DNA from: Halobacteriales archaeon YIM A00013
GTDB lineage: Archaea > Halobacteriota > Halobacteria > Halobacteriales > Haloarculaceae
Length of the DNA: 64,000 nucleotides
NCBI GenBank assembly: GCA_025041195.1
Contig: JAKCFM010000002.1
Coordinates: 434,001 to 498,000 of the forward strand
Direction: 5' to 3'
This document shows positions 1 to 64,000 of this stretch, one piece after another. A model generated the notes under the pieces. That model was given only the letters and a program-made list of their open reading frames with translations. It made no database searches and had not been told where the DNA came from. Positions within the stretch are counted from its first letter, which is position 1. Every line of letters begins with the position of its first letter. A program made the translations under genes and the position numbers.

Positions 1-276
1 CGGAAATCCGCTAAATACCGTTATTACCCCATAATAACCCCTTCTGTGTACTGATGGTATGATCTGTCACCCCAGTATATGCGACCAGGGAAGATATAAA
101 TGAGTAGATTTTTGAGCACACTCAACCAGGTGAGCACCTGCCAGAGACGGCTGCGGTTCACGACTGACGGAGCAATCGTATTCGAACGCAACCAACACGG
201 CAGAGTTGTTCGGATTTGAGAACGTCGCGGAATACTAGCAACAATACTTAACCGTCTTGAGTGGCCATTGCTACCA

Positions 277-702
277 ATGGACGACGTATTCGTTGGCAGC
301 CTCATGTCATCTCCAGTACATACTGCGCAGCCAGACAGTTCGTTACAGACGGCCGCAAATCAGATGCTCGCGCACGGTATTAGCTCGGTGATCATTGTTG
401 ACGACGAGGGGCATCTCGAAGGGATACTGACGACGACGGATTTCATCGATCGGTTCGCGGTTGGATCGACTGATCCGAACACACCCGTCGCAGCTGCGAT
501 GAGTACCGAGGTGATCACAACAACAGTTCACGAGCCGATCCAGGACATCGCAGAGTTGATGGTCGAAGAAGGGTTCCACCACGTGCCAGTGCTTGACGAC
601 GAGTCGGTGGTTGGCGTGATCACCACGATCGATCTCGCGGTGTTCCTTTCCGGGAAATCGTCGGTGAGCTCACCAGAACTGATGGATACCTTCTCGTTCT
701 AG
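277..702 (+). CDS. Two-CBS-domain protein
   Basis: A 141-residue protein made of two tandem CBS repeats (roughly residues 5-60 and 70-128). Each contains the usual pattern of a hydrophobic strand followed by an Asp/Gly turn, as in VIIVDDEGHLEGILTTTD and HVPVLDDESVVGVITTIDL. CBS pairs usually bind adenosine nucleotides and regulate partner proteins; no catalytic domain is fused here, so the partner is unknown. A TTG nine bases upstream is possible, but ATG at 277 is preferred because a TATA-like tacttaacc lies about 25-30 bases before it, fitting a leaderless transcript. The stop overlaps the stop of the convergent UspA gene within the shared palindrome CTAG. Confidence 0.88.
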   Translation: MDDVFVGSLMSSPVHTAQPDSSLQTAANQMLAHGISSVIIVDDEGHLEGILTTTDFIDRFAVGSTDPNTPVAAAMSTEVITTTVHEPIQDIAELMVEEGFHHVPVLDDESVVGVITTIDLAVFLSGKSSVSSPELMDTFSF

Positions 703-1604
703 CCAGTTGATTCGATCGGTTCGGAGACTGTGAGTACGGGCACCGCAACCGAACGGATGGTTCGTGCAACCACGCCACCGATTGCCCCTCGTTTGAGACC
801 GCTTTGGCCACGTGCTCCCATCACGAGACAGTCGGCACCGATTTCGTTCGCGTGGGTGTTGATTTCGGCTTCAGGAATCCCAACTCTCATCGCTTCTGTG
901 AGCGCGACGTCGTGTGTGTCAGCGAGTGACTCTGCGTAATCGAGCGCCGTTCGGCCGTCGCGTTCGAGGCGACGTCGATACGTTTTCCAGCTCCGATTGG
1001 GCGGCGGATGTGTCGTGTATGCGAGTTCGTTAATGACGAACAGCGCATGAACCGTCGCATCGAGTTGCTCCGCAAGCGTTATGGCCGTTCTAACACCCGC
1101 TTTTGCACTCTCACTCCCATCAGTTGCCACCAGAATCGTCTCGTAATCGACCGTTCGCACCGACTCAGGAGACAGTTCAAGCGGCGGCCCGCTTCGAGTG
1201 ATGATCGGACTGGATGCCTCCCGGATGAGTTGGAGCGCGACGCTTCCCAACACGTACTGAATGAGTGCCCCACGGCCGCGACTGCCGAGAACAAGACAAT
1301 CAATCGACTTCTCGTCGGCGTATTCGAGTAGTTGGTCTCCCGGCGGCCCATCAAGCACAGCTTCGACTGTTTGGACACCACTCTCAGCAGCTACTGCTAC
1401 GAGACGGTCAATCGCTTCGCGACTGGCCGTCTGTTGTGCGCGAAGCGTTCCCGGTCCAACCGGGAGCCGATCGCGAAGCCCGGTATCGACGACCGACACG
1501 ACGTGCGCCGTCGCATCTAGCCGGTGAGCGAGTGCCAATCCGTGAATACACGCTGCCTCACTCGTCTCGCCCCCGTCGGTCGCGAGTAACACCGACTCGA
1601 ACAT
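699..1604 (-). CDS. Tandem universal stress protein (UspA)
   Basis: A 301-residue protein with two UspA domains. The first begins MFESVLLATDGG and carries the nucleotide-binding style GSRGRGALIQYVLGSVA. The second begins YETILVATDGSESA and carries GARGQSGLKRGAIGGV. UspA proteins are cytoplasmic ATP-binding stress proteins, and haloarchaea encode many. An in-frame ATG ten codons upstream (1634) is the alternative start; 1604 is chosen because the Usp fold starts there directly. It converges on the CBS gene. A second tandem UspA lies at 40825. No operon partner is visible. Confidence 0.88.
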   Translation of the reverse strand: MFESVLLATDGGETSEAACIHGLALAHRLDATAHVVSVVDTGLRDRLPVGPGTLRAQQTASREAIDRLVAVAAESGVQTVEAVLDGPPGDQLLEYADEKSIDCLVLGSRGRGALIQYVLGSVALQLIREASSPIITRSGPPLELSPESVRTVDYETILVATDGSESAKAGVRTAITLAEQLDATVHALFVINELAYTTHPPPNRSWKTYRRRLERDGRTALDYAESLADTHDVALTEAMRVGIPEAEINTHANEIGADCLVMGARGQSGLKRGAIGGVVARTIRSVAVPVLTVSEPIESTG

Positions 1605-1685
1605 ATATCGATTTCTTTCGATAGCTGTAGTCATAAATTCGATGTCGGTGGAAAATTGCTAACAAAAGGTGTAAACAGCCGCGTA

Positions 1686-1695
1686 TCGGGTGACC
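1686..1695 (-). repeat. Inverted 10-bp end motif, tnpB side
   Basis: On the minus strand this reads GGTCACCCGA, identical to 3535-3544 on the plus strand. It lies 20 bases past the tnpB stop, inside a longer imperfect stem (AGCCGC near 1678 pairing with GCGGCT near 1698). It is probably part of the right end of the element, where the subterminal hairpin and the 3' end of the guide RNA of TnpB elements are normally found. Confidence 0.45.
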
Positions 1696-1714
1696 GGCGG
1701 CTTTTGTAATTCCC

Positions 1715-3031
1715 TCAGTTCAACACTCCGCGCGCCGCAAGTTGCGCGGATGAGGTCGGGCGGCTTACGTCTCGCCCCGACCCGCACAGGCTCACCAACC
1801 TCACCGACGGTTGGGTTTTGCGAGTGCGGTAATTATCGTCCTGTTCGTCACCATTCGATATACGGCGGACACCGCGCCACGCGACGTTCACGCTCGCGTT
1901 CCGGTCGGCGTGGTCCTGCTTCACCGAACAGTCGTCGTTCGTACAGACGAACCGATGGCCTGTCCGGTAACTCCGTTCGCCGCAACAGGAACAGGTCTTT
2001 GAGTTGTAGTAGGCGTCAACCTCAAACGTCGGTATTTCCGCCCACTCTGCCTTGTACTCGACTTGGTCCTGTAACGCACGGAACGGTAAGCGGTGGAGAC
2101 GGCGGTTCATGAACGTCCCATAATCCATACCGTCACGGATACCGCTCATGTCCTCGAACACAATTGTCGGCGCGTCAAAGTGTCCTGCGAACTCGACAAC
2201 TGCGGCCGAGATTCGGTGGAGAACCCAATTGACGTACCGCTCTTCCTTGTCTCCGATATGGCGGTATACCGAGTGCTGGACGGACTCTTGGCACCGACGA
2301 CTAATGTCATGAAGGCGCGTCCGTTCGCCCTTCGCGGGACCGTAATCGAGTACAAGCGTCCCTTTGGTGGCGAACGTTTCGCGGTTCAGTGCCGTGAGTG
2401 CAACGTTCCGTTCGTTGATGTCCACGCCGATGACCGTCTTGGCGTCCGATTTGTTGGGCACGTCGGCGTCGTACTGTATCGGGACATGTAGGTAGTACAC
2501 GCCCTCTCGATACAGGACTTCGGCCTGCCCGAATCCATAATCGCCGTCGGTCTCCGCGAGTGCTTCATTCAGCAACTCGATGCCCCCACGTTGGCCACGC
2601 AGGAATCCAGAGACCTTCTTGTAGGGCTTCGCACTGATGGAGAACCCTATTCGACCATCCTCCCGAACATTCAGCCGGTATCCCTCCCCGTGCGCCATGA
2701 CGAGAGGGAACGCACCATTCTTATCCGTCGAAGGCGCGCCCGGTTCTGGGTGTTCCTCGGGGTTATCCAGCGAAAGCCACTGCGAACGGAGTTCTTGGTA
2801 CGAACCCCACGTCGAGAGGGCTTTCCCAACGACCGCGCACTTGTTGTTGGCGAGGTACTCGTCGGGCTTGATGTGTCGCTGGATATCGGTCCGCGACAAC
2901 CCCCGTTGTTTGAGTTCGATACTCCGGTTAAACACTTCCCGGGAGGTGTATCGGGCGTCCTTCAACCAAGAGCGTTCGCCCTCTTCGATGTGAAGGCGGA
3001 ACTGTTTCGTCTTGGTCGGGGGCGACGCCAT
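1715..3031 (-). CDS. tnpB: RNA-guided endonuclease TnpB (IS605 OrfB family)
   Basis: A 438-residue TnpB. The three RuvC acidic residues are present: GVDINERN near residue 203, FEDMSG near 292, and DHADRNAS near 372. The last follows a four-Cys zinc ribbon (CSCCG near 345, CTNDDC near 361). Nothing is truncated, so the nuclease is probably active. TnpB proteins are programmed by a guide RNA transcribed across the 3' end of their own gene. The reading frame stays open upstream to 3100, but the start at MASPPTKTKQ (3031) fits the family, and a longer form would overlap tnpA. Its transposase partner next door is broken, so the nuclease may persist alone. Confidence 0.9.
   Translation of the reverse strand: MASPPTKTKQFRLHIEEGERSWLKDARYTSREVFNRSIELKQRGLSRTDIQRHIKPDEYLANNKCAVVGKALSTWGSYQELRSQWLSLDNPEEHPEPGAPSTDKNGAFPLVMAHGEGYRLNVREDGRIGFSISAKPYKKVSGFLRGQRGGIELLNEALAETDGDYGFGQAEVLYREGVYYLHVPIQYDADVPNKSDAKTVIGVDINERNVALTALNRETFATKGTLVLDYGPAKGERTRLHDISRRCQESVQHSVYRHIGDKEERYVNWVLHRISAAVVEFAGHFDAPTIVFEDMSGIRDGMDYGTFMNRRLHRLPFRALQDQVEYKAEWAEIPTFEVDAYYNSKTCSCCGERSYRTGHRFVCTNDDCSVKQDHADRNASVNVAWRGVRRISNGDEQDDNYRTRKTQPSVRLVSLCGSGRDVSRPTSSAQLAARGVLN
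1728..1749 (-). other. GC-rich palindrome at tnpB 3' end, possible guide-RNA scaffold
   Basis: CCGCGC at 1728-1733 pairs with GCGCGG at 1744-1749, within the last twelve codons of tnpB. Structured RNA spanning the 3' end of tnpB is typical of TnpB guide RNAs. The RNA itself is inferred and not visible as a separate gene. Confidence 0.35.
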
Positions 3032-3090
3032 ATTAGCAATGCATATACCCGTTGTGTTTCGATAACCGACTACCGGAGACATGCCCATCG

Positions 3091-3505
3091 GTGAGTACAT
3101 GCAAGTACCATTTCGTTTGGTGTCGTCAATCGGAGATTGACTGCTAGCAAATCTTCGATTTGCGATGTCCGAAGTATCGCCATTCGATTCTTGAGTACAT
3201 CGAGGACGAACTCACCGAGATGTTGCACGAGACCGCAGAGAGGTTCGACCACGAGATTTTCTCCATCGAAATCGCCCCTGACCACGTCCATCTGTTCGTC
3301 CAAACAGACCCGTCGCAGCCCCTCGGAGGTGGCCAAGCAACTCAAGGAATACTCGGGACGATGGATATTGGAACGGCACCCAGAGTTGTGCGAGGAGTTC
3401 TTCTGGGGTAGTGGTCTCTGGAAGAACGGGTACTACGTCGGCACAACTGGGAACGTCGCGGCGGATGTCGTACAACGGTATATCGACGAGACCGAACACA
3501 CCTAA
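3091..3505 (+). pseudogene. tnpA: Degraded IS200-type transposase TnpA
   Basis: From a GTG at 3091 the frame reads MSTCKYHFVWC, the usual TnpA beginning. A 45-bp in-frame insertion (3124-3168) with a TAG stop follows, after which the protein resumes as PKYRHSILEYIEDEL. The HUH motif (APDHVHLFV) is intact. At the run CCCC (3319-3322) one extra base shifts the frame. The remainder, SEVAKQLKEYSGRWIL to ADVVQRYIDETEHT with the expected catalytic Tyr in QRYID, continues one frame over. With one stop and one frameshift the gene is almost certainly inactive, though all family motifs survive, so the damage is recent. Confidence 0.85.
3124..3168 (+). repeat. 45-bp double-hairpin insertion in tnpA
   Basis: The insert splits HFVWC from PKYRH and leaves TGT at both borders (3121-3123 and 3166-3168). 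It holds two small hairpins with three-base loops: TCAATC-GGA-GATTGA (3126-3140) and CAAATC-TTC-GATTTG (3148-3162). A TAG stop (3145-3147) lies between them. Its length is a multiple of three. It could be a tiny mobile palindromic element; no second copy was noticed in this window. Confidence 0.6.
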
Positions 3506-3529
3506 GCTGGCGAGTGTACGCTATTCACC

Positions 3530-3551
3530 CCCCGGGTCACCCGACCCGGGG
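3530..3551. other. Perfect 9-bp hairpin, IS end or tnpA terminator
   Basis: CCCCGGGTC (3530-3538) and GACCCGGGG (3543-3551) flank a four-base loop, 25 bases past the tnpA stop and followed by a T-rich stretch. Subterminal hairpins recognised by TnpA are expected at this place in IS605-family elements. It would also work as a transcript terminator. Confidence 0.6.
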
Positions 3552-3600
3552 AACTCTCGCTGCTCTTTCTTTAGACTGCTCAGCATAGAACGGACGAACC

Positions 3601-3924
3601 ATGTCGTGGTTGACGCTGATTATCGCAGGACTGTTCGAGATCGGCTGGGCGATCGGTCTCGAATACTCGGAGGGATTCACGCGGCCGATCCCAACCGTTG
3701 GCACCGTTATTGCACTGATCATCAGCATGCTGTTGCTGGCATCCGCTGTCAGAACGCTTCCAATCGGGACGGCATACGCTGTCTGGACCGGAATCGGTGC
3801 CGTCGGTACCGCACTGTTGGGGATCGCCCTCTTCGACGAACCAGCGTCGATCAGTCGTCTCTTTTTCATTGGCGTCATCATAGCCGGCATCGTCGGCCTC
3901 GACCTCTCATCTGCAACACACTGA
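3601..3924 (+). CDS. Small multidrug resistance exporter, SugE/Gdx type
   Basis: A 107-residue inner-membrane protein with four transmembrane helices, the full length for the SMR family. Glu13 in [19 protein letters not shown] is the conserved coupling residue. The WAIGLKY-like and [16 protein letters not shown] segments match the SugE/Gdx subgroup rather than EmrE. Gdx proteins are known to exchange guanidinium for protons, so guanidinium export is the best guess. The start lies only about 50 bases from the hairpin at the IS end, so its promoter must lie in or next to the element. No riboswitch was recognised upstream. Confidence 0.85.
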
Positions 3925-3985
3925 TCGATACTCCCGTGGGATATGCGTGAATATTTGTCTACGGATCGACTAGTGTTCGTTATCT

Positions 3986-4162
3986 ATGGCGGTATTCGAG
4001 GTGTTTCAGGACAAACGATCGGAATGGCGGTGGCGACTCGTCGCATCGAACGGCAACATCATCGCAGACAGCGGCGAGGGCTACCGATCCAAACAGGGCG
4101 TTCTCCGCGGGATCGAGAGCGTGAAAAACAACGCTCCAGAAGCCGACATTCACGTCGAGTAG
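3986..4162 (+). CDS. Small DUF1508 (YegP/HVO_2922-like) protein
   Basis: A 58-residue protein starting MAVFEVFQDKRSEWRWRLVA and containing GNIIADSGEGYRSKQGVLRGIESVK. This is the DUF1508 pattern: a short beta-hairpin with W-R-WRL, then NG..IA.SGEGY..K....GI.SVK. One copy of the repeat is present, as is usual in haloarchaea. The family is small, cytoplasmic and of unknown biochemical role. It stands alone between the SMR exporter and the antiporter. Recognition by motif is strong even though the gene is short. Confidence 0.85.
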   Translation: MAVFEVFQDKRSEWRWRLVASNGNIIADSGEGYRSKQGVLRGIESVKNNAPEADIHVE

Positions 4163-4430
4163 CCACACGGACACGCGCTTGCAGCCATCTCTTCCCGTAT
4201 CGACCGAATTCACGGCCGTACCGTCCGCTCTGTTGTAATTTCGCGTCCAGCCGGAAAACGCAGTAATTTCGAAGTAGAAGCCCTGACTTCGATGATTTCG
4301 ACGGGTAGAGCGTAATCTTGTGGATTATAGGTGCGCCCCCCGTCCCCCCAAACAGCAATATGCACGAACACAGTGACAGACCGTTCGGTGCACCGACAAC
4401 AGACGACGCCGCAAATCTGGAGAAGTGGCT

Positions 4431-5801
4431 ATGAGCAACAGTTCACTCCGTGCACTTGGCCTCGCGGTTGCGCTCACCATTCCGTGGGTACTGCTGTGGC
4501 TCTGTTCGACGGTGCTCCCACCGCTTGGATTCCATCCTCCAGTGACGTTGCACGCGCTTGGCCCGTCTGCTGTGGTGGCCGTGAGCGGCCTTGCAGTCCT
4601 TGGTGGTGCGTTTTTGCTCGCCTGGGCAGCAGAAACGGCAGAAAAAGACGTTCCACGGGCGTTTGCCATCGCAGTGCTCGCCATTCTGGCTGTTGCCCCT
4701 GAGTACGCTGTCGACGCCCTGTACGCCTGGAACGCCGGTATCTACGAGGGAACACAGCGAGGAATTGAGGCCGGTAATCTGGCCGTCGCGAACATGACCG
4801 GCGCAAATCGTATCCTCATCGGCATTGGCTGGGCGGGGATTGCGCTGTTTACCGTGTTACGAGCCGGTGCAGCGTCCGATCCGGCCGTTCAGTCACGATC
4901 TGGATGGCTCCGGAATTCGATCTCGATTGATACGGACATCAGCCTCGATGTCGTGTTTCTGTTTGGGGCGACCGTCTGGGCGTTTTTCGTGCCGTTCAAC
5001 GGCGGGATCGATGCGCTGGACATGCTCATTCTCGTTGGTATTTATGTCATCTACATCCTCGTGGTGTTGCGCGGCGACGTCGAGTCTGAAGAGGCCCACG
5101 TTGGCGTTCCGGCGTATCTGCAGTCATTCCCCAAGCCAAAGCGGATCGGCGCTGTCATCACCCTGTTTCTCTACGCTGGCGCACTGATCTTCACGGCCGT
5201 CGAGCCGTTCGCACACGGGCTCGAAATGATCGGGACCGGCATCGGCGTGCCGTCGTTTTTCATGATCCAGTGGATTGCACCACTCGCATCGGAGTCGCCA
5301 GAACTGATCGTGGTGCTCTATCTGGTGAACAAAGCGCGATCCACGGCCGGATTCAACGCGCTCATCTCCTCGAAGCTCAACCAGTGGACGCTGCTCATTG
5401 GAACGCTCGTGGTTGTCCACTCGCTCGCGCTGGGTGAGTACGGTGTTCTCGCATTCGACGCCAAGCAGGCGGCCGAAATCTGGCTCACCGCCGCACAGTC
5501 GTACTTCGCGCTCGCAATCCTCATCAACTTCCAGATTAGTATCAGGGAGGCAATCGGGCTGCTGGTGCTGTTCGTCACACAGGTGGTGCTCGAATACGCG
5601 CTCATACAGAACCTGATCACGCTCCCGGTGAACAGCCAAGATCTGTTGCTCGTGTTCACGGGAATCTATCTCGTTCTCGGCACCGTTCTGCTGGTGCTGC
5701 GGCGACACGCATTCGTTGAACTGCTCCAACGAACCACCAGAACCGTCACCACGGCGTTCAGTCTCAACAGCGAGACGACGGTCGCTGCTGAGGAGCACTG
5801 A
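4431..5801 (+). CDS. Sodium/calcium exchanger family (CaCA) membrane protein
   Basis: A 456-residue protein with about eleven hydrophobic helices. Two related segments correspond to the alpha repeats of cation/Ca2+ exchangers: PEYAVDALYAWNAG with GNLAVANMTGANRILIG (about residues 84-130), and APLASESPELIVVLYLVNKARSTAGFNALISSKLNQWTLLIG (about 282-325). Acidic residues next to the NMTGAN and SESPE motifs are the expected cation ligands. It probably exports Ca2+ or another cation in exchange for Na+ or H+. GTG at 4425 would add two residues. It is followed by an AT-rich gap and the halocyanin gene. Confidence 0.78.
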   Translation: MSNSSLRALGLAVALTIPWVLLWLCSTVLPPLGFHPPVTLHALGPSAVVAVSGLAVLGGAFLLAWAAETAEKDVPRAFAIAVLAILAVAPEYAVDALYAWNAGIYEGTQRGIEAGNLAVANMTGANRILIGIGWAGIALFTVLRAGAASDPAVQSRSGWLRNSISIDTDISLDVVFLFGATVWAFFVPFNGGIDALDMLILVGIYVIYILVVLRGDVESEEAHVGVPAYLQSFPKPKRIGAVITLFLYAGALIFTAVEPFAHGLEMIGTGIGVPSFFMIQWIAPLASESPELIVVLYLVNKARSTAGFNALISSKLNQWTLLIGTLVVVHSLALGEYGVLAFDAKQAAEIWLTAAQSYFALAILINFQISIREAIGLLVLFVTQVVLEYALIQNLITLPVNSQDLLLVFTGIYLVLGTVLLVLRRHAFVELLQRTTRTVTTAFSLNSETTVAAEEH

Positions 5802-5873
5802 GGAATGCCACCCTTATAATACACCAGAGTATTTCGCAGAAAGAAATATAATGGTGCTGTGCTGAACCATTCT

Positions 5874-6311
5874 ATGCAACGGCGGGCGGTGTTACGCTGG
5901 ACAGTCGGGCTTACCAGTGTTGGTTTGACAGGCTGTGTTGGAAATAGCTCCGACGGTGAGAACACGTACGGTGATTTTTTTGCAGACGTTGATAATTACG
6001 ATGGCGAACGCGATCGGCGAGACTCTGATCGCCCCGTCGTTCGTGTTGGCACGAAAGCCAACGGCGGCCATTTTGGGTTCGATCCACCGGCGATCGTCGT
6101 TACACCGGAGACGACGGTGGTCTGGAAGTGGACGGGAAACGGCGGTCGCCACAACGTCGTCGAGCAATCGGACGCGTTTGCCAGCAAATTCGCCACGGAA
6201 GCGGGCTTTACCTACGAACGGACAATTGCCAACACTGGCGTCTATCCGTACTACTGCAAGCCACACCGCTCGGTCGGGATGAAAGGCGGCGTGCGAGTCG
6301 AGACCGCCTAA
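5874..6311 (+). CDS. Halocyanin-like blue copper lipoprotein
   Basis: A 145-residue exported protein. MQRRAVLRWTVGLTSVGLTGC is a twin-arginine lipoprotein signal with lipobox cysteine Cys21. The cupredoxin domain covers about residues 53-145. The type-1 copper ligands are visible as His93 (GGRHNVV), Cys128, His131 and Met136 (YYCKPHRSVGM). Halocyanins are membrane-anchored one-electron carriers of haloarchaeal respiratory chains. AAATATAAT at 5844-5852 lies 22-30 bases upstream, fitting a leaderless start at 5874. The NosD-like gene 63 bases downstream suggests a common export or copper-related role. Confidence 0.92.
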   Translation: MQRRAVLRWTVGLTSVGLTGCVGNSSDGENTYGDFFADVDNYDGERDRRDSDRPVVRVGTKANGGHFGFDPPAIVVTPETTVVWKWTGNGGRHNVVEQSDAFASKFATEAGFTYERTIANTGVYPYYCKPHRSVGMKGGVRVETA

Positions 6312-6374
6312 CGTGCACTGAAAGTTCAGCATTAATAGAAAAACAAATGATGATACCAATTGTGGAACTTTGCC

Positions 6375-7670
6375 ATGACAGACGATAACACCTCGACAGA
6401 TCTCAGTCGTCGTGCGCTGTTGCGTGCAACCACTGCAGCTGGAGTGCTTGGAACTGGCGTTGCCATGGGGCGATTAGGGGGCGAAAACAATCACGACACT
6501 CCAGCACAGCTGGCCGACCCGAACGAGCCCCGTGCGTACGAAGAGTTTACGGTCCACCGCGTTCCCGAGGCGTATGCAACGATCCAGGACGCAGTCGATG
6601 CGGCGTCGCCACGAGATCTCGTGCTGGTCGGTCCGGGGCGATACCACGAGGAGGTCACGGTGAGCGAGACCCAGCGGCTGACGATCCGTGGAACTGATCG
6701 TAACGAGGTCATGCTCGATGGCGAGGGAACGCGTCACAACGGAATCACCGTGACGGTCGATGGCGTGGTGATTGAGAACCTGACAGTGATGAACTACACG
6801 TATAACGGCGTCTACTGGACGGGCGTTGATGGCTATCGGGGGAGCCATGTGACGGCCGCAAACAACGGCGAGTACGGCATCTACGCGTTTGATTCAGTCA
6901 ATGGGCTGTTCGAGCACTCCTATGCGGCTGGCCACCCGGATTCAGGATTTTACATCGGGCAATGCAATCCGTGTCATGCCCGGATCGAGCAGGTCACCGC
7001 AGAGCGCAACGGCCTCGGCTACTCCGGAACGAACGCCGGTGGCGATCTCGTGATCCGCGACTCCGTCTGGAAACGGAACATGGGTGGTATTGTACCGAAC
7101 ACGCTCGATTCAGAGAAGCTGGCGCCACAGGCTGCCACACGAATCGAGAACAACGAGGTCCATTCGAACAACAATCTGAATGCTCCAGCGAAAGCGTTCG
7201 CGTACGCGGCCTACGGCATCGGTATTGGAATTGCAGGCGGACATGACAATGAGGTCCACAACAATACTGTCTCGAACCACGCAAACTACGGGATCGCCGC
7301 CATTCCGATGTTTGACGCAACAATCTGGCAGCCGGCCGGGAACCTAATCGAGGGAAATCGTGTGGAAGAATCGGGACGCACAGATCTCGCGCTTGGGAGT
7401 CCGAACGACGGTGGAAACCGATTCGAAAACAATTCGGTGAGCTCGACCCGGCCGAGCTGGCTTGACAGCGATGGCGTGTTGGCGAGCGTTTTTGGCTCCA
7501 CAGGTGATCCGTGGGTGACGCTCTCGCAGGGACTGTTGTATCTCCAGACTGAACTCGGTGCGTTTCCACACGGCGATTGGCTTGGCGGCCCTGACCCACC
7601 AAAACAGCCCTCGATGGACGATCCCGAACGACCGCCACGCGAGGCTGTTGGGCCACGGAGGGACCAATGA
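6375..7670 (+). CDS. NosD-like secreted right-handed beta-helix protein
   Basis: A 431-residue protein with a Tat signal (LSRRALLRATTAAGVLGTGVA). Residues about 70-330 are short parallel beta-helix repeats rich in N-G-I and N-N turns, for example DGVVIENLTVMNYTYNGVYW, ENNEVHSNNN and HDNEVHNNTVSNHANYGIAA. This is the NosD/carbohydrate-binding (CASH) fold. NosD proper helps copper maturation of N2O reductase, but no other nos gene is visible, so a copper or polysaccharide role is only suggested by the halocyanin beside it. The stop overlaps the start of the next gene by four bases. Confidence 0.8.
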   Translation: MTDDNTSTDLSRRALLRATTAAGVLGTGVAMGRLGGENNHDTPAQLADPNEPRAYEEFTVHRVPEAYATIQDAVDAASPRDLVLVGPGRYHEEVTVSETQRLTIRGTDRNEVMLDGEGTRHNGITVTVDGVVIENLTVMNYTYNGVYWTGVDGYRGSHVTAANNGEYGIYAFDSVNGLFEHSYAAGHPDSGFYIGQCNPCHARIEQVTAERNGLGYSGTNAGGDLVIRDSVWKRNMGGIVPNTLDSEKLAPQAATRIENNEVHSNNNLNAPAKAFAYAAYGIGIGIAGGHDNEVHNNTVSNHANYGIAAIPMFDATIWQPAGNLIEGNRVEESGRTDLALGSPNDGGNRFENNSVSSTRPSWLDSDGVLASVFGSTGDPWVTLSQGLLYLQTELGAFPHGDWLGGPDPPKQPSMDDPERPPREAVGPRRDQ

Positions 7671-8128
7671 GCGACGATTCTACGCCCGCCGGACTCACTG
7701 ATCGCTTTCGGTCGCAGTTACCGAGTCCAACGACCACCACCGAGAACGGTTACTCGACGGCGATACTCGCCGTCGTTTTCGGCCTGCTCTTTGGGGTGTA
7801 CTGCTCGTGGATCGTCGCCGATTTTTCCGTTCGGTGGCCGGCATTTGCCATCGGCAGTCTCATCGGCATCGGCAGATGTTATGCGCAACCAACCAGGACC
7901 ACAGTGATAACCACCGGGCTCTATCAGCTGTCGGCCGCAATCGCTCTCACACCACTGGTGCTCGCTGGAGGAGGCCTCTACGGCGCCTACGCGCAGGGTG
8001 TTGCCAATCCGTGGCCAACCGCGCTCTCCGAAGCCTTCCTTCTGGCCAGTATCTGCTTTGGCCTGATTGCAGCCCTCATCGCCGGCGGTGGGGCGCTCTT
8101 GGACCACAGATCGAGCGATGTCGAGTGA
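7667..8128 (+). CDS. Four-helix membrane protein of the halocyanin-NosD cluster
   Basis: A 153-residue protein with a short hydrophilic N-terminus followed by about four hydrophobic helices (residues 31-50, 55-70, 82-105, 120-143). No known family was recognised. ATGA is shared with the NosD-like stop, so the two are translationally coupled. This makes the protein a likely membrane partner of the secreted beta-helix protein and possibly of the halocyanin. Function is unknown. Confidence 0.7.
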   Translation: MSDDSTPAGLTDRFRSQLPSPTTTTENGYSTAILAVVFGLLFGVYCSWIVADFSVRWPAFAIGSLIGIGRCYAQPTRTTVITTGLYQLSAAIALTPLVLAGGGLYGAYAQGVANPWPTALSEAFLLASICFGLIAALIAGGGALLDHRSSDVE

Positions 8129-8227
8129 GCGGGGTCGCGGAACGACTGTGCGGCGACCAGTATGTTAGATTGGTTACATGAATGGCTGTCGTTACCAGGA
8201 ATGAACCCGTTACGTACGATGAGACCC

Positions 8228-8809
8228 ATGGGATCTACGAACCAGTCCGCACGCTCCCACGTCACTGTCGATTACGACTCGATTCGTCCGCTTTCTCAGG
8301 ACAGCAGAATCTTCGATGCGGTGTACACGATCAACCGTCACGCAAAGCGTTTCGATCGCAACGCCGAGGAGGCGTATCACGACGGGGACGGGCTCACTGC
8401 ACGAGTTGAATCAGTGAGAAAGACCGCGCTGTATCGTGTGAAAACGATCGCCATCCATCGGCTTGTCAAAGCCACACCACAGGCCACGCAGATCACGCGC
8501 CACGAGTTGAACGGGAGTCGTGAGATGTACTGCTTCGACTTTCAGGCAGGATACTCGTTCCATCAGCCGACGGCCGCAATCGACGATGCACTGCTTGAAG
8601 ACGCCGGAATCGCTGATAAATCGGTCGAGCCGATTACGTTCGAGCGAAGCACCAAAACGACTGACTGCCCACAGGAACTGGCCGTTGCGCTACAGCGACT
8701 CCGTGCGAGTGGGATCGATGCAAACGACCAGCTCGACACCAGATCGGTGCTTGATTGGGATGAGAAAATCCGTCACCCGACCGCGTTTGACTGTCTCGAA
8801 TCGGCGTGA
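8228..8809 (+). CDS. Uncharacterised protein upstream of the AddAB-like pair
   Basis: A 193-residue soluble protein from MGSTNQSARS. Two upstream in-frame ATGs (8162, 8201) could extend it, but the sequence before 8228 looks non-coding. It is basic in the middle (SVRKTALYRVKTIAIHRLVK) and acidic at the C-terminus, without signal peptide or membrane segment. The segment HELNGSREMYCFDFQAGYSFHQP has no recognised motif. It reads in the same direction as the nuclease-helicase genes and ends 64 bases before them, so co-transcription is possible. Confidence 0.6.
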   Translation: MGSTNQSARSHVTVDYDSIRPLSQDSRIFDAVYTINRHAKRFDRNAEEAYHDGDGLTARVESVRKTALYRVKTIAIHRLVKATPQATQITRHELNGSREMYCFDFQAGYSFHQPTAAIDDALLEDAGIADKSVEPITFERSTKTTDCPQELAVALQRLRASGIDANDQLDTRSVLDWDEKIRHPTAFDCLESA

Positions 8810-8873
8810 GCCCCCCATTTGATGATAGTACTGTGACAGTAGGTATATACCATCCACGTGAGTACCAGCAGCC

Positions 8874-11453
8874 GTGTCACTTACTCGCGCGAAGTCGTTT
8901 GATGCGCTGTATGAAGCGTGCGAGTCGTTCGATCTCGTGGTTGTTCCCGACCAGGCGCTGGCGAACGCGCTGAATCGGCGACTCACCGTCCCGACACTCG
9001 GACAGTTTGCGACCACACCACGGGGACTCGTCGCCGACCCCTCGGAAGCGAGCGAACGACAGCAGGCGTTTTTCGCGACGATCGACGCGACCGATCTGGA
9101 CTGGGCAACCGCCTCGTACGCCGTTGATACGGTGCTGGGCTGCTGGGAGAGCACCGGCTCGATCGAGAAAATTCTCGACTATGACCGATATGTGTCCGAA
9201 GCAATTCGGGTCGTCGTTGACTGTCTCAAACGAACGCCATCCACACTGCGCAGGCTTGCCGAGACGGAGATTACTGGCACCCAGTCGGTTGCCGTCATCG
9301 GCGTTGATCAGTTGACCCAGCTCGAACGATCGATCCTACCGGAGGGGTATACCGCAGTTGATCCGTTCACCGATGGGACATTCGAACTGCCCCCGTTTCG
9401 CCAATTCGAGTCTCCAACGGCGGTCGTTGACACCGTTACTGCGTCACTCTCGGCCGACACTGCCGACCAGGTTGCGGTCATTGTAGCCAGTGAGAGCCCG
9501 TACGAACGACTGCTCACGGCCGCCCTTGAGAGCGCACAGATTCCGTTCTACGGCTCCACAGGACGGACTCAGCGCGATCACCACCGCCGGCTGGTTGCGC
9601 TGCTCCATCACGCCACCTCCCGGCCCGGCGTTCGTGTGGGCGAGTGTCAGTCGCTGCTGGCGGCCGTTGGCTGTGCAGTCGATATCGAACACCACGACAA
9701 GCGGCTCGATGACCTCGATCTGGAAGCCACTGCGCGGTTTCGATCGTTGCTTTCGACCATCCGTTCGGGGACGTTCGCCACGGCTATCGATACGTACGAA
9801 ACAGCGACCGACAGCACGGTTCCGGCGTTTCGATCAACAGTTGCGTCGCTCGGGCTCAGCGAAACGCCAGTGACAGACGCGTCCGTTACGAAGCTCGAAC
9901 GATATCTTCAATCTTACGACATCACACTCGACAGTGCTGACGACGGCGTGTTGCTGGTCGATCCGCTGTCGGGGGGGTACGTCGACCGCCCGCTCGTGTT
10001 CTATCTGGGGTTGGGTGACGACTGGGCGCGAACGCCGCCTCGCAGGCCGTGGGTTTCGCCCGAGGAATCGTTCGCACGAAACTGCCGCCGGTTTTCGTGT
10101 CTGCTACAAAACGGCGTCGACCAGCAGTATCTCGTAGTGGACGGCCCTGACCAATCGCCGTGTCGCTACTTCGAACCGCTCATTGACGGACCAACGGAGC
10201 GTTTCAGTGCCTTCGAGACCGTTCGACACGATCGAACCGTTCGATCGACGACAACTGGATTTGATCGGGAGCCAGTGCCTGTCGAATCCACTCCCCCTCG
10301 ACCGTTCAGTCAGTCTCGATTGAACACGTTTCTCAGCTCACCGCGGGAGTATCTCTTCGACCAACTGCTTTCAACGCCGGAGAAGGCGTATTTCGTGGAA
10401 GGAACGCTGTTCCACGATTTCGCCGAGCTGTGTGTCGCCCATCCATCCGTCGTCGATAAAACCACGATCGATACGGTTGCAACGATGATGGTCGAGGCAG
10501 TCGAGCCGTTTATTCACGAGGATGCGCAGCCGCTCCGACGAGCGAAGTACAGCTGTGGGTTACGGACGATCGCCACCTTTCTCGACGAACAGCCCCCAGA
10601 CCGTGGTGAGCACCGCTCATCCCAGCCCGCACCATCGGAGAACGCGATCGCCGAGCGGCTTGGAGTGAGGGTCGCGACGGATCACACCGAGCGAGCGTTC
10701 GTCAACGAGACGCTCGGTCTCTCGGGCGTGATCGATCTGGTACACAGTCCAACGCGACTGGTCGACTACAAAAGTGGCCGGCAATCCACGCCAGCAGCCG
10801 TCGTTGAAAATGCGACCGTCGATCCACCAGGCGACCAACCGAACACCCAGGCGATTGCGTATCTTGCACAGCAGCGGACGGAACACCCGGACGAACAGCT
10901 CGAATTCACGTTCGTTCACTTTTTGGAAACTCACGATGCGATGATTACGGGAACTCCAGATATTTCTGACTGCTTGACTACAATACCGTACCATCCAGCC
11001 CCCTTCTCGGAGTTTGCGAAACGACAGTCCGTCTTCGACGCGTTGTCAGAGGATGCCCCCAATGACTGTCAGAAAACGTTCTCGAAGGTTGACTATGCCA
11101 CGTATCGGTCGCCGTTCGAGGAGTACGAGATCACAACGGCACTCGATGCGGACGATCCACTCGACTCGCCGTTTGGAGCGTCACTACTCGACGGGCTCCA
11201 GACGGCTGTTGGTGCGTACAAGTACGTCGAAACGGGCTGTAGCCAGGCGCTTCGATATCTATCGAAGCTCCGTGCCGAGGCGTTTTACGAAGGTGATATT
11301 GACGCGTTCGAAACGTTTCTCACCGAGCAGTACGCCACATTGGAGGCGTTTCATAGCCCCAATGAGCGGTTTCCCGTCAATGGTATCGCCGGCGAGCCAG
11401 ATTCGACCTACCTTGCGAACCGAGACTGTCTCCTTATGGAGGAACGAATATGA
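8874..11453 (+). CDS. AddB-like PD-(D/E)XK nuclease subunit
   Basis: An 859-residue protein starting at GTG. The N-terminal two thirds resemble an inactive helicase half with no Walker A motif. The C-terminal third is a RecB-type nuclease. Its elements are FSQSRLNTFLSSPREYLFDQLL (near residue 480), GTLFHDFAELC (near 512), and the catalytic GVIDLVHSPTRLVDYKSGRQ (near 618-637) with Asp and the D-Y-K signature. This is the arrangement of AddB/RexB proteins, which pair with an AddA helicase to process double-strand ends. The cysteine ligands of the AddB iron-sulfur cluster were not obvious. The gene ends in ATATGA, overlapping the helicase start by four bases. Confidence 0.8.
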   Translation: MSLTRAKSFDALYEACESFDLVVVPDQALANALNRRLTVPTLGQFATTPRGLVADPSEASERQQAFFATIDATDLDWATASYAVDTVLGCWESTGSIEKILDYDRYVSEAIRVVVDCLKRTPSTLRRLAETEITGTQSVAVIGVDQLTQLERSILPEGYTAVDPFTDGTFELPPFRQFESPTAVVDTVTASLSADTADQVAVIVASESPYERLLTAALESAQIPFYGSTGRTQRDHHRRLVALLHHATSRPGVRVGECQSLLAAVGCAVDIEHHDKRLDDLDLEATARFRSLLSTIRSGTFATAIDTYETATDSTVPAFRSTVASLGLSETPVTDASVTKLERYLQSYDITLDSADDGVLLVDPLSGGYVDRPLVFYLGLGDDWARTPPRRPWVSPEESFARNCRRFSCLLQNGVDQQYLVVDGPDQSPCRYFEPLIDGPTERFSAFETVRHDRTVRSTTTGFDREPVPVESTPPRPFSQSRLNTFLSSPREYLFDQLLSTPEKAYFVEGTLFHDFAELCVAHPSVVDKTTIDTVATMMVEAVEPFIHEDAQPLRRAKYSCGLRTIATFLDEQPPDRGEHRSSQPAPSENAIAERLGVRVATDHTERAFVNETLGLSGVIDLVHSPTRLVDYKSGRQSTPAAVVENATVDPPGDQPNTQAIAYLAQQRTEHPDEQLEFTFVHFLETHDAMITGTPDISDCLTTIPYHPAPFSEFAKRQSVFDALSEDAPNDCQKTFSKVDYATYRSPFEEYEITTALDADDPLDSPFGASLLDGLQTAVGAYKYVETGCSQALRYLSKLRAEAFYEGDIDAFETFLTEQYATLEAFHSPNERFPVNGIAGEPDSTYLANRDCLLMEERI

Positions 11454-14317
11454 CGACACCAAACGACAGCCAGCGCAAACTGATCGAACAAACGGACGGC
11501 ATCTGTGTAGTCGATGCCGGCGCCGGCACGGGGAAAACGTTCGCCGTTACCCGCCGCTACGCCCGTATCGTCGACCAAGCCGCCGTGTCGCCGGCGGACG
11601 TGTTGCTCGTGACGTTCACCGAAACCGCCGCCACAGAGATGACAGACCGGATCACCCAGCAGAGTCAGTATGGAATGGCGACGCTTGCAGATGCGCCGAT
11701 ACAGACGTTTCACAGCCTCTGTCACGATATTCTGACGGAGCATGGGTTCGATGCCCCCACCCTGTTGGGGATCGATGAGCGAATTACAGATTCAACACGG
11801 ATTCTGGCAGACGATCTGTTGATTCGAACACGATTTGAAACGTTCATCCGAGAGTTTCGCGACACCCACCCCGAGTATGCCGACTTCTTCCGGGCGATTG
11901 ACTCGCCCGTCACGATCCGTTCGGTGATCGAGGGGCTGGCCGCACGGGGCATCTTTCCGACGGCGTCGGGCTGGTATCAGGACGGAGAATCGAAGCTTGA
12001 TGGCTCATTCGAGGCGTTTTACGAGCTGTTCGATGCGCGCAACAGCCCGCGAAACGGGGGATCCAGACAGTCTCGATTGCGGTCGGATCTCGGTCGGTAT
12101 GGACGAAATCGCTGTTATCAACCGGACGCGCCCTCGAAATCAACGATTCGTGGCGAGCAAAAGCGAGTTCCTGACGCGACCGCACGAATGGCGTTTGAGG
12201 CCGACCGGACCGAGCTGAAATCGTTCATTCACGACTGCTACGTGGAGTATCTCCGCTTTGTCCTCCAGCGGGACTATCTCACCTTTGGATTCCTCCAGCT
12301 GTTCGCGTTCGTCCTCCTCAGAGCGGATGCATCCCTGCGAGCACACCACGCGTTCGACTACGTGATGATCGATGAGTTTCAGGACACCTCCACGATTCAG
12401 TTCAAACTTGCCCTCTTGCTCTCGTCAACCGATAACTTCTGTGTGGTTGGTGATTGGAAACAGTCGATCTACTCGTTTCAGTACGCAGCGGTCGAGAACA
12501 TCACGGCGTTTGAATCTCGATTGACCACGTTTATTGACGCCCTCAATCGGGGGGGTACACGGGTGTCGTGGTCGCCAGCACCGATCGAAACAGTCGAGCT
12601 GACCGACAACTACCGGTCTACGCAGCCAATTCTGGACCTCGCAGAACAGGCACTCATCACACCGGCTACGACCAGCGAATCGATCGACGAGACGGCGATT
12701 ATGGACGCGGTCATCTCACTCCAATCGACGACCACCCACGAGGATTCACAGCTTGAGGCAGTCCAACACGAGAACGAACAGGCGGCCGTGCTCGCGAAAG
12801 TGCAGTCGATCGTCGACAATGCGTCCTACCAGATCGGCGAAGATGGAGCACGGCGGACGCCAGATCTCGGTGACATTGCCGTGTTGACTCGCACACGATC
12901 GTTCGGCCGTGAGCTGCATTCGATGGCCAGTGACCACGGAATCGAGGTCTCCTACGACGGAGGGATCGAGCTGTTCCGGACGGATCCCGCGATTATGCTG
13001 CTGGCCTGGCTTCGCATCCTGGAAACGGACGCCGAGCGGGGATGGGCGGTCGTGCTCGAAGCGGCTGGATACAGCTACGACGAGATCGAACAGTTCCTTG
13101 AGACAAACGAGTATCCAGACGCCATGCGGACGTTTGCGAGCGAACTCGATTCGTTCGAAACTGTCGGGGCGATTGCCCGACGAGTGTGTGATCGCTACAA
13201 CGTAGCGGGACAGGCCACAGAGCTGTTGCTCACAACGATCGACTCCCTTCACAGCGAGTCGTTGCTCACACGTGGGGGGCTCATCGGGCTGATTGAACGC
13301 GGAATCGAAACCGGAGCCACGTACGATACGCACGCCAGTGCCCGTGGGGATGCCCTCACCGTACAGACGATTCATGCGGCCAAGGGGCTGGAGTATCCCA
13401 TCGTAATCATTGCGAACATGAATCGGCGGCAGTTTCCGTCGGCTACCACGCAGTATCCTACGATTACCTACGACGATCCAGTGGGACTGCGACAGCGACG
13501 ACTGTACGGAGATGCACATGGACAGCCCCACGTTTACGACAACTGGCGGACGGACATCCTCAGACGCACGCTGGGCCAGGAGTACGACGAGGAGCGTCGG
13601 TTGCTGTACGTTGCGATGACCCGTGCCAAGCACCATCTCGTTGTCACGGCCGGCGAAACGCCAAGTCAATTTTTCAAATCACTGCCAATAGAGCCGACAA
13701 CGATCGATCCAACCGTTCAGACCAGTGCAGAGGCAGCATCCGAGCGCGAGCAGCTCTCGGTCTCTGTGCCATCAACTGATGGGCCGATCGGACTGTCGCC
13801 GCACGACCTCATGGAGAACGAGCAGTTCGAGTCAGTCGAAGGCGGGCGCGGGGCAGCGTTTGGAAATCGGGTACACGCGTTCGCAGAGCGGTATGCACTG
13901 GGTGAATCCGTTACCCCATCGAGCGATCCGGGAGACGAAGTGACCGTTGCCCGGTTCATTGACTCGCTCCCCGGCGACCTCGAGGTTGAAACGCCGCTGG
14001 TGCTTCCGCTCACCCACGATGGAACGCGGTTTGCCATCTCCGGACGACTCGATTTGCTCGCTCGGGGTGAGGAGACGGTCCACGTCGTGGACTTCAAGAC
14101 CGATCGGTCGAGACACGCTGGGACTGCGTATCGTGTACAGCTCAGCGTCTATCACCACGTTGTCAGCGAGGCGTATCCCGATCGGTCGGTTCGGTCCGTG
14201 CTGTTCTACACGGCCGACGGCGATCCCGTCGAAATCGACCCGCTCTCGATCGAGGAGCTCACTACGCTTGCCGTTGCGCACGCACCCCAGGCGTCACCCA
14301 CCACACCCATTGAGTGA
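11450..14317 (+). CDS. AddA-like UvrD helicase with C-terminal nuclease
   Basis: A 955-residue superfamily-1A helicase. Walker A is AGAGTGKTFA (about residues 24-33), Walker B is MIDEFQDT (about 304-311), motif III is VVGDWKQSIYSFQYA, motif IV/V is TVQTIHAAKGLEYPIV, and motif VI is LLYVAMTRAKHHLVV. The C-terminal HVVDFKTDRSRHAGTAYRVQLSVYHH is a RecB-family PD-(D/E)XK core. Coupled to the AddB-like gene just upstream, it should unwind and resect DNA ends for recombination and repair, and may also degrade foreign DNA. Length and motif order are complete. Confidence 0.88.
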   Translation: MTTPNDSQRKLIEQTDGICVVDAGAGTGKTFAVTRRYARIVDQAAVSPADVLLVTFTETAATEMTDRITQQSQYGMATLADAPIQTFHSLCHDILTEHGFDAPTLLGIDERITDSTRILADDLLIRTRFETFIREFRDTHPEYADFFRAIDSPVTIRSVIEGLAARGIFPTASGWYQDGESKLDGSFEAFYELFDARNSPRNGGSRQSRLRSDLGRYGRNRCYQPDAPSKSTIRGEQKRVPDATARMAFEADRTELKSFIHDCYVEYLRFVLQRDYLTFGFLQLFAFVLLRADASLRAHHAFDYVMIDEFQDTSTIQFKLALLLSSTDNFCVVGDWKQSIYSFQYAAVENITAFESRLTTFIDALNRGGTRVSWSPAPIETVELTDNYRSTQPILDLAEQALITPATTSESIDETAIMDAVISLQSTTTHEDSQLEAVQHENEQAAVLAKVQSIVDNASYQIGEDGARRTPDLGDIAVLTRTRSFGRELHSMASDHGIEVSYDGGIELFRTDPAIMLLAWLRILETDAERGWAVVLEAAGYSYDEIEQFLETNEYPDAMRTFASELDSFETVGAIARRVCDRYNVAGQATELLLTTIDSLHSESLLTRGGLIGLIERGIETGATYDTHASARGDALTVQTIHAAKGLEYPIVIIANMNRRQFPSATTQYPTITYDDPVGLRQRRLYGDAHGQPHVYDNWRTDILRRTLGQEYDEERRLLYVAMTRAKHHLVVTAGETPSQFFKSLPIEPTTIDPTVQTSAEAASEREQLSVSVPSTDGPIGLSPHDLMENEQFESVEGGRGAAFGNRVHAFAERYALGESVTPSSDPGDEVTVARFIDSLPGDLEVETPLVLPLTHDGTRFAISGRLDLLARGEETVHVVDFKTDRSRHAGTAYRVQLSVYHHVVSEAYPDRSVRSVLFYTADGDPVEIDPLSIEELTTLAVAHAPQASPTTPIE

Positions 14318-14326
14318 TTGGGCTGC

Positions 14327-14644
14327 TCACGGGCGAAACAGTGAGAGCGGTTCGGCGGTAGTGTCGTGGATATTCCCGGTGGCGATCGATCCACGGAGTG
14401 ATAGAAGATTCATCGGGTGGGGCCGATCAGCCCGACCGCAGACGTGGCTGGAAGATGACCAGTACACTTGCACGAGAAAGAGCGCAGTGAACAGAGCTGT
14501 GAGCAGTTCCTTGTACGCTGTTGGCACGCCGCCAATCCCAGCCTGTCGCTGTGGAATCCAGTCGATGGTTGCCCAGATATATTTCATAAAAATTTCGACT
14601 GAAAATGGAAGCGAATCGATGAGTCCCTGAATGAGTGGTGGCAT
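14327..14644 (-). CDS. Possible small hydrophobic protein
   Basis: A 105-residue frame with a plausible hydrophobic stretch (YKELLTALFTALFLVQVYW) but a poor, basic second half without family resemblance. It converges on the AddA-like gene with ten bases between the stops. Codon choice in the first half resembles neighbouring genes, while the second half looks less coding-like. It may be a gene remnant. The reading is uncertain. Confidence 0.35.
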   Translation of the reverse strand: MPPLIQGLIDSLPFSVEIFMKYIWATIDWIPQRQAGIGGVPTAYKELLTALFTALFLVQVYWSSSSHVCGRADRPHPMNLLSLRGSIATGNIHDTTAEPLSLFRP

Positions 14645-14713
14645 AGCTGCTCGTGCGTGAGGCGATCGGTGAGTGCCACCCAGAGTTGCCTACGATCAAA
14701 TGGGGATAGAAGG

Positions 14714-15031
14714 CTACCTGGTGTAACGATTGGTCACGAGAACGATCACGATTGCAGCAAGCACCAAGAATACGCTGTAACTGATCCAGAGCGTTGTGAG
14801 CCCCCCACCAGCGCCGTCAATCACGGCCACAGCAACGGTAACGGTCCCGACGATCATGATGTTCGTGCCGGTCGTGCGTGTGAGTGCTCGGCTGTCAGTG
14901 ACGGTAGCCGGATCAAAAACACCAACTGACAGCACGCGTTCGTCGTACCGAATCCGATACCCGAGAACGAGACAGAACACTCCACACAACCCGATAAGTG
15001 CGAACTGGAGGGCATTGAAAACTGCCCCCAT
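14714..15031 (-). CDS. Three-helix membrane protein, unknown
   Basis: A 105-residue protein starting MGAVFNALQFALIGLCGVFCLVLGYRIRY. Hydrophobic helices cover about residues 5-24, 54-71 and 77-97. No recognised family. It lies 25 bases downstream of the cold-shock/zinc-finger gene on the same strand, so the two may share a transcript. No soluble domain is large enough to suggest an activity. Confidence 0.65.
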   Translation of the reverse strand: MGAVFNALQFALIGLCGVFCLVLGYRIRYDERVLSVGVFDPATVTDSRALTRTTGTNIMIVGTVTVAVAVIDGAGGGLTTLWISYSVFLVLAAIVIVLVTNRYTR

Positions 15032-15056
15032 GATCACTGCCAGCGGGTGACCGTTC

Positions 15057-16898
15057 TCACGGACGGCCCTCCGACTCCGACGTTTCCCAGGCGGTTACTC
15101 CTCGTTGCAACACGGTCATGGCGTGGAACCACGAGCTCTCGCGTCGGTCCTTCTCGTAGGTGGCGTACGTTTCGAGAACATCGTCGATAACGGATCGCGG
15201 GACAGCTGAAGGGATCTCTGATGCAAGTGCGCGAGACAGCTCCACATCCTCATTCACGCCACTGTCTCCAACGGACTCAGCCTCTGGATCGTCGTTCTCG
15301 GGGGCGTCCGTGGAATCCAGCTCGTCCATCTGTTCAGTGGCGAGTTCGAATCCGTCGGGAACGAATAGCGGTGCTCGGTCGTCGGGCACCGCAATCAACG
15401 GTTCCAGGGACGCATCCAAGCGTCGACCGTGGGCGGGTCGTTCCCACGCAGTTCGATACGCATCGAACAGTTCGGTTTCGATGCATTCGGCAAGGAGATC
15501 GCAGAGCTGTGTGGCGTACGCAGTGGTGGCTGACAGGCCGTTGTGGTCGGCGTCCAACGCCTCCGACAACGACGACCCCACAATCTCAAGATCCGAAAGC
15601 AGCCAGTAGCATTCCATTGCAGGCACCCGTTCGTCCGACCAGGACGCCGTCGCAACGGTGTCAGACGGTTGCATCGCGTTCTCGACATCCGCACTGTCGG
15701 ATTCAACGTATGTGAGCGCAGTGCTTGCCTCTGCGGACAGCTCGTTTTCAACGTTTTTCTCTGGAGCAAGTGATCGACCAGCACCGTCGAGTGGGACGAA
15801 CACGGCGGCCGCCTCTGACGTGCATTCTTCGTGGTCACACCCACCATCGGCCGTGTCAGTGGGCGAACAGTGTGCCTCAAGCCGGTCGTATCGGACGAAG
15901 GGATCGCCACACCACCGACAGTGCGCAGTGAATGCTGATGGCGTCACGGCCGTCGTTGTCTGGGGCCACACGACCGTATCGGTGCCCGAGGCAACGACAG
16001 TGACCAGTGAGAAATCCAGTGACGACGGAACGGCGCCGTCGGAACCGTGATCGGCGTCCGATTCGCGACGAACGTGTGCGAGAAGTTCGAGCGATGACCA
16101 GTGGTCGTCACAGAACGGACAGCAAACGATTGGTTCATCGTAGTAGGGTGTCACCGTCCCGGATTCTGTCGGTGGTTTCGAGGAGTCAGTGGCCGGCGGA
16201 CGCTCATCTGGAGGGGACGATTCATCGGATTTCGAGTCCTCATCCGCCGAGTCCGCAACCCGCTGGACATCGACAGCCTGGAGCCCACCGTCCATGCTAT
16301 CAATTCCAAATGACACTCGCTCGCCGGTGGATAACGACCCCTCGTCGATCACGGCAGGCGTCAGATACACTGATTCATCGAGCTCGCTCAACGTGACGAA
16401 GCCGTACGAATAGGACTCGTCGATGAACTCAATTGGTCCCTCAAATCGGTCGGTCTCCTGGTCGGTGAGTGCCGGATTCGGATCGGTCGAAAAGTCGGTG
16501 TTTGTCGTGTACTTCGTGGTGAGCCCCCCGCCGTTCGTTCGCGGCGCTGCGCTCGTGGTTGACGGCTGATCACTCGGCTGATCAGAACTGTCAGAACGGT
16601 CTGATTCCACAAACGATGTTATTTTCTCATACTCTGATGGATCAGTTTGTGCAAGTGGATCAGTCGCTTCGAACACCGACTGAAGCAGTGTTGTTTGTTC
16701 GTCGTCGTTCGTATACACATAATCGTGTTCGAAGAGTGGCTTGAGCACACTCCAATCCACCGTCGAACCATCCGTATATCCAAGCGTCGACAGCAGATCA
16801 ACAGTCTCTGCAGTCAGATGGAGCGTCACAGAGGTACCTTCGACGGTGCTTCGTAAATACATACTACTACCATCAGTATACTCGTGAACGACCGGCAT
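15057..16898 (-). CDS. Cold-shock-like and zinc-finger protein
   Basis: A 613-residue acidic soluble protein. Residues about 153-214 (FEGPIEFIDESYSYGFVTLSE onward) resemble a CspA/S1-type OB fold with G.I.F....YGF and V-Y-L-T strands. After a Ser/Asp-rich linker come two zinc-finger-like segments: Cys260-Cys263 with His275 and His284, and Cys327-Cys330 with His343 and Cys354/His356. The remainder is mainly helical with an acidic linker near 530-560. Such parts point to nucleic-acid binding, but the combination is not one I recognise. The start is just downstream of a 16-bp palindrome and a TATA-like site, suggesting tight, perhaps self-directed, control. Confidence 0.75.
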   Translation of the reverse strand: MPVVHEYTDGSSMYLRSTVEGTSVTLHLTAETVDLLSTLGYTDGSTVDWSVLKPLFEHDYVYTNDDEQTTLLQSVFEATDPLAQTDPSEYEKITSFVESDRSDSSDQPSDQPSTTSAAPRTNGGGLTTKYTTNTDFSTDPNPALTDQETDRFEGPIEFIDESYSYGFVTLSELDESVYLTPAVIDEGSLSTGERVSFGIDSMDGGLQAVDVQRVADSADEDSKSDESSPPDERPPATDSSKPPTESGTVTPYYDEPIVCCPFCDDHWSSLELLAHVRRESDADHGSDGAVPSSLDFSLVTVVASGTDTVVWPQTTTAVTPSAFTAHCRWCGDPFVRYDRLEAHCSPTDTADGGCDHEECTSEAAAVFVPLDGAGRSLAPEKNVENELSAEASTALTYVESDSADVENAMQPSDTVATASWSDERVPAMECYWLLSDLEIVGSSLSEALDADHNGLSATTAYATQLCDLLAECIETELFDAYRTAWERPAHGRRLDASLEPLIAVPDDRAPLFVPDGFELATEQMDELDSTDAPENDDPEAESVGDSGVNEDVELSRALASEIPSAVPRSVIDDVLETYATYEKDRRESSWFHAMTVLQRGVTAWETSESEGRP

Positions 16899-16901
16899 AC
16901 A

Positions 16902-16917
16902 TTCTTATGCATAAGAA
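16902..16917. promoter_or_regulatory. 16-bp perfect palindrome before the CSD-zinc-finger gene
   Basis: TTCTTATGCATAAGAA lies four bases upstream of the start codon at 16898. ATATTATATC at 16921-16930 on the minus strand sits 24-30 bases before the start, as expected for a leaderless TATA box. The palindrome therefore falls between TATA box and start, a typical repressor position. Confidence 0.5.
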
Positions 16918-17162
16918 AATGATATAATATTTTCGCATTTTAAATGCCTTATTCTGTAATTAGAATAGAAAGATTGTTGTAGAGTCATTATTTCGATAGC
17001 ACGTGATCACGCCAGCGGTGCAGTATTTGATACTACCACTCGTAACTATTGCCCCTAGTATACTAGTGCGCGCGAGTGTCTTGTTATCTAATCACATGCA
17101 ATAGGTAATCAAGAGGTACAATCATAGTATGTGCACCCAAAACGGCACACGTGAAATAAACG

Positions 17163-17708
17163 ATGCCAAAAAACATCGTGCTCACAGGGCCACCCCAGGT
17201 GGGAAAAACGACCGTGCTGCAACGTGTTGGGGACCAACTCGAAGAGATCGGCCATGCGGTCGGTGGTGTGTACTGTCCGGAGTGTCAGGTCAACGGCGAA
17301 CGGATCGGCATTGATCTCGTAGACGCGATGTCTGGCGATTTTCGGACGTTGGCTCACATCAACCGTGAGACTGGCCCGAAAGTCGGCGAGTATCGCGTGG
17401 ATGTCGCGGCCGTCGACGAGATGTATCAGGCCGCATTCGAGCGTGGACTCGACAAAGCCGACTGCATCATTCTCGATGAGATCGCACCGATGCAACTCGA
17501 AAGCTCGACCTTTCCAGAAGCTGTCAGATCAGTTCTCGACGATTCGATTCCCGTGCTGGCGTCCATCGCCGCCGCACCAACTGAAGGAGTAATTGGGGAA
17601 ATTAAGCGTCGCGACGACTGTGAGCTCATTCGCATGAGTGAAGCACAACGAGACCGGTTGCCGGTCGATCTGGCCGCAGATCTGGCCGCGTTGATTGAAG
17701 ACTACTAG
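17163..17708 (+). CDS. THEP1-type nucleoside-triphosphatase
   Basis: A 181-residue P-loop NTPase starting MPKNIVLTGPPQVGKTT. Walker A is GPPQVGKT (residues 9-16) and the Walker B-like strand is CIILDEIAPM (about 99-108). The cysteine pair in GGVYCPECQVNGERIG is typical of the THEP1 family, which hydrolyses a range of NTPs and has no settled role. It converges on the biotin-transporter operon with three bases between the stops. The upstream DNA (16931-17162) is AT-rich and otherwise empty. Confidence 0.88.
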   Translation: MPKNIVLTGPPQVGKTTVLQRVGDQLEEIGHAVGGVYCPECQVNGERIGIDLVDAMSGDFRTLAHINRETGPKVGEYRVDVAAVDEMYQAAFERGLDKADCIILDEIAPMQLESSTFPEAVRSVLDDSIPVLASIAAAPTEGVIGEIKRRDDCELIRMSEAQRDRLPVDLAADLAALIEDY

Positions 17709-17711
17709 CAC

Positions 17712-18413
17712 TCAGAGCAGCGCCCAGCCCAACAGTCCAAGCGCCAACACGAGCGCGGGCCCGTCGATCAGCGAAAGTTCCAGCACCGGCGCGGTTGGAT
17801 TCCAGGAGAGACATCGCGCTTGCAGTGCCATCGTCAGTGTCTCCACACGGTCGAACAGGCGGCGGAGACTGCCCAGGGTGAGGCGTCGAATACGATCGTG
17901 TAGGGGGCGCTGCGTGCCAGCACGTGCGTCGATGGCCAGTCGCAGCCGTGAAACGTCGGCGAGCAACACTGGCAGCAATCGAAAGACCAGGCCGACGCCG
18001 AGGCCGAGTCCACGGCCAAGGCGACCAGGGACTACCCATTCGATCGCGGCCCGAGAATCACGAACCGGGGTCGTCCGGACGTAGGCCACACTGACGAGTA
18101 ATAGACAGCCAACTCGATAGCTGGCCAGTGCGGGATCGATCGCTCGATTGAGATCGATCCAGGGCGGGCCAACAACGAGAACGGAGAGTACAGGTCCCAT
18201 CGCGGTGAGCAGTACGAGCCATCGCAGCTCAATGAGTACCCCCCGCGGATCCAGTTTCGCACTGGCCAGTACCACCGCAGTGATGGCCGTGAGGACGAGC
18301 AATCCTCGCGGCGTCGTGTTCGCAAACGCTGCGAGTGCGATCGCGAACTGCACGAACAGTTTCGTGCGAGGGTCCAGACGGTGCGCTACGGACGACCCCG
18401 GAGCATAGCTCAT
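17712..18413 (-). CDS. bioN: ECF transporter transmembrane component EcfT (BioN-like)
   Basis: A 233-residue membrane protein from MSYAPGSSVAHRLDPRTKLFVQ, the standard EcfT opening with LDPRTKL. About five helices follow, with two coupling motifs near the C-terminal half (DARAGTQRPLHDRIR and ETLTMALQARCLS, the Ala-Arg-Gly/Cys pattern). It is the scaffold linking the ATPase to the substrate-binding BioY. The start ATG overlaps the stop of the ATPase gene (TGATG), so translation is coupled. Confidence 0.86.
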   Translation of the reverse strand: MSYAPGSSVAHRLDPRTKLFVQFAIALAAFANTTPRGLLVLTAITAVVLASAKLDPRGVLIELRWLVLLTAMGPVLSVLVVGPPWIDLNRAIDPALASYRVGCLLLVSVAYVRTTPVRDSRAAIEWVVPGRLGRGLGLGVGLVFRLLPVLLADVSRLRLAIDARAGTQRPLHDRIRRLTLGSLRRLFDRVETLTMALQARCLSWNPTAPVLELSLIDGPALVLALGLLGWALL

Positions 18414-19126
18414 CACGGCGCGGAAACTCCGTACTCGGGAAGCTGCTCGCACACAGAAGCCGGTGGGCCATCGAGCGCGATCGCGCCATCAGCCAGCACA
18501 ACGACCCGATCGGCCCGCTCAACGAGATCACGGAGATCGTGTGTCACCACGACGATGCTCATCCCGTCCGCAGAGAGTGCCGTGAGTCGTTCGAGCACCG
18601 ACTGCTCTGCTGGTGCGTCGAGTCCGACAAGCGGCTCATCCAGCAACAGGTGATCCGGCTGCATCGCTAACGCACCTGCGATCGCCACCCGCATTCGCTC
18701 ACCACCCGAGAGGTGTTCGATCTGCGTCCGTTCGTATCCAGTGAGCCCAACCGCAGCGAGCGCTCGATTGACCCGCTGGTCGATCTCCGCGCTTTCGAGG
18801 CCGAGATTCTCCGGACCGAACGCCACGTCAGCACCAACTGTGGCGGCGACAAAGCCATCTCTTGGCTCCTGAAACGTCATCGCAACTGCCGTTCGTGCCG
18901 CGACCGGATCTTCCGTGACTGAGACGCCGTTTACCAGTACGGATCCCGAATCTGGGGTGTACAGTCCATTGCAGTGGCGAACGAGCGTGGTTTTTCCCGA
19001 CCCGTTCGCTCCGGCAAGCACGACAAAGGATCCATCGTCGATCGTCAGCGAGACACCATTGAGCACTGGCTGACTCTCTGCGGACTGATCCTCGTACCGA
19101 GACGTGAGCTCGCGACACTCGATCAT
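18413..19126 (-). CDS. bioM: ECF transporter ATPase (BioM-like)
   Basis: A 237-residue ABC ATPase. Walker A is GANGSGKTT (residues about 41-49), the Q-loop lies in TFQEPRDG, the signature is LSGGERMRVAIA, Walker B is LLLDEPLVGLD, and the H-loop lies in IVVVTHDLRD. It powers the biotin ECF transporter with the adjacent EcfT and BioY. It starts seven bases after the bioY stop. Only one ATPase is present, as in BioMNY systems, rather than the EcfA-EcfA' pair of shared modules. Confidence 0.87.
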   Translation of the reverse strand: MIECRELTSRYEDQSAESQPVLNGVSLTIDDGSFVVLAGANGSGKTTLVRHCNGLYTPDSGSVLVNGVSVTEDPVAARTAVAMTFQEPRDGFVAATVGADVAFGPENLGLESAEIDQRVNRALAAVGLTGYERTQIEHLSGGERMRVAIAGALAMQPDHLLLDEPLVGLDAPAEQSVLERLTALSADGMSIVVVTHDLRDLVERADRVVVLADGAIALDGPPASVCEQLPEYGVSAP

Positions 19127-19133
19127 GGGCGGC

Positions 19134-19718
19134 TCACGAGGCAGTTATGGCGTCACTGCGAACGATTCCGATCGCCGCCGCGATTTTTAGCGCCTCGCCC
19201 GGGAGAAAGACGAGCGCGCCCGCAGTGATCGCTCCCTGGACGGTGAAATCAAGCAGCACGATCATTCCGAGGACTCCGCAGGCGTAGATGACGACCGTTC
19301 CAGAGATGAGACCGGCGAACAACCGGCCAACCCCTCGCTGTGCGGGATCGACAAGCGAGCTACTGCCGTGGATGAACATACCAATGATGAGAGCGGCGAT
19401 CGGCATCGACCACAGATACCCGCCAGTTGGCCCAAGCATCACCCCAAACCCGGCCGCTCCGTTGGCGAACACCGGGGCACCGATTGCGCCGGCGAGAAGG
19501 TAGAGCACGCAGGCACCCGCACCCCAGACTGGCCCCAGCAGGATCCCTGCGAGATAGACGCCAAGTAACTGGAGCGTTATCGGTGCTGGCGACAGCGGGA
19601 TGGAGAAGCTCACCTGTGAGAAAGCGCCGAGTAACGCCGCAAACAGCGCGGCTCGAACGATGTTTCGTGTCAGCTCAGCGCCGACCAGATCGACCTGTGA
19701 TGAATCAGTTGCCGTCAT
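19134..19718 (-). CDS. bioY: Biotin transporter substrate-binding subunit BioY
   Basis: A 194-residue six-helix protein. The core ALFAALLGAFSQVSFSIPLSPAPITLQLLGVYLAGILLGP and the GAPVFANGAAGFGVMLGPTGGYLW segment are diagnostic for BioY, which binds biotin within the membrane. ATG at 19718 is chosen because the frame upstream, open to 20180, lies antisense to the HNH gene and looks non-coding. It leads the bioY-bioM-bioN operon. The 144-base gap to the divergent HNH gene should contain both promoters. Confidence 0.9.
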   Translation of the reverse strand: MTATDSSQVDLVGAELTRNIVRAALFAALLGAFSQVSFSIPLSPAPITLQLLGVYLAGILLGPVWGAGACVLYLLAGAIGAPVFANGAAGFGVMLGPTGGYLWSMPIAALIIGMFIHGSSSLVDPAQRGVGRLFAGLISGTVVIYACGVLGMIVLLDFTVQGAITAGALVFLPGEALKIAAAIGIVRSDAITAS

Positions 19719-19862
19719 CGGTGAATCTCGGTCGGTCAACTCACTTATCCACATCGGTTGACAGCCCTCACTGTGGTCAGTACCCACGGGTCTGTTCACC
19801 ACTGCGGACAGGAAGACAGAGAGACTTTTACAGTTGCCAATCAGATACCAGATTAACATACT

Positions 19863-20522
19863 ATGAGTGCAGCTGGTGGGGCGATCAATGCGGAGTTTGA
19901 TGATCAATCGGGGTACGATAGCTCGACAAACCGATACCCGCCAGACTGGGATGCCCGTCGATCCGCCGTCCAAAAGCGTGATGACTGGACGTGTCAGGAC
20001 TGTGGCGTCAAAAGCGGCCCACACGCGGGGGATGACGGCGTCGTGCTCGATGTTCACCATCAGACGCCGCTCTCTGAAGGAGGCTCGAACCGGTTTTCGA
20101 ATCTCATCACCCTCTGTGTCGACTGTCACAATAACCGCCACGAACACGACATCACGGCTGGACGAGACGATATCGCCCACAAACCGGGACTAAACGATCG
20201 GCTGATCGGGCTGTTCCGATGGGTGCTGGGTGGTGTTCTCGTGTTCGCGGGACACACCCTCGCCGGAATGGTGTTGCTGAACTATCCAATTGGGTCAGGA
20301 TTGTGGGGTGTGGGTGTTGGGGCCATCTTGCTGATGACCGTTGGAGTGCTCGTTCGTCCTGGTGTCGTGGCTCGGGTTTACACTGTCGCTGCCATCATCA
20401 GCGGCGCAATACTCTACACGAATCTCGCGGCCACTATCGAAATTGATGGGTTCGGCGGGATAATCGGAACCACTGCGATGCCCGTCGTGCTCGCCGTGTG
20501 CTGGTGGTGGTATCGGCGCTGA
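19863..20522 (+). CDS. Membrane-anchored HNH endonuclease
   Basis: A 219-residue protein with an N-terminal HNH domain and a C-terminal membrane part. The HNH core runs from Cys44-Cys47 (CQDCG) through His65-His66 (DVHHQTPLSEGGSNRFSNL) to Cys85-Cys88 and His93 (CVDCHNNRH), so both the zinc cysteines and the catalytic His are present. About four hydrophobic helices follow (118-140, 145-167, 170-192, 198-216). HNH nucleases are normally soluble; tethering to the membrane suggests action on DNA near the envelope. It diverges from bioY. Confidence 0.8.
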   Translation: MSAAGGAINAEFDDQSGYDSSTNRYPPDWDARRSAVQKRDDWTCQDCGVKSGPHAGDDGVVLDVHHQTPLSEGGSNRFSNLITLCVDCHNNRHEHDITAGRDDIAHKPGLNDRLIGLFRWVLGGVLVFAGHTLAGMVLLNYPIGSGLWGVGVGAILLMTVGVLVRPGVVARVYTVAAIISGAILYTNLAATIEIDGFGGIIGTTAMPVVLAVCWWWYRR

Positions 20523-20723
20523 TCACGCGGATTCTAACAGTCCAACTGTCATCGTTACGAGACCAACGGCAAGCAGAAACAACACTGGCGTCAACGAAGT
20601 CCACATAATCCACAGCACCACCACCGGGAGACAAAATACTCCCAAAATGAAGAGTATACCGACGAATACATCACGATACCGAATTTTCACGGGATCAATG
20701 GGACGGGTCCAGGTGATTTTCAT
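20523..20723 (-). CDS. Small two-helix membrane protein
   Basis: A 66-residue protein from MKITWTRPIDPVKIRYRD, with two hydrophobic helices (about residues 20-40 and 44-62). Its stop directly abuts the stop of the HNH-membrane gene, so the two converge. An upstream ATG at 20741 adds six residues. No family recognised. Confidence 0.55.
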   Translation of the reverse strand: MKITWTRPIDPVKIRYRDVFVGILFILGVFCLPVVVLWIMWTSLTPVLFLLAVGLVTMTVGLLESA

Positions 20724-21054
20724 CGCTGGCAGTTGTATCACTCATCCCGTAACACATACTTTGTTAATATAATCATAGATATTATACGATATTCCAACCT
20801 GTGAAAACTCGTGTCGAAACTGATGGATAACTTGTATCATTATCAACAGCAATCGTTGCGCGGAGGAGACGGACGCCGGCCAGACGACTGTGTTGAATGC
20901 CTTTGGGAATATGATATCATATTAACCATAAAACAGCAACAACTATAGTCATAGCGTGTTTGTCCTAAACCATAGCGATGCCGAATCGACACGGCGGCCG
21001 AACTGTCGATAGACGCACCCCGTTGGACTCACCGGAGCGAATAGCTCCAGACTG
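20724..21054. other. AT-rich intergenic region upstream of the methyltransferase
   Basis: About 330 bases without a convincing gene. Contents seen are AT-rich tracts, a 16-bp palindrome (20908-20923) and TATA-like sequence around 20921-20932. No RNA gene was recognised. Confidence 0.6.
20908..20923. promoter_or_regulatory. 16-bp perfect palindrome upstream of the methyltransferase
   Basis: AATATGATATCATATT is a perfect palindrome 132 bases before the methyltransferase start. It could be an operator, but AT-rich palindromes also arise by chance. Confidence 0.3.
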
Positions 21055-24000
21055 ATGGTTGGACAGTCGTACCGAACCGGCGGCGCACTGTTTTCGTCGG
21101 TGTTTCTTGATGAGCGGATCCCGCTAACGACGGAGGAATCAGCGTGGTCGCTCGGGGACGTTGATCATGCGATGGACACCTTGCTCGCCCACTGGGATGG
21201 TCCCCTGGATTCGATCGATCCATCGCAGGCCCACTCGGTGGACTGGATCGAACTGGTGGGTGAGACGGTCATTGATTCATATCGACTCTGGCCACAACCT
21301 GACACCTCAGACGAGTCGACAGCTGCTGCACCGGACCGCACGCGCGTTGGAATTTTCATCGAGGCGGCTGATGAACTTGCGACTGGACGTTGTAGCGCGG
21401 GCGTCGGCAACCGTCTGATCAGTGCATTCGATAGTGAGCAGGTCGAGTGGGCGATCGTCACCGACGGTGTTCGCTGGCGGCTGTATCACGACCAGACGCC
21501 CGCACCGTTCGAGCAATATCTTGAAATCGATCTGCTGGAGTTGCTTGCCGTCGGGAGTCCCGAACGATTTTCGGAGTTTTGTGTGTTGTTCGATCCACCG
21601 GCACCGACGGCCAATCACTCCGTCCACAAGCGGCTCATCACCGACCACGAGCAGTGGTGTGCGTCACAGTACGACGCACTCACGGCCAACGTTCGAACGG
21701 CGATTACGGCGGTCGCAAACGACGTTGTGGAGCGTCAACCGACCCGGGAGAACGCGTTCGACACCCAATCAGTCCTTGAAGGGGCCGTAGTGCTCTGTCT
21801 TCGCCTTCTCGTCGTTCGAATCGCGGATCAAACGGTGAGTACGGACTCGAACGCTACCGCAATCGATCGGGGGGCCGCTGAAACCGGGTCGTCGGAGACG
21901 GGCGTGCGATCAAGGCTCCAGGCGCAGTTCCGACGGTTCAACGGTGACGATGACGGCCCGTTTGGGAGCTATCCTGGGTGGCTGTTCGACTGTTCCGATG
22001 ACCGTGCGGCGGTTCACGCTGGCGTGGATCCGCTGACGTACTGCAGTTCGGAGACGTTAGGGCGGATATGCTCGTTGCTCACGACGCGTGAAACGCCAGC
22101 TGGTAGGACCAAACCGATCGATTACGGCGTTTTCTCACCACGACAGCTCGGGAGGCTCTACGAAACCGTTCTTGGCTGTGCGCTCAAACATAGTTCGCAG
22201 TCGAGCGATTCCACCATCAAACCGTTCGTCCTGGCCGACGACGACCAAACCCGAAAGGAAACTGGGTCGTACTACACGCCAAAACGGATCGTTGGATCGA
22301 TTATCGAATCAACACTCGATGCGCTGTGCGGGGAGGAAACTGATTCCGACACGGCAACTGCCGCCGAGAGCTGCCCACTTGCTGTTGATCTGTTGGATCT
22401 CGCCATGGGCTGTGGACATTTTCTGCTTGGTGGTGCGGATCGCTTGCTCGTTCGGTCACTTGCGGTGGTCGATGAATCGAGATCGATCGGGAGTCTCCGC
22501 AAAGCGCTGGTTTCAGAGTGTCTCTACGGCGTTGATCGGGATCCACTCGCGGTGGAGGTGGCCAGGGCAGCGCTGTGGCTCTGGGCGCTCCCCGGCAGTG
22601 ATCGAACGGCAATCGACGTCAACTGCACAACGGGAAACGCGTTGCTCGGCAGCACGGATCACGACGCATTCGACGCGAGCCACGCGCTCGATCGCCAGTC
22701 CGAAATCGCCAACGTTAGCATCGCACGATCGGCTGGCGTCGCGATGCCCGACAACGCCACCGAGGCGCTTCAAGCGGCCATCGATACGGATGAACGGTGG
22801 GAATCACTCGCGGAAAACGACTGGTTCCAGCAATCCCAGGAGCTGGCCACAGAACAGCAGGTGTTCCACTGGCCGCTGGCGTTTCCAACGGTCACCGAAT
22901 TCGATGCCGTAGTGACCAATCCACCGTATCTCCGGAGCCGGTCGATTGACCAAACCGCAAAGAAAGCGTATTCGTCCACGTACACCACGGCAGAGGGGCT
23001 GTATGACAGTTACGGGCTGTTCATTGAGCGGGCTGGGACGCTCGGTCGGTGGTGTTCAATGATCGTCCCGAACAAATGGACGACGACAGCGTACGGAGAG
23101 TCGCTTCGTCGACTGTTGCTCGACTCCTGCTCACTTGAACGAATCACTGACGTCTCAACCCACGATATCTTTCCCGATGCGAGCATCTATCCGGTAATCG
23201 TACAGTACACGTCTGATGGCCCGACGACGGCGGTGACGGTCGAACGAAGCGACCCTCCCACGACGGTGACGATCGATCGATCCACCATCCAGTCGGTGGC
23301 ACAATCAGTGATTCCACTCCATCTTTCGGCATCGTTCATTCCAGTTCTTACTGCAGTGCAGTCGATCGAGCAGACGCTTGGAGACCATCTCACGATTTAC
23401 GAAGGGATCCACACCGGGAATGCGCGATCGACACTTGTCGTCGATGAGCGAGTCGATGACAGCTGTGAGCCACTCGTCGACGGTCAATCCCTCGACCGGT
23501 ATCTCGTGCAGAGGAACGGCCAGTGGATCCGGTATGACACGTCACTGCTTGACGATGAGGAGTATGCAACCCTTCGAGACCCGGTGAGTTTCGAGCGGGA
23601 GAACAAGCTGCTCATCCGTGATATCAGCTATCGCCCAACTGCAGCGATCGACCACGACGGGTTGTTTCCGCTCAATACGCTCTACTGCGGCGTTCGAACG
23701 AGCGACTCGGCGCCAACGCTCGCGTATCTCCTTGGTGTGTTCAATTCGACGTTCATGGCGGTCTATTACGGACAGCTGTACGGAGGAACACACGTGGGCG
23801 GCAACTATCTTCGTTTCAAGCCTATGTTTACCGAAGAGCTACCGATCCCACCACCTGACAGCGCAATGATCGATGCGAATCAGCAGGCCAGATTGGCAGC
23901 ACTCCTTTCCGGATCGATTCCAGACACCGCTGGTGGATGTGTCGAACGGCTCGTCGAACGCGTTCAGCAGCTGATCGACGAACGGGATGCGCTGTCGATC

Positions 24001-24609
24001 GATCCGACACCAGTGCTCAAAGCGACAGAGTGCTCGCCGCTCGAATCGCTGGATGGGTTTGCGTTTCGTGTGACCGACGACAACGCACTGTTCCACCAAA
24101 CGGCTGCTGCCGTCGAGGGACTCCGGATTGGAGCCGTTACCTGTGTAGTGAGTGACCAGACGATTGGACTCACGTGCACCTTCCGCTATAAACCAGCGGA
24201 CGAGCGTGCGGACACCGATCAGTGGGGGTACGTCGAAACCGACCCCGAACGGGTGGCCACAGTCACCACCCAATCTGTGGCTACCAGACGCATTATTCGG
24301 CGAACGATCGAGTATGCTGTCGAACACGGAAAGGGGACGGCAGGGTTCCGTCGGTGTGCGACAAAAACGCTCTCACCAGCCGACCGTTTTGGAGCAATCA
24401 CGGTTCCATCCTTCGATAGCCAGGCCAGCACGGCGTTTCACGACCGGCTTGAGCGCTATGAGATGCTTACTCGTGAGATAACGACGATCGAATCACTGAT
24501 CGACGAGTTCGTCTGTGACCTCTATGGCCTCACGGCCGCGCAGCGGTCAGTGATCGATTCCCTGAACAATTATTACACGGAGTCGTCGCCAGAGAGCGAC
24601 TCCTTCTGA
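21055..24609 (+). CDS. Eco57I-like (type IIG style) DNA methyltransferase, probable R-M protein
   Basis: A 1184-residue protein. Residues about 60-180 resemble the N-terminal nuclease region of type IIG enzymes, ending in the usual WAIVTDGVRWRLYH and YLEIDLLELL; however, the acidic motif reads FIEAADEL, with Ala105 where ExK needs Lys. The N6-adenine methyltransferase core has ETGSYYTPKRIV (near 402), SAM motif DLAMGCGHFLLG (near 447) and catalytic NPPY (621-624). A TaqI-like target-recognition region (VGGNYLRFKP onward) fills the C-terminal half. No separate restriction gene is adjacent. Its last 37 bases overlap the convergent gnd gene. Confidence 0.82.
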   Translation: MVGQSYRTGGALFSSVFLDERIPLTTEESAWSLGDVDHAMDTLLAHWDGPLDSIDPSQAHSVDWIELVGETVIDSYRLWPQPDTSDESTAAAPDRTRVGIFIEAADELATGRCSAGVGNRLISAFDSEQVEWAIVTDGVRWRLYHDQTPAPFEQYLEIDLLELLAVGSPERFSEFCVLFDPPAPTANHSVHKRLITDHEQWCASQYDALTANVRTAITAVANDVVERQPTRENAFDTQSVLEGAVVLCLRLLVVRIADQTVSTDSNATAIDRGAAETGSSETGVRSRLQAQFRRFNGDDDGPFGSYPGWLFDCSDDRAAVHAGVDPLTYCSSETLGRICSLLTTRETPAGRTKPIDYGVFSPRQLGRLYETVLGCALKHSSQSSDSTIKPFVLADDDQTRKETGSYYTPKRIVGSIIESTLDALCGEETDSDTATAAESCPLAVDLLDLAMGCGHFLLGGADRLLVRSLAVVDESRSIGSLRKALVSECLYGVDRDPLAVEVARAALWLWALPGSDRTAIDVNCTTGNALLGSTDHDAFDASHALDRQSEIANVSIARSAGVAMPDNATEALQAAIDTDERWESLAENDWFQQSQELATEQQVFHWPLAFPTVTEFDAVVTNPPYLRSRSIDQTAKKAYSSTYTTAEGLYDSYGLFIERAGTLGRWCSMIVPNKWTTTAYGESLRRLLLDSCSLERITDVSTHDIFPDASIYPVIVQYTSDGPTTAVTVERSDPPTTVTIDRSTIQSVAQSVIPLHLSASFIPVLTAVQSIEQTLGDHLTIYEGIHTGNARSTLVVDERVDDSCEPLVDGQSLDRYLVQRNGQWIRYDTSLLDDEEYATLRDPVSFERENKLLIRDISYRPTAAIDHDGLFPLNTLYCGVRTSDSAPTLAYLLGVFNSTFMAVYYGQLYGGTHVGGNYLRFKPMFTEELPIPPPDSAMIDANQQARLAALLSGSIPDTAGGCVERLVERVQQLIDERDALSIDPTPVLKATECSPLESLDGFAFRVTDDNALFHQTAAAVEGLRIGAVTCVVSDQTIGLTCTFRYKPADERADTDQWGYVETDPERVATVTTQSVATRRIIRRTIEYAVEHGKGTAGFRRCATKTLSPADRFGAITVPSFDSQASTAFHDRLERYEMLTREITTIESLIDEFVCDLYGLTAAQRSVIDSLNNYYTESSPESDSF

Positions 24610-25607
24610 TCCGTCTCGTACAGCTCTCGACGGGAGCTCCCCGAGACGCGACCGTGCTGGCGTTCCGTTGCTGTGGCCTCGTGTTGGCCAAATGGATGGC
24701 CACCGAAGCCGTGGCGCATCAACGCAATGGCGCGATAGGTGTACTGCTGGTGCCCTCGAGATTTGAACAGTTCGATGATTGACTGTGTAATCACCGGTGC
24801 GGGAACCTCGCCTTTGATCGCCTCCTCGATGAGCCAGTTCACTTCGCCAGTGTCCTCCACGTAGTTGGGAATCTCCTCAAGCGGAGGCGTCGTTTCCGCA
24901 AACTGTCCTTTTCGAGCGAGTCCCATTGCCATCAGCTCGACCAGCCAGCTTTCGATCACCGACCCGTTCGACCAGTTTTCGAACACGGCCTGGAGATCGA
25001 GATCGAACTGTCCAGACTCCAACAGCTCGACGCCTTCGGCTATCGATTGCAACATCCCGAATTCGATGCCGTTGTGGACGAGTTTCGTGAAATGACCACT
25101 TCCAGGGGGACCGGTGTGAATGAGTCCACCATCCACCGAGAGCGCATCGAGAAGGGGCTCCGCGATTTCATACCCCTCGGTTCGGCCACCCACCATGAAA
25201 CACGCCCCCTCACGCGCCCGGAACGGTCCCCCACTCGATCCACAGTCGAGATAGTAGATATCCTCCTCGCGAAGTCGACGTTCGCGGTCGATGGAATCAC
25301 GCCAGAACGAGTTACCACCGTCGATAAGCACGTCGCCAGCCTCGAACACGGCTGCCATCGATTCGAGTTCAGTATCAATGAGCGAGCCAGCCGGAAGCGC
25401 GATGAACACCACCCGGGGCGGGTCGAGGTCGTCACGCAGTGCCTCGTACTCGCCAGCGCCGTAGACCGTAGCGCCCTGGTCTTCGAGGTCTGGCTTTTGG
25501 TCTGGGTCGACGCCGACTACGGCAATGTCTCGGTCGATTGCCTGTGCCGCCAGATTCCCCCCCATTCTTCCGAGACCAACAAATCCCAGCGCAGAGTCAC
25601 GTGCCAT
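24573..25607 (-). CDS. gnd: 6-phosphogluconate dehydrogenase, decarboxylating
   Basis: A 344-residue short-form enzyme. It shows the Rossmann motif LGFVGLGRMGGNLA at the N-terminus, substrate motif DCGSSGGPFRAREGACFMVGG (about 123-143), and catalytic segment GPPGSGHFTKLVHNGIEFGMLQ (about 173-194) with the Lys and His-Asn-x-x-Glu residues. It oxidises 6-phosphogluconate to ribulose-5-phosphate and CO2. ATG at 25607 is chosen since the Rossmann fold begins six residues later; upstream frame is junk. An Azf-like dehydrogenase nearby would supply the first step of the same pathway. Confidence 0.92.
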   Translation of the reverse strand: MARDSALGFVGLGRMGGNLAAQAIDRDIAVVGVDPDQKPDLEDQGATVYGAGEYEALRDDLDPPRVVFIALPAGSLIDTELESMAAVFEAGDVLIDGGNSFWRDSIDRERRLREEDIYYLDCGSSGGPFRAREGACFMVGGRTEGYEIAEPLLDALSVDGGLIHTGPPGSGHFTKLVHNGIEFGMLQSIAEGVELLESGQFDLDLQAVFENWSNGSVIESWLVELMAMGLARKGQFAETTPPLEEIPNYVEDTGEVNWLIEEAIKGEVPAPVITQSIIELFKSRGHQQYTYRAIALMRHGFGGHPFGQHEATATERQHGRVSGSSRRELYETDQKESLSGDDSV

Positions 25608-25996
25608 AGCTATGAACCGTGTATACAACCACCATGCAACGTCGTTCCCTAAACGTGAAGCCTGCAAACGCAACCGCGATGGAACCCACTCCAATGAACC
25701 TATAATTGAATATGCTAGAACATCATGTAAATCTATGGTAATAATAGTAGCTATATTGATAAAATAAACAATTCAATAAAGTAGTACTAAAATATTAGTG
25801 TTCAACTGTTCATAACTGCATCAATGCATCGAGTAGCTCTTTGTCGGCCAGCCCTCCACCGAGTAGCAACGCTGCTGCGGTGGCACCGTGCCCAGGCGTG
25901 CGACGAGTGCGTTCCCAGCCGGTCGTACCTGGAGCGGTCACAGTGTGATGCATCATCAACCACTCCGTGGTTGCGGGGGGACTGCAGAGGCGACCG
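25608..25996. other. Intergenic region between gnd and the sugar porter
   Basis: The left 190 bases are AT-rich and carry the gnd promoter region. The right part contains a small leftward frame (25810-25953) and the sugar-porter upstream region. No RNA gene was recognised. Confidence 0.5.
25810..25953 (-). CDS. Possible 47-residue protein divergent from the sugar porter
   Basis: The frame MHHTVTAPGTTGWERTRRTP continues to GHGATAAALLLGGGLADKEL and ends LLDALMQL. Third positions are G/C-rich, as in real genes here, although the surrounding DNA is AT-rich. It starts 43 bases from the divergent MFS gene. No known family. It may also be the tail of a decayed gene. Confidence 0.3.
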   Translation of the reverse strand: MHHTVTAPGTTGWERTRRTPGHGATAAALLLGGGLADKELLDALMQL

Positions 25997-27439
25997 ATGA
26001 ACACGCTTGATCGCCTCGCCAACGCGGAGCGAGCGCACAACCCGTTCATCTACGTGATGGCGATGATCGTCGCATTCAACGGGTTGCTGTTCGGGTTTGA
26101 CACCGGCGTCGTTTCCGGGGCCCTATTGTACATTCGGGGGTCGTTCCATCTTTCGACGCTACTGCAAGAAGCGGTCGTGAGCAGTGTCCTGGTGGGTGCA
26201 ATGGTCGGTGCGTTCACCGGCGGCAATCTGGCGGATCGATTCGGTCGACGACGGCTGACGATTGTCGGGTCGATCGTGTTTTTCGTTGCGTCGATCGGCA
26301 TGGCGCTTGCCACCAACGTCTACATGCTGATCGCGTGGCGACTGATTGAAGGAGTTGCGGTCGGGTTCGCATCGATCGTCGGAACGCTGTACATCTCTGA
26401 GATCGCGCCATCAGACATTCGTGGCTCGCTTGGATTTTTCCAGCAGTTGATGATCACGATCGGTATCCTGTTGGCGTATGTGACGAACTACGTGTTTGCA
26501 CCCACATTTTTGGGGATTGTTGGCTGGCGGTGGATGCTCGGCTTTGGTGCCGTTCCAGCGGCAATACTCGGGATCGGGGTGTATTTCATGCCCGAAAGTC
26601 CACGGTGGCTCATCAACAATGGCCAGCCCGAGAAGGCAAAAGAGGTACTCAGCCGGCTCCGGAGCCACGACGAACTCGCGGATGAAATCGAACAGATTCG
26701 AACCGTGAGTGAAGCAGAACAGCAGGGCTCACTCGCCGATCTGCGCGAAGCGTGGGTCCGCCCGGCACTCATCGTCGGTATCGCGCTCGCATTCATCCAG
26801 CAAATCACCGGGGTCAACAGCGTGATCTACTACGCGCCAACGGTGTTGCAAGGACTCGGCTTTTCGAACGTGGCATCGATCGCCGGCACCGTCGGGGTTG
26901 GCATTGTCAACACAGTGCTGACAGTTGTTGCGATTTTGCTGGCTGACCGGGTCGGCCGGCGGCCGCTGTTACTCGTCGGGACCGGCGGAATGGCGGTGAT
27001 GCTAGTGATTCTGGGCGGGAGCTTTTTCGTTCCCGGACTTGCTGGTGTCATCGGCTGGATCACGCTCGTAAGCATGATTCTCTACGTTGCGTTCTTTGCA
27101 ATCGGGCTTGGGCCCGTCTACTGGTTGCTGATCGCAGAGATCTACCCGCTTCGCATTCGTGGCACCGCAGAAGGCGTCGCAAGCGTTTTCAACTGGCTGG
27201 CGAACTTCCTCGTTGCACTCACGTTCTTATCAGTCGTCGACACGCTGGGAAAAGGGATCACGTTCTGGATACTCGCTGCCTTCACGATTCTCGGGTTCAT
27301 CTTCATCTACGAGCAGGTGCCCGAAACAATGGGGCGCTCGCTCGAAGAGATCGAAGCAGAGCTGCAGGACCGGGCGCTCGTCGGTGGTGAGACGACCGGC
27401 GAACTCCCAACAAGTCGTGACGACGTCGACCGGCCCTAA
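25997..27439 (+). CDS. MFS sugar porter
   Basis: A 480-residue protein with twelve transmembrane helices. Sugar-porter signatures are GNLADRFGRRRLTIVG (loop 2-3), the PESPRWL motif after helix 6, GVNSVIYYAPTVL in helix 7, ADRVGRRPLLLVG (loop 8-9) and a terminal VPETMGRSLEEIE. Such proteins take up hexoses by proton or sodium symport. It lies between gnd and the Azf-like gene, which fits glucose entering an oxidative pentose phosphate route. ATG 25997 gives the normal length; an upstream GTG at 25967 is less likely. It converges with azf, sharing four bases. Confidence 0.9.
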   Translation: MNTLDRLANAERAHNPFIYVMAMIVAFNGLLFGFDTGVVSGALLYIRGSFHLSTLLQEAVVSSVLVGAMVGAFTGGNLADRFGRRRLTIVGSIVFFVASIGMALATNVYMLIAWRLIEGVAVGFASIVGTLYISEIAPSDIRGSLGFFQQLMITIGILLAYVTNYVFAPTFLGIVGWRWMLGFGAVPAAILGIGVYFMPESPRWLINNGQPEKAKEVLSRLRSHDELADEIEQIRTVSEAEQQGSLADLREAWVRPALIVGIALAFIQQITGVNSVIYYAPTVLQGLGFSNVASIAGTVGVGIVNTVLTVVAILLADRVGRRPLLLVGTGGMAVMLVILGGSFFVPGLAGVIGWITLVSMILYVAFFAIGLGPVYWLLIAEIYPLRIRGTAEGVASVFNWLANFLVALTFLSVVDTLGKGITFWILAAFTILGFIFIYEQVPETMGRSLEEIEAELQDRALVGGETTGELPTSRDDVDRP

Positions 27440-28224
27440 CCGTCTCTTTCTTCGAGTAGTTCCGTTGCGTTGTCTCGTGGTTGATAGCCCAGCGTTCGCT
27501 GAGTGTGCGTGATGGACAGATACCGATCGTCGTTTCTGGAAATCGCATGCACTGTCAGCGGGCTCTCATCGATGGGCGCTTCGATTGCCCGTGTTATGCC
27601 ATGCACGCAGTCTCGATGACTGAGAAACATGGCTCGGGCAAAGCGTTTTGCGTCTTCGGGGTGGGGACTGTCGGGATCACGCTGGGTTGCTTTGAGCTGG
27701 TCGGGCGTCATGAACCAGCCGATGCGGAAGTTGATCACCTCCAGATCGTAGCGCTTTGCGAAATACGCACCAAGCCCCTCGCAGGCCACTTTGGTGGTAC
27801 CGTACAGTGAGTCCGGGCGTGGTGGCGTCTCCGGATAGACCGTTGGTGCGTCGGGCGACATCGTCTCGGGTTCTGTTGGTGCGTCGATATCCGCCATGTT
27901 AACGGCGTGATTTGAACTGGCGTAGATTACCCGATCGAGATCGTTCTCCACGGCCGCGTCGTACGCGTTGTACGTGCCGTTGATGTTCGGTTCCCAGAGA
28001 TCGTCCCACTCGGCGTAGGGTGACGAGTTTGCTGCAAGGTGAATCAACACATCGTGGCCTGAGAGCACGTCCCGAAACCGGTCTCGGTCGGTGATATCGA
28101 GCGCCGTTGATTCGAGGGCGTCGTTCGTGTTCCGAGTCAGTGCAGTGATTTCATGCCCTTCGAGTCGGTCGCAGAGTATCCGTCCGATATTCCCCTCCGC
28201 ACCAGTAATGGCGATTCGAGCCAT
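27436..28224 (-). CDS. azf: NAD-dependent glucose-6-phosphate dehydrogenase, Azf-like SDR
   Basis: A 262-residue extended short-chain dehydrogenase. The NAD motif is ITGAEGNIG (residues 6-14) and the catalytic YGTTK lies near residue 145. The family contains uronate dehydrogenases and the haloarchaeal glucose-6-phosphate dehydrogenase Azf known from Haloferax volcanii, also 262 residues. The MFS sugar porter and gnd nearby support the Azf assignment. Residues that separate Azf from uronate dehydrogenase could not be checked, so hexuronate oxidation is the alternative. ATG 28224 follows family length. Confidence 0.78.
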   Translation of the reverse strand: MARIAITGAEGNIGRILCDRLEGHEITALTRNTNDALESTALDITDRDRFRDVLSGHDVLIHLAANSSPYAEWDDLWEPNINGTYNAYDAAVENDLDRVIYASSNHAVNMADIDAPTEPETMSPDAPTVYPETPPRPDSLYGTTKVACEGLGAYFAKRYDLEVINFRIGWFMTPDQLKATQRDPDSPHPEDAKRFARAMFLSHRDCVHGITRAIEAPIDESPLTVHAISRNDDRYLSITHTQRTLGYQPRDNATELLEERDG

Positions 28225-28352
28225 GGGTGCTGCATCGACCCTTGGACACATAATCGTTGAGCCAGCAGGTGGTACGGTTCCAACACCATCAGGGTTCAAC
28301 CGTGACATTCTACTGGAAAACCGCCTAAGGCTGTTGGAACTGTGGTGTGTGT

Positions 28353-30200
28353 ATGGCCGAATACACCCCAATCGAACAGTACGGCGTGATTGGCAATCTC
28401 GAAACGTGTGCAGTGATCGGACCGAACGGAGCGATCGACTGGCTCTGTCTCCCGAAGCTGGAGTCACCGAGCGTGTTCGGCGCACTGCTCGATGCGGACA
28501 GCGGCGGTCGCTTTGCGCTTGAGCCCACAGCGTTCGAGACGGCCGAGCAAGCCTACATTGATCGGACGAACGTCTTGCAGACGGTCTTCAGCTCCCCGCA
28601 CGGAGCTGTTACCGTCACTGATTGTATGCCACTGTCGGCTGACACGCCAGGAATGGCGCCCGAAGCGCCTGGCCTCTACCGGCGGGTTCGCTGTACATCG
28701 GGGACGGTGGAGCTACGCCTGTCGTTCGATCCACAGTTCAACTACGCCACCGACGCTGGAACGATCACGATCGAATCGGATGGGATCGTTGCTCGTGGTG
28801 GCGGCGCACGATTGACACTCTCGGTGCCACGGGAGTGGCAAACCGCCGACGCAATCACAGAAGCGGGCGCGTATCGGACGACCGCGAGCATTTCTTCGGG
28901 GGAAACGCTCTGGTTCGTGCTTGGATTCGGCGGCCCACCAACCGAACCAGCAGCGTGTGCCTCGCTTCTCACGGACACAATCGAATTCTGGCGTGACTGG
29001 GTCCACGATTGTGATGGAGACTCCTGCGTGTTCTATGGGCCGTACCACGAGGCAATCGTTCGCTCGGAGCTCGCACTCAAGTTGCTCACACGCCGTGGCT
29101 CCGGTGCGATTGCAGCCGCCGCGACAACATCGTTACCGGAAGCAGTTGGCGCAGGGAGAAACTGGGACTACCGATTCAGTTGGATCAGAGACAGCGCGTT
29201 CACACTCCGTGCCTACGCCGCACTCGGACACACGAACGAAAGCAGAGCGTATCTTAATCGATATCTCGATATCAACGCTATCAGGGATCCAGCCACAATT
29301 GCTCCACTGTTCGCACTTGAAGCGGATGGACCAACGGACGAACGGACGCTCGAACAGTTCGACGGCTATCGTGATTCGAGGCCGGTTCGCGTCGGCAATG
29401 ATGCCAGTACACAAACGCAGCTCGACACTTACGGAGAGTTGGTCGTCGCGATTTCGGAACTGATCGCCGTCGACCCTGCCGTGGTAGATCGGTACTGGAA
29501 TGCAATCAAACGGCTGCTCAACTACGTCTGTGACCACTGGACGGAGCCGGATGCTGGCATCTGGGAGGTGCGGGATGGACCCCGCCAGTTCGTCTACTCC
29601 AAGGTCATGTGTTGGGCCGGTCTCGACCGGGGGATCTCGCTCGCAGCGTCGAACGACTCGATCGAGGGACCCATCGAACGGTGGCGGTCCGAACGCGATA
29701 CCATTCGCGACACCGTGCTTGAAACGGGATTCAACGACACTGTTGGATGCTTCACGCAAACGCTTGCTGGCACCACGATTGATGCCACCTGTCTGTTATT
29801 CCCGTTGGTGGGGTTCATCGACGCGACTGACGATCGAATGGAACAGTCGATCGATGCCGTCCTTGAAACACTCACGACCGACGATGGGCTCGTTCGACGC
29901 TACGAGCATGCCGGCGATGATATTGACGGTGAAGAGGGAGCGTTCGTGCTTTGTTCGTTCTGGCTCGTCATGGCGCTCGTCGAGTGTGGCAGAACCGCGC
30001 GTGCGAGATCGATCTTCGACGCCGTACTGGAGTATCGTGGCCCGCTCGGACTGTTCGCCGAAGAAATCGATCCGGCAACCGGCGCCCAGCTCGGAAACGT
30101 CCCACAGGCGTTCAGCCACATCGGCGTCATCAACGCTGCGCTCCACCTCCGAAGCGTCGAACGGTCGACGGTGGACACCTCCCTTGAAGGTGTGTTGTGA
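28353..30200 (+). CDS. GH15 glucoamylase/trehalase-like glycoside hydrolase
   Basis: A 615-residue protein without signal peptide. An N-terminal beta-sandwich (PIEQYGVIGNLETCAVIGPNGAIDWLCLP onward, about 4-210) precedes the (alpha/alpha)6 catalytic domain with the family hallmark AGRNWDYRFSWIRDSAFTLRA (about 264-285). Catalytic glutamates are expected near EPDAGIWEVRDG (about 395) and in the C-terminal FAEEIDPATGAQLGNVPQAFSH. It probably releases glucose from maltodextrin or trehalose inside the cell, feeding the adjacent Azf and gnd steps. It diverges from azf with 128 bases between. Confidence 0.87.
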   Translation: MAEYTPIEQYGVIGNLETCAVIGPNGAIDWLCLPKLESPSVFGALLDADSGGRFALEPTAFETAEQAYIDRTNVLQTVFSSPHGAVTVTDCMPLSADTPGMAPEAPGLYRRVRCTSGTVELRLSFDPQFNYATDAGTITIESDGIVARGGGARLTLSVPREWQTADAITEAGAYRTTASISSGETLWFVLGFGGPPTEPAACASLLTDTIEFWRDWVHDCDGDSCVFYGPYHEAIVRSELALKLLTRRGSGAIAAAATTSLPEAVGAGRNWDYRFSWIRDSAFTLRAYAALGHTNESRAYLNRYLDINAIRDPATIAPLFALEADGPTDERTLEQFDGYRDSRPVRVGNDASTQTQLDTYGELVVAISELIAVDPAVVDRYWNAIKRLLNYVCDHWTEPDAGIWEVRDGPRQFVYSKVMCWAGLDRGISLAASNDSIEGPIERWRSERDTIRDTVLETGFNDTVGCFTQTLAGTTIDATCLLFPLVGFIDATDDRMEQSIDAVLETLTTDDGLVRRYEHAGDDIDGEEGAFVLCSFWLVMALVECGRTARARSIFDAVLEYRGPLGLFAEEIDPATGAQLGNVPQAFSHIGVINAALHLRSVERSTVDTSLEGVL

Positions 30201-30347
30201 GCCGACAATTACATGACAACAGCACAACTGTAATTTCTGTTTAGGATCGTTCACGCAACAGAAACGGTGGCCGTATTCCTCTGCTGGCACCGAAAGCGGC
30301 GCGAGGACCGTTTGCCAGTGTTCACACGTGGTGAACGTCCTGGCGGT

Positions 30348-32075
30348 TCAGATGGTTTCGACGATCGTATCGAGCAGGGTTTCGTTCCAGTCCTGGGCGA
30401 GATCCCAGAACATCACGCCCTGCATCCCGCGTTCTTTGGCGAATGCGACTTTCGTTGCGATCGATTCTTCGTCATCGTAGCTGATGAGCGTGTTCTCCTC
30501 GGTGTTGACGAGATACGGAACGTTCCCGGGTTCGTGGAACTTGCGTTCCCAGCCCGCCGTGCCGATGTAGTTTTCCTCAAGGTCGCCGAAGTCGAACGCG
30601 CCGGTCGGATCGGCGCCGTCTTCGAGGGTGTGATGCCAGGTTCCTTCTGGGAGCCCGGAGTACGAGCCGTACAGCTCCGTCCCGTTGAAGCCACGGCCGT
30701 AGAACGGGAGCCCGAGAACGAGCTCGTCGTACGCAGCCGGCGGTGCTGGGGGATACTCCCACTGTCCTGGCCAGTAGCCGGTTTCGCCGTGGTCGCCCGC
30801 CCAGAGCTTGTCAACGGAGTATTCGGCGTAGTACTGCGCGTGATACGTCTCGCCGTACTGGCTGTTCTCGGTCGGATGGCCATCACCGTTCAGCGGTGCG
30901 TTCAGTCCGGCCACGTCCATCCACGAGCCAGTGAAATCGTACGACATGATCATGGCGTAATCGCAGATTTCGCCGATCTCGCCGTGGCGGAGTCCACCGG
31001 CGTTCCAGTCCGAGCCACCGTTCGCAATCGAGAGCCAGTACCGTTTGCCGTCTTCTGCACTGGCGGCGTCGAGTTCGCTGCGCAACGCTTCGAGCAAGGC
31101 AATATGCGTCTCGTAGTCCGTGTTGGAGCCACACTGACAGAGGCCCTGCTGGCTACCCGGGTGTTCCCAGTCGATATCGACGCCATCGAGATTGTACTCC
31201 CTGACGATTTCGACCGCTCGTTGGGCAAAGCTCTGGCGCGTGCTCTCGGTGGCCGCAATCTCCGAGAAGCCGGTTGAATCGGCCCAGCCACCGATCGAGA
31301 CGTGGATCCTGGTGTCAGCCGCTGGCCCGGCTTTGAGGTCACGAAACGCCGCAAGATTCGATTCGTCTTGCTCGCTCATGATCGTCGGCTCGGCTGCGTC
31401 GGCGTCGACTCCGAGGAAGGCGTATTTCACGTCGGTGAGTTTGCTCCAGGGCACATCCGCCGGGTAGTAGTCCTGCTCTGGTGTTGCCTTCCAGCCGGGA
31501 TAGTAGCCGATTACCTTGAATTCGTCGGGGGAGGCGTCAACGGTCACAGTAGTGGTGGCCGTGTCGGTCGCTCCGGTGTCATCAGTGACGGTAAGCGCGA
31601 CCGAATGCGTTCCCTCCGTGTCAAAGGTGTGTGAGACGGTTTCGCCCGTCAGATCGGTCGATCCATCGGCATCGATATCCCAGGCGTAATCGGTTATTGT
31701 GCCGTCGCTGTCGGTCGATTCGCCGCCGTCAAACGTGACCGTCGTCCCCGGTTCTGGGGCTGCTGGCGAAACGGAGATACGTGCCGTCGGCGCTGATCCA
31801 TCACCGCCGTCATCATCGTCGCCGCCATCGGAGTCACAGTCGCCGAGTTTCGTCCAGACGTTTTTCGATGCGTCCGGTTCATTGCCGCGTGTCCACCACT
31901 CCGACTGGTAGAGGACGCCCTCGTAGACGACTTTCGTCGAGCCATCGTACGTGGCATTTGGGTCCCATTCCTGGATTGATGAACAGTCTGCGCCGGCGGC
32001 GAATCCGCTGAGAACGCCCAGCGATACTGGTACTGTCGATACGGCTTTGAGTATATCACGTCGTGATTGTTGCAT
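30348..32075 (-). CDS. Secreted modular chitinase, GH18 with CBM5/12 and PKD
   Basis: A 575-residue exported enzyme. A Tat signal (QSRRDILKAVSTVPVSLGV) leads to one chitin-binding CBM5/12 module (about 32-72, WDPNATYDGSTKVVYEG to WWTRGNEP), an acidic Gly/Asp linker, a PKD domain (about 85-165), and a GH18 barrel (about 170-575). The catalytic DGVDIDWE motif (DxxDxDxE) lies near residues 296-303. ATG 32075 starts exactly before the signal peptide. A second chitinase lies just upstream on the same strand, so the two may be co-expressed. Confidence 0.93.
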   Translation of the reverse strand: MQQSRRDILKAVSTVPVSLGVLSGFAAGADCSSIQEWDPNATYDGSTKVVYEGVLYQSEWWTRGNEPDASKNVWTKLGDCDSDGGDDDDGGDGSAPTARISVSPAAPEPGTTVTFDGGESTDSDGTITDYAWDIDADGSTDLTGETVSHTFDTEGTHSVALTVTDDTGATDTATTTVTVDASPDEFKVIGYYPGWKATPEQDYYPADVPWSKLTDVKYAFLGVDADAAEPTIMSEQDESNLAAFRDLKAGPAADTRIHVSIGGWADSTGFSEIAATESTRQSFAQRAVEIVREYNLDGVDIDWEHPGSQQGLCQCGSNTDYETHIALLEALRSELDAASAEDGKRYWLSIANGGSDWNAGGLRHGEIGEICDYAMIMSYDFTGSWMDVAGLNAPLNGDGHPTENSQYGETYHAQYYAEYSVDKLWAGDHGETGYWPGQWEYPPAPPAAYDELVLGLPFYGRGFNGTELYGSYSGLPEGTWHHTLEDGADPTGAFDFGDLEENYIGTAGWERKFHEPGNVPYLVNTEENTLISYDDEESIATKVAFAKERGMQGVMFWDLAQDWNETLLDTIVETI

Positions 32076-32253
32076 TGGTTGGAAGTTGCTCGTTGGTGGT
32101 CGAAAAGCGATGCGTCCGTGCTCACCGGGAGCTCTGATTGGCCTACCGAATGGGGCCAATCGTTGCGGCGTGCCCAGTTCGATGGCCACCGAACTGCAGT
32201 CGATCGTAATGAACACGGAGCTGGCATGGTCGTCTCCAGAGTGCTGGCTCGAC

Positions 32254-34170
32254 TTACAGCAGGCCGTTCGCCAGCGCGGTCAACAGCGTGTGATCAACGG
32301 TGTCGTGTGAGAGTGCCCAGATCATGGTCCCACCGTAATCGTTGTTAGTGAGCCACGTGGTTTTCTCCTGGATCGTCTGTGGTGTTTCGTGGCTGAGCAG
32401 CATGCCGTCATCTGCGTTGTAGCTGTAGGCCCCAACAGCCGTCTCATCGTACATCGTCTCCCAGCCTGCTGCGCTGAGATCGATCTGGCTCGTGGAGCGC
32501 TCGCCTCCCGAGGTCGCGATGTCCCAGTAGTCGTAAATGCCACTGGCATCCGTATCTGGTGGGAACGACCCACCACCGGTGCCATCGAACGGCTGGAACA
32601 GACCGTCATCAGCATCGTTGCCGTTGCCGTCCGGCGCGCCAACGTTGGCGAACGATCGTCCGTAAAACGGCGTTGCCATGTTGAGCTGGCCAGGATCCCA
32701 GCCGTTGTCCACGTAATACTGCAGCCCAGAGGAGATGTTCCAGTCGGCCGCGTTCTCGTTGGAGTTGGCCGGATTGTGGTGGAGTGGCGACTGATGGGCC
32801 GAATAGTTCGACCAGCCACCCGCGTAGTCGAACGTCATGATTGACGCGAAATCGAGCAGCTCAGAGAGCCGGCCGTGTTCGAGGCCGTTGTTGCCGGCCG
32901 TTGCCCCTTCCGCGGTTTCCGGCGAGGCCGTGAGTGCCACGCTGAGATGATACTCCCGGCCATCCTCCTGCCCCGCCGCATCGAGCGCGTTGCGGACCTC
33001 CTCGATTAGTAGCGTAAAGCGGTGCTGGTCGCCCTCACGAACCGTGTTCGAATCGAGGCCGCCCCCACCTGGATACTCCCAGTCGATATCGACGCCATCG
33101 ACGCCGGCCTCGCGAATGATCCGGACACACTCCTGTGCAAACGTTTCGCGACGGGATTGCGTGTACGCCGCATCGGAGAAGTTACCGGAATCGTTCCAGC
33201 CGCCGATCGAGATGAGACAGGTCACGTCCGTATTCTCCGAAATATCCCCGAATGAGGTGACGTCGTGGTAGGATTTCGGGAAGAGGAATCGCTGTGCGTG
33301 ACTGTCACTCAGCCCTGAGATCGTTCCATCGGACTCAGGAACCATGAACGCGTACTGCAGATGCGTCACCTTATCCGTCGGAATGTCGGCCGGGGTGTAC
33401 TCCCGGGCGTACTGCGCCCACTGCATCCAGTAGCCCACGATCCGATTGCCAGCTGGTGATCCACCGCCACCATCCGTTGCGACGGTGAGGGTCGTCGTAT
33501 CAGTGGCTGTCGCCCCGCCATCATCGGTGACCGTCAGCGAAACGGTGTATTCACCCGTTCCGTCGTAGGTGTGTGAAACCGTCTGACCGGTTGCTGACGT
33601 ACCATCGCCCAGCGACCAGTCGTACGACTGAATCGAGCCGTCCGTATCCGCCGAGCCGCTCGCATCAAGCGTTACGGTTTCGCCGGGGGTCGGTGCTACC
33701 GGCGTGACGGTGAACGACGCGGTTGGACTGGTGTTGCCAGAGCCACCATCATCGCTACACGCCCCCTCACGAGTCCAGGCTCCCGCGCTGGTGGCCGGCT
33801 CCGTGCCTTTCGTCCACCACTGTGCCGTCCAGAGCGCACCGTCGTGAACGACCTGATCGTCGCTCGTGTACGCCGTCGTCGAGTCCCACGCCCCGACATC
33901 CGCACACGATACGGTGTGCTCACCGCCGTCTGCCGGACCAATTTCTGTCCACATGGAAGCGCTCGCTGTTGGTTCATCGCCCTTTGTCCACCAGTTTGCT
34001 TCCCAGACAGTCCCGTTGTGTTCGACGCGATCGCCGCCCGAGTATGCCGTGTTCGGATCCCAGGCTGGATACTGTGCTGCTGTGGCCGTGCCGACGCCCC
34101 CCATCGCGATGAGCGCCGCTGACGTGCGCAATATGCTACGCCGTGTCTGATCGAATGAATCGTTCGTCAT
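32254..34170 (-). CDS. Secreted modular chitinase, GH18 with two CBM5/12 and PKD
   Basis: A 638-residue exported enzyme. Order: Tat signal (QTRRSILRTSAALIAMGG), CBM5/12 (about 35-75), second CBM5/12 (about 88-135), a PKD domain (about 148-230) and a GH18 barrel (about 238-638) with DGVDIDWE near 357-364. The extra binding module suggests crystalline chitin as substrate. It differs clearly from the neighbouring chitinase in the barrel, so they are likely complementary rather than recent duplicates. A TATA-like TTTTATAG on the minus strand near 34246-34253 may drive both genes. Confidence 0.93.
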   Translation of the reverse strand: MTNDSFDQTRRSILRTSAALIAMGGVGTATAAQYPAWDPNTAYSGGDRVEHNGTVWEANWWTKGDEPTASASMWTEIGPADGGEHTVSCADVGAWDSTTAYTSDDQVVHDGALWTAQWWTKGTEPATSAGAWTREGACSDDGGSGNTSPTASFTVTPVAPTPGETVTLDASGSADTDGSIQSYDWSLGDGTSATGQTVSHTYDGTGEYTVSLTVTDDGGATATDTTTLTVATDGGGGSPAGNRIVGYWMQWAQYAREYTPADIPTDKVTHLQYAFMVPESDGTISGLSDSHAQRFLFPKSYHDVTSFGDISENTDVTCLISIGGWNDSGNFSDAAYTQSRRETFAQECVRIIREAGVDGVDIDWEYPGGGGLDSNTVREGDQHRFTLLIEEVRNALDAAGQEDGREYHLSVALTASPETAEGATAGNNGLEHGRLSELLDFASIMTFDYAGGWSNYSAHQSPLHHNPANSNENAADWNISSGLQYYVDNGWDPGQLNMATPFYGRSFANVGAPDGNGNDADDGLFQPFDGTGGGSFPPDTDASGIYDYWDIATSGGERSTSQIDLSAAGWETMYDETAVGAYSYNADDGMLLSHETPQTIQEKTTWLTNNDYGGTMIWALSHDTVDHTLLTALANGLL

Positions 34171-34820
34171 CGTTGGTTGTGAACGGTGATGCTGGTAGAT
34201 GCTCACCGTGGCCAGCATCCCGACTGTGATGTACACTTCCCACTATAAAATGATTATGGATGTGTATAAATTTCTGATAGAATTGGGTATTGTTCCATTG
34301 GTAAATTGTCACAAACTGCGAGTACCGTGGAGTTACTGGACCGTCGTCGGATTGGGACTGTTTCTACATTGTAAACGGTCGAACACCCCAAGGATATCGG
34401 GAGCCAGTGGAATCGTTCGATTGCTCGGGAGATATCCATCCGTATCGACCGTGATCGATCGACAGTGACGATTGAATGACAGTTCATATGGTGTGAACGG
34501 TGGCTGTTGTGCTGTTCGGACTACCCTGGGTGGAGTGAGAACGTGACGATTGATTCGTTCGTTTACAGTCCGTGAACGGATGGATCGCTGGTGGTTGGTG
34601 ACGGGGCTCCCGTCGATCAAACAGTTACCATTACGTAAGTACTGCTGTAACGGATTACCCGCGGCTCTCATAGCCCACGGGAAACCACCTGATAAATATA
34701 TAGATGCTCTCAGCAATAGGTGGAGAAGCCAATTTTGAATAAATTTATATAGGATTGCTGCGGATATATTGCCACGGGATCGTCGGACGCAGCAGCCACT
34801 CGGCGATTCCGGAGGCCAAA
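34171..34820. other. 650-bp intergenic region
   Basis: It contains the upstream region of the chitinase gene on the left and the promoter and leader of the first His-rich protein on the right. Frames that are open here on the minus strand are basic, repetitive and unconvincing. No RNA gene or repeat was recognised. Confidence 0.5.
34741..34752 (+). promoter_or_regulatory. TATA element of first His-rich gene
   Basis: AAATTTATATAG is identical to 35555-35566 upstream of the paralogous gene. It ends 68 bases before the start codon, implying a leader of about 40 bases. Confidence 0.6.
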
Positions 34821-35087
34821 ATGAAACGAAACATCCGAATTTCGATCGTCGCACTGATCCTGTGTGGAGTCGTACTGGGAGCGAGCGCCACACCAGTTAT
34901 GGCCCACTGTTACGGAGACGACGTGGATTACAGCGGTCCGTACGGAGAGGGCGGACACGTCTACCATGGTCCACACCACGACGTTGATCACGATGGCAGT
35001 TACCACCACGACAGCAGCTGTAAATGCGTTTCAAGTGGATCGTTCGAACACCACGATTATGATGCCCCGCTGATCGACATACTGTAA
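34821..35087 (+). CDS. Secreted His-rich mini-protein with C-terminal LIDIL (copy 1)
   Basis: An 88-residue protein. MKRNIRISIVALILCGVVLG with ATPVMAH gives a Sec signal ending near residue 28. The mature part is rich in His, Asp and Tyr (VYHGPHHDVDHDGSYHHD), has three Cys, and ends DYDAPLIDIL. A Shine-Dalgarno GGAGG sits six bases before ATG 34821. The paralogue at 35652 has the same signal style, His-rich centre and the same last five residues. The composition suggests metal binding; the conserved tail could be a recognition or processing signal. No known family was recognised. Confidence 0.75.
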   Translation: MKRNIRISIVALILCGVVLGASATPVMAHCYGDDVDYSGPYGEGGHVYHGPHHDVDHDGSYHHDSSCKCVSSGSFEHHDYDAPLIDIL

Positions 35088-35651
35088 CGATTGTATCGGT
35101 ACTCAGGAGTCATTCATGGTACATTATTTATTTAACACCTGAATGTACTCGTTGCTTGGTGATGGCAATCGATCAATCGAAAGTAATCATCTGAAATTCT
35201 AGATGTCGTAGTGTGGGGTTATTCCAATAGTATACCAGCATCATGCTCGCAAATCTATCAACCAGTACCAGGTGCTGCGTGGTAACACGCATCTATGAAC
35301 CACAAGGAGGATAAAAGAAATTGAATATTTTGGCGTAGTAGTGGGAGATCGATATTTGCTATTTTAGCCAGTTAAACCCATTTTGCCTAAATTAGCCACC
35401 TATCCGAGAATGTAAAACAACCAATTGAATCCAATTATTTCTATCACATCGAACTGCGTTGAATATTTATTCACTATATAATTGTTTGAATATTATTAAA
35501 TATCTATTAAAATGAAATATGTGGAGATTTTTTAATAATCTATAGACTGGGAGTAAATTTATATAGAGATGTGTTATACACATTATTGCTGGTTGGCTAC
35601 GGACGCCCTCGATGTCGGGGGAACACAGCCAGCGAAGAACAAGAAACATCC
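35088..35651. other. AT-rich spacer between the two His-rich genes
   Basis: About 560 bases, strongly AT-rich, with no convincing frame. The right end holds the TATA element and leader of the second gene. Short hexamers such as GGACGC and CAGCCA recur in the leaders of both genes. Confidence 0.5.
35555..35566 (+). promoter_or_regulatory. TATA element of second His-rich gene
   Basis: AAATTTATATAG, the same 12 bases as at 34741-34752. It ends 85 bases before ATG 35652. The shared sequence suggests the paralogues are co-regulated or recently duplicated with their promoters. Confidence 0.6.
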
Positions 35652-35882
35652 ATGAAACGAGCAATTCGAGTCGCAGTAGTAGCAGCCGTGCTGTTTGGCA
35701 TGGTCCTTGCTGGTTCTGCGTCACCGGTCGCAGCGGGGTACTGTTCAGGCGACGATATCGATGTGGCAAACTCGGGCGGGAACGTCGTGATTGACAACGA
35801 CGACGATGGTCACCACGGGCATTACCACGGCTGGCACGGCCACCACTATGACTACGATGACGGGCTAATTGACATCCTGTAG
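35652..35882 (+). CDS. Secreted His-rich mini-protein with C-terminal LIDIL (copy 2)
   Basis: A 76-residue protein starting MKRAIRVAVVAAVLFGMVLAG, with a predicted cleavage after SPVAAG near residue 29. The mature chain has an Asp/Asn stretch and then DDDGHHGHYHGWHGHHYDYDD, ending GLIDIL. Compared with copy 1, the signal peptide, the YCSGDD/CYGDD start of the mature protein, the His/Tyr-rich centre and the LIDIL end are kept, while the middle has diverged and only one Cys remains. This pattern of selection on both ends argues for a real, functional protein. Confidence 0.75.
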   Translation: MKRAIRVAVVAAVLFGMVLAGSASPVAAGYCSGDDIDVANSGGNVVIDNDDDGHHGHYHGWHGHHYDYDDGLIDIL

Positions 35883-36353
35883 TACCACCCCGGAAGCCAT
35901 ACGATTTTTTGCAGTCGGTAGTAATGCTATAGATCGAACCAAATCGTACGGGTCACGTGAGCACACGTTGGTAGTGTATCCTATATTTCTCGGCGAATTT
36001 CTCACCATTACAGTTCTGGATGATGGTACGACAAAAAAACAGGCGAGTATATTGGGCCAGTTCACAGTAGATCCATACGGATAGTTCCTATACTACAGAT
36101 CTTGTCCACAAATCGTTCGCTCCCGTAGTAATCAGTATTACTACATTAAATAAAAAGTCTATTGCAGATACCCATAAAAAATATAATAAATTGTGTCTTG
36201 GTGGGGAGATCACTACGGCAATCGATAGCATTTTCAGGATGAGTAGGGACTATCCCACCATTGTGGCGAATAATCAATCTGATTGGAAAGACAATAGAAT
36301 ATGATAGTTCGGCATTCACAAAACATATAATACGTTGTGATGGAACCTAGTCT
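35883..36353. other. AT-rich intergenic region
   Basis: About 470 bases without a convincing gene. It ends in the promoter of the polysaccharide deacetylase: CATATAATAC at 36323-36332 is about 25 bases before ATG 36354, fitting a leaderless transcript. Confidence 0.5.
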
Positions 36354-37676
36354 ATGGAAGAAAAATCGACTCGTCGTGTTTTTCTCGCGACAATTGGTGC
36401 CGCTGGAGCGGTGTCGCTCGCTGGCTGTTCGTCAATTGGCGGAGGGGGCAATGACGATGCGCCTGCGTCCCCAGGTTCGGAGACGAACGCTGGGAACGGC
36501 GGCAACTCCAACGGGACGGATGGGGACTCCTCCAACGGTGGCACTGATTCGGGCAATAAAAACGATAAAGTGCCTGGAAAAAGCCTCTCGACGTTCAGCG
36601 TCGATGAGTTCAAAAACGAGGAGTGGCAAACAATTGAAGGATCTGTCAAAGCAGGTATCGGTGACGCCGTCCACGGTGGACAGTCCGTAGAGCTCTCACC
36701 GAAAGATAACGATAATAAAAAGTTGGCAGTGGTTCGTCACGATTACCGCAATCGGAACCGGCTGGATCTCTCGAAGCAGGATCTCGCGCTCGCGGCAAAG
36801 GTGAAAAATCCAACGGATCAGCCGATAAAAGTCCGTGCAGTAGTCCGCACGGCAGGCGAGAATCTCACAAGCATGCGTCAATTCCCGGGGAATTTCAATG
36901 CCTGGGCCCGGTTTGATCTCGGCTATCAGGATGTTGTGGACGGGACCGCTCTCGATAAAGTGGTCGGGATTGATGTTCAGTTCAATCGTGGCGGCAAGGA
37001 CTTCACCGTGCTGGTCGATGACTTGCGGCTCATCCCGAAGGCGTCCAAAGGAAAGGTGATGATCCAGCTCGACGATGCCCACATCTCGCAGTACGAAAAC
37101 GCATTCGAGATCCTGCAAGATGCCGGCGTTCCAGCCTCTGTTGGCGTGATCCCGAATTCACTCCGCGCGGATGATCGAATTTCGTTCGATCAGCTCAAGG
37201 AGATGGCCAACAACGGGATCGAGGTGAATGCGCACGGTGCTTGGGATGCGACTGACGGTGATGTGAACAAGCAAGTGGAAAAGGAGAATATGCAACGGTC
37301 AAAGAGCTACGTCAAAGAGCTTGGATTCGAAGCGGGAGCCGAGCATTTCGTTTACCCGTACGGGAATATGGATTCGCACACACTCAAAAACGCCAAAGAG
37401 GTGTTCTCTTCAGCGTACGTCCAGGGCGGAATGCCAAACAACGCGAAGAACCCGGTGAACCCACAGTTCATCTCACGGGTTGACGGCACAGCGATTTCGG
37501 GCTCGCGTGACATCATCAACGCCGCCGAGGAGTACAACCAGCTCGCTGTTATCTATTTCCACGAGATCGGTGATTACGGTTCAGGGACAGATATCTCCGT
37601 CGACGGTTTCAAAGAGCAGATAGAGTTCATCAAATCCAAAGACGTGGACGTGATCGTTCCGTCGGATCTGTTCTGA
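36354..37676 (+). CDS. Tat lipoprotein polysaccharide deacetylase-like protein
   Basis: A 440-residue surface lipoprotein. STRRVFLATIGAAGAVSLAGC is a Tat lipoprotein signal with the lipobox Cys near residue 25. A low-complexity Gly/Asn/Ser spacer follows, then a beta-rich carbohydrate-binding-like domain (about 75-230). A NodB-type domain starts at GKVMIQLDDAH (near 233) and includes VNAHGAWD (near 290) and a C-terminal IYFHEIGDYG. The Asp-Asp pair is present, but the second motif lacks the usual second His. It probably deacetylates surface or extracellular glycans, perhaps chitin fragments given the chitinases 2 kb away. Confidence 0.78.
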   Translation: MEEKSTRRVFLATIGAAGAVSLAGCSSIGGGGNDDAPASPGSETNAGNGGNSNGTDGDSSNGGTDSGNKNDKVPGKSLSTFSVDEFKNEEWQTIEGSVKAGIGDAVHGGQSVELSPKDNDNKKLAVVRHDYRNRNRLDLSKQDLALAAKVKNPTDQPIKVRAVVRTAGENLTSMRQFPGNFNAWARFDLGYQDVVDGTALDKVVGIDVQFNRGGKDFTVLVDDLRLIPKASKGKVMIQLDDAHISQYENAFEILQDAGVPASVGVIPNSLRADDRISFDQLKEMANNGIEVNAHGAWDATDGDVNKQVEKENMQRSKSYVKELGFEAGAEHFVYPYGNMDSHTLKNAKEVFSSAYVQGGMPNNAKNPVNPQFISRVDGTAISGSRDIINAAEEYNQLAVIYFHEIGDYGSGTDISVDGFKEQIEFIKSKDVDVIVPSDLF

Positions 37677-37733
37677 CACCATCGATTGCAAGCATTCTCA
37701 TCCAGCGGTTCTCTCGAATATCTCCAACCGCTA

Positions 37734-38012
37734 TTACTCGAGATCGATGTATCTCGCTTCCCAGTCGTTGCGCGCGTCAAGTTCTCGATTACCGCGACGA
37801 GTCACCGTATAATAGTTCGTCCGTCGATCTCGTTGCCCCTTCTCGACGAGCCCCTTCTCCACAAGGGTGTCTAGATTCGGATACAATCGGCCATGGTGAA
37901 TCTCTTTTTCGTAGTAGTCCTCAAGTTCTTCTTTGATCGCCAGACCGTGTGGGTCTTCACTCCCAGCGATTACATACAGCAAGTCTCGCTGAAAACCAGT
38001 CAAGTCATGCAT
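37734..38012 (-). CDS. PadR-family transcriptional regulator
   Basis: A 92-residue winged-helix protein. LTGFQRDLLYVIAGSEDPHGLAIKEELEDYY followed by GRLYPNLDTLVEKGLVEKGQRDRRTNYYTVTRRG is the PadR DNA-binding fold with its wing. The length is that of short haloarchaeal PadR proteins without the C-terminal dimer arm. It converges on the deacetylase gene with 57 bases between. The regulated gene cannot be told from the sequence. Confidence 0.88.
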   Translation of the reverse strand: MHDLTGFQRDLLYVIAGSEDPHGLAIKEELEDYYEKEIHHGRLYPNLDTLVEKGLVEKGQRDRRTNYYTVTRRGNRELDARNDWEARYIDLE

Positions 38013-38090
38013 ATCTCTCGAATGCTAAGATATCACATCACATATTTCTTTTGTATACTATTTCAGAGCGATCGAGGCGTTATCGGTCGA

Positions 38091-38619
38091 TTATGAGCGG
38101 TGAGCGTCAGAGTCACCCCTGATTTCCCTAGCAATTCGTTCGAGCGTCTCGTACGCGTCGTCTTCGTAGGCGATCACGCGAACCTCGGTGAGCGACGTTG
38201 GCTCGAATGCATCGATCGTTGTACAAATTACTCTGGCTCCGGTCTCGAACTCCAGTCCGGCGACACCAGTCCCGAGCACTGGAATGACCATCGACGAGCA
38301 GGCCCGATTGTCAGCCGTGAGCAGTGCATTTTCCGTGGCCGCTCGGACGCTTTCAGGCGTCGCGCTTCGATCACCGTAATGGGGCATTGCTGCCGCATGA
38401 ATCACGATCTCGGCTGCGAGTTCGTACGCATCCGTCACCGCGACTTCACCGAGATCGACTGGCCCCTGTTCGAGGGCTTCATCGTTGATGGGTTCCGTTT
38501 GCACCCCGTTTGAGTGCGCCCGCCACCCCCGATCCCATCTGTAAACTCGTTCCGGCGGCGTTAACAAGCGCATCGGCTGCTTGCTGTGCAATATCACCCT
38601 GTATGGTCGTCCACTCCAT
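38091..38619 (-). pseudogene. Macro-domain protein with internal frameshift
   Basis: From ATG 38619 the frame reads MEWTTIQGDIAQQAADALVN and continues through AAGTSLQMGSGVAGALKRGANG, the ADP-ribose-binding start of a macro domain. The frame is lost near 38491-38496. One frame over, the domain resumes with PINDEALEQGPVDLGEVAVTDAY, HAAAMPHYGD and PVLGTGVAGL to a natural end. All macro-domain motifs are present across the two pieces. One extra base or two missing bases explain the break. It may be a true mutation or a sequence error; if intact, the product would be an ADP-ribose or O-acetyl-ADP-ribose hydrolase. Confidence 0.8.
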
Positions 38620-38704
38620 ACGGACCGACACGATCGGTGCGATGAAAAAATCCACCCCAGACACGACTCGAAAGCCTTTCCCCTGAATTGGCTGTATAAC
38701 TGGT

Positions 38705-38890
38705 ATGGGCTTTGGAAGCTACGATGAATCAGAACAACAGAATCAGGAACTCAGCACCGACAGCGACGACGTGGAGGGGGTTGCCGTCCACGAAAACGAC
38801 CATGACGGTGAACTGACGTTCGAATCACAGGCTTCCACAGACGATCTCGTCGATCAGCTCAAAGCCATCAAATCCGATCGCGACGACTGA
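38705..38890 (+). CDS. Small acidic DUF5786 protein
   Basis: A 61-residue very acidic protein starting MGFGSYDESEQQNQELSTDS and ending DDLVDQLKAIKSDRDD. This is the DUF5786 family, widespread in haloarchaea. There is no signal peptide or membrane helix, and the role is unknown. It stands alone between the broken macro-domain gene and the DoxX gene. Confidence 0.85.
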   Translation: MGFGSYDESEQQNQELSTDSDDVEGVAVHENDHDGELTFESQASTDDLVDQLKAIKSDRDD

Positions 38891-39024
38891 GCAAGCGTCG
38901 CGTCGGAACGGTACCATCTTCGTATATCTCTGTGCTACTCCAACCGACAGTCAGGACTATCACAGCGTAACACCGTTTGGAATCACTTTTACCGTCTGGA
39001 TACCTTCCTCTATGCGATCATAGT

Positions 39025-39453
39025 ATGCAACTACTATCACCCCAGAGAGCTTTCATCGATGAATCATTGCTTGGACTCCGATTGCTCCTCGGAGGCGTGT
39101 TCCTCTATCACGGCGTCCCAAAACTGCTGGATACTACCGCAACAATGGGAGGGTTCGAATCGATGGGACTGCCCGGATTCCTCGGACTCGTTGTCGGTGT
39201 CCTTGAGATTCTGGGTGCAGTATTACTCATCCTTGGTGTTGCGACGCCCCTCGCGTCACTGATACTCGCTGCGATAATCATCAGTGCGATAGGAATCGTG
39301 CACCTTCCGGAGGGATCGATTGGGGCAGGACTCGAACGAGATCTGCTCATCCTCGGTTCGTTCGTCGTGCTGTTCACCGCAGGGCCTGGTCGGTATGCGT
39401 TGAGCACAAGCAGTCGATCGGAATCGATGGTCAGTGAACAAGCCGACGGCTAA
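39025..39453 (+). CDS. DoxX family membrane protein
   Basis: A 142-residue protein with four helices. The DoxX pattern is visible in RLLLGGVFLYHGVPKLLD, GLPGFLGLVVGVLEILGAVLLILGVATPLASLILAAII and the C-terminal RDLLILGSFVVLFTAGPGRYAL. DoxX-like proteins are linked to respiratory or thiol stress in some organisms, but substrate and reaction are unclear. ATG 39025 leads straight into the first helix; an upstream GTG is possible. Confidence 0.85.
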   Translation: MQLLSPQRAFIDESLLGLRLLLGGVFLYHGVPKLLDTTATMGGFESMGLPGFLGLVVGVLEILGAVLLILGVATPLASLILAAIIISAIGIVHLPEGSIGAGLERDLLILGSFVVLFTAGPGRYALSTSSRSESMVSEQADG

Positions 39454-39849
39454 TCGACAGATTATTGTTGTTTTTTCGACTAGTTCGGGATGATAGCCGC
39501 CGAACCAGGTGAAAGTGCTCTGATTGAACCGTGATGAGGAACGATCACGGTAGCCAACCAGCAGCGGACGAACGTTCCGCATGACATACTGAACACACTC
39601 GGTGTGTAAGACACCGAATCGAGCCGCGAACTACCCTGGCGTTGTCAACTTCGTGTGGACTATCCGGTAGGGCGTTCCAGCAGTGGAACGCAGTTGGTAC
39701 TCTAGCGAGATGGTACTTAATTCTATTGGCCTAAATAGAAAGTTAGACCACTCTAATTCATTGTCGTCCACCGGTACCAAGCGAGACGTACAGCGGCCCC
39801 CGGAATGAAATACGAACCATGAAACCTCCCGGGCGTTCAGGATTCACAC
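39454..39849. other. Non-coding region with two strong hairpins
   Basis: About 400 bases with no convincing gene. Two perfect hairpins stand out: TCGGTGT(39599-39605)/ACACCGA(39611-39617) with a five-base loop, and GCGTTCCA(39672-39679)/TGGAACGC(39684-39691) with a four-base loop. AT-rich sequence follows. It may be an RNA gene, a mobile-element remnant, or the promoter region of the AEC carrier. Confidence 0.4.
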
Positions 39850-40758
39850 ATGGCGGTTCTCGAACGGCTGCTCACTCTGCTTGCGGTGTTGTTGGTCGGA
39901 ACGGCGCTTCGATGGCTTGGAATTCTCGTCGATCGTCGGATCGAGCTGTTGAACAGCGTCACTTACAACATCGCGCTTCCGGCCTTGATTTTCACTGCCA
40001 CGTACGACCGATCCCTCCTATCTGTGCTGACAGGACCGCTGCTTGAGGGACTGGTTATTGTGGTCCTTGGAACGGTGCTAGTCGGATGGGTCCTCACGCG
40101 AGGCGAATCAACAACGGCTCGACGGAGCGTTGCACTCGTCCAATCGTACCACGCAAACATCGGCTATCTCGGGCTCCCGCTGGTGGCCGCGACGTTCAGC
40201 GACCACGTGACTGCGATCGCCAGCGTCATCCTCGGTGTTGTGGCATTGATGCAGGTGCCACTGACAATTATTGTGCTGAGCTCGATGAACGATTCCGGCG
40301 CACAGCTGCACTCTGAGCTGCGTCAGTTGCTCACGAATCCTGTACTGGTGTCGCTCGTTCTGGGGCTGGCCGTCGGCACGACTGGCGTTGGAGTGCCGAC
40401 GAGCATCGCCGGCGGCCTCGATGCCATCGGTGATACAGCGCTCTGGCTTGCGTTGCTCTGTGTGGGTGGGGCGCTCTCGATTGACCGTGCAGCGATCGAT
40501 CCGTGGGCAACGGCACGCGTCGTGGCTGTCAAAATAGCGTGGATGCCGCTGTTCGCCTGGCTCGTCTTTTCAGTGCTTGCGGTCGATCACGCCACATTCA
40601 CCGCGAGTGTCGTCCTATTTGGCACACCAACGGCCGTTTCGACCTACGTCTACTCGAGCGAGCTCGGCGGCGATGACACGTTTGCCTCCATCAACGTTTT
40701 CGTCACAACGGTGCTCTCGATCGGTTCGTTGTTCGTATTGATTCGCCTCGTCCAGTGA
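39850..40758 (+). CDS. AEC family transporter (auxin efflux carrier-like)
   Basis: A 302-residue membrane protein with about ten helices in two related halves. The first half contains NSVTYNIALPALIFTATYDRSLL and the second contains NPVLVSLVLGLAVGTTGVGVPTSIAGGLDAIGDTALWLALLCVGGAL, matching AEC carriers. GTPTAVSTYVYSSELGGDD near the C-terminus is also typical. These proteins export or take up small organic acids; the substrate here is unknown. It is followed by a UspA gene 66 bases on. Confidence 0.83.
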   Translation: MAVLERLLTLLAVLLVGTALRWLGILVDRRIELLNSVTYNIALPALIFTATYDRSLLSVLTGPLLEGLVIVVLGTVLVGWVLTRGESTTARRSVALVQSYHANIGYLGLPLVAATFSDHVTAIASVILGVVALMQVPLTIIVLSSMNDSGAQLHSELRQLLTNPVLVSLVLGLAVGTTGVGVPTSIAGGLDAIGDTALWLALLCVGGALSIDRAAIDPWATARVVAVKIAWMPLFAWLVFSVLAVDHATFTASVVLFGTPTAVSTYVYSSELGGDDTFASINVFVTTVLSIGSLFVLIRLVQ

Positions 40759-40824
40759 TCGTGACGGTCGAACCCACATCGAAATTTATTGCAGTGCAAC
40801 CCGATGTTGCTGTAGACACCGTCG

Positions 40825-41712
40825 ATGTACGATAATATCTGCATCCCAACTGATGGGAGTGCGATTGCAAAGCACGCTGCGCGCCACGGGATTTCACTGG
40901 CACAGGAGTTCGACAGCACCGTCCAGGTCGTGAGTGTCATCGACGAGCGGCTGTTCGCCCACCAGTTTGGCCGACCAGAGGCAGCAGCCGGTGCGTATCG
41001 GAGCGCAATCGAGACACAGTCCACCGACGCCGTCGCTGAGATCGAAGCGATGGCGACGGCGGCTGGAATTGAGACGACGATAGACACCGTCGCCGGCGTT
41101 CCGCACGCTGTGATTCCAGCGTACGTGGACGAGCATGACGCCGATCTCATCGCCATGGGAACCCACGGCAGAACTGGATTCGACAGGCTGTTGCTCGGGA
41201 GTGTCGCCGAACGCGTCATTCGAACCACCGCAGTGCCAGTATTAACCACGGGCGAAACAACCGACACCGACGCCAGCTACGATGATATCCTCGTCCCAAC
41301 CGACGGCAGCAAGCCAGCGATGAACGCGGTCGAACACGGGATGGCAATCGCGTCACGAACGAACAGTCGGTTACACGTTCTCTCGGTTGTCAATCTTCCA
41401 GGAATTTCGAGCGAACTCGATGAGGAGTCCTCGATCGTCGATCTCTCCGAACAGCTCACCGACGAAACCGAGGGAACGGTGCTCGAAATCGCAGAGCGTG
41501 GCCGTGAGCGCGGTCTCGACGTGTCGACGGCTATCGAAAACGGCACGCCCGAAGAGGAGATCATCGAGTACGCTACCCAGACGGCTGTTGATCTGATTGT
41601 GATGGGAACCCGCGGACGAACGGGGCTCCAGCGGTATTTGCTCGGAAGCACCGCGGCCTACGTGGTCCGACACAGTCCCTCTCCGGTGGTGACGATCGCC
41701 AGTGACGACTAA
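40825..41712 (+). CDS. Tandem universal stress protein (UspA)
   Basis: A 295-residue protein with two UspA domains. The first is MYDNICIPTDGSAIAKHA to GTHGRTGFDRLLLGSVAERV, and the second is YDDILVPTDGSKPAMNAV to GTRGRTGLQRYLLGSTAAYVVRHSPSPV. The GxxGxxxxxxxGS(V/T) loops in both halves are the ATP-binding motifs. It differs from the UspA at 699, so these are old paralogues. It may be co-transcribed with the AEC carrier in front. Confidence 0.9.
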   Translation: MYDNICIPTDGSAIAKHAARHGISLAQEFDSTVQVVSVIDERLFAHQFGRPEAAAGAYRSAIETQSTDAVAEIEAMATAAGIETTIDTVAGVPHAVIPAYVDEHDADLIAMGTHGRTGFDRLLLGSVAERVIRTTAVPVLTTGETTDTDASYDDILVPTDGSKPAMNAVEHGMAIASRTNSRLHVLSVVNLPGISSELDEESSIVDLSEQLTDETEGTVLEIAERGRERGLDVSTAIENGTPEEEIIEYATQTAVDLIVMGTRGRTGLQRYLLGSTAAYVVRHSPSPVVTIASDD

Positions 41713-41772
41713 CCTGTGTCAGAGAGCCCCACCCACGACATCCTTTTTCAGCTCCCACTCCTACCGATAGCT

Positions 41773-42732
41773 GTGACTCTAGCGATATCTGCGAGTAATC
41801 TCAAAAAATCATACGGAGAGGTGCAGGCACTCGATGGAATCTCTCTATCGGTCGAACAGGGTGAATTCTTCGGCCTGCTCGGGCCGAACGGTGCCGGCAA
41901 GACGACGTTTATCAACACGCTCGTCGGATTGGTGAAAAAGTCCAGTGGTGACGCGTCCGTGTTCGGTTACGACATCGAAACAGAGTATCGCGAGGCTCGC
42001 GATCGTATCGGACTCGCCCCCCAGGAGTACAACGTTGATCGATTCTTTCCGATCAGAGAGGTCTTGATCCACAAGGCCGGTTATCACGGCATCACTGAAG
42101 CGGAGGCAGCCAGTCGGGCCGAAACCGCCCTCAAAACGGTCGGTATCTACGATAAACGGAACACGCGGTTTGACTGGCTGTCGGGTGGGATGAAACGCCG
42201 GTTTATGCTGGCTCGGGCGCTCGTCACTGATCCCGAGTTGCTCATTCTCGATGAGCCAACCGCTGGCGTGGACGTCGAGCTTCGGCACGATCTCTGGGAG
42301 ATCATCACCGAACTCAATGATTCGGGGACCACAATTTTGCTCACGACCCACTACATCGAAGAGGCAGAGCGACTCTGCGATCGCGTGGCGATCATGGATC
42401 AGGGCCGAAAGCTCACGGTTGCGAGCCCTGAATCGCTAATGGAGCGGGGTTCTGATACGATTCGACTCACGCTTGCGGACGCCCCCTCCGAGCCACCGGC
42501 GATCGACGACGACCGGATCGAATCACTCTGGATCGAGGGTGCCCAGCTGGTGGTAACAGCCAGAACGGGCGGAGAGATCGCCCCCGCGTTAATCCGCGCG
42601 CTGGACCACTCTGGCCACACGGTGCTCGATATGAACATCGAGCGAACCTCGCTTGAGGAGGTGTTCGTCTCGTTGACCAACGGTGAAGAGCCAGGTAGAA
42701 CGGGCGCGTCCCAACAGGAGGTGGCTCAGTGA
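41773..42732 (+). CDS. ABC-2 type exporter ATPase
   Basis: A 319-residue ABC ATPase. GTG 41773 (MTLAISASNLKKSYGEVQAL) is chosen; a GTG at 41716 would add a hydrophobic stretch that does not fit the family. Walker A is GPNGAGKTT, the Q-loop lies in LAPQEYNVD, the signature is LSGGMKRRFMLARAL and Walker B is LLILDEPTAGVD. The C-terminal domain (about 225-319) is the usual DrrA/NatA-like extension. It overlaps the permease start by four bases. Substrate unknown. Confidence 0.86.
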   Translation: MTLAISASNLKKSYGEVQALDGISLSVEQGEFFGLLGPNGAGKTTFINTLVGLVKKSSGDASVFGYDIETEYREARDRIGLAPQEYNVDRFFPIREVLIHKAGYHGITEAEAASRAETALKTVGIYDKRNTRFDWLSGGMKRRFMLARALVTDPELLILDEPTAGVDVELRHDLWEIITELNDSGTTILLTTHYIEEAERLCDRVAIMDQGRKLTVASPESLMERGSDTIRLTLADAPSEPPAIDDDRIESLWIEGAQLVVTARTGGEIAPALIRALDHSGHTVLDMNIERTSLEEVFVSLTNGEEPGRTGASQQEVAQ

Positions 42733-43514
42733 GCGTTCGGACGACCGGGTTGGTGACACTGATCCATCGCGAGATTCTGCGCTACGTTCGCCGGCCATGG
42801 AACACGTTTTTGCCACCAACGATCACGAACGCGCTCTATCTGATCGTCTTTGGTGTCATCCTCGGTGGCCGAATTCAGGTCACGGGAACCAGCTACATCC
42901 ATTTCATTCTCCCCGGGCTGATCGTGCTCGGCGCGGTCAGTGATGCCTTTCAGAATTCGTCGTTTTCGATCTTTCACGGCCGCTGGAACGAGTACATTCA
43001 CGAGGTACAGACGGCACCGCTGTCATACACGGAGATGGTGGTCTCGTATGTGCTGTCGAGCGCGCTGCGTGGCACGCTAATCGCCGTGTTGATTGGCGCG
43101 ATCGGTGTGCTGTTCACGAATCTCCTCCCATCGATGGCACCCATTGGCTTTGCCCATCCGGTGTTGGTCGTGGCGTTCGTCGTCGTTATCACGCTGTTGT
43201 TCGCCAGTTTTGGCGTTATCGGCGGCCTCTGGGCGGAGGATTTCGATCATCTCACCGTGATGAACCAGTTCATCATTCGGCCGCTGGTGTTTTTCGGTGC
43301 GGTGTTCTATCCGCTGACTGATCTCAGCCCGTTCTGGCAGAACGCGTCGTTGTTGAATCCGATGGTGTACATGGTCGAGGGACTCCGCTTTGCGATGCTC
43401 GGATCGAGTACGCTCGATCCGGGGCTGTCGCTGGGCGTGCTCTCGGTCGTCACCGCCGTGTTGGTTGCCGTTGACGTGCAGCTGTTCAAGCGGGGATTCG
43501 GGCTTACCGACTGA
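42729..43514 (+). CDS. ABC-2 type exporter permease
   Basis: A 261-residue membrane protein with six helices and a GTG start inside the ATPase stop. LVTLIHREILRYVRRPWNTFLPP and the C-terminal FFGAVFYPLTDLSPFWQNASLLNPMVYMVEGLRFAMLG are typical of ABC-2 permeases of the drug/polysaccharide/Na+ group. Together with the ATPase it makes a complete exporter. The neighbours give no clue to the cargo. Confidence 0.87.
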   Translation: MSVRTTGLVTLIHREILRYVRRPWNTFLPPTITNALYLIVFGVILGGRIQVTGTSYIHFILPGLIVLGAVSDAFQNSSFSIFHGRWNEYIHEVQTAPLSYTEMVVSYVLSSALRGTLIAVLIGAIGVLFTNLLPSMAPIGFAHPVLVVAFVVVITLLFASFGVIGGLWAEDFDHLTVMNQFIIRPLVFFGAVFYPLTDLSPFWQNASLLNPMVYMVEGLRFAMLGSSTLDPGLSLGVLSVVTAVLVAVDVQLFKRGFGLTD

Positions 43515-43516
43515 GT

Positions 43517-43828
43517 TCAGTTGCGTTCCTGGCGTCGTTGATAGAGTTTGTGACCGATGGCTGCGACTGCCAAACCAGGAATGGCTTCGAAGAGATAGCT
43601 CGAATGGTGATTACAGCCATCTTCCCAGGTGAGTTTGAGCGATCCGAGATCCACACCCAGAGCGTGATAGTTTGGTATCCAAATCCCCAGCAGCTGCCAG
43701 TGGTCGGAATGTGGTGGACAGCCGACCAGCGTACTCTCCGTGGGCATGAGGAGAAATCCGATCGCGAGCACGATACCGACGACAATGAGCATCATCCCTG
43801 TGATCTGGTGACCGAGGTGGGGAGACAT
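43517..43828 (-). CDS. Small two-helix membrane protein
   Basis: A 103-residue protein from MSPHLGHQITGMMLIVVGIVLAIGFLLMP. Helices lie at about 9-28 and 78-93. The region between is exposed and rich in His, Trp and Asp (CPPHSDHWQLLGIWIPNYHALGVDL, GCNHHSSY). No family recognised. It converges on the ABC permease with two bases between the stops. Confidence 0.6.
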   Translation of the reverse strand: MSPHLGHQITGMMLIVVGIVLAIGFLLMPTESTLVGCPPHSDHWQLLGIWIPNYHALGVDLGSLKLTWEDGCNHHSSYLFEAIPGLAVAAIGHKLYQRRQERN

Positions 43829-44223
43829 CCATGTTGCTGTGTGTTCGTTCGGTAAATCATTGTTGAAGCGATGCTCGTGGTGGAACCCTACGACGGCGTC
43901 GTGGTTCCCATCCGTCAGGAAAGCAATGATCCGCAACAACGTTCAGGCGGTTGTCCTGGAGTGTTCCTGGCGAAAACGAGGTGACAATTGCATCAGGAGA
44001 GTATCGCCACCGTTCGGCGTCGCCCTCACCATCAATTGCGATTATCCAGACCGTTTAGTCCACTCACGTCCGGCGTACACCAGGGGGAGAACGCATTCAG
44101 AACCAACCGTAAACCCCCATTCACCCAACTGCTTTGTAATTATATTGAAGTTCTATTATATTAATTTTTAATGAATATGCTATAATTTATTACCTGGCGT
44201 ATTGTATATGCATATGAGTGATT
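43829..44223. other. Intergenic region, AT-rich at its right end
   Basis: About 400 bases with no supported gene. A TATA-like CTATAATTTATT at 44180-44191 probably serves the next gene. Confidence 0.45.
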
Positions 44224-44541
44224 ATGCCTGCCACCCCGTTTTCCATCGGGGAGACAGTTATTGACAAAGACACATCGATTGCTCCACAGTTGGTTGTGGT
44301 GGCACTCCCGGAGACGCCGGCCTCTGAATGGCTCATGTACGGCGGCATTTCTGTTGCGAGCGCGAATCCGAACTATCCCGACGCTGCTCCAACAGTTGTC
44401 GTCGTGTATGCGACAGACCTACCCACGTATCTCCCCGAGTGGGATGAAGAGACACCACTCACGGAGGCGGATCTAGAGGAACGCGGTGTGTATTATACGG
44501 GCTATCCTGCGCCACGGCTGACGGATGCTGATAATCGGTAA
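44224..44541 (+). CDS. Conserved-looking haloarchaeal protein of unknown function
   Basis: A 105-residue acidic, soluble protein. Residues about 20-60 read as two beta-strands (QLVVVALPETPASEWLMYGG and PTVVVVYATDLPTYLPEW). The C-terminus PLTEADLEERGVYYTGYPAPRL looks conserved. I believe similar small proteins are common in haloarchaea but cannot name a family. No membrane helix. Confidence 0.6.
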   Translation: MPATPFSIGETVIDKDTSIAPQLVVVALPETPASEWLMYGGISVASANPNYPDAAPTVVVVYATDLPTYLPEWDEETPLTEADLEERGVYYTGYPAPRLTDADNR

Positions 44542-44694
44542 TCATTTAGTGACTTAATCATAACTACATTCCGTCTCGTTTTCTCACAGCCCTGGGTGCA
44601 GCTAGTGCGTACTGCGTTCTCGTTTCTGTCGTGTGTAGCCTCGTGTTAGTCCTGGTACGCCCACGTGGATGTGGGAAACCGGACACATAGACCA

Positions 44695-45027
44695 ATGCAA
44701 TCAGCTGGAATCCAACCAATGGAATCGCTCGCACCGCTTGTTGATCGAATGCGTGCGCTCGCAGCCGAGGAGCTACCATCTCCACGCGCTTGTAAGATTG
44801 AGCTCTGGGACGACGGGACGTATGATATCATACTCTATCATAGCATGGGGAAGGATGAGAGACAGCAGCTACGATACGAGCGCACGACGGGAGAGATCCT
44901 GTGGGAGCACTTTCAGGGTGCTCAGTGGGAGTCGGAATCGTTCTCTGGAGGCGAAACGCTCTACGAAGCAGCGTACGATGCAGTTGATGTTCGTGTCGTG
45001 GATACCGTCGAACCACCGTACAGCTAG
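44695..45027 (+). CDS. Uncharacterised small acidic protein
   Basis: A 110-residue protein from MQSAGIQPMESLAPLVDRMR; an inner start at 44719 is also possible. A helix is followed by a beta-meander with CKIELWDDGTYDIILYHSMG, QLRYERTTGEILWEHFQG and VDVRVVDTVEPPYS. No recognised family or catalytic motif. It converges on the cupin gene. Confidence 0.55.
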   Translation: MQSAGIQPMESLAPLVDRMRALAAEELPSPRACKIELWDDGTYDIILYHSMGKDERQQLRYERTTGEILWEHFQGAQWESESFSGGETLYEAAYDAVDVRVVDTVEPPYS

Positions 45028-45075
45028 GCAAAAATGACTGTTTGACAGCGTCTCGTATGGTGATTCGAAGGATAA

Positions 45076-45408
45076 TCAATCTTCAGCCAGTGATTCATAC
45101 GGTGGAGCAAAGAAGATCAGTGTGACAAGGGCTTCTTCGATGTCGAAAAAGTAGTGTTCCATCTCGCGTTCGACGAAAATGATGTCTCCTTTTTCAACTG
45201 GATGGGCGTCATCACCGATTTGTATCTTCGCAGTACCGGAGAGAATATAGTACACTTCGTCTTCGGAGTGAGGGTCCTGTGGATCAGTCGCTCCAGCTTC
45301 GAGACGATACAGTTCGAGACTCATCGAATCACGACGGAGGAATTCGATAACCAATTCGTCTTCATCGTTTAGTTGGTCCGCTACGTCGGAGACCTGGATC
45401 GGTTCCAT
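45076..45408 (-). CDS. Small cupin-domain protein
   Basis: A 110-residue single-cupin protein. The first cupin motif is DPQDPHSEDEVYYILSGTAKIQIG, with His and Glu metal ligands, and the second is VEKGDIIFVEREMEHYFFD. Such proteins bind a metal ion and serve as isomerases, dioxygenases or binding proteins; nothing here fixes the role. It stands alone. Confidence 0.85.
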   Translation of the reverse strand: MEPIQVSDVADQLNDEDELVIEFLRRDSMSLELYRLEAGATDPQDPHSEDEVYYILSGTAKIQIGDDAHPVEKGDIIFVEREMEHYFFDIEEALVTLIFFAPPYESLAED

Positions 45409-45537
45409 ACCCGGTTCTGGTGGGATGACTTCAAATTCTTGCTGGTGATCTGTGAATTCTCCTCAAACGGTATTCATCCTCCCAAAATTTAGGTGCTGAA
45501 TTTCCCATCGTCAGTGCCACCACGGGAGTGTGCATAG

Positions 45538-46377
45538 TTATAAAAAATATGATATAATTGGGATTCTACGTACGAGTCCGAGAAGTCGACCAGGGGAAGC
45601 CACGGTATCGATATGAGAGAACGGATTGGTCCCCCACAGATCCCGGTATTCAACAATGAGCGGGGTTGTCTGGAACTGAGAGGATGGGACTTCGGGGAGC
45701 GATCCCGCGCGATTGGCGTGGTACTGATACGCCGACGTGTTTGTTATCTCGTCGAGTGCGTCCTCGGATGTTCTGGAAACGCTGCCGAGATCGGAGCCGA
45801 TCTCAAACCACCACGCATCAGAGACCGCGATGGTTGCGGTTCCGTTCTCGGTGCTGAGAAGCTGTGCTGTTCCCGTTTCGAGTTCCGTCACCAACCGATC
45901 CAGTCGGTCTGGATCGTTGGACAGCCACCGTTGGACAGCCTCGTTTGTGAAGTCCGACGAAGAACTGCTACTAGTAGAGCCGATCCACCATTCATAGATC
46001 GTCCCTGTGTTGGTCCGGTGGGCTGGTGGAATGAGAAACTGCGGGCGGTTGAACACGGTGATGAACACTGCAAGCGGGACACAGACGAACCCGATCCCGA
46101 CGATCGCTCCGAAGAGATCGTTTAGTGGCCTCGGAAGTGCGACGATGTAATCAAGCCCCATCCAGATCGGGCCCACAACACCGACCGAAAACAAAAACAC
46201 GCTGAACACTGGAAAGCCCCGGATATCAACAGGAACTGCGAAAACAGCAGAAGGTATTGCGACATCGTCCACCTCGCCAGCCCAGACAGGTAACGCCAAA
46301 ATAGAATACATGAAACAGAGTATCATTAGCGGAAGTGTGAGAAAAGACGCGTAAATAATTCCAAAATCAATCTCCAT
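45538..46377 (-). CDS. Membrane protein with C-terminal soluble domain, unknown
   Basis: A 279-residue protein. Three or four hydrophobic helices occupy residues 5-30, 55-78 and 88-110. A Ser-rich linker leads to a soluble domain (about 130-279) with alternating strands and helices (FTNEAVQRWLSNDPDRLDRLVTEL, GTATIAVSDAWWFEIGSDLG). No family recognised. Its direction is opposite to the upstream small genes. It begins the region that looks accessory. Confidence 0.6.
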   Translation of the reverse strand: MEIDFGIIYASFLTLPLMILCFMYSILALPVWAGEVDDVAIPSAVFAVPVDIRGFPVFSVFLFSVGVVGPIWMGLDYIVALPRPLNDLFGAIVGIGFVCVPLAVFITVFNRPQFLIPPAHRTNTGTIYEWWIGSTSSSSSSDFTNEAVQRWLSNDPDRLDRLVTELETGTAQLLSTENGTATIAVSDAWWFEIGSDLGSVSRTSEDALDEITNTSAYQYHANRAGSLPEVPSSQFQTTPLIVEYRDLWGTNPFSHIDTVASPGRLLGLVRRIPIISYFL

Positions 46378-47305
46378 CTGTTTTCACAGCAAATTGATCA
46401 TTCGAGGCTATTAGGTGTTCTGCTGTGTCACCACTGGACGGAGAGGTGATAGCCCATGAGATAGCTGACTACATCTGGCGAAAGGGGTTACCACGTTCAC
46501 TGGTAGTGATTCGTATTCGAAAAAGTGTTCAGCATCGAGATTGCGATAGTTGGTTTTGAGCTTCCCAACAGGCTTTTCGTTGGTGCTATCCTCCCGGAAT
46601 TCCGTGAAAAATCCTAACCGCAGTGCGTCGATATCGAACAGTACTCGGTGAAGAAATTGCAATGTGATATCCTTGGGCGCCTACTGGCGGGGGCCTTCCA
46701 CCCGGTGTTGGTCAGCCAGGTCAATCCTGAAGGTTGGGAGTATAGGGGTTGCTGGGCAGTCAGCCAGTGGCTTTGCCAAGAATCCATTACTCGTACCCAT
46801 AGGGGGTTCAAGTTCCCTGATTGTTTAACGACTGTCTACGTCGACGGCTTACCTTTCCGTCCCGGCTATGAACCGTGGCGAACACCGAATCAACCGGCCG
46901 TTCCCCACGCACACATCCCGAGACAAGTGATAGAGGTTTAAATTATCATATGTGGCTATAGCCACCAGTATTCTCCTCGAACCCCTATAATCGGTCTGGC
47001 GACCGACAGTGATCGCTTGCTCCGTGCTACTAGCAGTGTGATCAAATGATATTGAATAATCTGCCATGTCGATTCGGATCGATCTGCAGCTCTATCGCAT
47101 AGAAACACCAAAATTTATTTCGTAGTTTATTTTTCCAATTTATTGCGCAAAACAAAACCCTAGGATCATGAGGACATAATATCGATATTTATATTAGGTA
47201 AAAATTACAGAAAAAATTAATCTATCATGAAAACTTCCGTAAATCATTTATGAATCCACCACTAAACTCCAAAAATAATTTATCTATCAAAACACAATTT
47301 GAGGT
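46378..47305. other. 928-bp region without a confident gene
   Basis: A leftward frame at 46411-46662 (LHRVLFDIDALRLGFF, KLKTNYRNLDAEHFFEYESL) looks protein-like, but has no clear start and no recognised family, so it may be a gene fragment. A rightward frame at 46648-46941 overlaps it and is less convincing. From about 46940 to 47300 the DNA is very AT-rich and empty. Confidence 0.4.
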
Positions 47306-48781
47306 ATGGGATCTTTATCATCGCCAATGGGTCTTCTGGTCGGGCTTGTCATGTCCTGGATATCATATATAGTGAGCGTCGTGCTTATCATCAAAGATCC
47401 AATCCTCGCCGCTAAATTATCTGCCTTGATTGTCTCATTTGTTTTCCTCACCGGGGTTGCCACAGGCCGAACACCCGTTGATACGATTGGGTGGATTCTT
47501 GGGTTTGGATTGCTTTCCATCGTTACGAGTGCGATAATAGGGATCGCCTTCCCAGCTATTTGGCAAATACTAGAATACACTGTAGGAGTTCCCATAGACT
47601 CGCTGATCGAATATTTCGAGGGGGTTCCCTACATACAGGAGGCAGTTAGCTTCACGTTTGTGGGGATTCCTCTCATCGCCAGCCTGTTTATCGCCTGGCG
47701 GACTGGGCCAGCTGTGGACTGGTCGCTAAGCATTCGGATGGTAATGTTACCACTGATTCTAGTGGTTTTGCTAATTGGCTCTCTCATAGCCATCTGGCGT
47801 CTCATCATGGGCGCCGTTACGTTCGTTCTCACCACTCTTGGGATTGATCCCGCGATGAGCGCAGGAGCTGCTACAGGTGTGGCAATAAGTGTCTTGGCTT
47901 TTTTCGTATATGTTGAGTACTTCAATATAAGAACGCTACAACAGCATAGAAATGCAGAGCCAGTGACGGCTGATGACTATCCGACGCTACATTCGATCAC
48001 GGCTAAGGTTGCCATGCAGCTCGATGTTCCGGAACCAACGCTTGCAATCACAGAGCGGATCGAACCCGAAGCGATTACTGTGGGATACCGGCCAGGGAAT
48101 GCCACTCTCATCCTCTCCGAAGGCATCATCGACATTCTGGATGAAGCGGAACTCGAAGCGGTGATCGCCCATGAGCTTGCCCATGTCGCCAATCTTGATA
48201 CGATAGTGATGACAGCTGCGTTACTGCCGCGACTTTTCGCGGATCGGCTCGCAAATAGCATCCTAGACGTATGCAAAGTGGATAGATCGTGCAGGAAAAT
48301 TATAGACTCTGGTGGATTTATTCGTGAGCTTTTGTGGAAAGCACGAAATCAAGGGGCATATCACCTGGTGTGGTTCATTATCCTCACGGTTCCTCTATTT
48401 ATAAAACTTCTTAGCATACCAGTGGTCAACTCCCTCTCGCGAGCCCGGGAGTCTGCAGCGGATCGTACCGCTGCAACTGCTATTAGCTCTCCTGAAGCAA
48501 TGGTTAGCGCCCTCCAGACGATCTCTAGACAGATAGAAGATCTTCCTGATGAAGATCTCCGTGGGATGTATGGATTTTCATCGTTGTCCGTCTTGCCGCT
48601 CGATCCGCCACTTGAAATACAATTTGTGCGTGAGGACGAAGAAGGAATCGGATGGGTGATTAGCCTGGTCGTGACCGTACCTGCTGTTCTATGTATCCTT
48701 GCATATTTAGAAACCCATCCCCCAACCAAACGTCGCATCAAAAAGCTCCAGTCACTGAGAGTGGATTCCATCCATGATTGA
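47306..48781 (+). CDS. M48 family (HtpX-like) membrane metalloprotease
   Basis: A 491-residue protein. Several N-terminal helices (to about residue 210) precede the protease domain, which holds the zinc motif HELAH (about 290-294) and the downstream Glu in RARESAADRTA (about 380). A final helix sits near the C-terminus. It is longer than typical HtpX because of the extra N-terminal membrane part. HtpX-like proteases remove damaged membrane proteins. Codon use is less GC-rich than in the neighbours before 45 kb, which hints at horizontal transfer. Confidence 0.85.
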   Translation: MGSLSSPMGLLVGLVMSWISYIVSVVLIIKDPILAAKLSALIVSFVFLTGVATGRTPVDTIGWILGFGLLSIVTSAIIGIAFPAIWQILEYTVGVPIDSLIEYFEGVPYIQEAVSFTFVGIPLIASLFIAWRTGPAVDWSLSIRMVMLPLILVVLLIGSLIAIWRLIMGAVTFVLTTLGIDPAMSAGAATGVAISVLAFFVYVEYFNIRTLQQHRNAEPVTADDYPTLHSITAKVAMQLDVPEPTLAITERIEPEAITVGYRPGNATLILSEGIIDILDEAELEAVIAHELAHVANLDTIVMTAALLPRLFADRLANSILDVCKVDRSCRKIIDSGGFIRELLWKARNQGAYHLVWFIILTVPLFIKLLSIPVVNSLSRARESAADRTAATAISSPEAMVSALQTISRQIEDLPDEDLRGMYGFSSLSVLPLDPPLEIQFVREDEEGIGWVISLVVTVPAVLCILAYLETHPPTKRRIKKLQSLRVDSIHD

Positions 48782-49170
48782 AATAGCTGACTTATAACTT
48801 GTAAAGCAAGCTATGTTGCCCTTCTTCGGTCCTCAATGAGCGAAATGATCGAAGGTTGCGTTATCATCGTTCCAGGCTCCCATCCCGGTGAACAACCAAT
48901 TGTCAAAATTGATTAAGTGAAACAGAATGTTGTGTTTGTCATCGTCGTCGACTTGGATCCTCGACTGCTTTGAGCTGATTCTTAGGGAGGCAATAGTTAC
49001 TGTCTCTTAAATAACTGGGCGTTGATAGACAGAAGGGATAAATCCACTCGGATTGGTCGGAAAGAGTCTTGAGTCAGTCCTGAAGGAGTTGCTAAAAATG
49101 CGGGTAGACTGATACAAATAACTACAGCACTTTGGGGGATCAGAGACGCTAGTTCTAAATCCCACCAATT
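48782..49170. other. Intergenic region
   Basis: About 390 bases. No convincing frame, RNA gene or repeat was seen. Confidence 0.5.
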
Positions 49171-49647
49171 GTGAGTGTCTATATGACCATGACTGATCTT
49201 GTTGACGCGTTCACCTCGACAAAAGTGACTCTCCGTGAAGCAGGAATTGAAGATGATTTCTTTCTTGATCTTGTTGCTTCGCGACTTCTGATAGAGCGAA
49301 TCGGTGAGTCGAATAACCTAGACTGGTGGGACTCACTAGTCTTATCAGAGACAGGACGTGCTCGGTTAGCAGACGTGACACCGAAAACACGCTTGAAGTC
49401 TCAAATCAACCTTGCGTTGAACGTTGGGAACAAAGTTGAATCAGACAGACTTCCGGAGGACTCGATTTCTCTCTTCTCCTTCGGTCCACAGGTAGAGTCT
49501 CGCCTTACCGCTGCTATCGAAGAAATCGAAGCCGACGAGGACCTAACGCTAGATGCGCTTGGGAACTTCACTGTTCAATCGCTGGATGAGCTGGCCGATC
49601 TCGTGAGGAGTGTTTCTGACGTGGAGTTCGCGCCGACTGTTCAGTAG
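49171..49647 (+). CDS. BrxE-like protein
   Basis: A 158-residue acidic protein; GTG 49171 is used, and ATG 49183 is the alternative. It shows LIERIGESNNLDWWDSLVLS (about 40-59), RARLADVTPKTRLKSQINLA (about 63-82) and SLFSFGPQVESRL (about 100-112). The R-I-G-E ... W-W ... P-T-x-L-x-S-Q ... L-F ... V-E pattern is what I associate with BrxE, an accessory protein of some BREX phage-defence systems. No BrxC, PglZ or PglX gene is adjacent, so it is an orphan or serves another system. The assignment is by eye and moderate. Confidence 0.5.
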   Translation: MSVYMTMTDLVDAFTSTKVTLREAGIEDDFFLDLVASRLLIERIGESNNLDWWDSLVLSETGRARLADVTPKTRLKSQINLALNVGNKVESDRLPEDSISLFSFGPQVESRLTAAIEEIEADEDLTLDALGNFTVQSLDELADLVRSVSDVEFAPTVQ

Positions 49648-49957
49648 TCGCTATCTCTGACCGGCCTCACAGATGAAATGGTGCGATCGTTTCTGTCACA
49701 GATGCTTGTGATCAGACAAGCGTTGGATCTGAGTCAGCACACAAACCAAAAGAGAGGTGAGGCAAACGGGTGAGTTTGTACCGCGGTTTCCTTTAAGTGG
49801 TTCTGGCGATAAGGTGAAGATATAGACGGAATTCTATGGGACCTGTAGCAACGAGCTGCTGGCGTCCCAATATCTTTCCAACAATTAAACTACTGTTCAT
49901 CGCGGCCATAATATAACAAATATAAATATGGGGTTGATTGACGATGATATATAGTAA
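49648..49957. other. Intergenic region
   Basis: About 310 bases, AT-rich at the right end. No gene or repeat recognised. Confidence 0.5.
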
Positions 49958-50920
49958 TCACAGCTGCTGAATACGGTCGTAGAAGACCGCATGGAACCGT
50001 TCGCCGCGGTCGATCATCCATTCGTGATACTCCCCCCAGGACTCCGTATCGGTAAGCTCTCCGGGATGGCGGACAGTTATCTTCCCCCGATTGCTATCGC
50101 GCTGGGCCTCTTCTGGTGGACTCCAGAGTAGCGATTCTCCAAACTCCGTTTCAATTTCTTTTTTCTGTCGTTCAAACGTCTGATAGGCCTCCGGATCATC
50201 TCTGATTATTAGCTGACAATATAGATTGTTTTCCACGCTATTCACCGTGAACTGGAGCGTGAACTCGGAGTGTCCGATCGGATTATTGTACCAGTGTTGG
50301 GGTTTTGGTTTTCGCTGTCGAAGCGGAATATCTCGATCGCCAATCAGATCTCGGAACTGTGTCCAGTACTCCTCTTGAAGCTGTTTCGTTTCGGAGAGCT
50401 TCCCTTCAGTTCGCTTTGCTTTCTCTTTCCACTCGGAAGGGTCTTCAACCGGATTCAGCCGAACCGCGGGCGGTGAATCAGCTATCGTCCAGACTTCGAG
50501 CCTGATTGCGAAAAGATCGATCCCCTCGCGGCTGGTCTTGTTCAACCACTGAAACGCGTCTTTGTGCTCATCATTGAACTGTGGCGATAGCCAGACAATG
50601 ATATCCGCGTCAACGCCGGCTGCGTACGCAATGCACTTTCCGAGATGGTCGTGGTCAGATTGGGTCAGTTGATTCTCAATGACGACCTGGCGGTCGTCGT
50701 CAACGACCTCTGCTACGATATCGACACTGTACTTTCCGACGGATTTCTCCGTCTCGATAACCGCAAGATCCAATCCGAGGACATCCTCAAGATGAGACGC
50801 ACCTTCGGTACGGAGCTGGTCTGCCAACCAGGGAGTGAAATCGTGGGCCTCGTGCTCCCAGTATTCGCGTACGTCCTGTTCTTCTAGCTCCCGAAACCCC
50901 GGACCGTTGAACATTGCCAT
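49958..50920 (-). CDS. PD-(D/E)XK nuclease-like protein with DUF4268
   Basis: A 320-residue soluble protein. Residues about 45-112 form the nuclease-like core: KYSVDIVAEV with Asp67, VVIENQLTQSDHDHLGK with Glu82 and Gln84 in the E-x-Q position, then CIAYAAGVDADIIVWLS. The Gln in place of Lys is usual in this subgroup. The C-terminal half (from about 195) matches DUF4268 with HWYNNPIGHSEFTLQFTVN. Related proteins occur near restriction and phage-defence genes. It starts 49 bases after the GIY-YIG gene on the same strand. Confidence 0.8.
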   Translation of the reverse strand: MAMFNGPGFRELEEQDVREYWEHEAHDFTPWLADQLRTEGASHLEDVLGLDLAVIETEKSVGKYSVDIVAEVVDDDRQVVIENQLTQSDHDHLGKCIAYAAGVDADIIVWLSPQFNDEHKDAFQWLNKTSREGIDLFAIRLEVWTIADSPPAVRLNPVEDPSEWKEKAKRTEGKLSETKQLQEEYWTQFRDLIGDRDIPLRQRKPKPQHWYNNPIGHSEFTLQFTVNSVENNLYCQLIIRDDPEAYQTFERQKKEIETEFGESLLWSPPEEAQRDSNRGKITVRHPGELTDTESWGEYHEWMIDRGERFHAVFYDRIQQL

Positions 50921-50969
50921 ACGGTCAATATAGTAATCCGTCAGTAAAATGGTCAGTATTCACGTTGAA

Positions 50970-52367
50970 TTAGTGTGTGAACCGCTCGGGAGTACTTTCG
51001 TGATTTGTAACCGGCGAATCGTCCGGCGTTCCCTGCTTGTTCAACAATAATCTCGGATATGCGTCGTACGCGGTGCCGATGAGCAGTGGCTCAACCTCAG
51101 CGAGCGTCGCCCGAGTTCGATAGGGGCTACTGTCGTTCTCCTGATTCCAGGCATGGACCCACAGATACGTTTGCTCTGAGAGCGTTCGCGATGCTGGTTC
51201 GAACAGCGCCTGGACCCAGTGGCGTTTGCGCTCATCCGCTCCGTTGTACGCCCTTGACAGTTCACCGATGTGCCAGTAGTTCCCATCACCCCACCGGGCG
51301 AAGCTATTGGTTGCATTCCGGTCGTGGGCAATTTCTGTGAAGTTCGAACTCAGTTCTCTCTTTTTGCCGTGTGCCTCTGCTTTGCCGATATATCTCGGAA
51401 CGACGCTCTGAGCGGTTACGGCTGCAACTGGATCCGTAAGCTGATACATAATGTACAACAATCCATCGCATCCATCCTCAAGGACACCGCCTTCGTCAAC
51501 GCAGCGCTTTCCTTCTCGCCTGATCTCCGTATCAATCGCTGCCGATCGTTTCAGTATGTCATCTTCCTGCTTGACTTCGAGATCAGCAGTCGTTTCAAAC
51601 AGTGGAATTGGATCTGCCTGCTCTCCGTCATTGATATCAGCAATGAGATATTCTGTCAGCCACTCGTTCCAACAGTCTGCTTTCGTCGCAAGCTGCTGAA
51701 AAGAGTCACCCCCATGGCTAGCAGACTCGCCGAGAGTCACCGTTGGGTGGGCCTGCTGGTCGGTGATCCAGTCCGGACCCGCGTGACCGAGCTCGTGGAC
51801 AATTCGGTTTGGAACGAATTCACGGTTCGCAAAGCGACGGTGATATCGATTGTGTGCGTGAATGATGCCAACAAGTTTTGCTTCTAGCTCCTGTCGATAC
51901 GTTTCGTATCCGTACGGTCCCTGTTCGAGTTCGTCAACGGCTACGATCCAGACGTACAGCGGTTGGGTAGTTCGTTCGTATACTGTTGCAATGTGATCGT
52001 ATTTCGAGAAGCTTCCCCACTCACCGTCGTCCTTCCAGTCGGACGTCGGGAGTGCATTTCGGATTTTACGAGAATGGTGGCCAATTCGTTGGCTAATATC
52101 GTTTGATTCGCCGATATAGATTGGCGTCACGTCAGACGCCTCCGTACACGGACTATCAATTTGGTAGATGAGATAGCAATAGTCGCCATCATTCAGCCCC
52201 CATTTATACCTGCTGAGTGCGCTGCTCGTCTCTATCCCCTCGATGGTACCCTCGAAAAACGGAACTGGATCCGCAGTATCCTCACTGTGGATATCCTGGA
52301 GGAGTGTCCGATTGAGCCACGATCTCCATAACGCTGCTTTCGGCATCCGAGTGCTACGAACAGTCAT
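50970..52367 (-). CDS. Protein with two tandem GIY-YIG-like domains
   Basis: A 465-residue protein made of two similar halves. Half 1 (about 17-175) has WLNRTLLQDIHSEDTADPVPFF, YLIYQ (65-69), YIGES (84-88), Arg94, His97-His98 and a helix YRQELEAKLVGIIHAHN with Glu160/Glu162. Half 2 (about 236-443) repeats the layout with WLTEYLIADINDGEQADPIPLF, YIMYQ (305-309), YIGKA (326-330) and LAEVEPLLIG with Glu424/Glu426. The GIY, YIG and Glu motifs mark a metal-dependent nuclease. Two such domains in one chain could cut both strands. It begins two bases after the DUF6884 gene. Confidence 0.75.
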   Translation of the reverse strand: MTVRSTRMPKAALWRSWLNRTLLQDIHSEDTADPVPFFEGTIEGIETSSALSRYKWGLNDGDYCYLIYQIDSPCTEASDVTPIYIGESNDISQRIGHHSRKIRNALPTSDWKDDGEWGSFSKYDHIATVYERTTQPLYVWIVAVDELEQGPYGYETYRQELEAKLVGIIHAHNRYHRRFANREFVPNRIVHELGHAGPDWITDQQAHPTVTLGESASHGGDSFQQLATKADCWNEWLTEYLIADINDGEQADPIPLFETTADLEVKQEDDILKRSAAIDTEIRREGKRCVDEGGVLEDGCDGLLYIMYQLTDPVAAVTAQSVVPRYIGKAEAHGKKRELSSNFTEIAHDRNATNSFARWGDGNYWHIGELSRAYNGADERKRHWVQALFEPASRTLSEQTYLWVHAWNQENDSSPYRTRATLAEVEPLLIGTAYDAYPRLLLNKQGTPDDSPVTNHESTPERFTH

Positions 52368-52369
52368 TT

Positions 52370-52807
52370 TCAGATAGAATCAATTCGTTCATTGTACCAT
52401 CCAAGTCGCTCGCCAATCAGCAATCCCTCAACGGGAAGCTGGACAGCAACACCAGTATCCCTGAGCAGCGAAACAAGTTCCTCGTAGTATGCTTTCCCAG
52501 CGTGGAAAACAAGCGTAGTATCCGATCTGAGCAGCTCCGCAGACTCTAGTTCCTGGAAAATTTCGGCGGCCCACTCTCGTTTCTCGCTAGCCGTCGCTCC
52601 GGTGAGCGTCTTCTCGTATGGTTCGATCGGCGAGCCATCTGGCGCAAGGAGATGGTGTTTTGCCGACAGGACATACCAGTCATCGTGGATCTGTTCACAG
52701 TATTGACTCGCTTTCGTGAACAGCGTCGAAGGAGCGTATAGGTCACGGGGCCGGGCAGGTGTTTCGAGTTTTGATTTTGTACAGCTCACCAGACCGATTT
52801 CTCTCAT
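52370..52807 (-). CDS. DUF6884 protein
   Basis: A 145-residue soluble protein. Motifs are GLVSCTKSKLETPARPRDLY (residues 5-24), LFTKASQYCEQ, YVLSAKHHLLAPDGSPIEPYEKTL, and a C-terminal PVEGLLIGERLGWYN. This matches DUF6884, seen next to nucleases and nucleotide-modifying enzymes and reminiscent of the YaaA/DUF328 fold. No catalytic reaction is established. Its stop lies two bases before the tandem GIY-YIG start, so the pair is very probably translationally linked. Confidence 0.75.
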   Translation of the reverse strand: MREIGLVSCTKSKLETPARPRDLYAPSTLFTKASQYCEQIHDDWYVLSAKHHLLAPDGSPIEPYEKTLTGATASEKREWAAEIFQELESAELLRSDTTLVFHAGKAYYEELVSLLRDTGVAVQLPVEGLLIGERLGWYNERIDSI

Positions 52808-52938
52808 GCAATGTATGTGGATAGATCATTCTTAAAATGCTAGTTCTTACATTTGATCGGCGAAGTATCAGGTTGGCGTTAAACTGTTGGATCACAGCCC
52901 AATGCATCTACGCCTACAATGGGGTCACTGGACACGAA

Positions 52939-54171
52939 TCAATGCGCACCATGCTCCTGTTCGAAATACGCTCGCGCAGTCGAACGAACGGAAGGATCAG
53001 TCGACGGACCATCCAGAAACGTTCGAAACAGATCATCACGTCGGCTCTGAAGGTGTTCCGTGCGTATTTCCCGATAGGAGAGGGTTTCCAGGCACTTGAT
53101 TTTGACCGCGGGATGCTCAATAGCTTCAATCATATCGAAGAGCAGTCGATTGTATTCAGTTTCAGAAAGGAGGGGGCTGTCATCCTCATTCGACGCGATC
53201 ACCGAAAGCTGCCAGACGGCGTTTTTGCGTACCGGTGGTTCGATTGCTGGATCAGTTGCAATAGCAACAAGCCTATCCACGACGCCGTCCCCACGGACGA
53301 CTTCAAAGAGCCACAGGATCGCTTTTTGTCCAGGAACGGTTTCTGCGGCCTGGAAATATTGCTGTAGCTGTTCGGATGTCGCTCCGTCGTAGACGCTATG
53401 TTTGATCTCGTGGCAGACGGATGGGTCCGTTTCTATAGCGAGTCGCTCCAGCAGTGGTTCAACCGTTTGGCTGTGCTTGATCTCGCCAAGCGCTTTTGCC
53501 CCACGCTCGCGGATCAATGGATCAGATTCGTGAACTGCGGATTCGAGCGCTGGGATTGCATCAACGCTCGGGAGTCGATACAGCGCGTGCGTTGCAGCCC
53601 CACACAGAGATTCAGGACCATTCAGAACGACATCCGATAGCAGTGGGATAGCCTCGCGAACGTCGTGGATACCGAGCAAGACAATGGCCCGTCGACGGTC
53701 TGAAATCGATCCGTTTGCTGCTATTGAAAGCCAGTCGCCGGGTGTTTTCGCATCGGTCCCCTCTGTGACCACGCCATCTGATTCGGTCGCGATCACCGCT
53801 GCAGGATCGAGAGCGACGCAGTGGACCGTATAGCAATCCCCCATCTCTATGCCGACTGGATGACCGTTGCGACAGTCCGTATTGGGCCCATGACGCCCAT
53901 TTGGACCACAACAGCCATGAAGGAAGTCCTGGTTACGAGACGTTTTAACCAGATCTTTGGGATTGAGCAGTGGCCACCCAGCAGCATCAGCGATTGGACT
54001 CTCATCAGGATGAGCTTCAAAGAAACCCTCCGGAACGTACTCCGGTTCACCGGCCCCCCCATGCGACGCCACTCTCGGGTCGGGATGACGGTGGAGTAAC
54101 CCCACATCGACAAGATCTGTCACTGGTCGACTCACCGGTGCAGTACAGTCCCGACACTGAAACTCAACCAT
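52939..54171 (-). CDS. HEAT-repeat protein with Cys-rich N-terminal domain
   Basis: A 410-residue protein. The N-terminus has MVEFQCRDCTAPVSR (a Cys pair) and HGCCGPNGRHGPNTDCRNG followed by GIEMGDCYTVHCVAL, a Cys/His/Gly-rich motif seen in some bacterial proteins. From about residue 145 onward HEAT-like helical repeats follow (RRRAIVLLGIHDVREAIPLLSDVV, LCGAATHALYRLPSVDAIPALESAV, IRERGAKALGEI). HEAT arrays bind proteins. No enzyme domain is seen. It reads in the same direction as the nuclease group but is separated by 131 bases. Confidence 0.75.
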   Translation of the reverse strand: MVEFQCRDCTAPVSRPVTDLVDVGLLHRHPDPRVASHGGAGEPEYVPEGFFEAHPDESPIADAAGWPLLNPKDLVKTSRNQDFLHGCCGPNGRHGPNTDCRNGHPVGIEMGDCYTVHCVALDPAAVIATESDGVVTEGTDAKTPGDWLSIAANGSISDRRRAIVLLGIHDVREAIPLLSDVVLNGPESLCGAATHALYRLPSVDAIPALESAVHESDPLIRERGAKALGEIKHSQTVEPLLERLAIETDPSVCHEIKHSVYDGATSEQLQQYFQAAETVPGQKAILWLFEVVRGDGVVDRLVAIATDPAIEPPVRKNAVWQLSVIASNEDDSPLLSETEYNRLLFDMIEAIEHPAVKIKCLETLSYREIRTEHLQSRRDDLFRTFLDGPSTDPSVRSTARAYFEQEHGAH

Positions 54172-54338
54172 ATACGTTGTATTGCGGAAAGCTGTAGATA
54201 CTTTGTGTTAGTATCTACTTGCATATTCTTTACTCTGCGGACAGATCATCCTCAGCCACAAGTTCACCATCGTGATGTATGAGCATCGACCTGGATAGTC
54301 GAACGTTCGATCAGTGCACGAATGAGCGCCTCAAGGGT

Positions 54339-54848
54339 CTACGGTCCGATCCAGCGCCGGACCTGTGTTTTGTACGTTCGATATTCCTCGCCGAATACGC
54401 CTTCGAGATGTCGCTCTTCGTGTGTGATCACTCCATACTGCATCACCAGGATGTGAACGGGAAGGACCAGCGCAAATCCGAGTGCGTTTACGAGACAGGC
54501 AAGCCCTGCGTGAAACAGCACGACGGCGAGGTACATCGGGTTGCGACTGTACTGAAACGGCCCGTCCGTGACTAATTTTGACTCCGCCGCCCTGTACGCC
54601 ACAGGAGCCTCATTGCGTCGCATCGTCCGGAAAAACCACCGCATCATGATGATTCCACTACCAAAGATCCCAATCCCAAGAATAGTCGCAACTCCACGCG
54701 AGAACAGTTGCATTGGAACTACGACTGCAAGAAGCATGCTCAACACCAGTATGCCAAAGTGAATCACCGGTGTCGGAGCGAGAAACGCCTGTTCTAATGG
54801 AGGATCAGCGTTCGAATCTGTCGAATCGTCTCTAGTATCGTTATCCAT
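54339..54848 (-). CDS. ICMT/PEMT-like membrane methyltransferase
   Basis: A 169-residue membrane protein with four helices. VTDGPFQYSRNPMYLAVVLFHAG and the C-terminal THEERHLEGVFGEEYRTYKTQVRRWIGP are the SAM-binding hallmarks of the isoprenylcysteine carboxyl methyltransferase / phospholipid methyltransferase group. The substrate in archaea is unknown, possibly lipids. The N-terminal 25 residues are acidic and disordered-looking. Confidence 0.83.
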   Translation of the reverse strand: MDNDTRDDSTDSNADPPLEQAFLAPTPVIHFGILVLSMLLAVVVPMQLFSRGVATILGIGIFGSGIIMMRWFFRTMRRNEAPVAYRAAESKLVTDGPFQYSRNPMYLAVVLFHAGLACLVNALGFALVLPVHILVMQYGVITHEERHLEGVFGEEYRTYKTQVRRWIGP

Positions 54849-55157
54849 CTTTATTCGTTCCCATATAAATTGAGTAATGATTCTTTCCTGAAAGACCTAG
54901 GGATAGTTCAAGATAATTTGTACCTTCCTTCGAAGCGTGTTCGTTGCAGTTGAGGTAGCTGATCGGTTCTCGGTTGCACAGCACGGCAACAATTCAGGGG
55001 TCCAGAGAAGCGCAACGAGTCGTGGGTTATCGAACGTGGTGGTCACCAGTTCAACGGCGATCTGTCGGCCGTTGGAAAATAGTATTTAGCATCACTTGAT
55101 TTCATATGATTTCACAGGCAATTAGTTGAATAGCTCCTGGCTCGTGGTAGTCATTCT
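54849..55157. other. Intergenic region
   Basis: About 310 bases between divergent genes. No gene or clear repeat was seen. AT-rich stretches near 55080-55110 could hold the promoter of the reductase gene. Confidence 0.45.
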
Positions 55158-55754
55158 ATGGGAGATATAATCGTCTCCGAGTTCATGTCGGTAGACGGCG
55201 TCGTACAGGCCCCAGGCGGTCCCGATGAGGACCGGAGTGGCGGATTCGAACACGGCGGCTGGAGCTTCCAGTTCGAGCATGGGCCGAAACTCGAGGAGTT
55301 CAAGCTCTCTGAGGTGACCGAGAGTGACGCGCTCTTGCTCGGTCGAAAGACGTACGAAATATTCGCTGCGTACTGGCCCACCGCCGACAGCGATGACCCG
55401 ATGGCGGCGAAACTAAACAAGATTCCAAAGTACGTCGTCTCCCGGAGCCGTGATGATGTTTCGTGGAACAACTCGACGCTGATCGAGGAATCCGTCCCAG
55501 ATGCAATCTCGGCACTGAAACAAGACGTGGACGGTGACATCCTCGTCTACGGCAGCGCACAGCTCGTCCACACTCTGACGGAACACGACCTCGTTGCGGA
55601 GTATCGACTCATGACCTACCCCATTGTCCTGGGGAGCGGAAAGCGACTCTTCGGAGAATCAAGTGATACTACGACGCTGCAACTCGTGGACACTGCGTCT
55701 ATGGGGTCGGATATCGTCCTCCTCACCTACCAACCGGCTGGGACACACGAGTAA
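55158..55754 (+). CDS. RibD C-terminal/DHFR-like reductase
   Basis: A 198-residue protein with the dihydrofolate-reductase-like fold. MGDIIVSEFMSVDGVVQAPGG is the typical opening, LLGRKTYEIFAAYWP the cofactor-proximal helix, and GDILVYGSAQLVHTL the Gly-rich NADPH loop, ending with YPIVLGSGKRLFGE. These stand-alone proteins (COG0262 group) are related to RibD but their substrate is unknown. Length is complete. Confidence 0.87.
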   Translation: MGDIIVSEFMSVDGVVQAPGGPDEDRSGGFEHGGWSFQFEHGPKLEEFKLSEVTESDALLLGRKTYEIFAAYWPTADSDDPMAAKLNKIPKYVVSRSRDDVSWNNSTLIEESVPDAISALKQDVDGDILVYGSAQLVHTLTEHDLVAEYRLMTYPIVLGSGKRLFGESSDTTTLQLVDTASMGSDIVLLTYQPAGTHE

Positions 55755-55954
55755 CCCCCATGCTACCCCCGCAACGGTGACCACACAACCAAACAGACAA
55801 CCATGTAGCCGTATGTGAATGAAATCAATCACTATCCCGTACCAATTAGTATCCGAGTGACTTCTCATTCAGTAATGAAACGTACTGAGATACCAATCAT
55901 GACTGTTCAATCACAATATCGCACTCACAGCAAATCCGTTTTTGAACGCGTCAT

Positions 55955-57100
55955 ATGAGGAGTACGCCGTCCAACACCCACGACATCATCGTGATTGGCG
56001 GGGGACAGGCCGGACTCACTATGGGTTACTACCTCACCCAACTGGGCTGTGAGTTTCTGATTCTGGACGCGAGCGAGCGGATCGGAGACGCGTGGCGCAA
56101 TCGCTGGGATTCGCTCCGATTGTTCACCCAGGCCAAATTCAGCAGTTTGCCAGGGTTTCCGTTTCCCGCTCCCGACGACTCCTTTCCAACGAAAGACGAG
56201 ATGGCAAATTATCTTGAGACGTATGTCGAGCGGTTCGACCTGCCGGTTCGACATGAGACACGCGTTGAGACGCTCACTCGAACCGATGACTGCTACGAAC
56301 TGGACACCACGGCGCACCGATTTCACGCGAATCACGTCATCGTAGCGACCGGACAGTTTTCCCAGCCAGCCTTGCCAGCGTTTGCCGACGAACTTGCTCC
56401 ATCGATTGTCCAGTTACACTCCAGCGACTATCAGAATCCGGACCAACTGCCCGACGGTCCTATCCTCGTCGTTGGCGGAGGAAACTCAGGGGCTGAAATC
56501 GCAAACGAGCTGGCGGCCAGCCGAGAGACGGTTCTGTCCGGCCGAGATGTCGGGAGTATCTCGCCTGGTTTTTTCAACAACCGTCTGTTCTGGTGGCTCG
56601 CCAGCACCGTATTCGCTTTCGATACGTGGCTTGGCTCAAAACTCAAACAAGCCAATGCGGGACGCGGCGATCCGTTGATTCGTCTCACGCAAACAGAGCT
56701 CCAACAGTCGGGAGTCGATCGAGTGGCCCGCACGGACGGCGTAGAAGACGGGAAGCCCCGCGTAGACGGCCAACTCCTCGACGTTGCGACCGTGGTGTGG
56801 GCGACAGGGTTCCGGCCGAATTTCGACTGGATTGATCTTCCTGGACAAATCTTCGAAGCAGACGGCACTCCGATCCATCACCGGGGCGTCGTCGACAGTG
56901 AACCAGGCCTCTACTTTCTGGGGCTGTCCGACCAGTACACATTTCTCTCGGCGACCATCGGTGGGGTCTGTGCAGACGCCAGATACGTTGCTGATCATCT
57001 GCAGACCGAGACCGATGCGGAAACCCCCGCCACCGGAGTGGTGAGCAACCACAATACAGAGTGTCCGACTGATATTCGTTATCTCCTGGATTTCTGGTAA
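55955..57100 (+). CDS. Flavin-dependent monooxygenase-like oxidoreductase
   Basis: A 381-residue FAD/NAD(P) protein. The FAD motif IIVIGGGQAGLTMGYYL (residues 11-27) and the NAD(P) motif ILVVGGGNSGAEIANEL (about 170-186) flank a region with RIGDAWRNRWDSLRLFT, typical of CzcO/YUC-like flavin monooxygenases. IVATGQFSQP and VWATGFRPNF are the usual ATG motifs of the family. Substrate unknown; arsenic, steroid or indole derivatives are all possible for relatives. It stands alone. Confidence 0.88.
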   Translation: MRSTPSNTHDIIVIGGGQAGLTMGYYLTQLGCEFLILDASERIGDAWRNRWDSLRLFTQAKFSSLPGFPFPAPDDSFPTKDEMANYLETYVERFDLPVRHETRVETLTRTDDCYELDTTAHRFHANHVIVATGQFSQPALPAFADELAPSIVQLHSSDYQNPDQLPDGPILVVGGGNSGAEIANELAASRETVLSGRDVGSISPGFFNNRLFWWLASTVFAFDTWLGSKLKQANAGRGDPLIRLTQTELQQSGVDRVARTDGVEDGKPRVDGQLLDVATVVWATGFRPNFDWIDLPGQIFEADGTPIHHRGVVDSEPGLYFLGLSDQYTFLSATIGGVCADARYVADHLQTETDAETPATGVVSNHNTECPTDIRYLLDFW

Positions 57101-57258
57101 TAGCCAGTCAAAAGCGGTTTACTGTGCCATCGACGGAGCCAATCGGGTGCGGTAATCGAATCAGGTGTGAAATCGTCTCCAAACATCCCAGATGGAATGC
57201 ATTCGGATATAAATCAGTAGATTATACCGACCACACTCCAACGGGTTCTCGCATACTA

Positions 57259-58782
57259 TCACTCACCCACCGTCGTGAACCGCCACTGTTGTCCCGGTCG
57301 TTCGTCGTACGTCCGCTGTATCAGATTCATCCAGTCGGTCTCCGCATCGTGCTGGACGGTTAGTGCAAGCCCGCTGTGGGCATTCATGATTCGATACTGG
57401 CCGTCTGCGACCGGTTCGATCGACCAGTGGTGGCCGGCGCTACTGGGTGTCGCACCCAGTTGGACGTTTCCGTACTCACCTGTTCCACCACCGGAAACAA
57501 CCAGTGGCCGTCCACTCCGGACGTTTCGCAGCCGGAGTTCGGTATCAGTATCGGTTTCGACCGTCCACTGCTGGTGTGTGCCACCGACAGCGGGGCGCTG
57601 CACAATATTGGCACCATTGGTAGTGATGCCAGCAGCAACCGTCGCCACGAGTCCGCTGTTCACGTTCTCGATTCGATATGTGCCCGCCGCTATTGGACCA
57701 GATTCGTCCGTGGTTTCGTGGTGGAGGACGTCCGCACAGTCGTACGTGCCGGCGAACGGTACCGGACTCTGTGCACTTGGGGTGCCGGTACACGCTATAA
57801 CAGGCCAGTCGTCCGCATCCCACTGGATTCGGTCGAGCATCATATACCGCGTCTCGGCGTCGGCCGTCGCCTCAACGTGGTAGTAGAGCCACCAGTTGCC
57901 GTCTGGATCGCGATACGCATCATTGTGTCCCGGACCTGTGAAGAACTCGTCGCCGGTGAGAACCGCAACACCGCTATGATGTGTATTGAGCGAACGGAGA
58001 TCCTGACCCGCCTGATTGTAGTAGGGACCCCAGAGCGTCTCCGCGCGTCCAACCTCAATTTCATACGTGCTGTCGTATCCTGCACAGCAGTGACCGGTGG
58101 AGTAGAACAGATAGTAGTAGCCGTTCTCTCGGATGATCATCGGTCCTTCGCGCTTATCGCCCGCAAGGTGGAACGTCGTCCCCGGAACGTACTCCGTGCC
58201 ATCGTCAGTGAGCTGAACACCGTAGATACCGTACCAACTTCCCCAGATCAGATACGGCGTGCCAGCAACCACGAGAAACTCCGAATCGATGGCGTTGGTC
58301 ATACCGAGATCGGCCTCGCGAAACACCGGTCCCTGATCGACGAACGGCCCGTCAGGAGTGTCCGAAATCGCAAGCCCGATGCCGGGGTTCTCCGTGCTCC
58401 CCCACTTCGAGTACGAGTAGTAGAGATAGTACTGATCGTTGTAGTAGTTGATGTCCGGTGCCCACACGCCGGCATCGTCGTTGCGCCACGATGGATACGA
58501 CTCCAGCGCTGGTGCTATGTATGACCAGGTGGCCATATCCGACGATTCGGCGATCGGAATGATATCCAGCGGGGTTTCGGTCCCATACGCGTAGTACATC
58601 CCATCAGCCGAAATGATAGACACATCACCAAATCCAATTGGCCCAACCGGGTTCTGATAGTTGGTGGACGCAGCCGCTGCACCCACTGTTTCAGATCCAC
58701 CAATCACGGCGATCGATCCCGCACCAATCGATTGCAACACCGTTCGACGACTGATCTGACTGTCAGACTGCTTGTGTGACAT
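57259..58782 (-). CDS. Secreted GH43 glycoside hydrolase with ricin-type lectin domain
   Basis: A 507-residue exported enzyme. A Tat signal (ISRRTVLQSIGAGSIAVIGG) is followed by a five-bladed GH43 domain (about 42-335), with VWAPDINYYNDQYYLYYSYS, MTNAIDSEFLVVAGTPYLIWGSW and REGPMIIRENGYYYLFYSTGHCC carrying family motifs, and HNDAYRDPDGNWWLYYH near its end. A beta-trefoil lectin (about 365-505) with three QQW/HHW repeats (THQQWTVE, HHWSIEP, GQQWRF) follows. GH43 enzymes act on arabinan or xylan. A TATA site at 58801-58812 drives it as a leaderless gene behind the sugar ABC locus. Confidence 0.9.
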   Translation of the reverse strand: MSHKQSDSQISRRTVLQSIGAGSIAVIGGSETVGAAAASTNYQNPVGPIGFGDVSIISADGMYYAYGTETPLDIIPIAESSDMATWSYIAPALESYPSWRNDDAGVWAPDINYYNDQYYLYYSYSKWGSTENPGIGLAISDTPDGPFVDQGPVFREADLGMTNAIDSEFLVVAGTPYLIWGSWYGIYGVQLTDDGTEYVPGTTFHLAGDKREGPMIIRENGYYYLFYSTGHCCAGYDSTYEIEVGRAETLWGPYYNQAGQDLRSLNTHHSGVAVLTGDEFFTGPGHNDAYRDPDGNWWLYYHVEATADAETRYMMLDRIQWDADDWPVIACTGTPSAQSPVPFAGTYDCADVLHHETTDESGPIAAGTYRIENVNSGLVATVAAGITTNGANIVQRPAVGGTHQQWTVETDTDTELRLRNVRSGRPLVVSGGGTGEYGNVQLGATPSSAGHHWSIEPVADGQYRIMNAHSGLALTVQHDAETDWMNLIQRTYDERPGQQWRFTTVGE

Positions 58783-58800
58783 TCTCGTACATATTGACCA

Positions 58801-58812
58801 GTATATTAAATA
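58801..58812 (-). promoter_or_regulatory. TATA box of the GH43 gene
   Basis: On the minus strand TATTTAATATAC is centred about 24 bases before ATG 58782 within a very AT-rich tract, fitting a leaderless start. Confidence 0.5.
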
Positions 58813-58887
58813 TATATTTTTATAAAATAGCTATCAATTAATGTTTGGTCGTCGTCAACAGTGGAAGTCGTCAACCGTCTCGTCCGG

Positions 58888-59475
58888 TCAGCCCGTTGGG
58901 ATAGTTGACCGCTCTGACCAGACCAGTTCGGCGTGGAAGCTGAAGACGATCGCCGGAACGATGACCACGAGACCGACAATCGACACAACACCACCAAGGA
59001 GCAGGACGGCCGATCCGAGAACGAGCAGAACAGCCCGTGTGGGGTGTCGAATCGTCCACCGGTAGCCGTTTCTGAGAGCCACCTGCGCTGACTCGCCCTC
59101 GACGAGACCTGCAAGCGCCGTCGCGACAACGAGACAGAAAAACGAACCAAGATAGACGCCGGCGATCGTGAGCCCCAACGATACCATCGAGCCCGTCCTC
59201 ACGAACAGTTCTGCGTAACCCACCGTGATCAGTCCGACACTGATCGGGAGCAGTGTGAGCAGGGCTGCAGCGATTCCATGGTCACGAAGCAGCTCCACGA
59301 GCGAGCGAGCGACCGGTTCACCACGTAACGATCGAATGACAGCGTACGCACAGAGGGTGGCCGGCCCGGCAGTCACAAGCCCCATCGATCCGACGACCCA
59401 GCAGACGCTCACCACAACGAGGGCGAGGCTGTTCTGATAGACGAATCGCCCAGTTCGATGAAACACGGTCGTCAT
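58888..59475 (-). CDS. YesL/DUF624-like membrane protein of the sugar ABC locus
   Basis: A 195-residue protein with about six hydrophobic segments. The pattern GRFVYQNSLALVVVSVCWVVGSMGLVTAGPATLCAYAVIRSLRGEP resembles YesL/DUF624 proteins, which are often encoded beside carbohydrate ABC transporters. Its start overlaps the permease stop (ATGA), so it belongs to the operon. Role unknown. Confidence 0.75.
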   Translation of the reverse strand: MTTVFHRTGRFVYQNSLALVVVSVCWVVGSMGLVTAGPATLCAYAVIRSLRGEPVARSLVELLRDHGIAAALLTLLPISVGLITVGYAELFVRTGSMVSLGLTIAGVYLGSFFCLVVATALAGLVEGESAQVALRNGYRWTIRHPTRAVLLVLGSAVLLLGGVVSIVGLVVIVPAIVFSFHAELVWSERSTIPTG

Positions 59476-60326
59476 CCCGTCGTCCCCTGGAACTGCACCG
59501 CCTGGATGATGCGATCCTGCAACAGGAGAAACAGCACGAACAGCGGCAACCCGGCAATCACTCCAGAAGCCATCGTGAGCCCCGGCTGGAACGTGAACGT
59601 ATCACGAAGCACGACCAGCCCCAGCGGGAGCGTGAACGTGGCCTGCTCCTGGAGCACCACGACCGGCCAGATAAACTGGTTCCAGTTGAACACGAAGACG
59701 AAGATCGCGAGTGCAGAGAGAATCGGCTTCGAGATCGGGAGGATGATTCGGCTGTAGATCTGAAACGTCGAGAAGCCGTCGATACGGGCGGCTTCATCGT
59801 ACTCCTCGGGAATATCCCTGAAGAACTGATAGAGCAAGAACACACCGAGCGGATTGGCGACGGCCGGAAGAATCACCCCAAGCAGATCGCTCACGAGACC
59901 GAGATCGGCCACCAGCGTGAACAGCGGAACCAGATTCACGTAAAACGGCACCATGAAGCTGGCGACGATGATGCTCAACAGAATCGACTGGCCTGGCCAG
60001 CGCAGTCGTGTGAGCGAAAACGCAATCATCGAATCGACGAGTAGGACGAGTATCGTCGCAACCGTCGCGACCACAAACGTGTTGATCACCCACTGAACAA
60101 TCAATGAGTCTGTAAGCAGATCCGAATAGTGCGAGAGCGTCACCGCGGGTGGGATGAGATGTGGCACCGAACTGATCGCGTACTCCGTCGGTTGTACTGA
60201 CAGCGACACCATGTAGATGTACGGCACCACGAACAGTATTGCGACGCCGTACAGACCGGCGTGGATCGCATACTGCTGCAGCTGTTCTGTGTCGAACGGA
60301 GTTGCATCGAGCACTGATTCGCTCAT
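59472..60326 (-). CDS. Carbohydrate ABC transporter permease, MalG type
   Basis: A 284-residue six-helix permease. The EAA loop contacting the ATPase is EYDEAARIDGFSTFQIYSRIILPISKP (about 190-216). It pairs with the MalF-type permease just upstream, whose TGA overlaps this ATG by four bases. Together with the binding protein and the UgpC-like ATPase it makes a complete importer of the CUT1 family, which handles oligosaccharides. Confidence 0.9.
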   Translation of the reverse strand: MSESVLDATPFDTEQLQQYAIHAGLYGVAILFVVPYIYMVSLSVQPTEYAISSVPHLIPPAVTLSHYSDLLTDSLIVQWVINTFVVATVATILVLLVDSMIAFSLTRLRWPGQSILLSIIVASFMVPFYVNLVPLFTLVADLGLVSDLLGVILPAVANPLGVFLLYQFFRDIPEEYDEAARIDGFSTFQIYSRIILPISKPILSALAIFVFVFNWNQFIWPVVVLQEQATFTLPLGLVVLRDTFTFQPGLTMASGVIAGLPLFVLFLLLQDRIIQAVQFQGTTG

Positions 60327-61213
60327 GTGTTATCACCCCCAATGTAGCGGAAATTCACATACGAGACGGCCACCAGAATCCCGAACAGGAGATAGCCCAC
60401 AGCGGCCGCATAGCCGAACTGTTGTTGGCTAAACGCCGCGTCGTAGAGATAGAACACCAGCGTCGTGGTGGTGTTGTTGGGACCACCGTCAGTCATCACG
60501 TACGGTTGCCCAAACACCTGAAACTGCTGAATGAACTGGATAATCACGACAAATGCAATCGCATTACGCATCTGGGGGAGCGTTATATCTCGAAAGCTCC
60601 GCCAGGTGCCTGCGCCATCGAGTCGTGCGGCCTCGTAGAGTCGCTCCGGAACGTTCTGGCGGGCCGCAAGCAAGATGACGAAATTGAACCCTAGCAGCCA
60701 CCAGTTGGTAACCAACGCGAGCACTGGCATGGCTAACAGTGGATCCCCGAGCCAGTTCGGTGGCTGTTCCATCACGAATCCAAGCAGGTAGTTCATCGGG
60801 CCGAACTCCGTCGTCAGAAAGAGCGCCCAGACGATGCCAACGATCGAGACCGTGAGAATGTAGGGACTGAAATATACTGTCCGAAGATACCGACGGCCGA
60901 GCACGTCGCGGTTGACCCCCAGCGCGAGCGCAAGACTCACGATGACCATCAGTGGAACGGTCAACACGACGAAATAGATCGTGTTCATCAGTGCGTTCCA
61001 GAATGCCGGATCCTGGACCATCCTGGTGTAGTTTGACAGCCCAACGAACGTCGAGTTCGCCGGAACGAGTGGGTTCCACTCGAAGAGACTCATGTACAGC
61101 CCCTCAAGCAATGGATACAACAAGAACAGACAGAAGAATAACAAATACGGGAGCGCAAACAACACACCATCGATCGTCTCACGCCGATTCAGCGCATCGA
61201 TTGAGGGGACCAT
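60323..61213 (-). CDS. Carbohydrate ABC transporter permease, MalF type
   Basis: A 296-residue six-helix permease with EAA loop LYEAARLDGAGTWRSFRDITLPQMR (about 206-230). ATG 61213 is chosen because AAGGAG lies seven to twelve bases before it, overlapping the stop of the binding-protein gene. ATG 61237 would overlap that gene by eleven bases and add eight residues. It is coupled to the MalG-type gene. Confidence 0.88.
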   Translation of the reverse strand: MVPSIDALNRRETIDGVLFALPYLLFFCLFLLYPLLEGLYMSLFEWNPLVPANSTFVGLSNYTRMVQDPAFWNALMNTIYFVVLTVPLMVIVSLALALGVNRDVLGRRYLRTVYFSPYILTVSIVGIVWALFLTTEFGPMNYLLGFVMEQPPNWLGDPLLAMPVLALVTNWWLLGFNFVILLAARQNVPERLYEAARLDGAGTWRSFRDITLPQMRNAIAFVVIIQFIQQFQVFGQPYVMTDGGPNNTTTTLVFYLYDAAFSQQQFGYAAAVGYLLFGILVAVSYVNFRYIGGDNT

Positions 61214-61226
61214 GGCGGATAGCTCC

Positions 61227-62564
61227 TTACTTGACATCGTCGATCACCCCCTGAACGGTCTCAGCACCGCGTGAAATGCCCGCCTCCGGTGAGACCGTGT
61301 GGGCGTAGATATCCCCGAGGAAATCCCACGTCGAACCTTCGTTGACGTTGAACGGCGCGCGTGGAAGATATGCAAACTGATCATCGTTTGCCATCTCCGA
61401 GAATATCGATATCGATTTCGGCCAGAGCGGCGAGTCACGGAGGGCATCGGAGTGCAACGCGTCCGTGGCCGCTGGTAAATGGCCAGCGGTGGTTCCCCAG
61501 ATGGGGTTGTTCTGCGTGATCCACTCGGCTGTGGCCACGGCCGTTCGCGTGGTCTCCTCCGAGCGTGTCGGATTGCGGGGCAACACGATGGCGTGGCTGC
61601 CTGACTCGGTCACGTCGCGTTGTTTGTCGGGTGCGATGAACGGTTTGAATGCACCCCAATCGAATCCGTCGATCGATTCACACACGGCCGCGTACCACGA
61701 TCCGTTGACGATCATAGCGAGATTGTTGTCTCTGAAGGCTACGCGTGCACGCTGGTTGTCCGCATTCGGAACGTCCCAGCCATACTCACCGGTGTTGTTG
61801 GCAAACAGCTGCGCTGTCGCCAGCCCAGCGTCGCTATCGAACGCGACGGAGTGTCGATCATCACTCAACAGACTTCCCCCGCGTTGATTGAGAACGGCAA
61901 TGAACGTTCGCAACATCCCAATTGGATCAAGAGCTGACGCGAACGCGTGGGCATCCGTCTCCGAGACGATCGCGTCACAGGCCGTCCTGAACGAGTCGAA
62001 ATCCGTTGGTGGCGCGTCCGGATCGAGACCGGCCGATTCGAACAGCGACCGGTTGTAATAGATGCCGATCGGATGGGCATCAAGCGGCAGTGCAAGCTGT
62101 TGGTCGTCGACGGTCATCCGATCGTACAGTGTTGGGACGTACTGCGACCGTGAATCATTGGGAAGATAGTCGTCAAACGGATCTAGCATCGCCTGAAAGC
62201 GGCTCATCAGCGCCTGGTGCATGATGGCGATATCGGGTCCGGTGTCTGCAACGAGCGCGGTGTACAGCTTGGTGTAGTATTCGTTCCAGGGAATGCGCTG
62301 GCGCTCGATGCGAACGTCGCCAAGGGGTTGTTCGTCGTTAAACCGTTCGACGATCGATTTCATTGCCGCACCGTCGCCGCCGCTGAACAGCGTCCAGAAC
62401 TGAACCGTGGTTGCGGCAGTGGAATTTGGATTGCCGAGGACACCCGCAAGCGAGCTACACCCCGACAGTCCCATGGTACCCGCCACGGTTGCACTCCCGA
62501 GAAACGCTCGCCTTGAGAGACGGTGGCGGTCGACACCGGGTGCTGGTGGATCGAATGCTGTCAT
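61227..62564 (-). CDS. Sugar-binding lipoprotein of ABC importer
   Basis: A 445-residue exported protein. LSRRAFLGSATVAGTMGLSGC is a Tat lipoprotein signal with the lipobox Cys near residue 36. The mature part has VQFWTLFSGGDGAAMKSIVERFN and FAQ..Y-like segments typical of family-1 extracellular solute-binding proteins. It delivers oligosaccharides to the two permeases. The GH43 enzyme downstream suggests plant-type hemicellulose or arabinan fragments as ligands. Confidence 0.9.
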   Translation of the reverse strand: MTAFDPPAPGVDRHRLSRRAFLGSATVAGTMGLSGCSSLAGVLGNPNSTAATTVQFWTLFSGGDGAAMKSIVERFNDEQPLGDVRIERQRIPWNEYYTKLYTALVADTGPDIAIMHQALMSRFQAMLDPFDDYLPNDSRSQYVPTLYDRMTVDDQQLALPLDAHPIGIYYNRSLFESAGLDPDAPPTDFDSFRTACDAIVSETDAHAFASALDPIGMLRTFIAVLNQRGGSLLSDDRHSVAFDSDAGLATAQLFANNTGEYGWDVPNADNQRARVAFRDNNLAMIVNGSWYAAVCESIDGFDWGAFKPFIAPDKQRDVTESGSHAIVLPRNPTRSEETTRTAVATAEWITQNNPIWGTTAGHLPAATDALHSDALRDSPLWPKSISIFSEMANDDQFAYLPRAPFNVNEGSTWDFLGDIYAHTVSPEAGISRGAETVQGVIDDVK

Positions 62565-62592
62565 TGATTTTCTCGTGTGTCTACTACGGTTC

Positions 62593-63723
62593 TCATGGTG
62601 TCTCTGCGCTGGTTTCGGTGGTGGTCGGTGCCGATGGGTCGACCAGGAGATTCCGTCCGGTCGTCTGATCGAACAGATGGATCTCCGATTCGTCGAATGC
62701 GACGGTGATCGAATCGCCCTCTTCGTGGTCGACCGATCCTAGCACGCGCATGGTGAACTCGGTGTCGCCGGTGCGGAGATACAGATAGTTGTCATCACCA
62801 ACTGGCTCTTGCACATCGAGCACCGCACTGATGGCATTTCGATCATCCACGTTCGCAAACCGCATGTGCTCCGGACGAATGCCGAGATGGCCACGCTGTA
62901 TCTGGGCATCCTCTAGCCGGGTCGCGAGCGATTCCGAAACGGAAACGCTGATGTCGTTGCCAGAAAGCGTCGTTCCAGAGATAGTTACGTCGAAGAAGTT
63001 CATCGATGGGCTCCCAATGAACTCCCCGACGAACCGGTTGGTCGGCTGAGCGAACACCTCCCGCGGCGTGCCAACTTGCTGGATCGCTCCCTCGTTGATC
63101 ACCACGACACGATCGGACATCGTCATCGCCTCCTCCTGGTCGTGGGTAACGTAGACCGTCGTCGTTTCGAGGTCTTCCTGGAGGCGCTGGAGTTCAGTCC
63201 GCATCGTCGTTCGAAGTTTCGCGTCGAGATTCGAGAGTGGTTCGTCCATCAAAAACGCCGCGGGATCGCGAACGATCGCCCGTCCGGTCGCGACGCGCTG
63301 TTGTTGACCGCCAGAGAGTTGGCTGGGTTTTTTGGACAGCTGATCCTCGATGCCCAGCATCTCGACGGCTTCGGTGACGCGCTCATCGATCGTCTCTGCG
63401 TCCAGATCTGACGTGAGCTCCAACCCGTACGAGAGGTTCTGCTCGACGGTCATGTGTGGATAGAGCGCGTAGTTCTGAAACACCATTGCAATGTCTCGAT
63501 CCTGTGGTTGCACGTCGTTAACGAGCTGGCCCCCGATGTGGATTGCACCGCCAGTAATAGTCTCAAGGCCGGCGATCATTCGGAGTACTGTGGATTTACC
63601 CGACCCCGATGGGCCCACGATCGTGATGAACTCGCCGTCCTGAATCTCCAGATCGAACGACTCAACGGCGGTCGTCTCCTCGTCATACGTCTTGCTGACG
63701 CTATCGAGTACGATTCGGCTCAT
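62593..63723 (-). CDS. ugpC: UgpC/MsmX-type sugar ABC transporter ATPase
   Basis: A 376-residue ABC ATPase. Walker A is GPSGSGKST, signature LSGGQQQRVATGRAI, Walker B AAFLMDEPLSNLD and H-loop TVYVTHDQEEAMT. The C-terminal TOBE-like part (about 240-360) contains the usual LGIRPEHMRF. It heads the cluster, 28 bases upstream of the binding-protein gene, so all five transporter genes appear to form one transcript. Confidence 0.92.
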   Translation of the reverse strand: MSRIVLDSVSKTYDEETTAVESFDLEIQDGEFITIVGPSGSGKSTVLRMIAGLETITGGAIHIGGQLVNDVQPQDRDIAMVFQNYALYPHMTVEQNLSYGLELTSDLDAETIDERVTEAVEMLGIEDQLSKKPSQLSGGQQQRVATGRAIVRDPAAFLMDEPLSNLDAKLRTTMRTELQRLQEDLETTTVYVTHDQEEAMTMSDRVVVINEGAIQQVGTPREVFAQPTNRFVGEFIGSPSMNFFDVTISGTTLSGNDISVSVSESLATRLEDAQIQRGHLGIRPEHMRFANVDDRNAISAVLDVQEPVGDDNYLYLRTGDTEFTMRVLGSVDHEEGDSITVAFDESEIHLFDQTTGRNLLVDPSAPTTTETSAETP

Positions 63724-63760
63724 GCCTGTCCACCAACAATATTCTCAATAGACATATAGC

Positions 63761-64000
63761 TTACCATGGTGGCTGTTCACTTTCAAGCTGGGGAAGCGGC
63801 CGTTTCGCATGGCGGATTTCACAGAGATCTCGGTCTGGAAGATACGTTGAGGTCATCTCCAGGACGTGATTATGTACTGGAACGAGTGGTGACGTCCAGC
63901 CCACGTAGATATCACCCGTTTCGATCTCGTCGTCGTAGTGCAGTGGTGATTGTACCGCCGCCCACTCTGCTGTCGGAGCAGATGCAGCCAGCATCGTCGA
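63761..64000 (-). CDS. C-terminal fragment of a gene running off the window
   Basis: An open frame continuing past position 64000, ending LESEQPPW with a TAA at 63761. The 80 visible residues (ETGDIYVGWTSPLVPVHNHVLEMT, DLCEIRHAKRPLPQLESE) show no recognised motif. It lies 37 bases upstream of the ATPase gene on the same strand, so it may belong to the sugar operon. Confidence 0.6.
   Translation of the reverse strand, partial: STMLAASAPTAEWAAVQSPLHYDDEIETGDIYVGWTSPLVPVHNHVLEMTSTYLPDRDLCEIRHAKRPLPQLESEQPPW

What the first reader, a model, noticed from the sequence alone, without database searches (positions are those of the whole stretch)
49958..52807. Candidate DNA-processing or defence operon: DUF6884, tandem GIY-YIG, PD-(D/E)XK/DUF4268
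Three leftward genes are packed with gaps of 2 and 49 bases. Two encode nuclease-like domains of different families and the third is a DUF6884 protein. They lie in a gap-rich, accessory-looking stretch close to a BrxE-like orphan. Tight coupling of DUF6884 with a two-domain GIY-YIG protein is not a system I know. The role in defence is inference.
Basis: partly seen in the sequence, partly recalled or inferred. Interest (0 to 1): 0.75.

Follow-up and report, generated by a model that had tools for sequence, protein, structure and literature searches.

The report
DUF6884 – GIY-YIG nuclease DNA-cutting module
A salt-loving archaeon carries a small protein that probably senses an odd or damaged DNA base, paired with a DNA-cutting enzyme; the same sensor is paired with, or fused to, different cutters across bacteria and archaea, so it looks like a widespread, swappable and untested anti-virus or DNA-repair module.

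Summary
In detail: three leftward ORFs at 49958-52807, gaps 2 and 49 bp, encode DUF6884 (A), a duplicated GIY-YIG protein (B) and DUF4268/PD-(D/E)XK (C). The window's genome is a Halocatena-like haloarchaeon. Only part is new. DUF6884 is already half of PADLOC's untested candidate PDC-M57 (M57A+M57B), and C is candidate PDC-S11. What PADLOC does not hold is this GIY-YIG partner. Of 80 DUF6884-seeded loci in bacteria and archaea, 53 have a GIY-YIG or GIY-YIG-like gene beside or fused to DUF6884, from at least four mutually distant families. On the DUF6884 tree the partner is swapped repeatedly. Other partners are PD-(D/E)XK-like nucleases and AGOG/UDG-type glycosylases; in a halovirus the partner is DpdA. 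The order A–GIY-YIG–C recurs once (L231) with an unrelated GIY-YIG. Best reading: DUF6884 is a YaaA/DpdC-fold, base-engaging DNA sensor that licenses an exchangeable nuclease, i.e. modification- or lesion-dependent DNA cleavage, most likely type IV-like defence; DNA repair is the main rival. Against tight coupling: only 4 of 28 two-domain B loci have DUF6884 beside them, and C is mostly independent. Nothing is tested experimentally.

The parts
52370..52807 (-). A: DUF6884 protein, 145 aa (CTKSK at 9-13, LSAKHH at 47-52, EPYEKTL at 62-68, HAGKAYYEEL at 102-111)
   Evidence: PF21818 3.5e-40; PADLOC PDC-M57A 6.8e-34; AF2 pLDDT 94.9, best structures YaaA 5caj Z 9.3 and AF0587 2q07 Z 9.1, next rows 6.3 or less
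50970..52367 (-). B: two-domain GIY-YIG protein, 465 aa; N-half has GDYCY (61-65), YIG (84-86), R (95), ELEAK (160-164), ANR (180-182); C-half is a diverged duplicate
51723..52367 (-). B N-half (about residues 1-215), canonical GIY-YIG nuclease domain
   Evidence: T4 EndoII Z 8.0 over 117 residues, UvrC Z 6.8 over 87
50973..51722 (-). B C-half (about residues 216-465), the half found alone in single-domain relatives that pair with DUF6884; the canonical Arg is not evident
   Evidence: profile match to N-half prob 100, E 6e-59; alignment A1
49958..50920 (-). C: DUF4268 protein, 320 aa, N-terminal PD-(D/E)XK-like motif (D67 in SVDIV, E82/Q84 in VVIENQ, by eye)
   Evidence: PF14088 2.3e-25; PADLOC PDC-S11 1.8e-106; motif positions. 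Probably an accessory neighbour
52832..52837 (-). TATA-like TTTTAA 25-30 bp upstream of the A start codon: possible leaderless haloarchaeal promoter for A-B
   Evidence: read from the sequence; inference, not tested
49171..49647 (+). BrxE-family orphan, opposite strand; neighbour, not part of the module
   Evidence: NF033447 1.8e-27; no PglZ in the genome
52939..54171 (-). HEAT-repeat protein 131 bp upstream, same strand; neighbour, not found beside DUF6884 elsewhere
   Evidence: HEAT_2 2e-13; neighbourhood list

Best explanation
A and B form a DUF6884-GIY-YIG module that acts on DNA bases. A (YaaA/DpdC-like fold) binds DNA and engages an abnormal base, either a virus hypermodification or a lesion. 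B, a tandem GIY-YIG endonuclease made by translational coupling from the same message, then cuts the DNA there. The most likely use is modification-dependent (type IV-like) restriction of viral or plasmid DNA. C is a further PD-(D/E)XK nuclease that sometimes joins the cluster. Shown here: gene identity, conserved pairing, fusions, repeated replacement of the nuclease with DUF6884 kept, and the fold of A and of B's N-half. Inferred: base recognition, nuclease activity, coupling, and defence.
For: 53 of 80 DUF6884-seeded loci have a GIY-YIG(-like) gene within 300 bp or fused (35 M57B of which 8 fused, 6 tandem PF01541-type, 5 PF20815-type, 7 B-type); outside that distance the 14 further hits are mostly second halves of the same tandem proteins, one being an M57B 521 bp away. 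Fusions DUF6884+M57B in Bacteroidetes, Planctomycetes, Desulfobacterales and Gammaproteobacteria. On a 102-row DUF6884 tree partner labels need 32 changes, the B label 9 against a shuffled mean of 9.7, and the window's own clade (100/99) holds B and the unrelated c5 type. DUF6884 neighbours otherwise are PD-(D/E)XK-like genes, AGOG glycosylase (PF09171 2.3e-27), a UDG (5.2e-6), DpdA in halovirus HRTV-29, overlapping by 8 bp, and a TGT/DpdA fusion (L218). DpdC, which hydrolyses dPreQ0 in DNA, matches DUF6884 (PMC11888242; PMC12839542). YfjM, a DUF6884 protein, binds abasic and RNA-base lesions (PMC11701544). CMoRE, a GIY-YIG nuclease with a GIYxY-YIG motif, is a proven type IV restriction enzyme (PMC12923530); B's N-half has GDYCY...YIG. 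Flanks of relatives hold type I R-M, HNH and SNF2/HKD defence genes.
Against: Only 4 of 28 two-domain B loci and 4 of 13 single-domain B loci have A adjacent, so B works without this A in most genomes. 27 of 80 DUF6884 loci have no GIY-YIG neighbour. GIY-YIG identity of M57B rests on motif (profile match to c5 only P 0.007), and most of the pairing is with M57B. The partner profiles were built from DUF6884 neighbours, so the 53/80 count is not independent of how they were found. C is adjacent to A/GIY-YIG genes in only a minority of its loci. No substrate, activity or phage protection has been measured.
Confidence: 0.5

Rival explanations
1. Accessory DNA repair: A recognises abasic sites or oxidised/deaminated bases and the GIY-YIG nuclease incises beside them, as UvrC does, with glycosylases (AGOG, UDG) feeding substrates.
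For: AGOG genes directly beside A in L046 (same genus as the window), L105 and L109, a truncated one in L108; UDG upstream of A-M57B in L137; YfjM lesion binding (PMC11701544); YaaA fold; UvrC-like fold of B.
Against: Patchy distribution (61 of 391 genomes for B), plasmid carriage, nuclease swapping, defence-gene flanks and B fragments with stops in the same replicon suit defence better than repair. Glycosylases are also used as defence (Brig1, PMC11078745).
Confidence: 0.25
2. Base-removal defence: A itself removes or hydrolyses a modified base (as DpdC hydrolyses dPreQ0) and the GIY-YIG enzyme cuts the resulting site.
For: DpdC belongs to the same Pfam family (PMC11888242); DUF6884 fused to TGT/DpdA in L218; weak SMUG1-like matches of the A model (Z 5.0 or less).
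Against: SMUG1 similarity is at background Z. No catalytic residue assignment is tested. The Gly of LSAxxG is His in the window protein.
Confidence: 0.15
3. Coincidental neighbours: three independent accessory genes (a DUF6884 gene, a solitary GIY-YIG nuclease and PDC-S11) collected in a defence island, without a joint mechanism.
For: Most B and most C genes occur without the other two.
Against: Seven other B loci, twelve c5 loci and sixteen M57B loci have A adjacent; fusions exist; A-GIY-C order recurs in L231.
Confidence: 0.1

Closest known systems
PDC-M57 (PADLOC candidate defence system, PDC-M57A + PDC-M57B)
   Same: A is PDC-M57A (6.8e-34); gene order DUF6884 then a GIY-YIG(-like) nuclease, tight spacing
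   Different: B is not PDC-M57B (no M57B hit) but a duplicated GIY-YIG of another family; PDC-M57 appears in no paper of the searched library
PDC-S11 (PADLOC single-gene candidate, DUF4268)
   Same: C matches at 1.8e-106
   Different: Here 49 bp behind a DUF6884-GIY-YIG pair; seen in that order in one other genome (L231)
CMoRE / PD-T4-3 (type IV GIY-YIG restriction enzyme; PMC12923530)
   Same: GIY-YIG nuclease with GxYxY...YIG pattern; fold match Z 4.5 (9u75); proposed sensing of modified DNA
   Different: CMoRE is one protein with its own sensing domain; here the proposed sensor is a separate DUF6884 protein and the C-half is a second GIY-YIG copy
DpdC / Dpd 7-deazaguanine DNA modification system (PMC12839542, PMC11888242)
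   Same: DpdC falls in the DUF6884 family; DUF6884 proteins lie beside or fused to DpdA/TGT or beside QueC/QueE in other genomes
   Different: No dpd gene beside the window locus; function here is proposed to be reading, not writing, of the mark
YaaA (E. coli, 5caj) and YfjM (B. subtilis)
   Same: Fold (Z 9.3); YfjM is a DUF6884 protein that binds lesions (PMC11701544)
   Different: Neither is described in the papers read here as part of a nuclease operon

Membership tests
PDC-M57 (PADLOC) | PDC-M57A component (DUF6884) | tested here: met
   6.8e-34
PDC-M57 (PADLOC) | PDC-M57B component adjacent | tested here: not met
   window B hits only PDC-S14 at 0.0034; no M57B match in the whole genome
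PDC-M57 (PADLOC) | protection against phage | not testable with these tools
   no paper found
DUF6884 (PF21818) | gathering score 30 bits | tested here: met
   137.7 bits
DUF6884 (PF21818) | CxxxK and LSAxxG motifs (PMC11701544) | tested here: inconclusive
   CTKSK at 9-13 present; LSAKHH at 47-52 has His for Gly, as do many relatives
GIY-YIG nuclease superfamily (B N-half) | GIY/YIG motifs plus Arg, Glu, Asn | tested here: met
   GDYCY, YIG, R95, ELEAK, ANR; conserved in relatives
GIY-YIG nuclease superfamily (B N-half) | GIY-YIG fold | tested here: met
   T4 EndoII Z 8.0, rmsd 3.7, 117 aligned; UvrC Z 6.8, 87 aligned
GIY-YIG nuclease superfamily (B, Pfam) | PF01541 gathering score 22.6 | tested here: not met
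   18.7 bits; a diverged member, accepted on fold and motifs
GIY-YIG nuclease superfamily (B C-half) | complete catalytic set | tested here: inconclusive
   homologous to N-half; YIG, Glu and Asn present, Arg not evident; no PDB match above Z 2.6
CMoRE (PD-T4-3) | GIYxY-YIG motif | tested here: met
   GDYCY...YIG in N-half, motif level only
CMoRE (PD-T4-3) | C-terminal modification-sensing domain in the same protein | tested here: not met
   C-half is a second GIY-YIG copy
PDC-S11 / DUF4268 (C) | PADLOC and Pfam profile match | tested here: met
   1.8e-106 and 89.7 bits over 27
Dpd system | DpdA and DpdB beside the DUF6884/DpdC gene | tested here: not met
   neighbouring proteins matched no dpd model; rest of the genome not searched for them
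BREX (from the BrxE neighbour) | PglZ in the genome | tested here: not met
   no PglZ in the genome; control genomes rang

The most novel reading that the evidence does not exclude
DUF6884 proteins are the shared base-reading subunit of a large, unrecognised family of two-component, modification-dependent restriction systems with interchangeable nucleases (several GIY-YIG families, PD-(D/E)XK) and glycosylases. In haloarchaea they target 7-deazaguanine-modified virus DNA, such as that of HVTV-1 (about 30% of G as dPreQ1; PMC6884629).
Probability: 0.2. Interest if true: 0.85.

Novelty: new variant of a known kind. Interest (0 to 1): 0.6.

Why it matters
If right, one small protein fold (YaaA/DpdC/DUF6884) would be the common sensor behind a series of candidate defence systems in bacteria and archaea, explaining PDC-M57 and giving DUF6884 a testable role. 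It would be a counter-weapon to DNA hypermodification, notably the 7-deazaguanines that protect haloviruses and phages from ordinary restriction. The swap of non-orthologous GIY-YIG nucleases around a conserved sensor is a clean natural experiment for finding what the sensor reads.

Tried and rejected
(1) PDC-M57B as ordinary GIY-YIG by profile: hhalign against B, c5 and PF20815-type sets gave P 0.18 to 0.0016 and no Pfam GIY-YIG hit; kept as a motif-level call. (2) PDB sequence searches with profiles of A, B, c5 and M57B: no credible hit. (3) B's C-half against PDB: nothing above Z 2.6, so its fold assignment rests on homology to the N-half. (4) A as a SMUG1-type glycosylase: matches at background Z. 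(5) C as an obligate third component: of 12 further C loci, A and GIY-YIG sit beside it in L231 (A 5'-degenerate), c5 0.7 kb away in L235, a c5 fragment in L240, A-M57B 8 kb away in L232; none in eight. (6) Active BREX: no PglZ. (7) Brig1/Brig3 as DUF6884 relatives: both are UDG superfamily (PMC11078745, PMC13160076). (8) Literature on PDC-M57: none found.

Full report
What is there. Three minus-strand ORFs, 52370-52807 (A, 145 aa), 50970-52367 (B, 465 aa) and 49958-50920 (C, 320 aa), are separated by 2 and 49 bp. A is DUF6884 (3.5e-40), C is DUF4268 (2.3e-25), and B has a sub-threshold GIY-YIG match. PADLOC calls A PDC-M57A (6.8e-34) and C PDC-S11 (1.8e-106); both are candidate, unproven defence families. 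A TTTTAA box lies 25-30 bp before A's ATG (by eye). The neighbours are a BrxE-family orphan and a HEAT-repeat gene. The window lies on a 745,770-bp contig; a same-genus genome, G338, has a 15,767-bp contig that corresponds to a Halocatena pleomorpha record.

Structure. A's model (pLDDT 94.9) matches E. coli YaaA (Z 9.3, 133 aligned, rmsd 3.3) and AF0587 (Z 9.1, 117 aligned), with everything else at 6.3 or below. This agrees with the Pfam authors, who describe DUF6884 as YaaA-related, model base flipping, and note that B. subtilis YfjM binds abasic and RNA-base lesions (PMC11701544). B's model (pLDDT 89) finds GIY-YIG nucleases first, all on the N-half: T4 EndoII Z 8.0, UvrC Z 6.8, Eco29kI Z 5.5 and the 5hmC-specific CMoRE/PD-T4-3 Z 4.5. 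The C-half is a duplicate (26% identity, 2e-12; profile probability 100) in which the canonical Arg is not evident.

Is the pairing real? From the DUF6884 side, yes. A scan of the 84,980-species genome collection seeded with DUF6884 alone gave 80 loci. In 53 of them a GIY-YIG or GIY-YIG-like gene is within 300 bp or fused, usually overlapping by a few bases. The partner is M57B in 35 (8 fused), the tandem PF01541 type (c5) in 6, PF20815 in 5 and the window's B type in 7. The profiles used for this count were themselves built from DUF6884 neighbours, but c5 and the PF20815 type were recognised as GIY-YIG independently by Pfam. M57B is GIY-YIG by motif only (GIY-x-RIG, RL..H, E, N). The fusions are in Bacteroidetes, Planctomycetes, Desulfobacterales and Gammaproteobacteria. 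On a 102-row DUF6884 tree the partner type changes at least 32 times; the window's clade (support 100/99) contains both B and c5 partners. DUF6884 therefore stays while the nuclease is exchanged.

From the nuclease side the pairing is looser. A is adjacent in 16 of 30 M57B loci, 12 of 30 c5 loci, 4 of 13 single-domain B loci and only 4 of 28 two-domain B loci; four more two-domain B loci have A within the 20-kb stretch.

The third gene. C is in 72 of 391 haloarchaeal genomes. The order A-GIY-YIG-C recurs in L231 with the unrelated c5 nuclease and a 57-bp gap before C, though A there is 5'-degenerate. L235 and L240 also place c5 or a c5 fragment near C; eight other C loci do not. Separately, a PD-(D/E)XK-like protein (c6, by eye) precedes A in L058, L063, L106, L110, L111 and L114 and joins B in L047 and L048. 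A nuclease of this fold is a recurrent but not fixed addition.

What DUF6884 keeps company with. Besides nucleases: AGOG DNA glycosylase next to A in L046 (same genus as the window), L105 and L109; a UDG in L137; TGT/DpdA fused to DUF6884 beside a QueE-like gene in L218; QueC, a SIR2-ATPase and a nucleoside deoxyribosyltransferase beside the DUF6884-M57B fusions; and DpdA overlapping DUF6884 in halovirus HRTV-29. DpdC, which hydrolyses dPreQ0 in DNA, falls in DUF6884 (PMC11888242, PMC12839542), and PADLOC DpdC models weakly match several DUF6884 proteins. The common denominator is chemistry at a base in DNA. HVTV-1 carries about 30% of its G as dPreQ1 (PMC6884629), so a suitable target exists for haloarchaea.

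Defence or repair. For defence: PADLOC candidacy; flanking type I R-M, HNH and SNF2/HKD genes in relatives; plasmid carriage (30 plasmid records); patchy presence; a broken B copy on the same contig; and CMoRE as a proven GIY-YIG type IV restriction enzyme (PMC12923530), whose GIYxY-YIG pattern B's N-half shares. For repair: YfjM, YaaA and UvrC analogies and the glycosylases, though glycosylases also serve defence (Brig1, PMC11078745). I put defence by modification-dependent cleavage at about 0.5 and repair at 0.25.

Verdict. Observation correct; interpretation partly supported. New variant of a known, untested kind: PDC-M57-like, with a different and duplicated nuclease. The broader pattern, one conserved base-engaging subunit with swapped nucleases, is the interesting part.

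Noticed in passing
L197:4319-8462, L199:4321-8288, L190:2213-6494, L191 (bacteria): A four-gene operon QueC, DUF6884-M57B fusion, SIR2_2-ATPase, nucleoside 2-deoxyribosyltransferase in unrelated phyla; looks like an undescribed defence or DNA-modification system. QueC was profile-tested in L190, the fusion, SIR2 and transferase in L199.
   Followed up: partly
L247:4001-5126 (HRTV-29, MZ334526): A halovirus of genus Dpdavirus has DUF6884 (gp32, annotated YaaA) overlapping the gene annotated DpdA (gp33) by 8 bp.
   Followed up: partly
L312-L315 (window's family, f1): Repeated cluster ArdC-like, M57B, an HNH-like gene (HNH_5 only 0.045 in L312), DUF6610 and a DUF6884 protein of about 280 aa in related genomes; ArdC-like genes also sit beside B on plasmids.
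   Followed up: partly
L046, L105, L109, L137: DUF6884 directly beside AGOG or UDG-type DNA glycosylases, sometimes with a 4-bp overlap.
   Followed up: partly
L116, L117, L119, L122, L138: DUF6884 and M57B in convergent orientation with their ends overlapping by exactly 4 bp in five genomes, against the usual same-strand order.
   Followed up: no
G000:C2:299782-300230 (L243): Broken B-type GIY-YIG fragments, 60-65% identical to window B, on the same contig.
   Followed up: partly
window 49171-49647: BrxE-family gene without PglZ anywhere in the genome: an orphan BREX component.
   Followed up: partly
window 1648-1833: sot2652 sense-overlapping transcript RNA (Rfam RF02657, 99.5 bits).
   Followed up: no
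G000:C2:742849-744362: A second 16S rRNA gene close to the end of the 745,770-bp contig that carries the window, besides one on C1.
   Followed up: no
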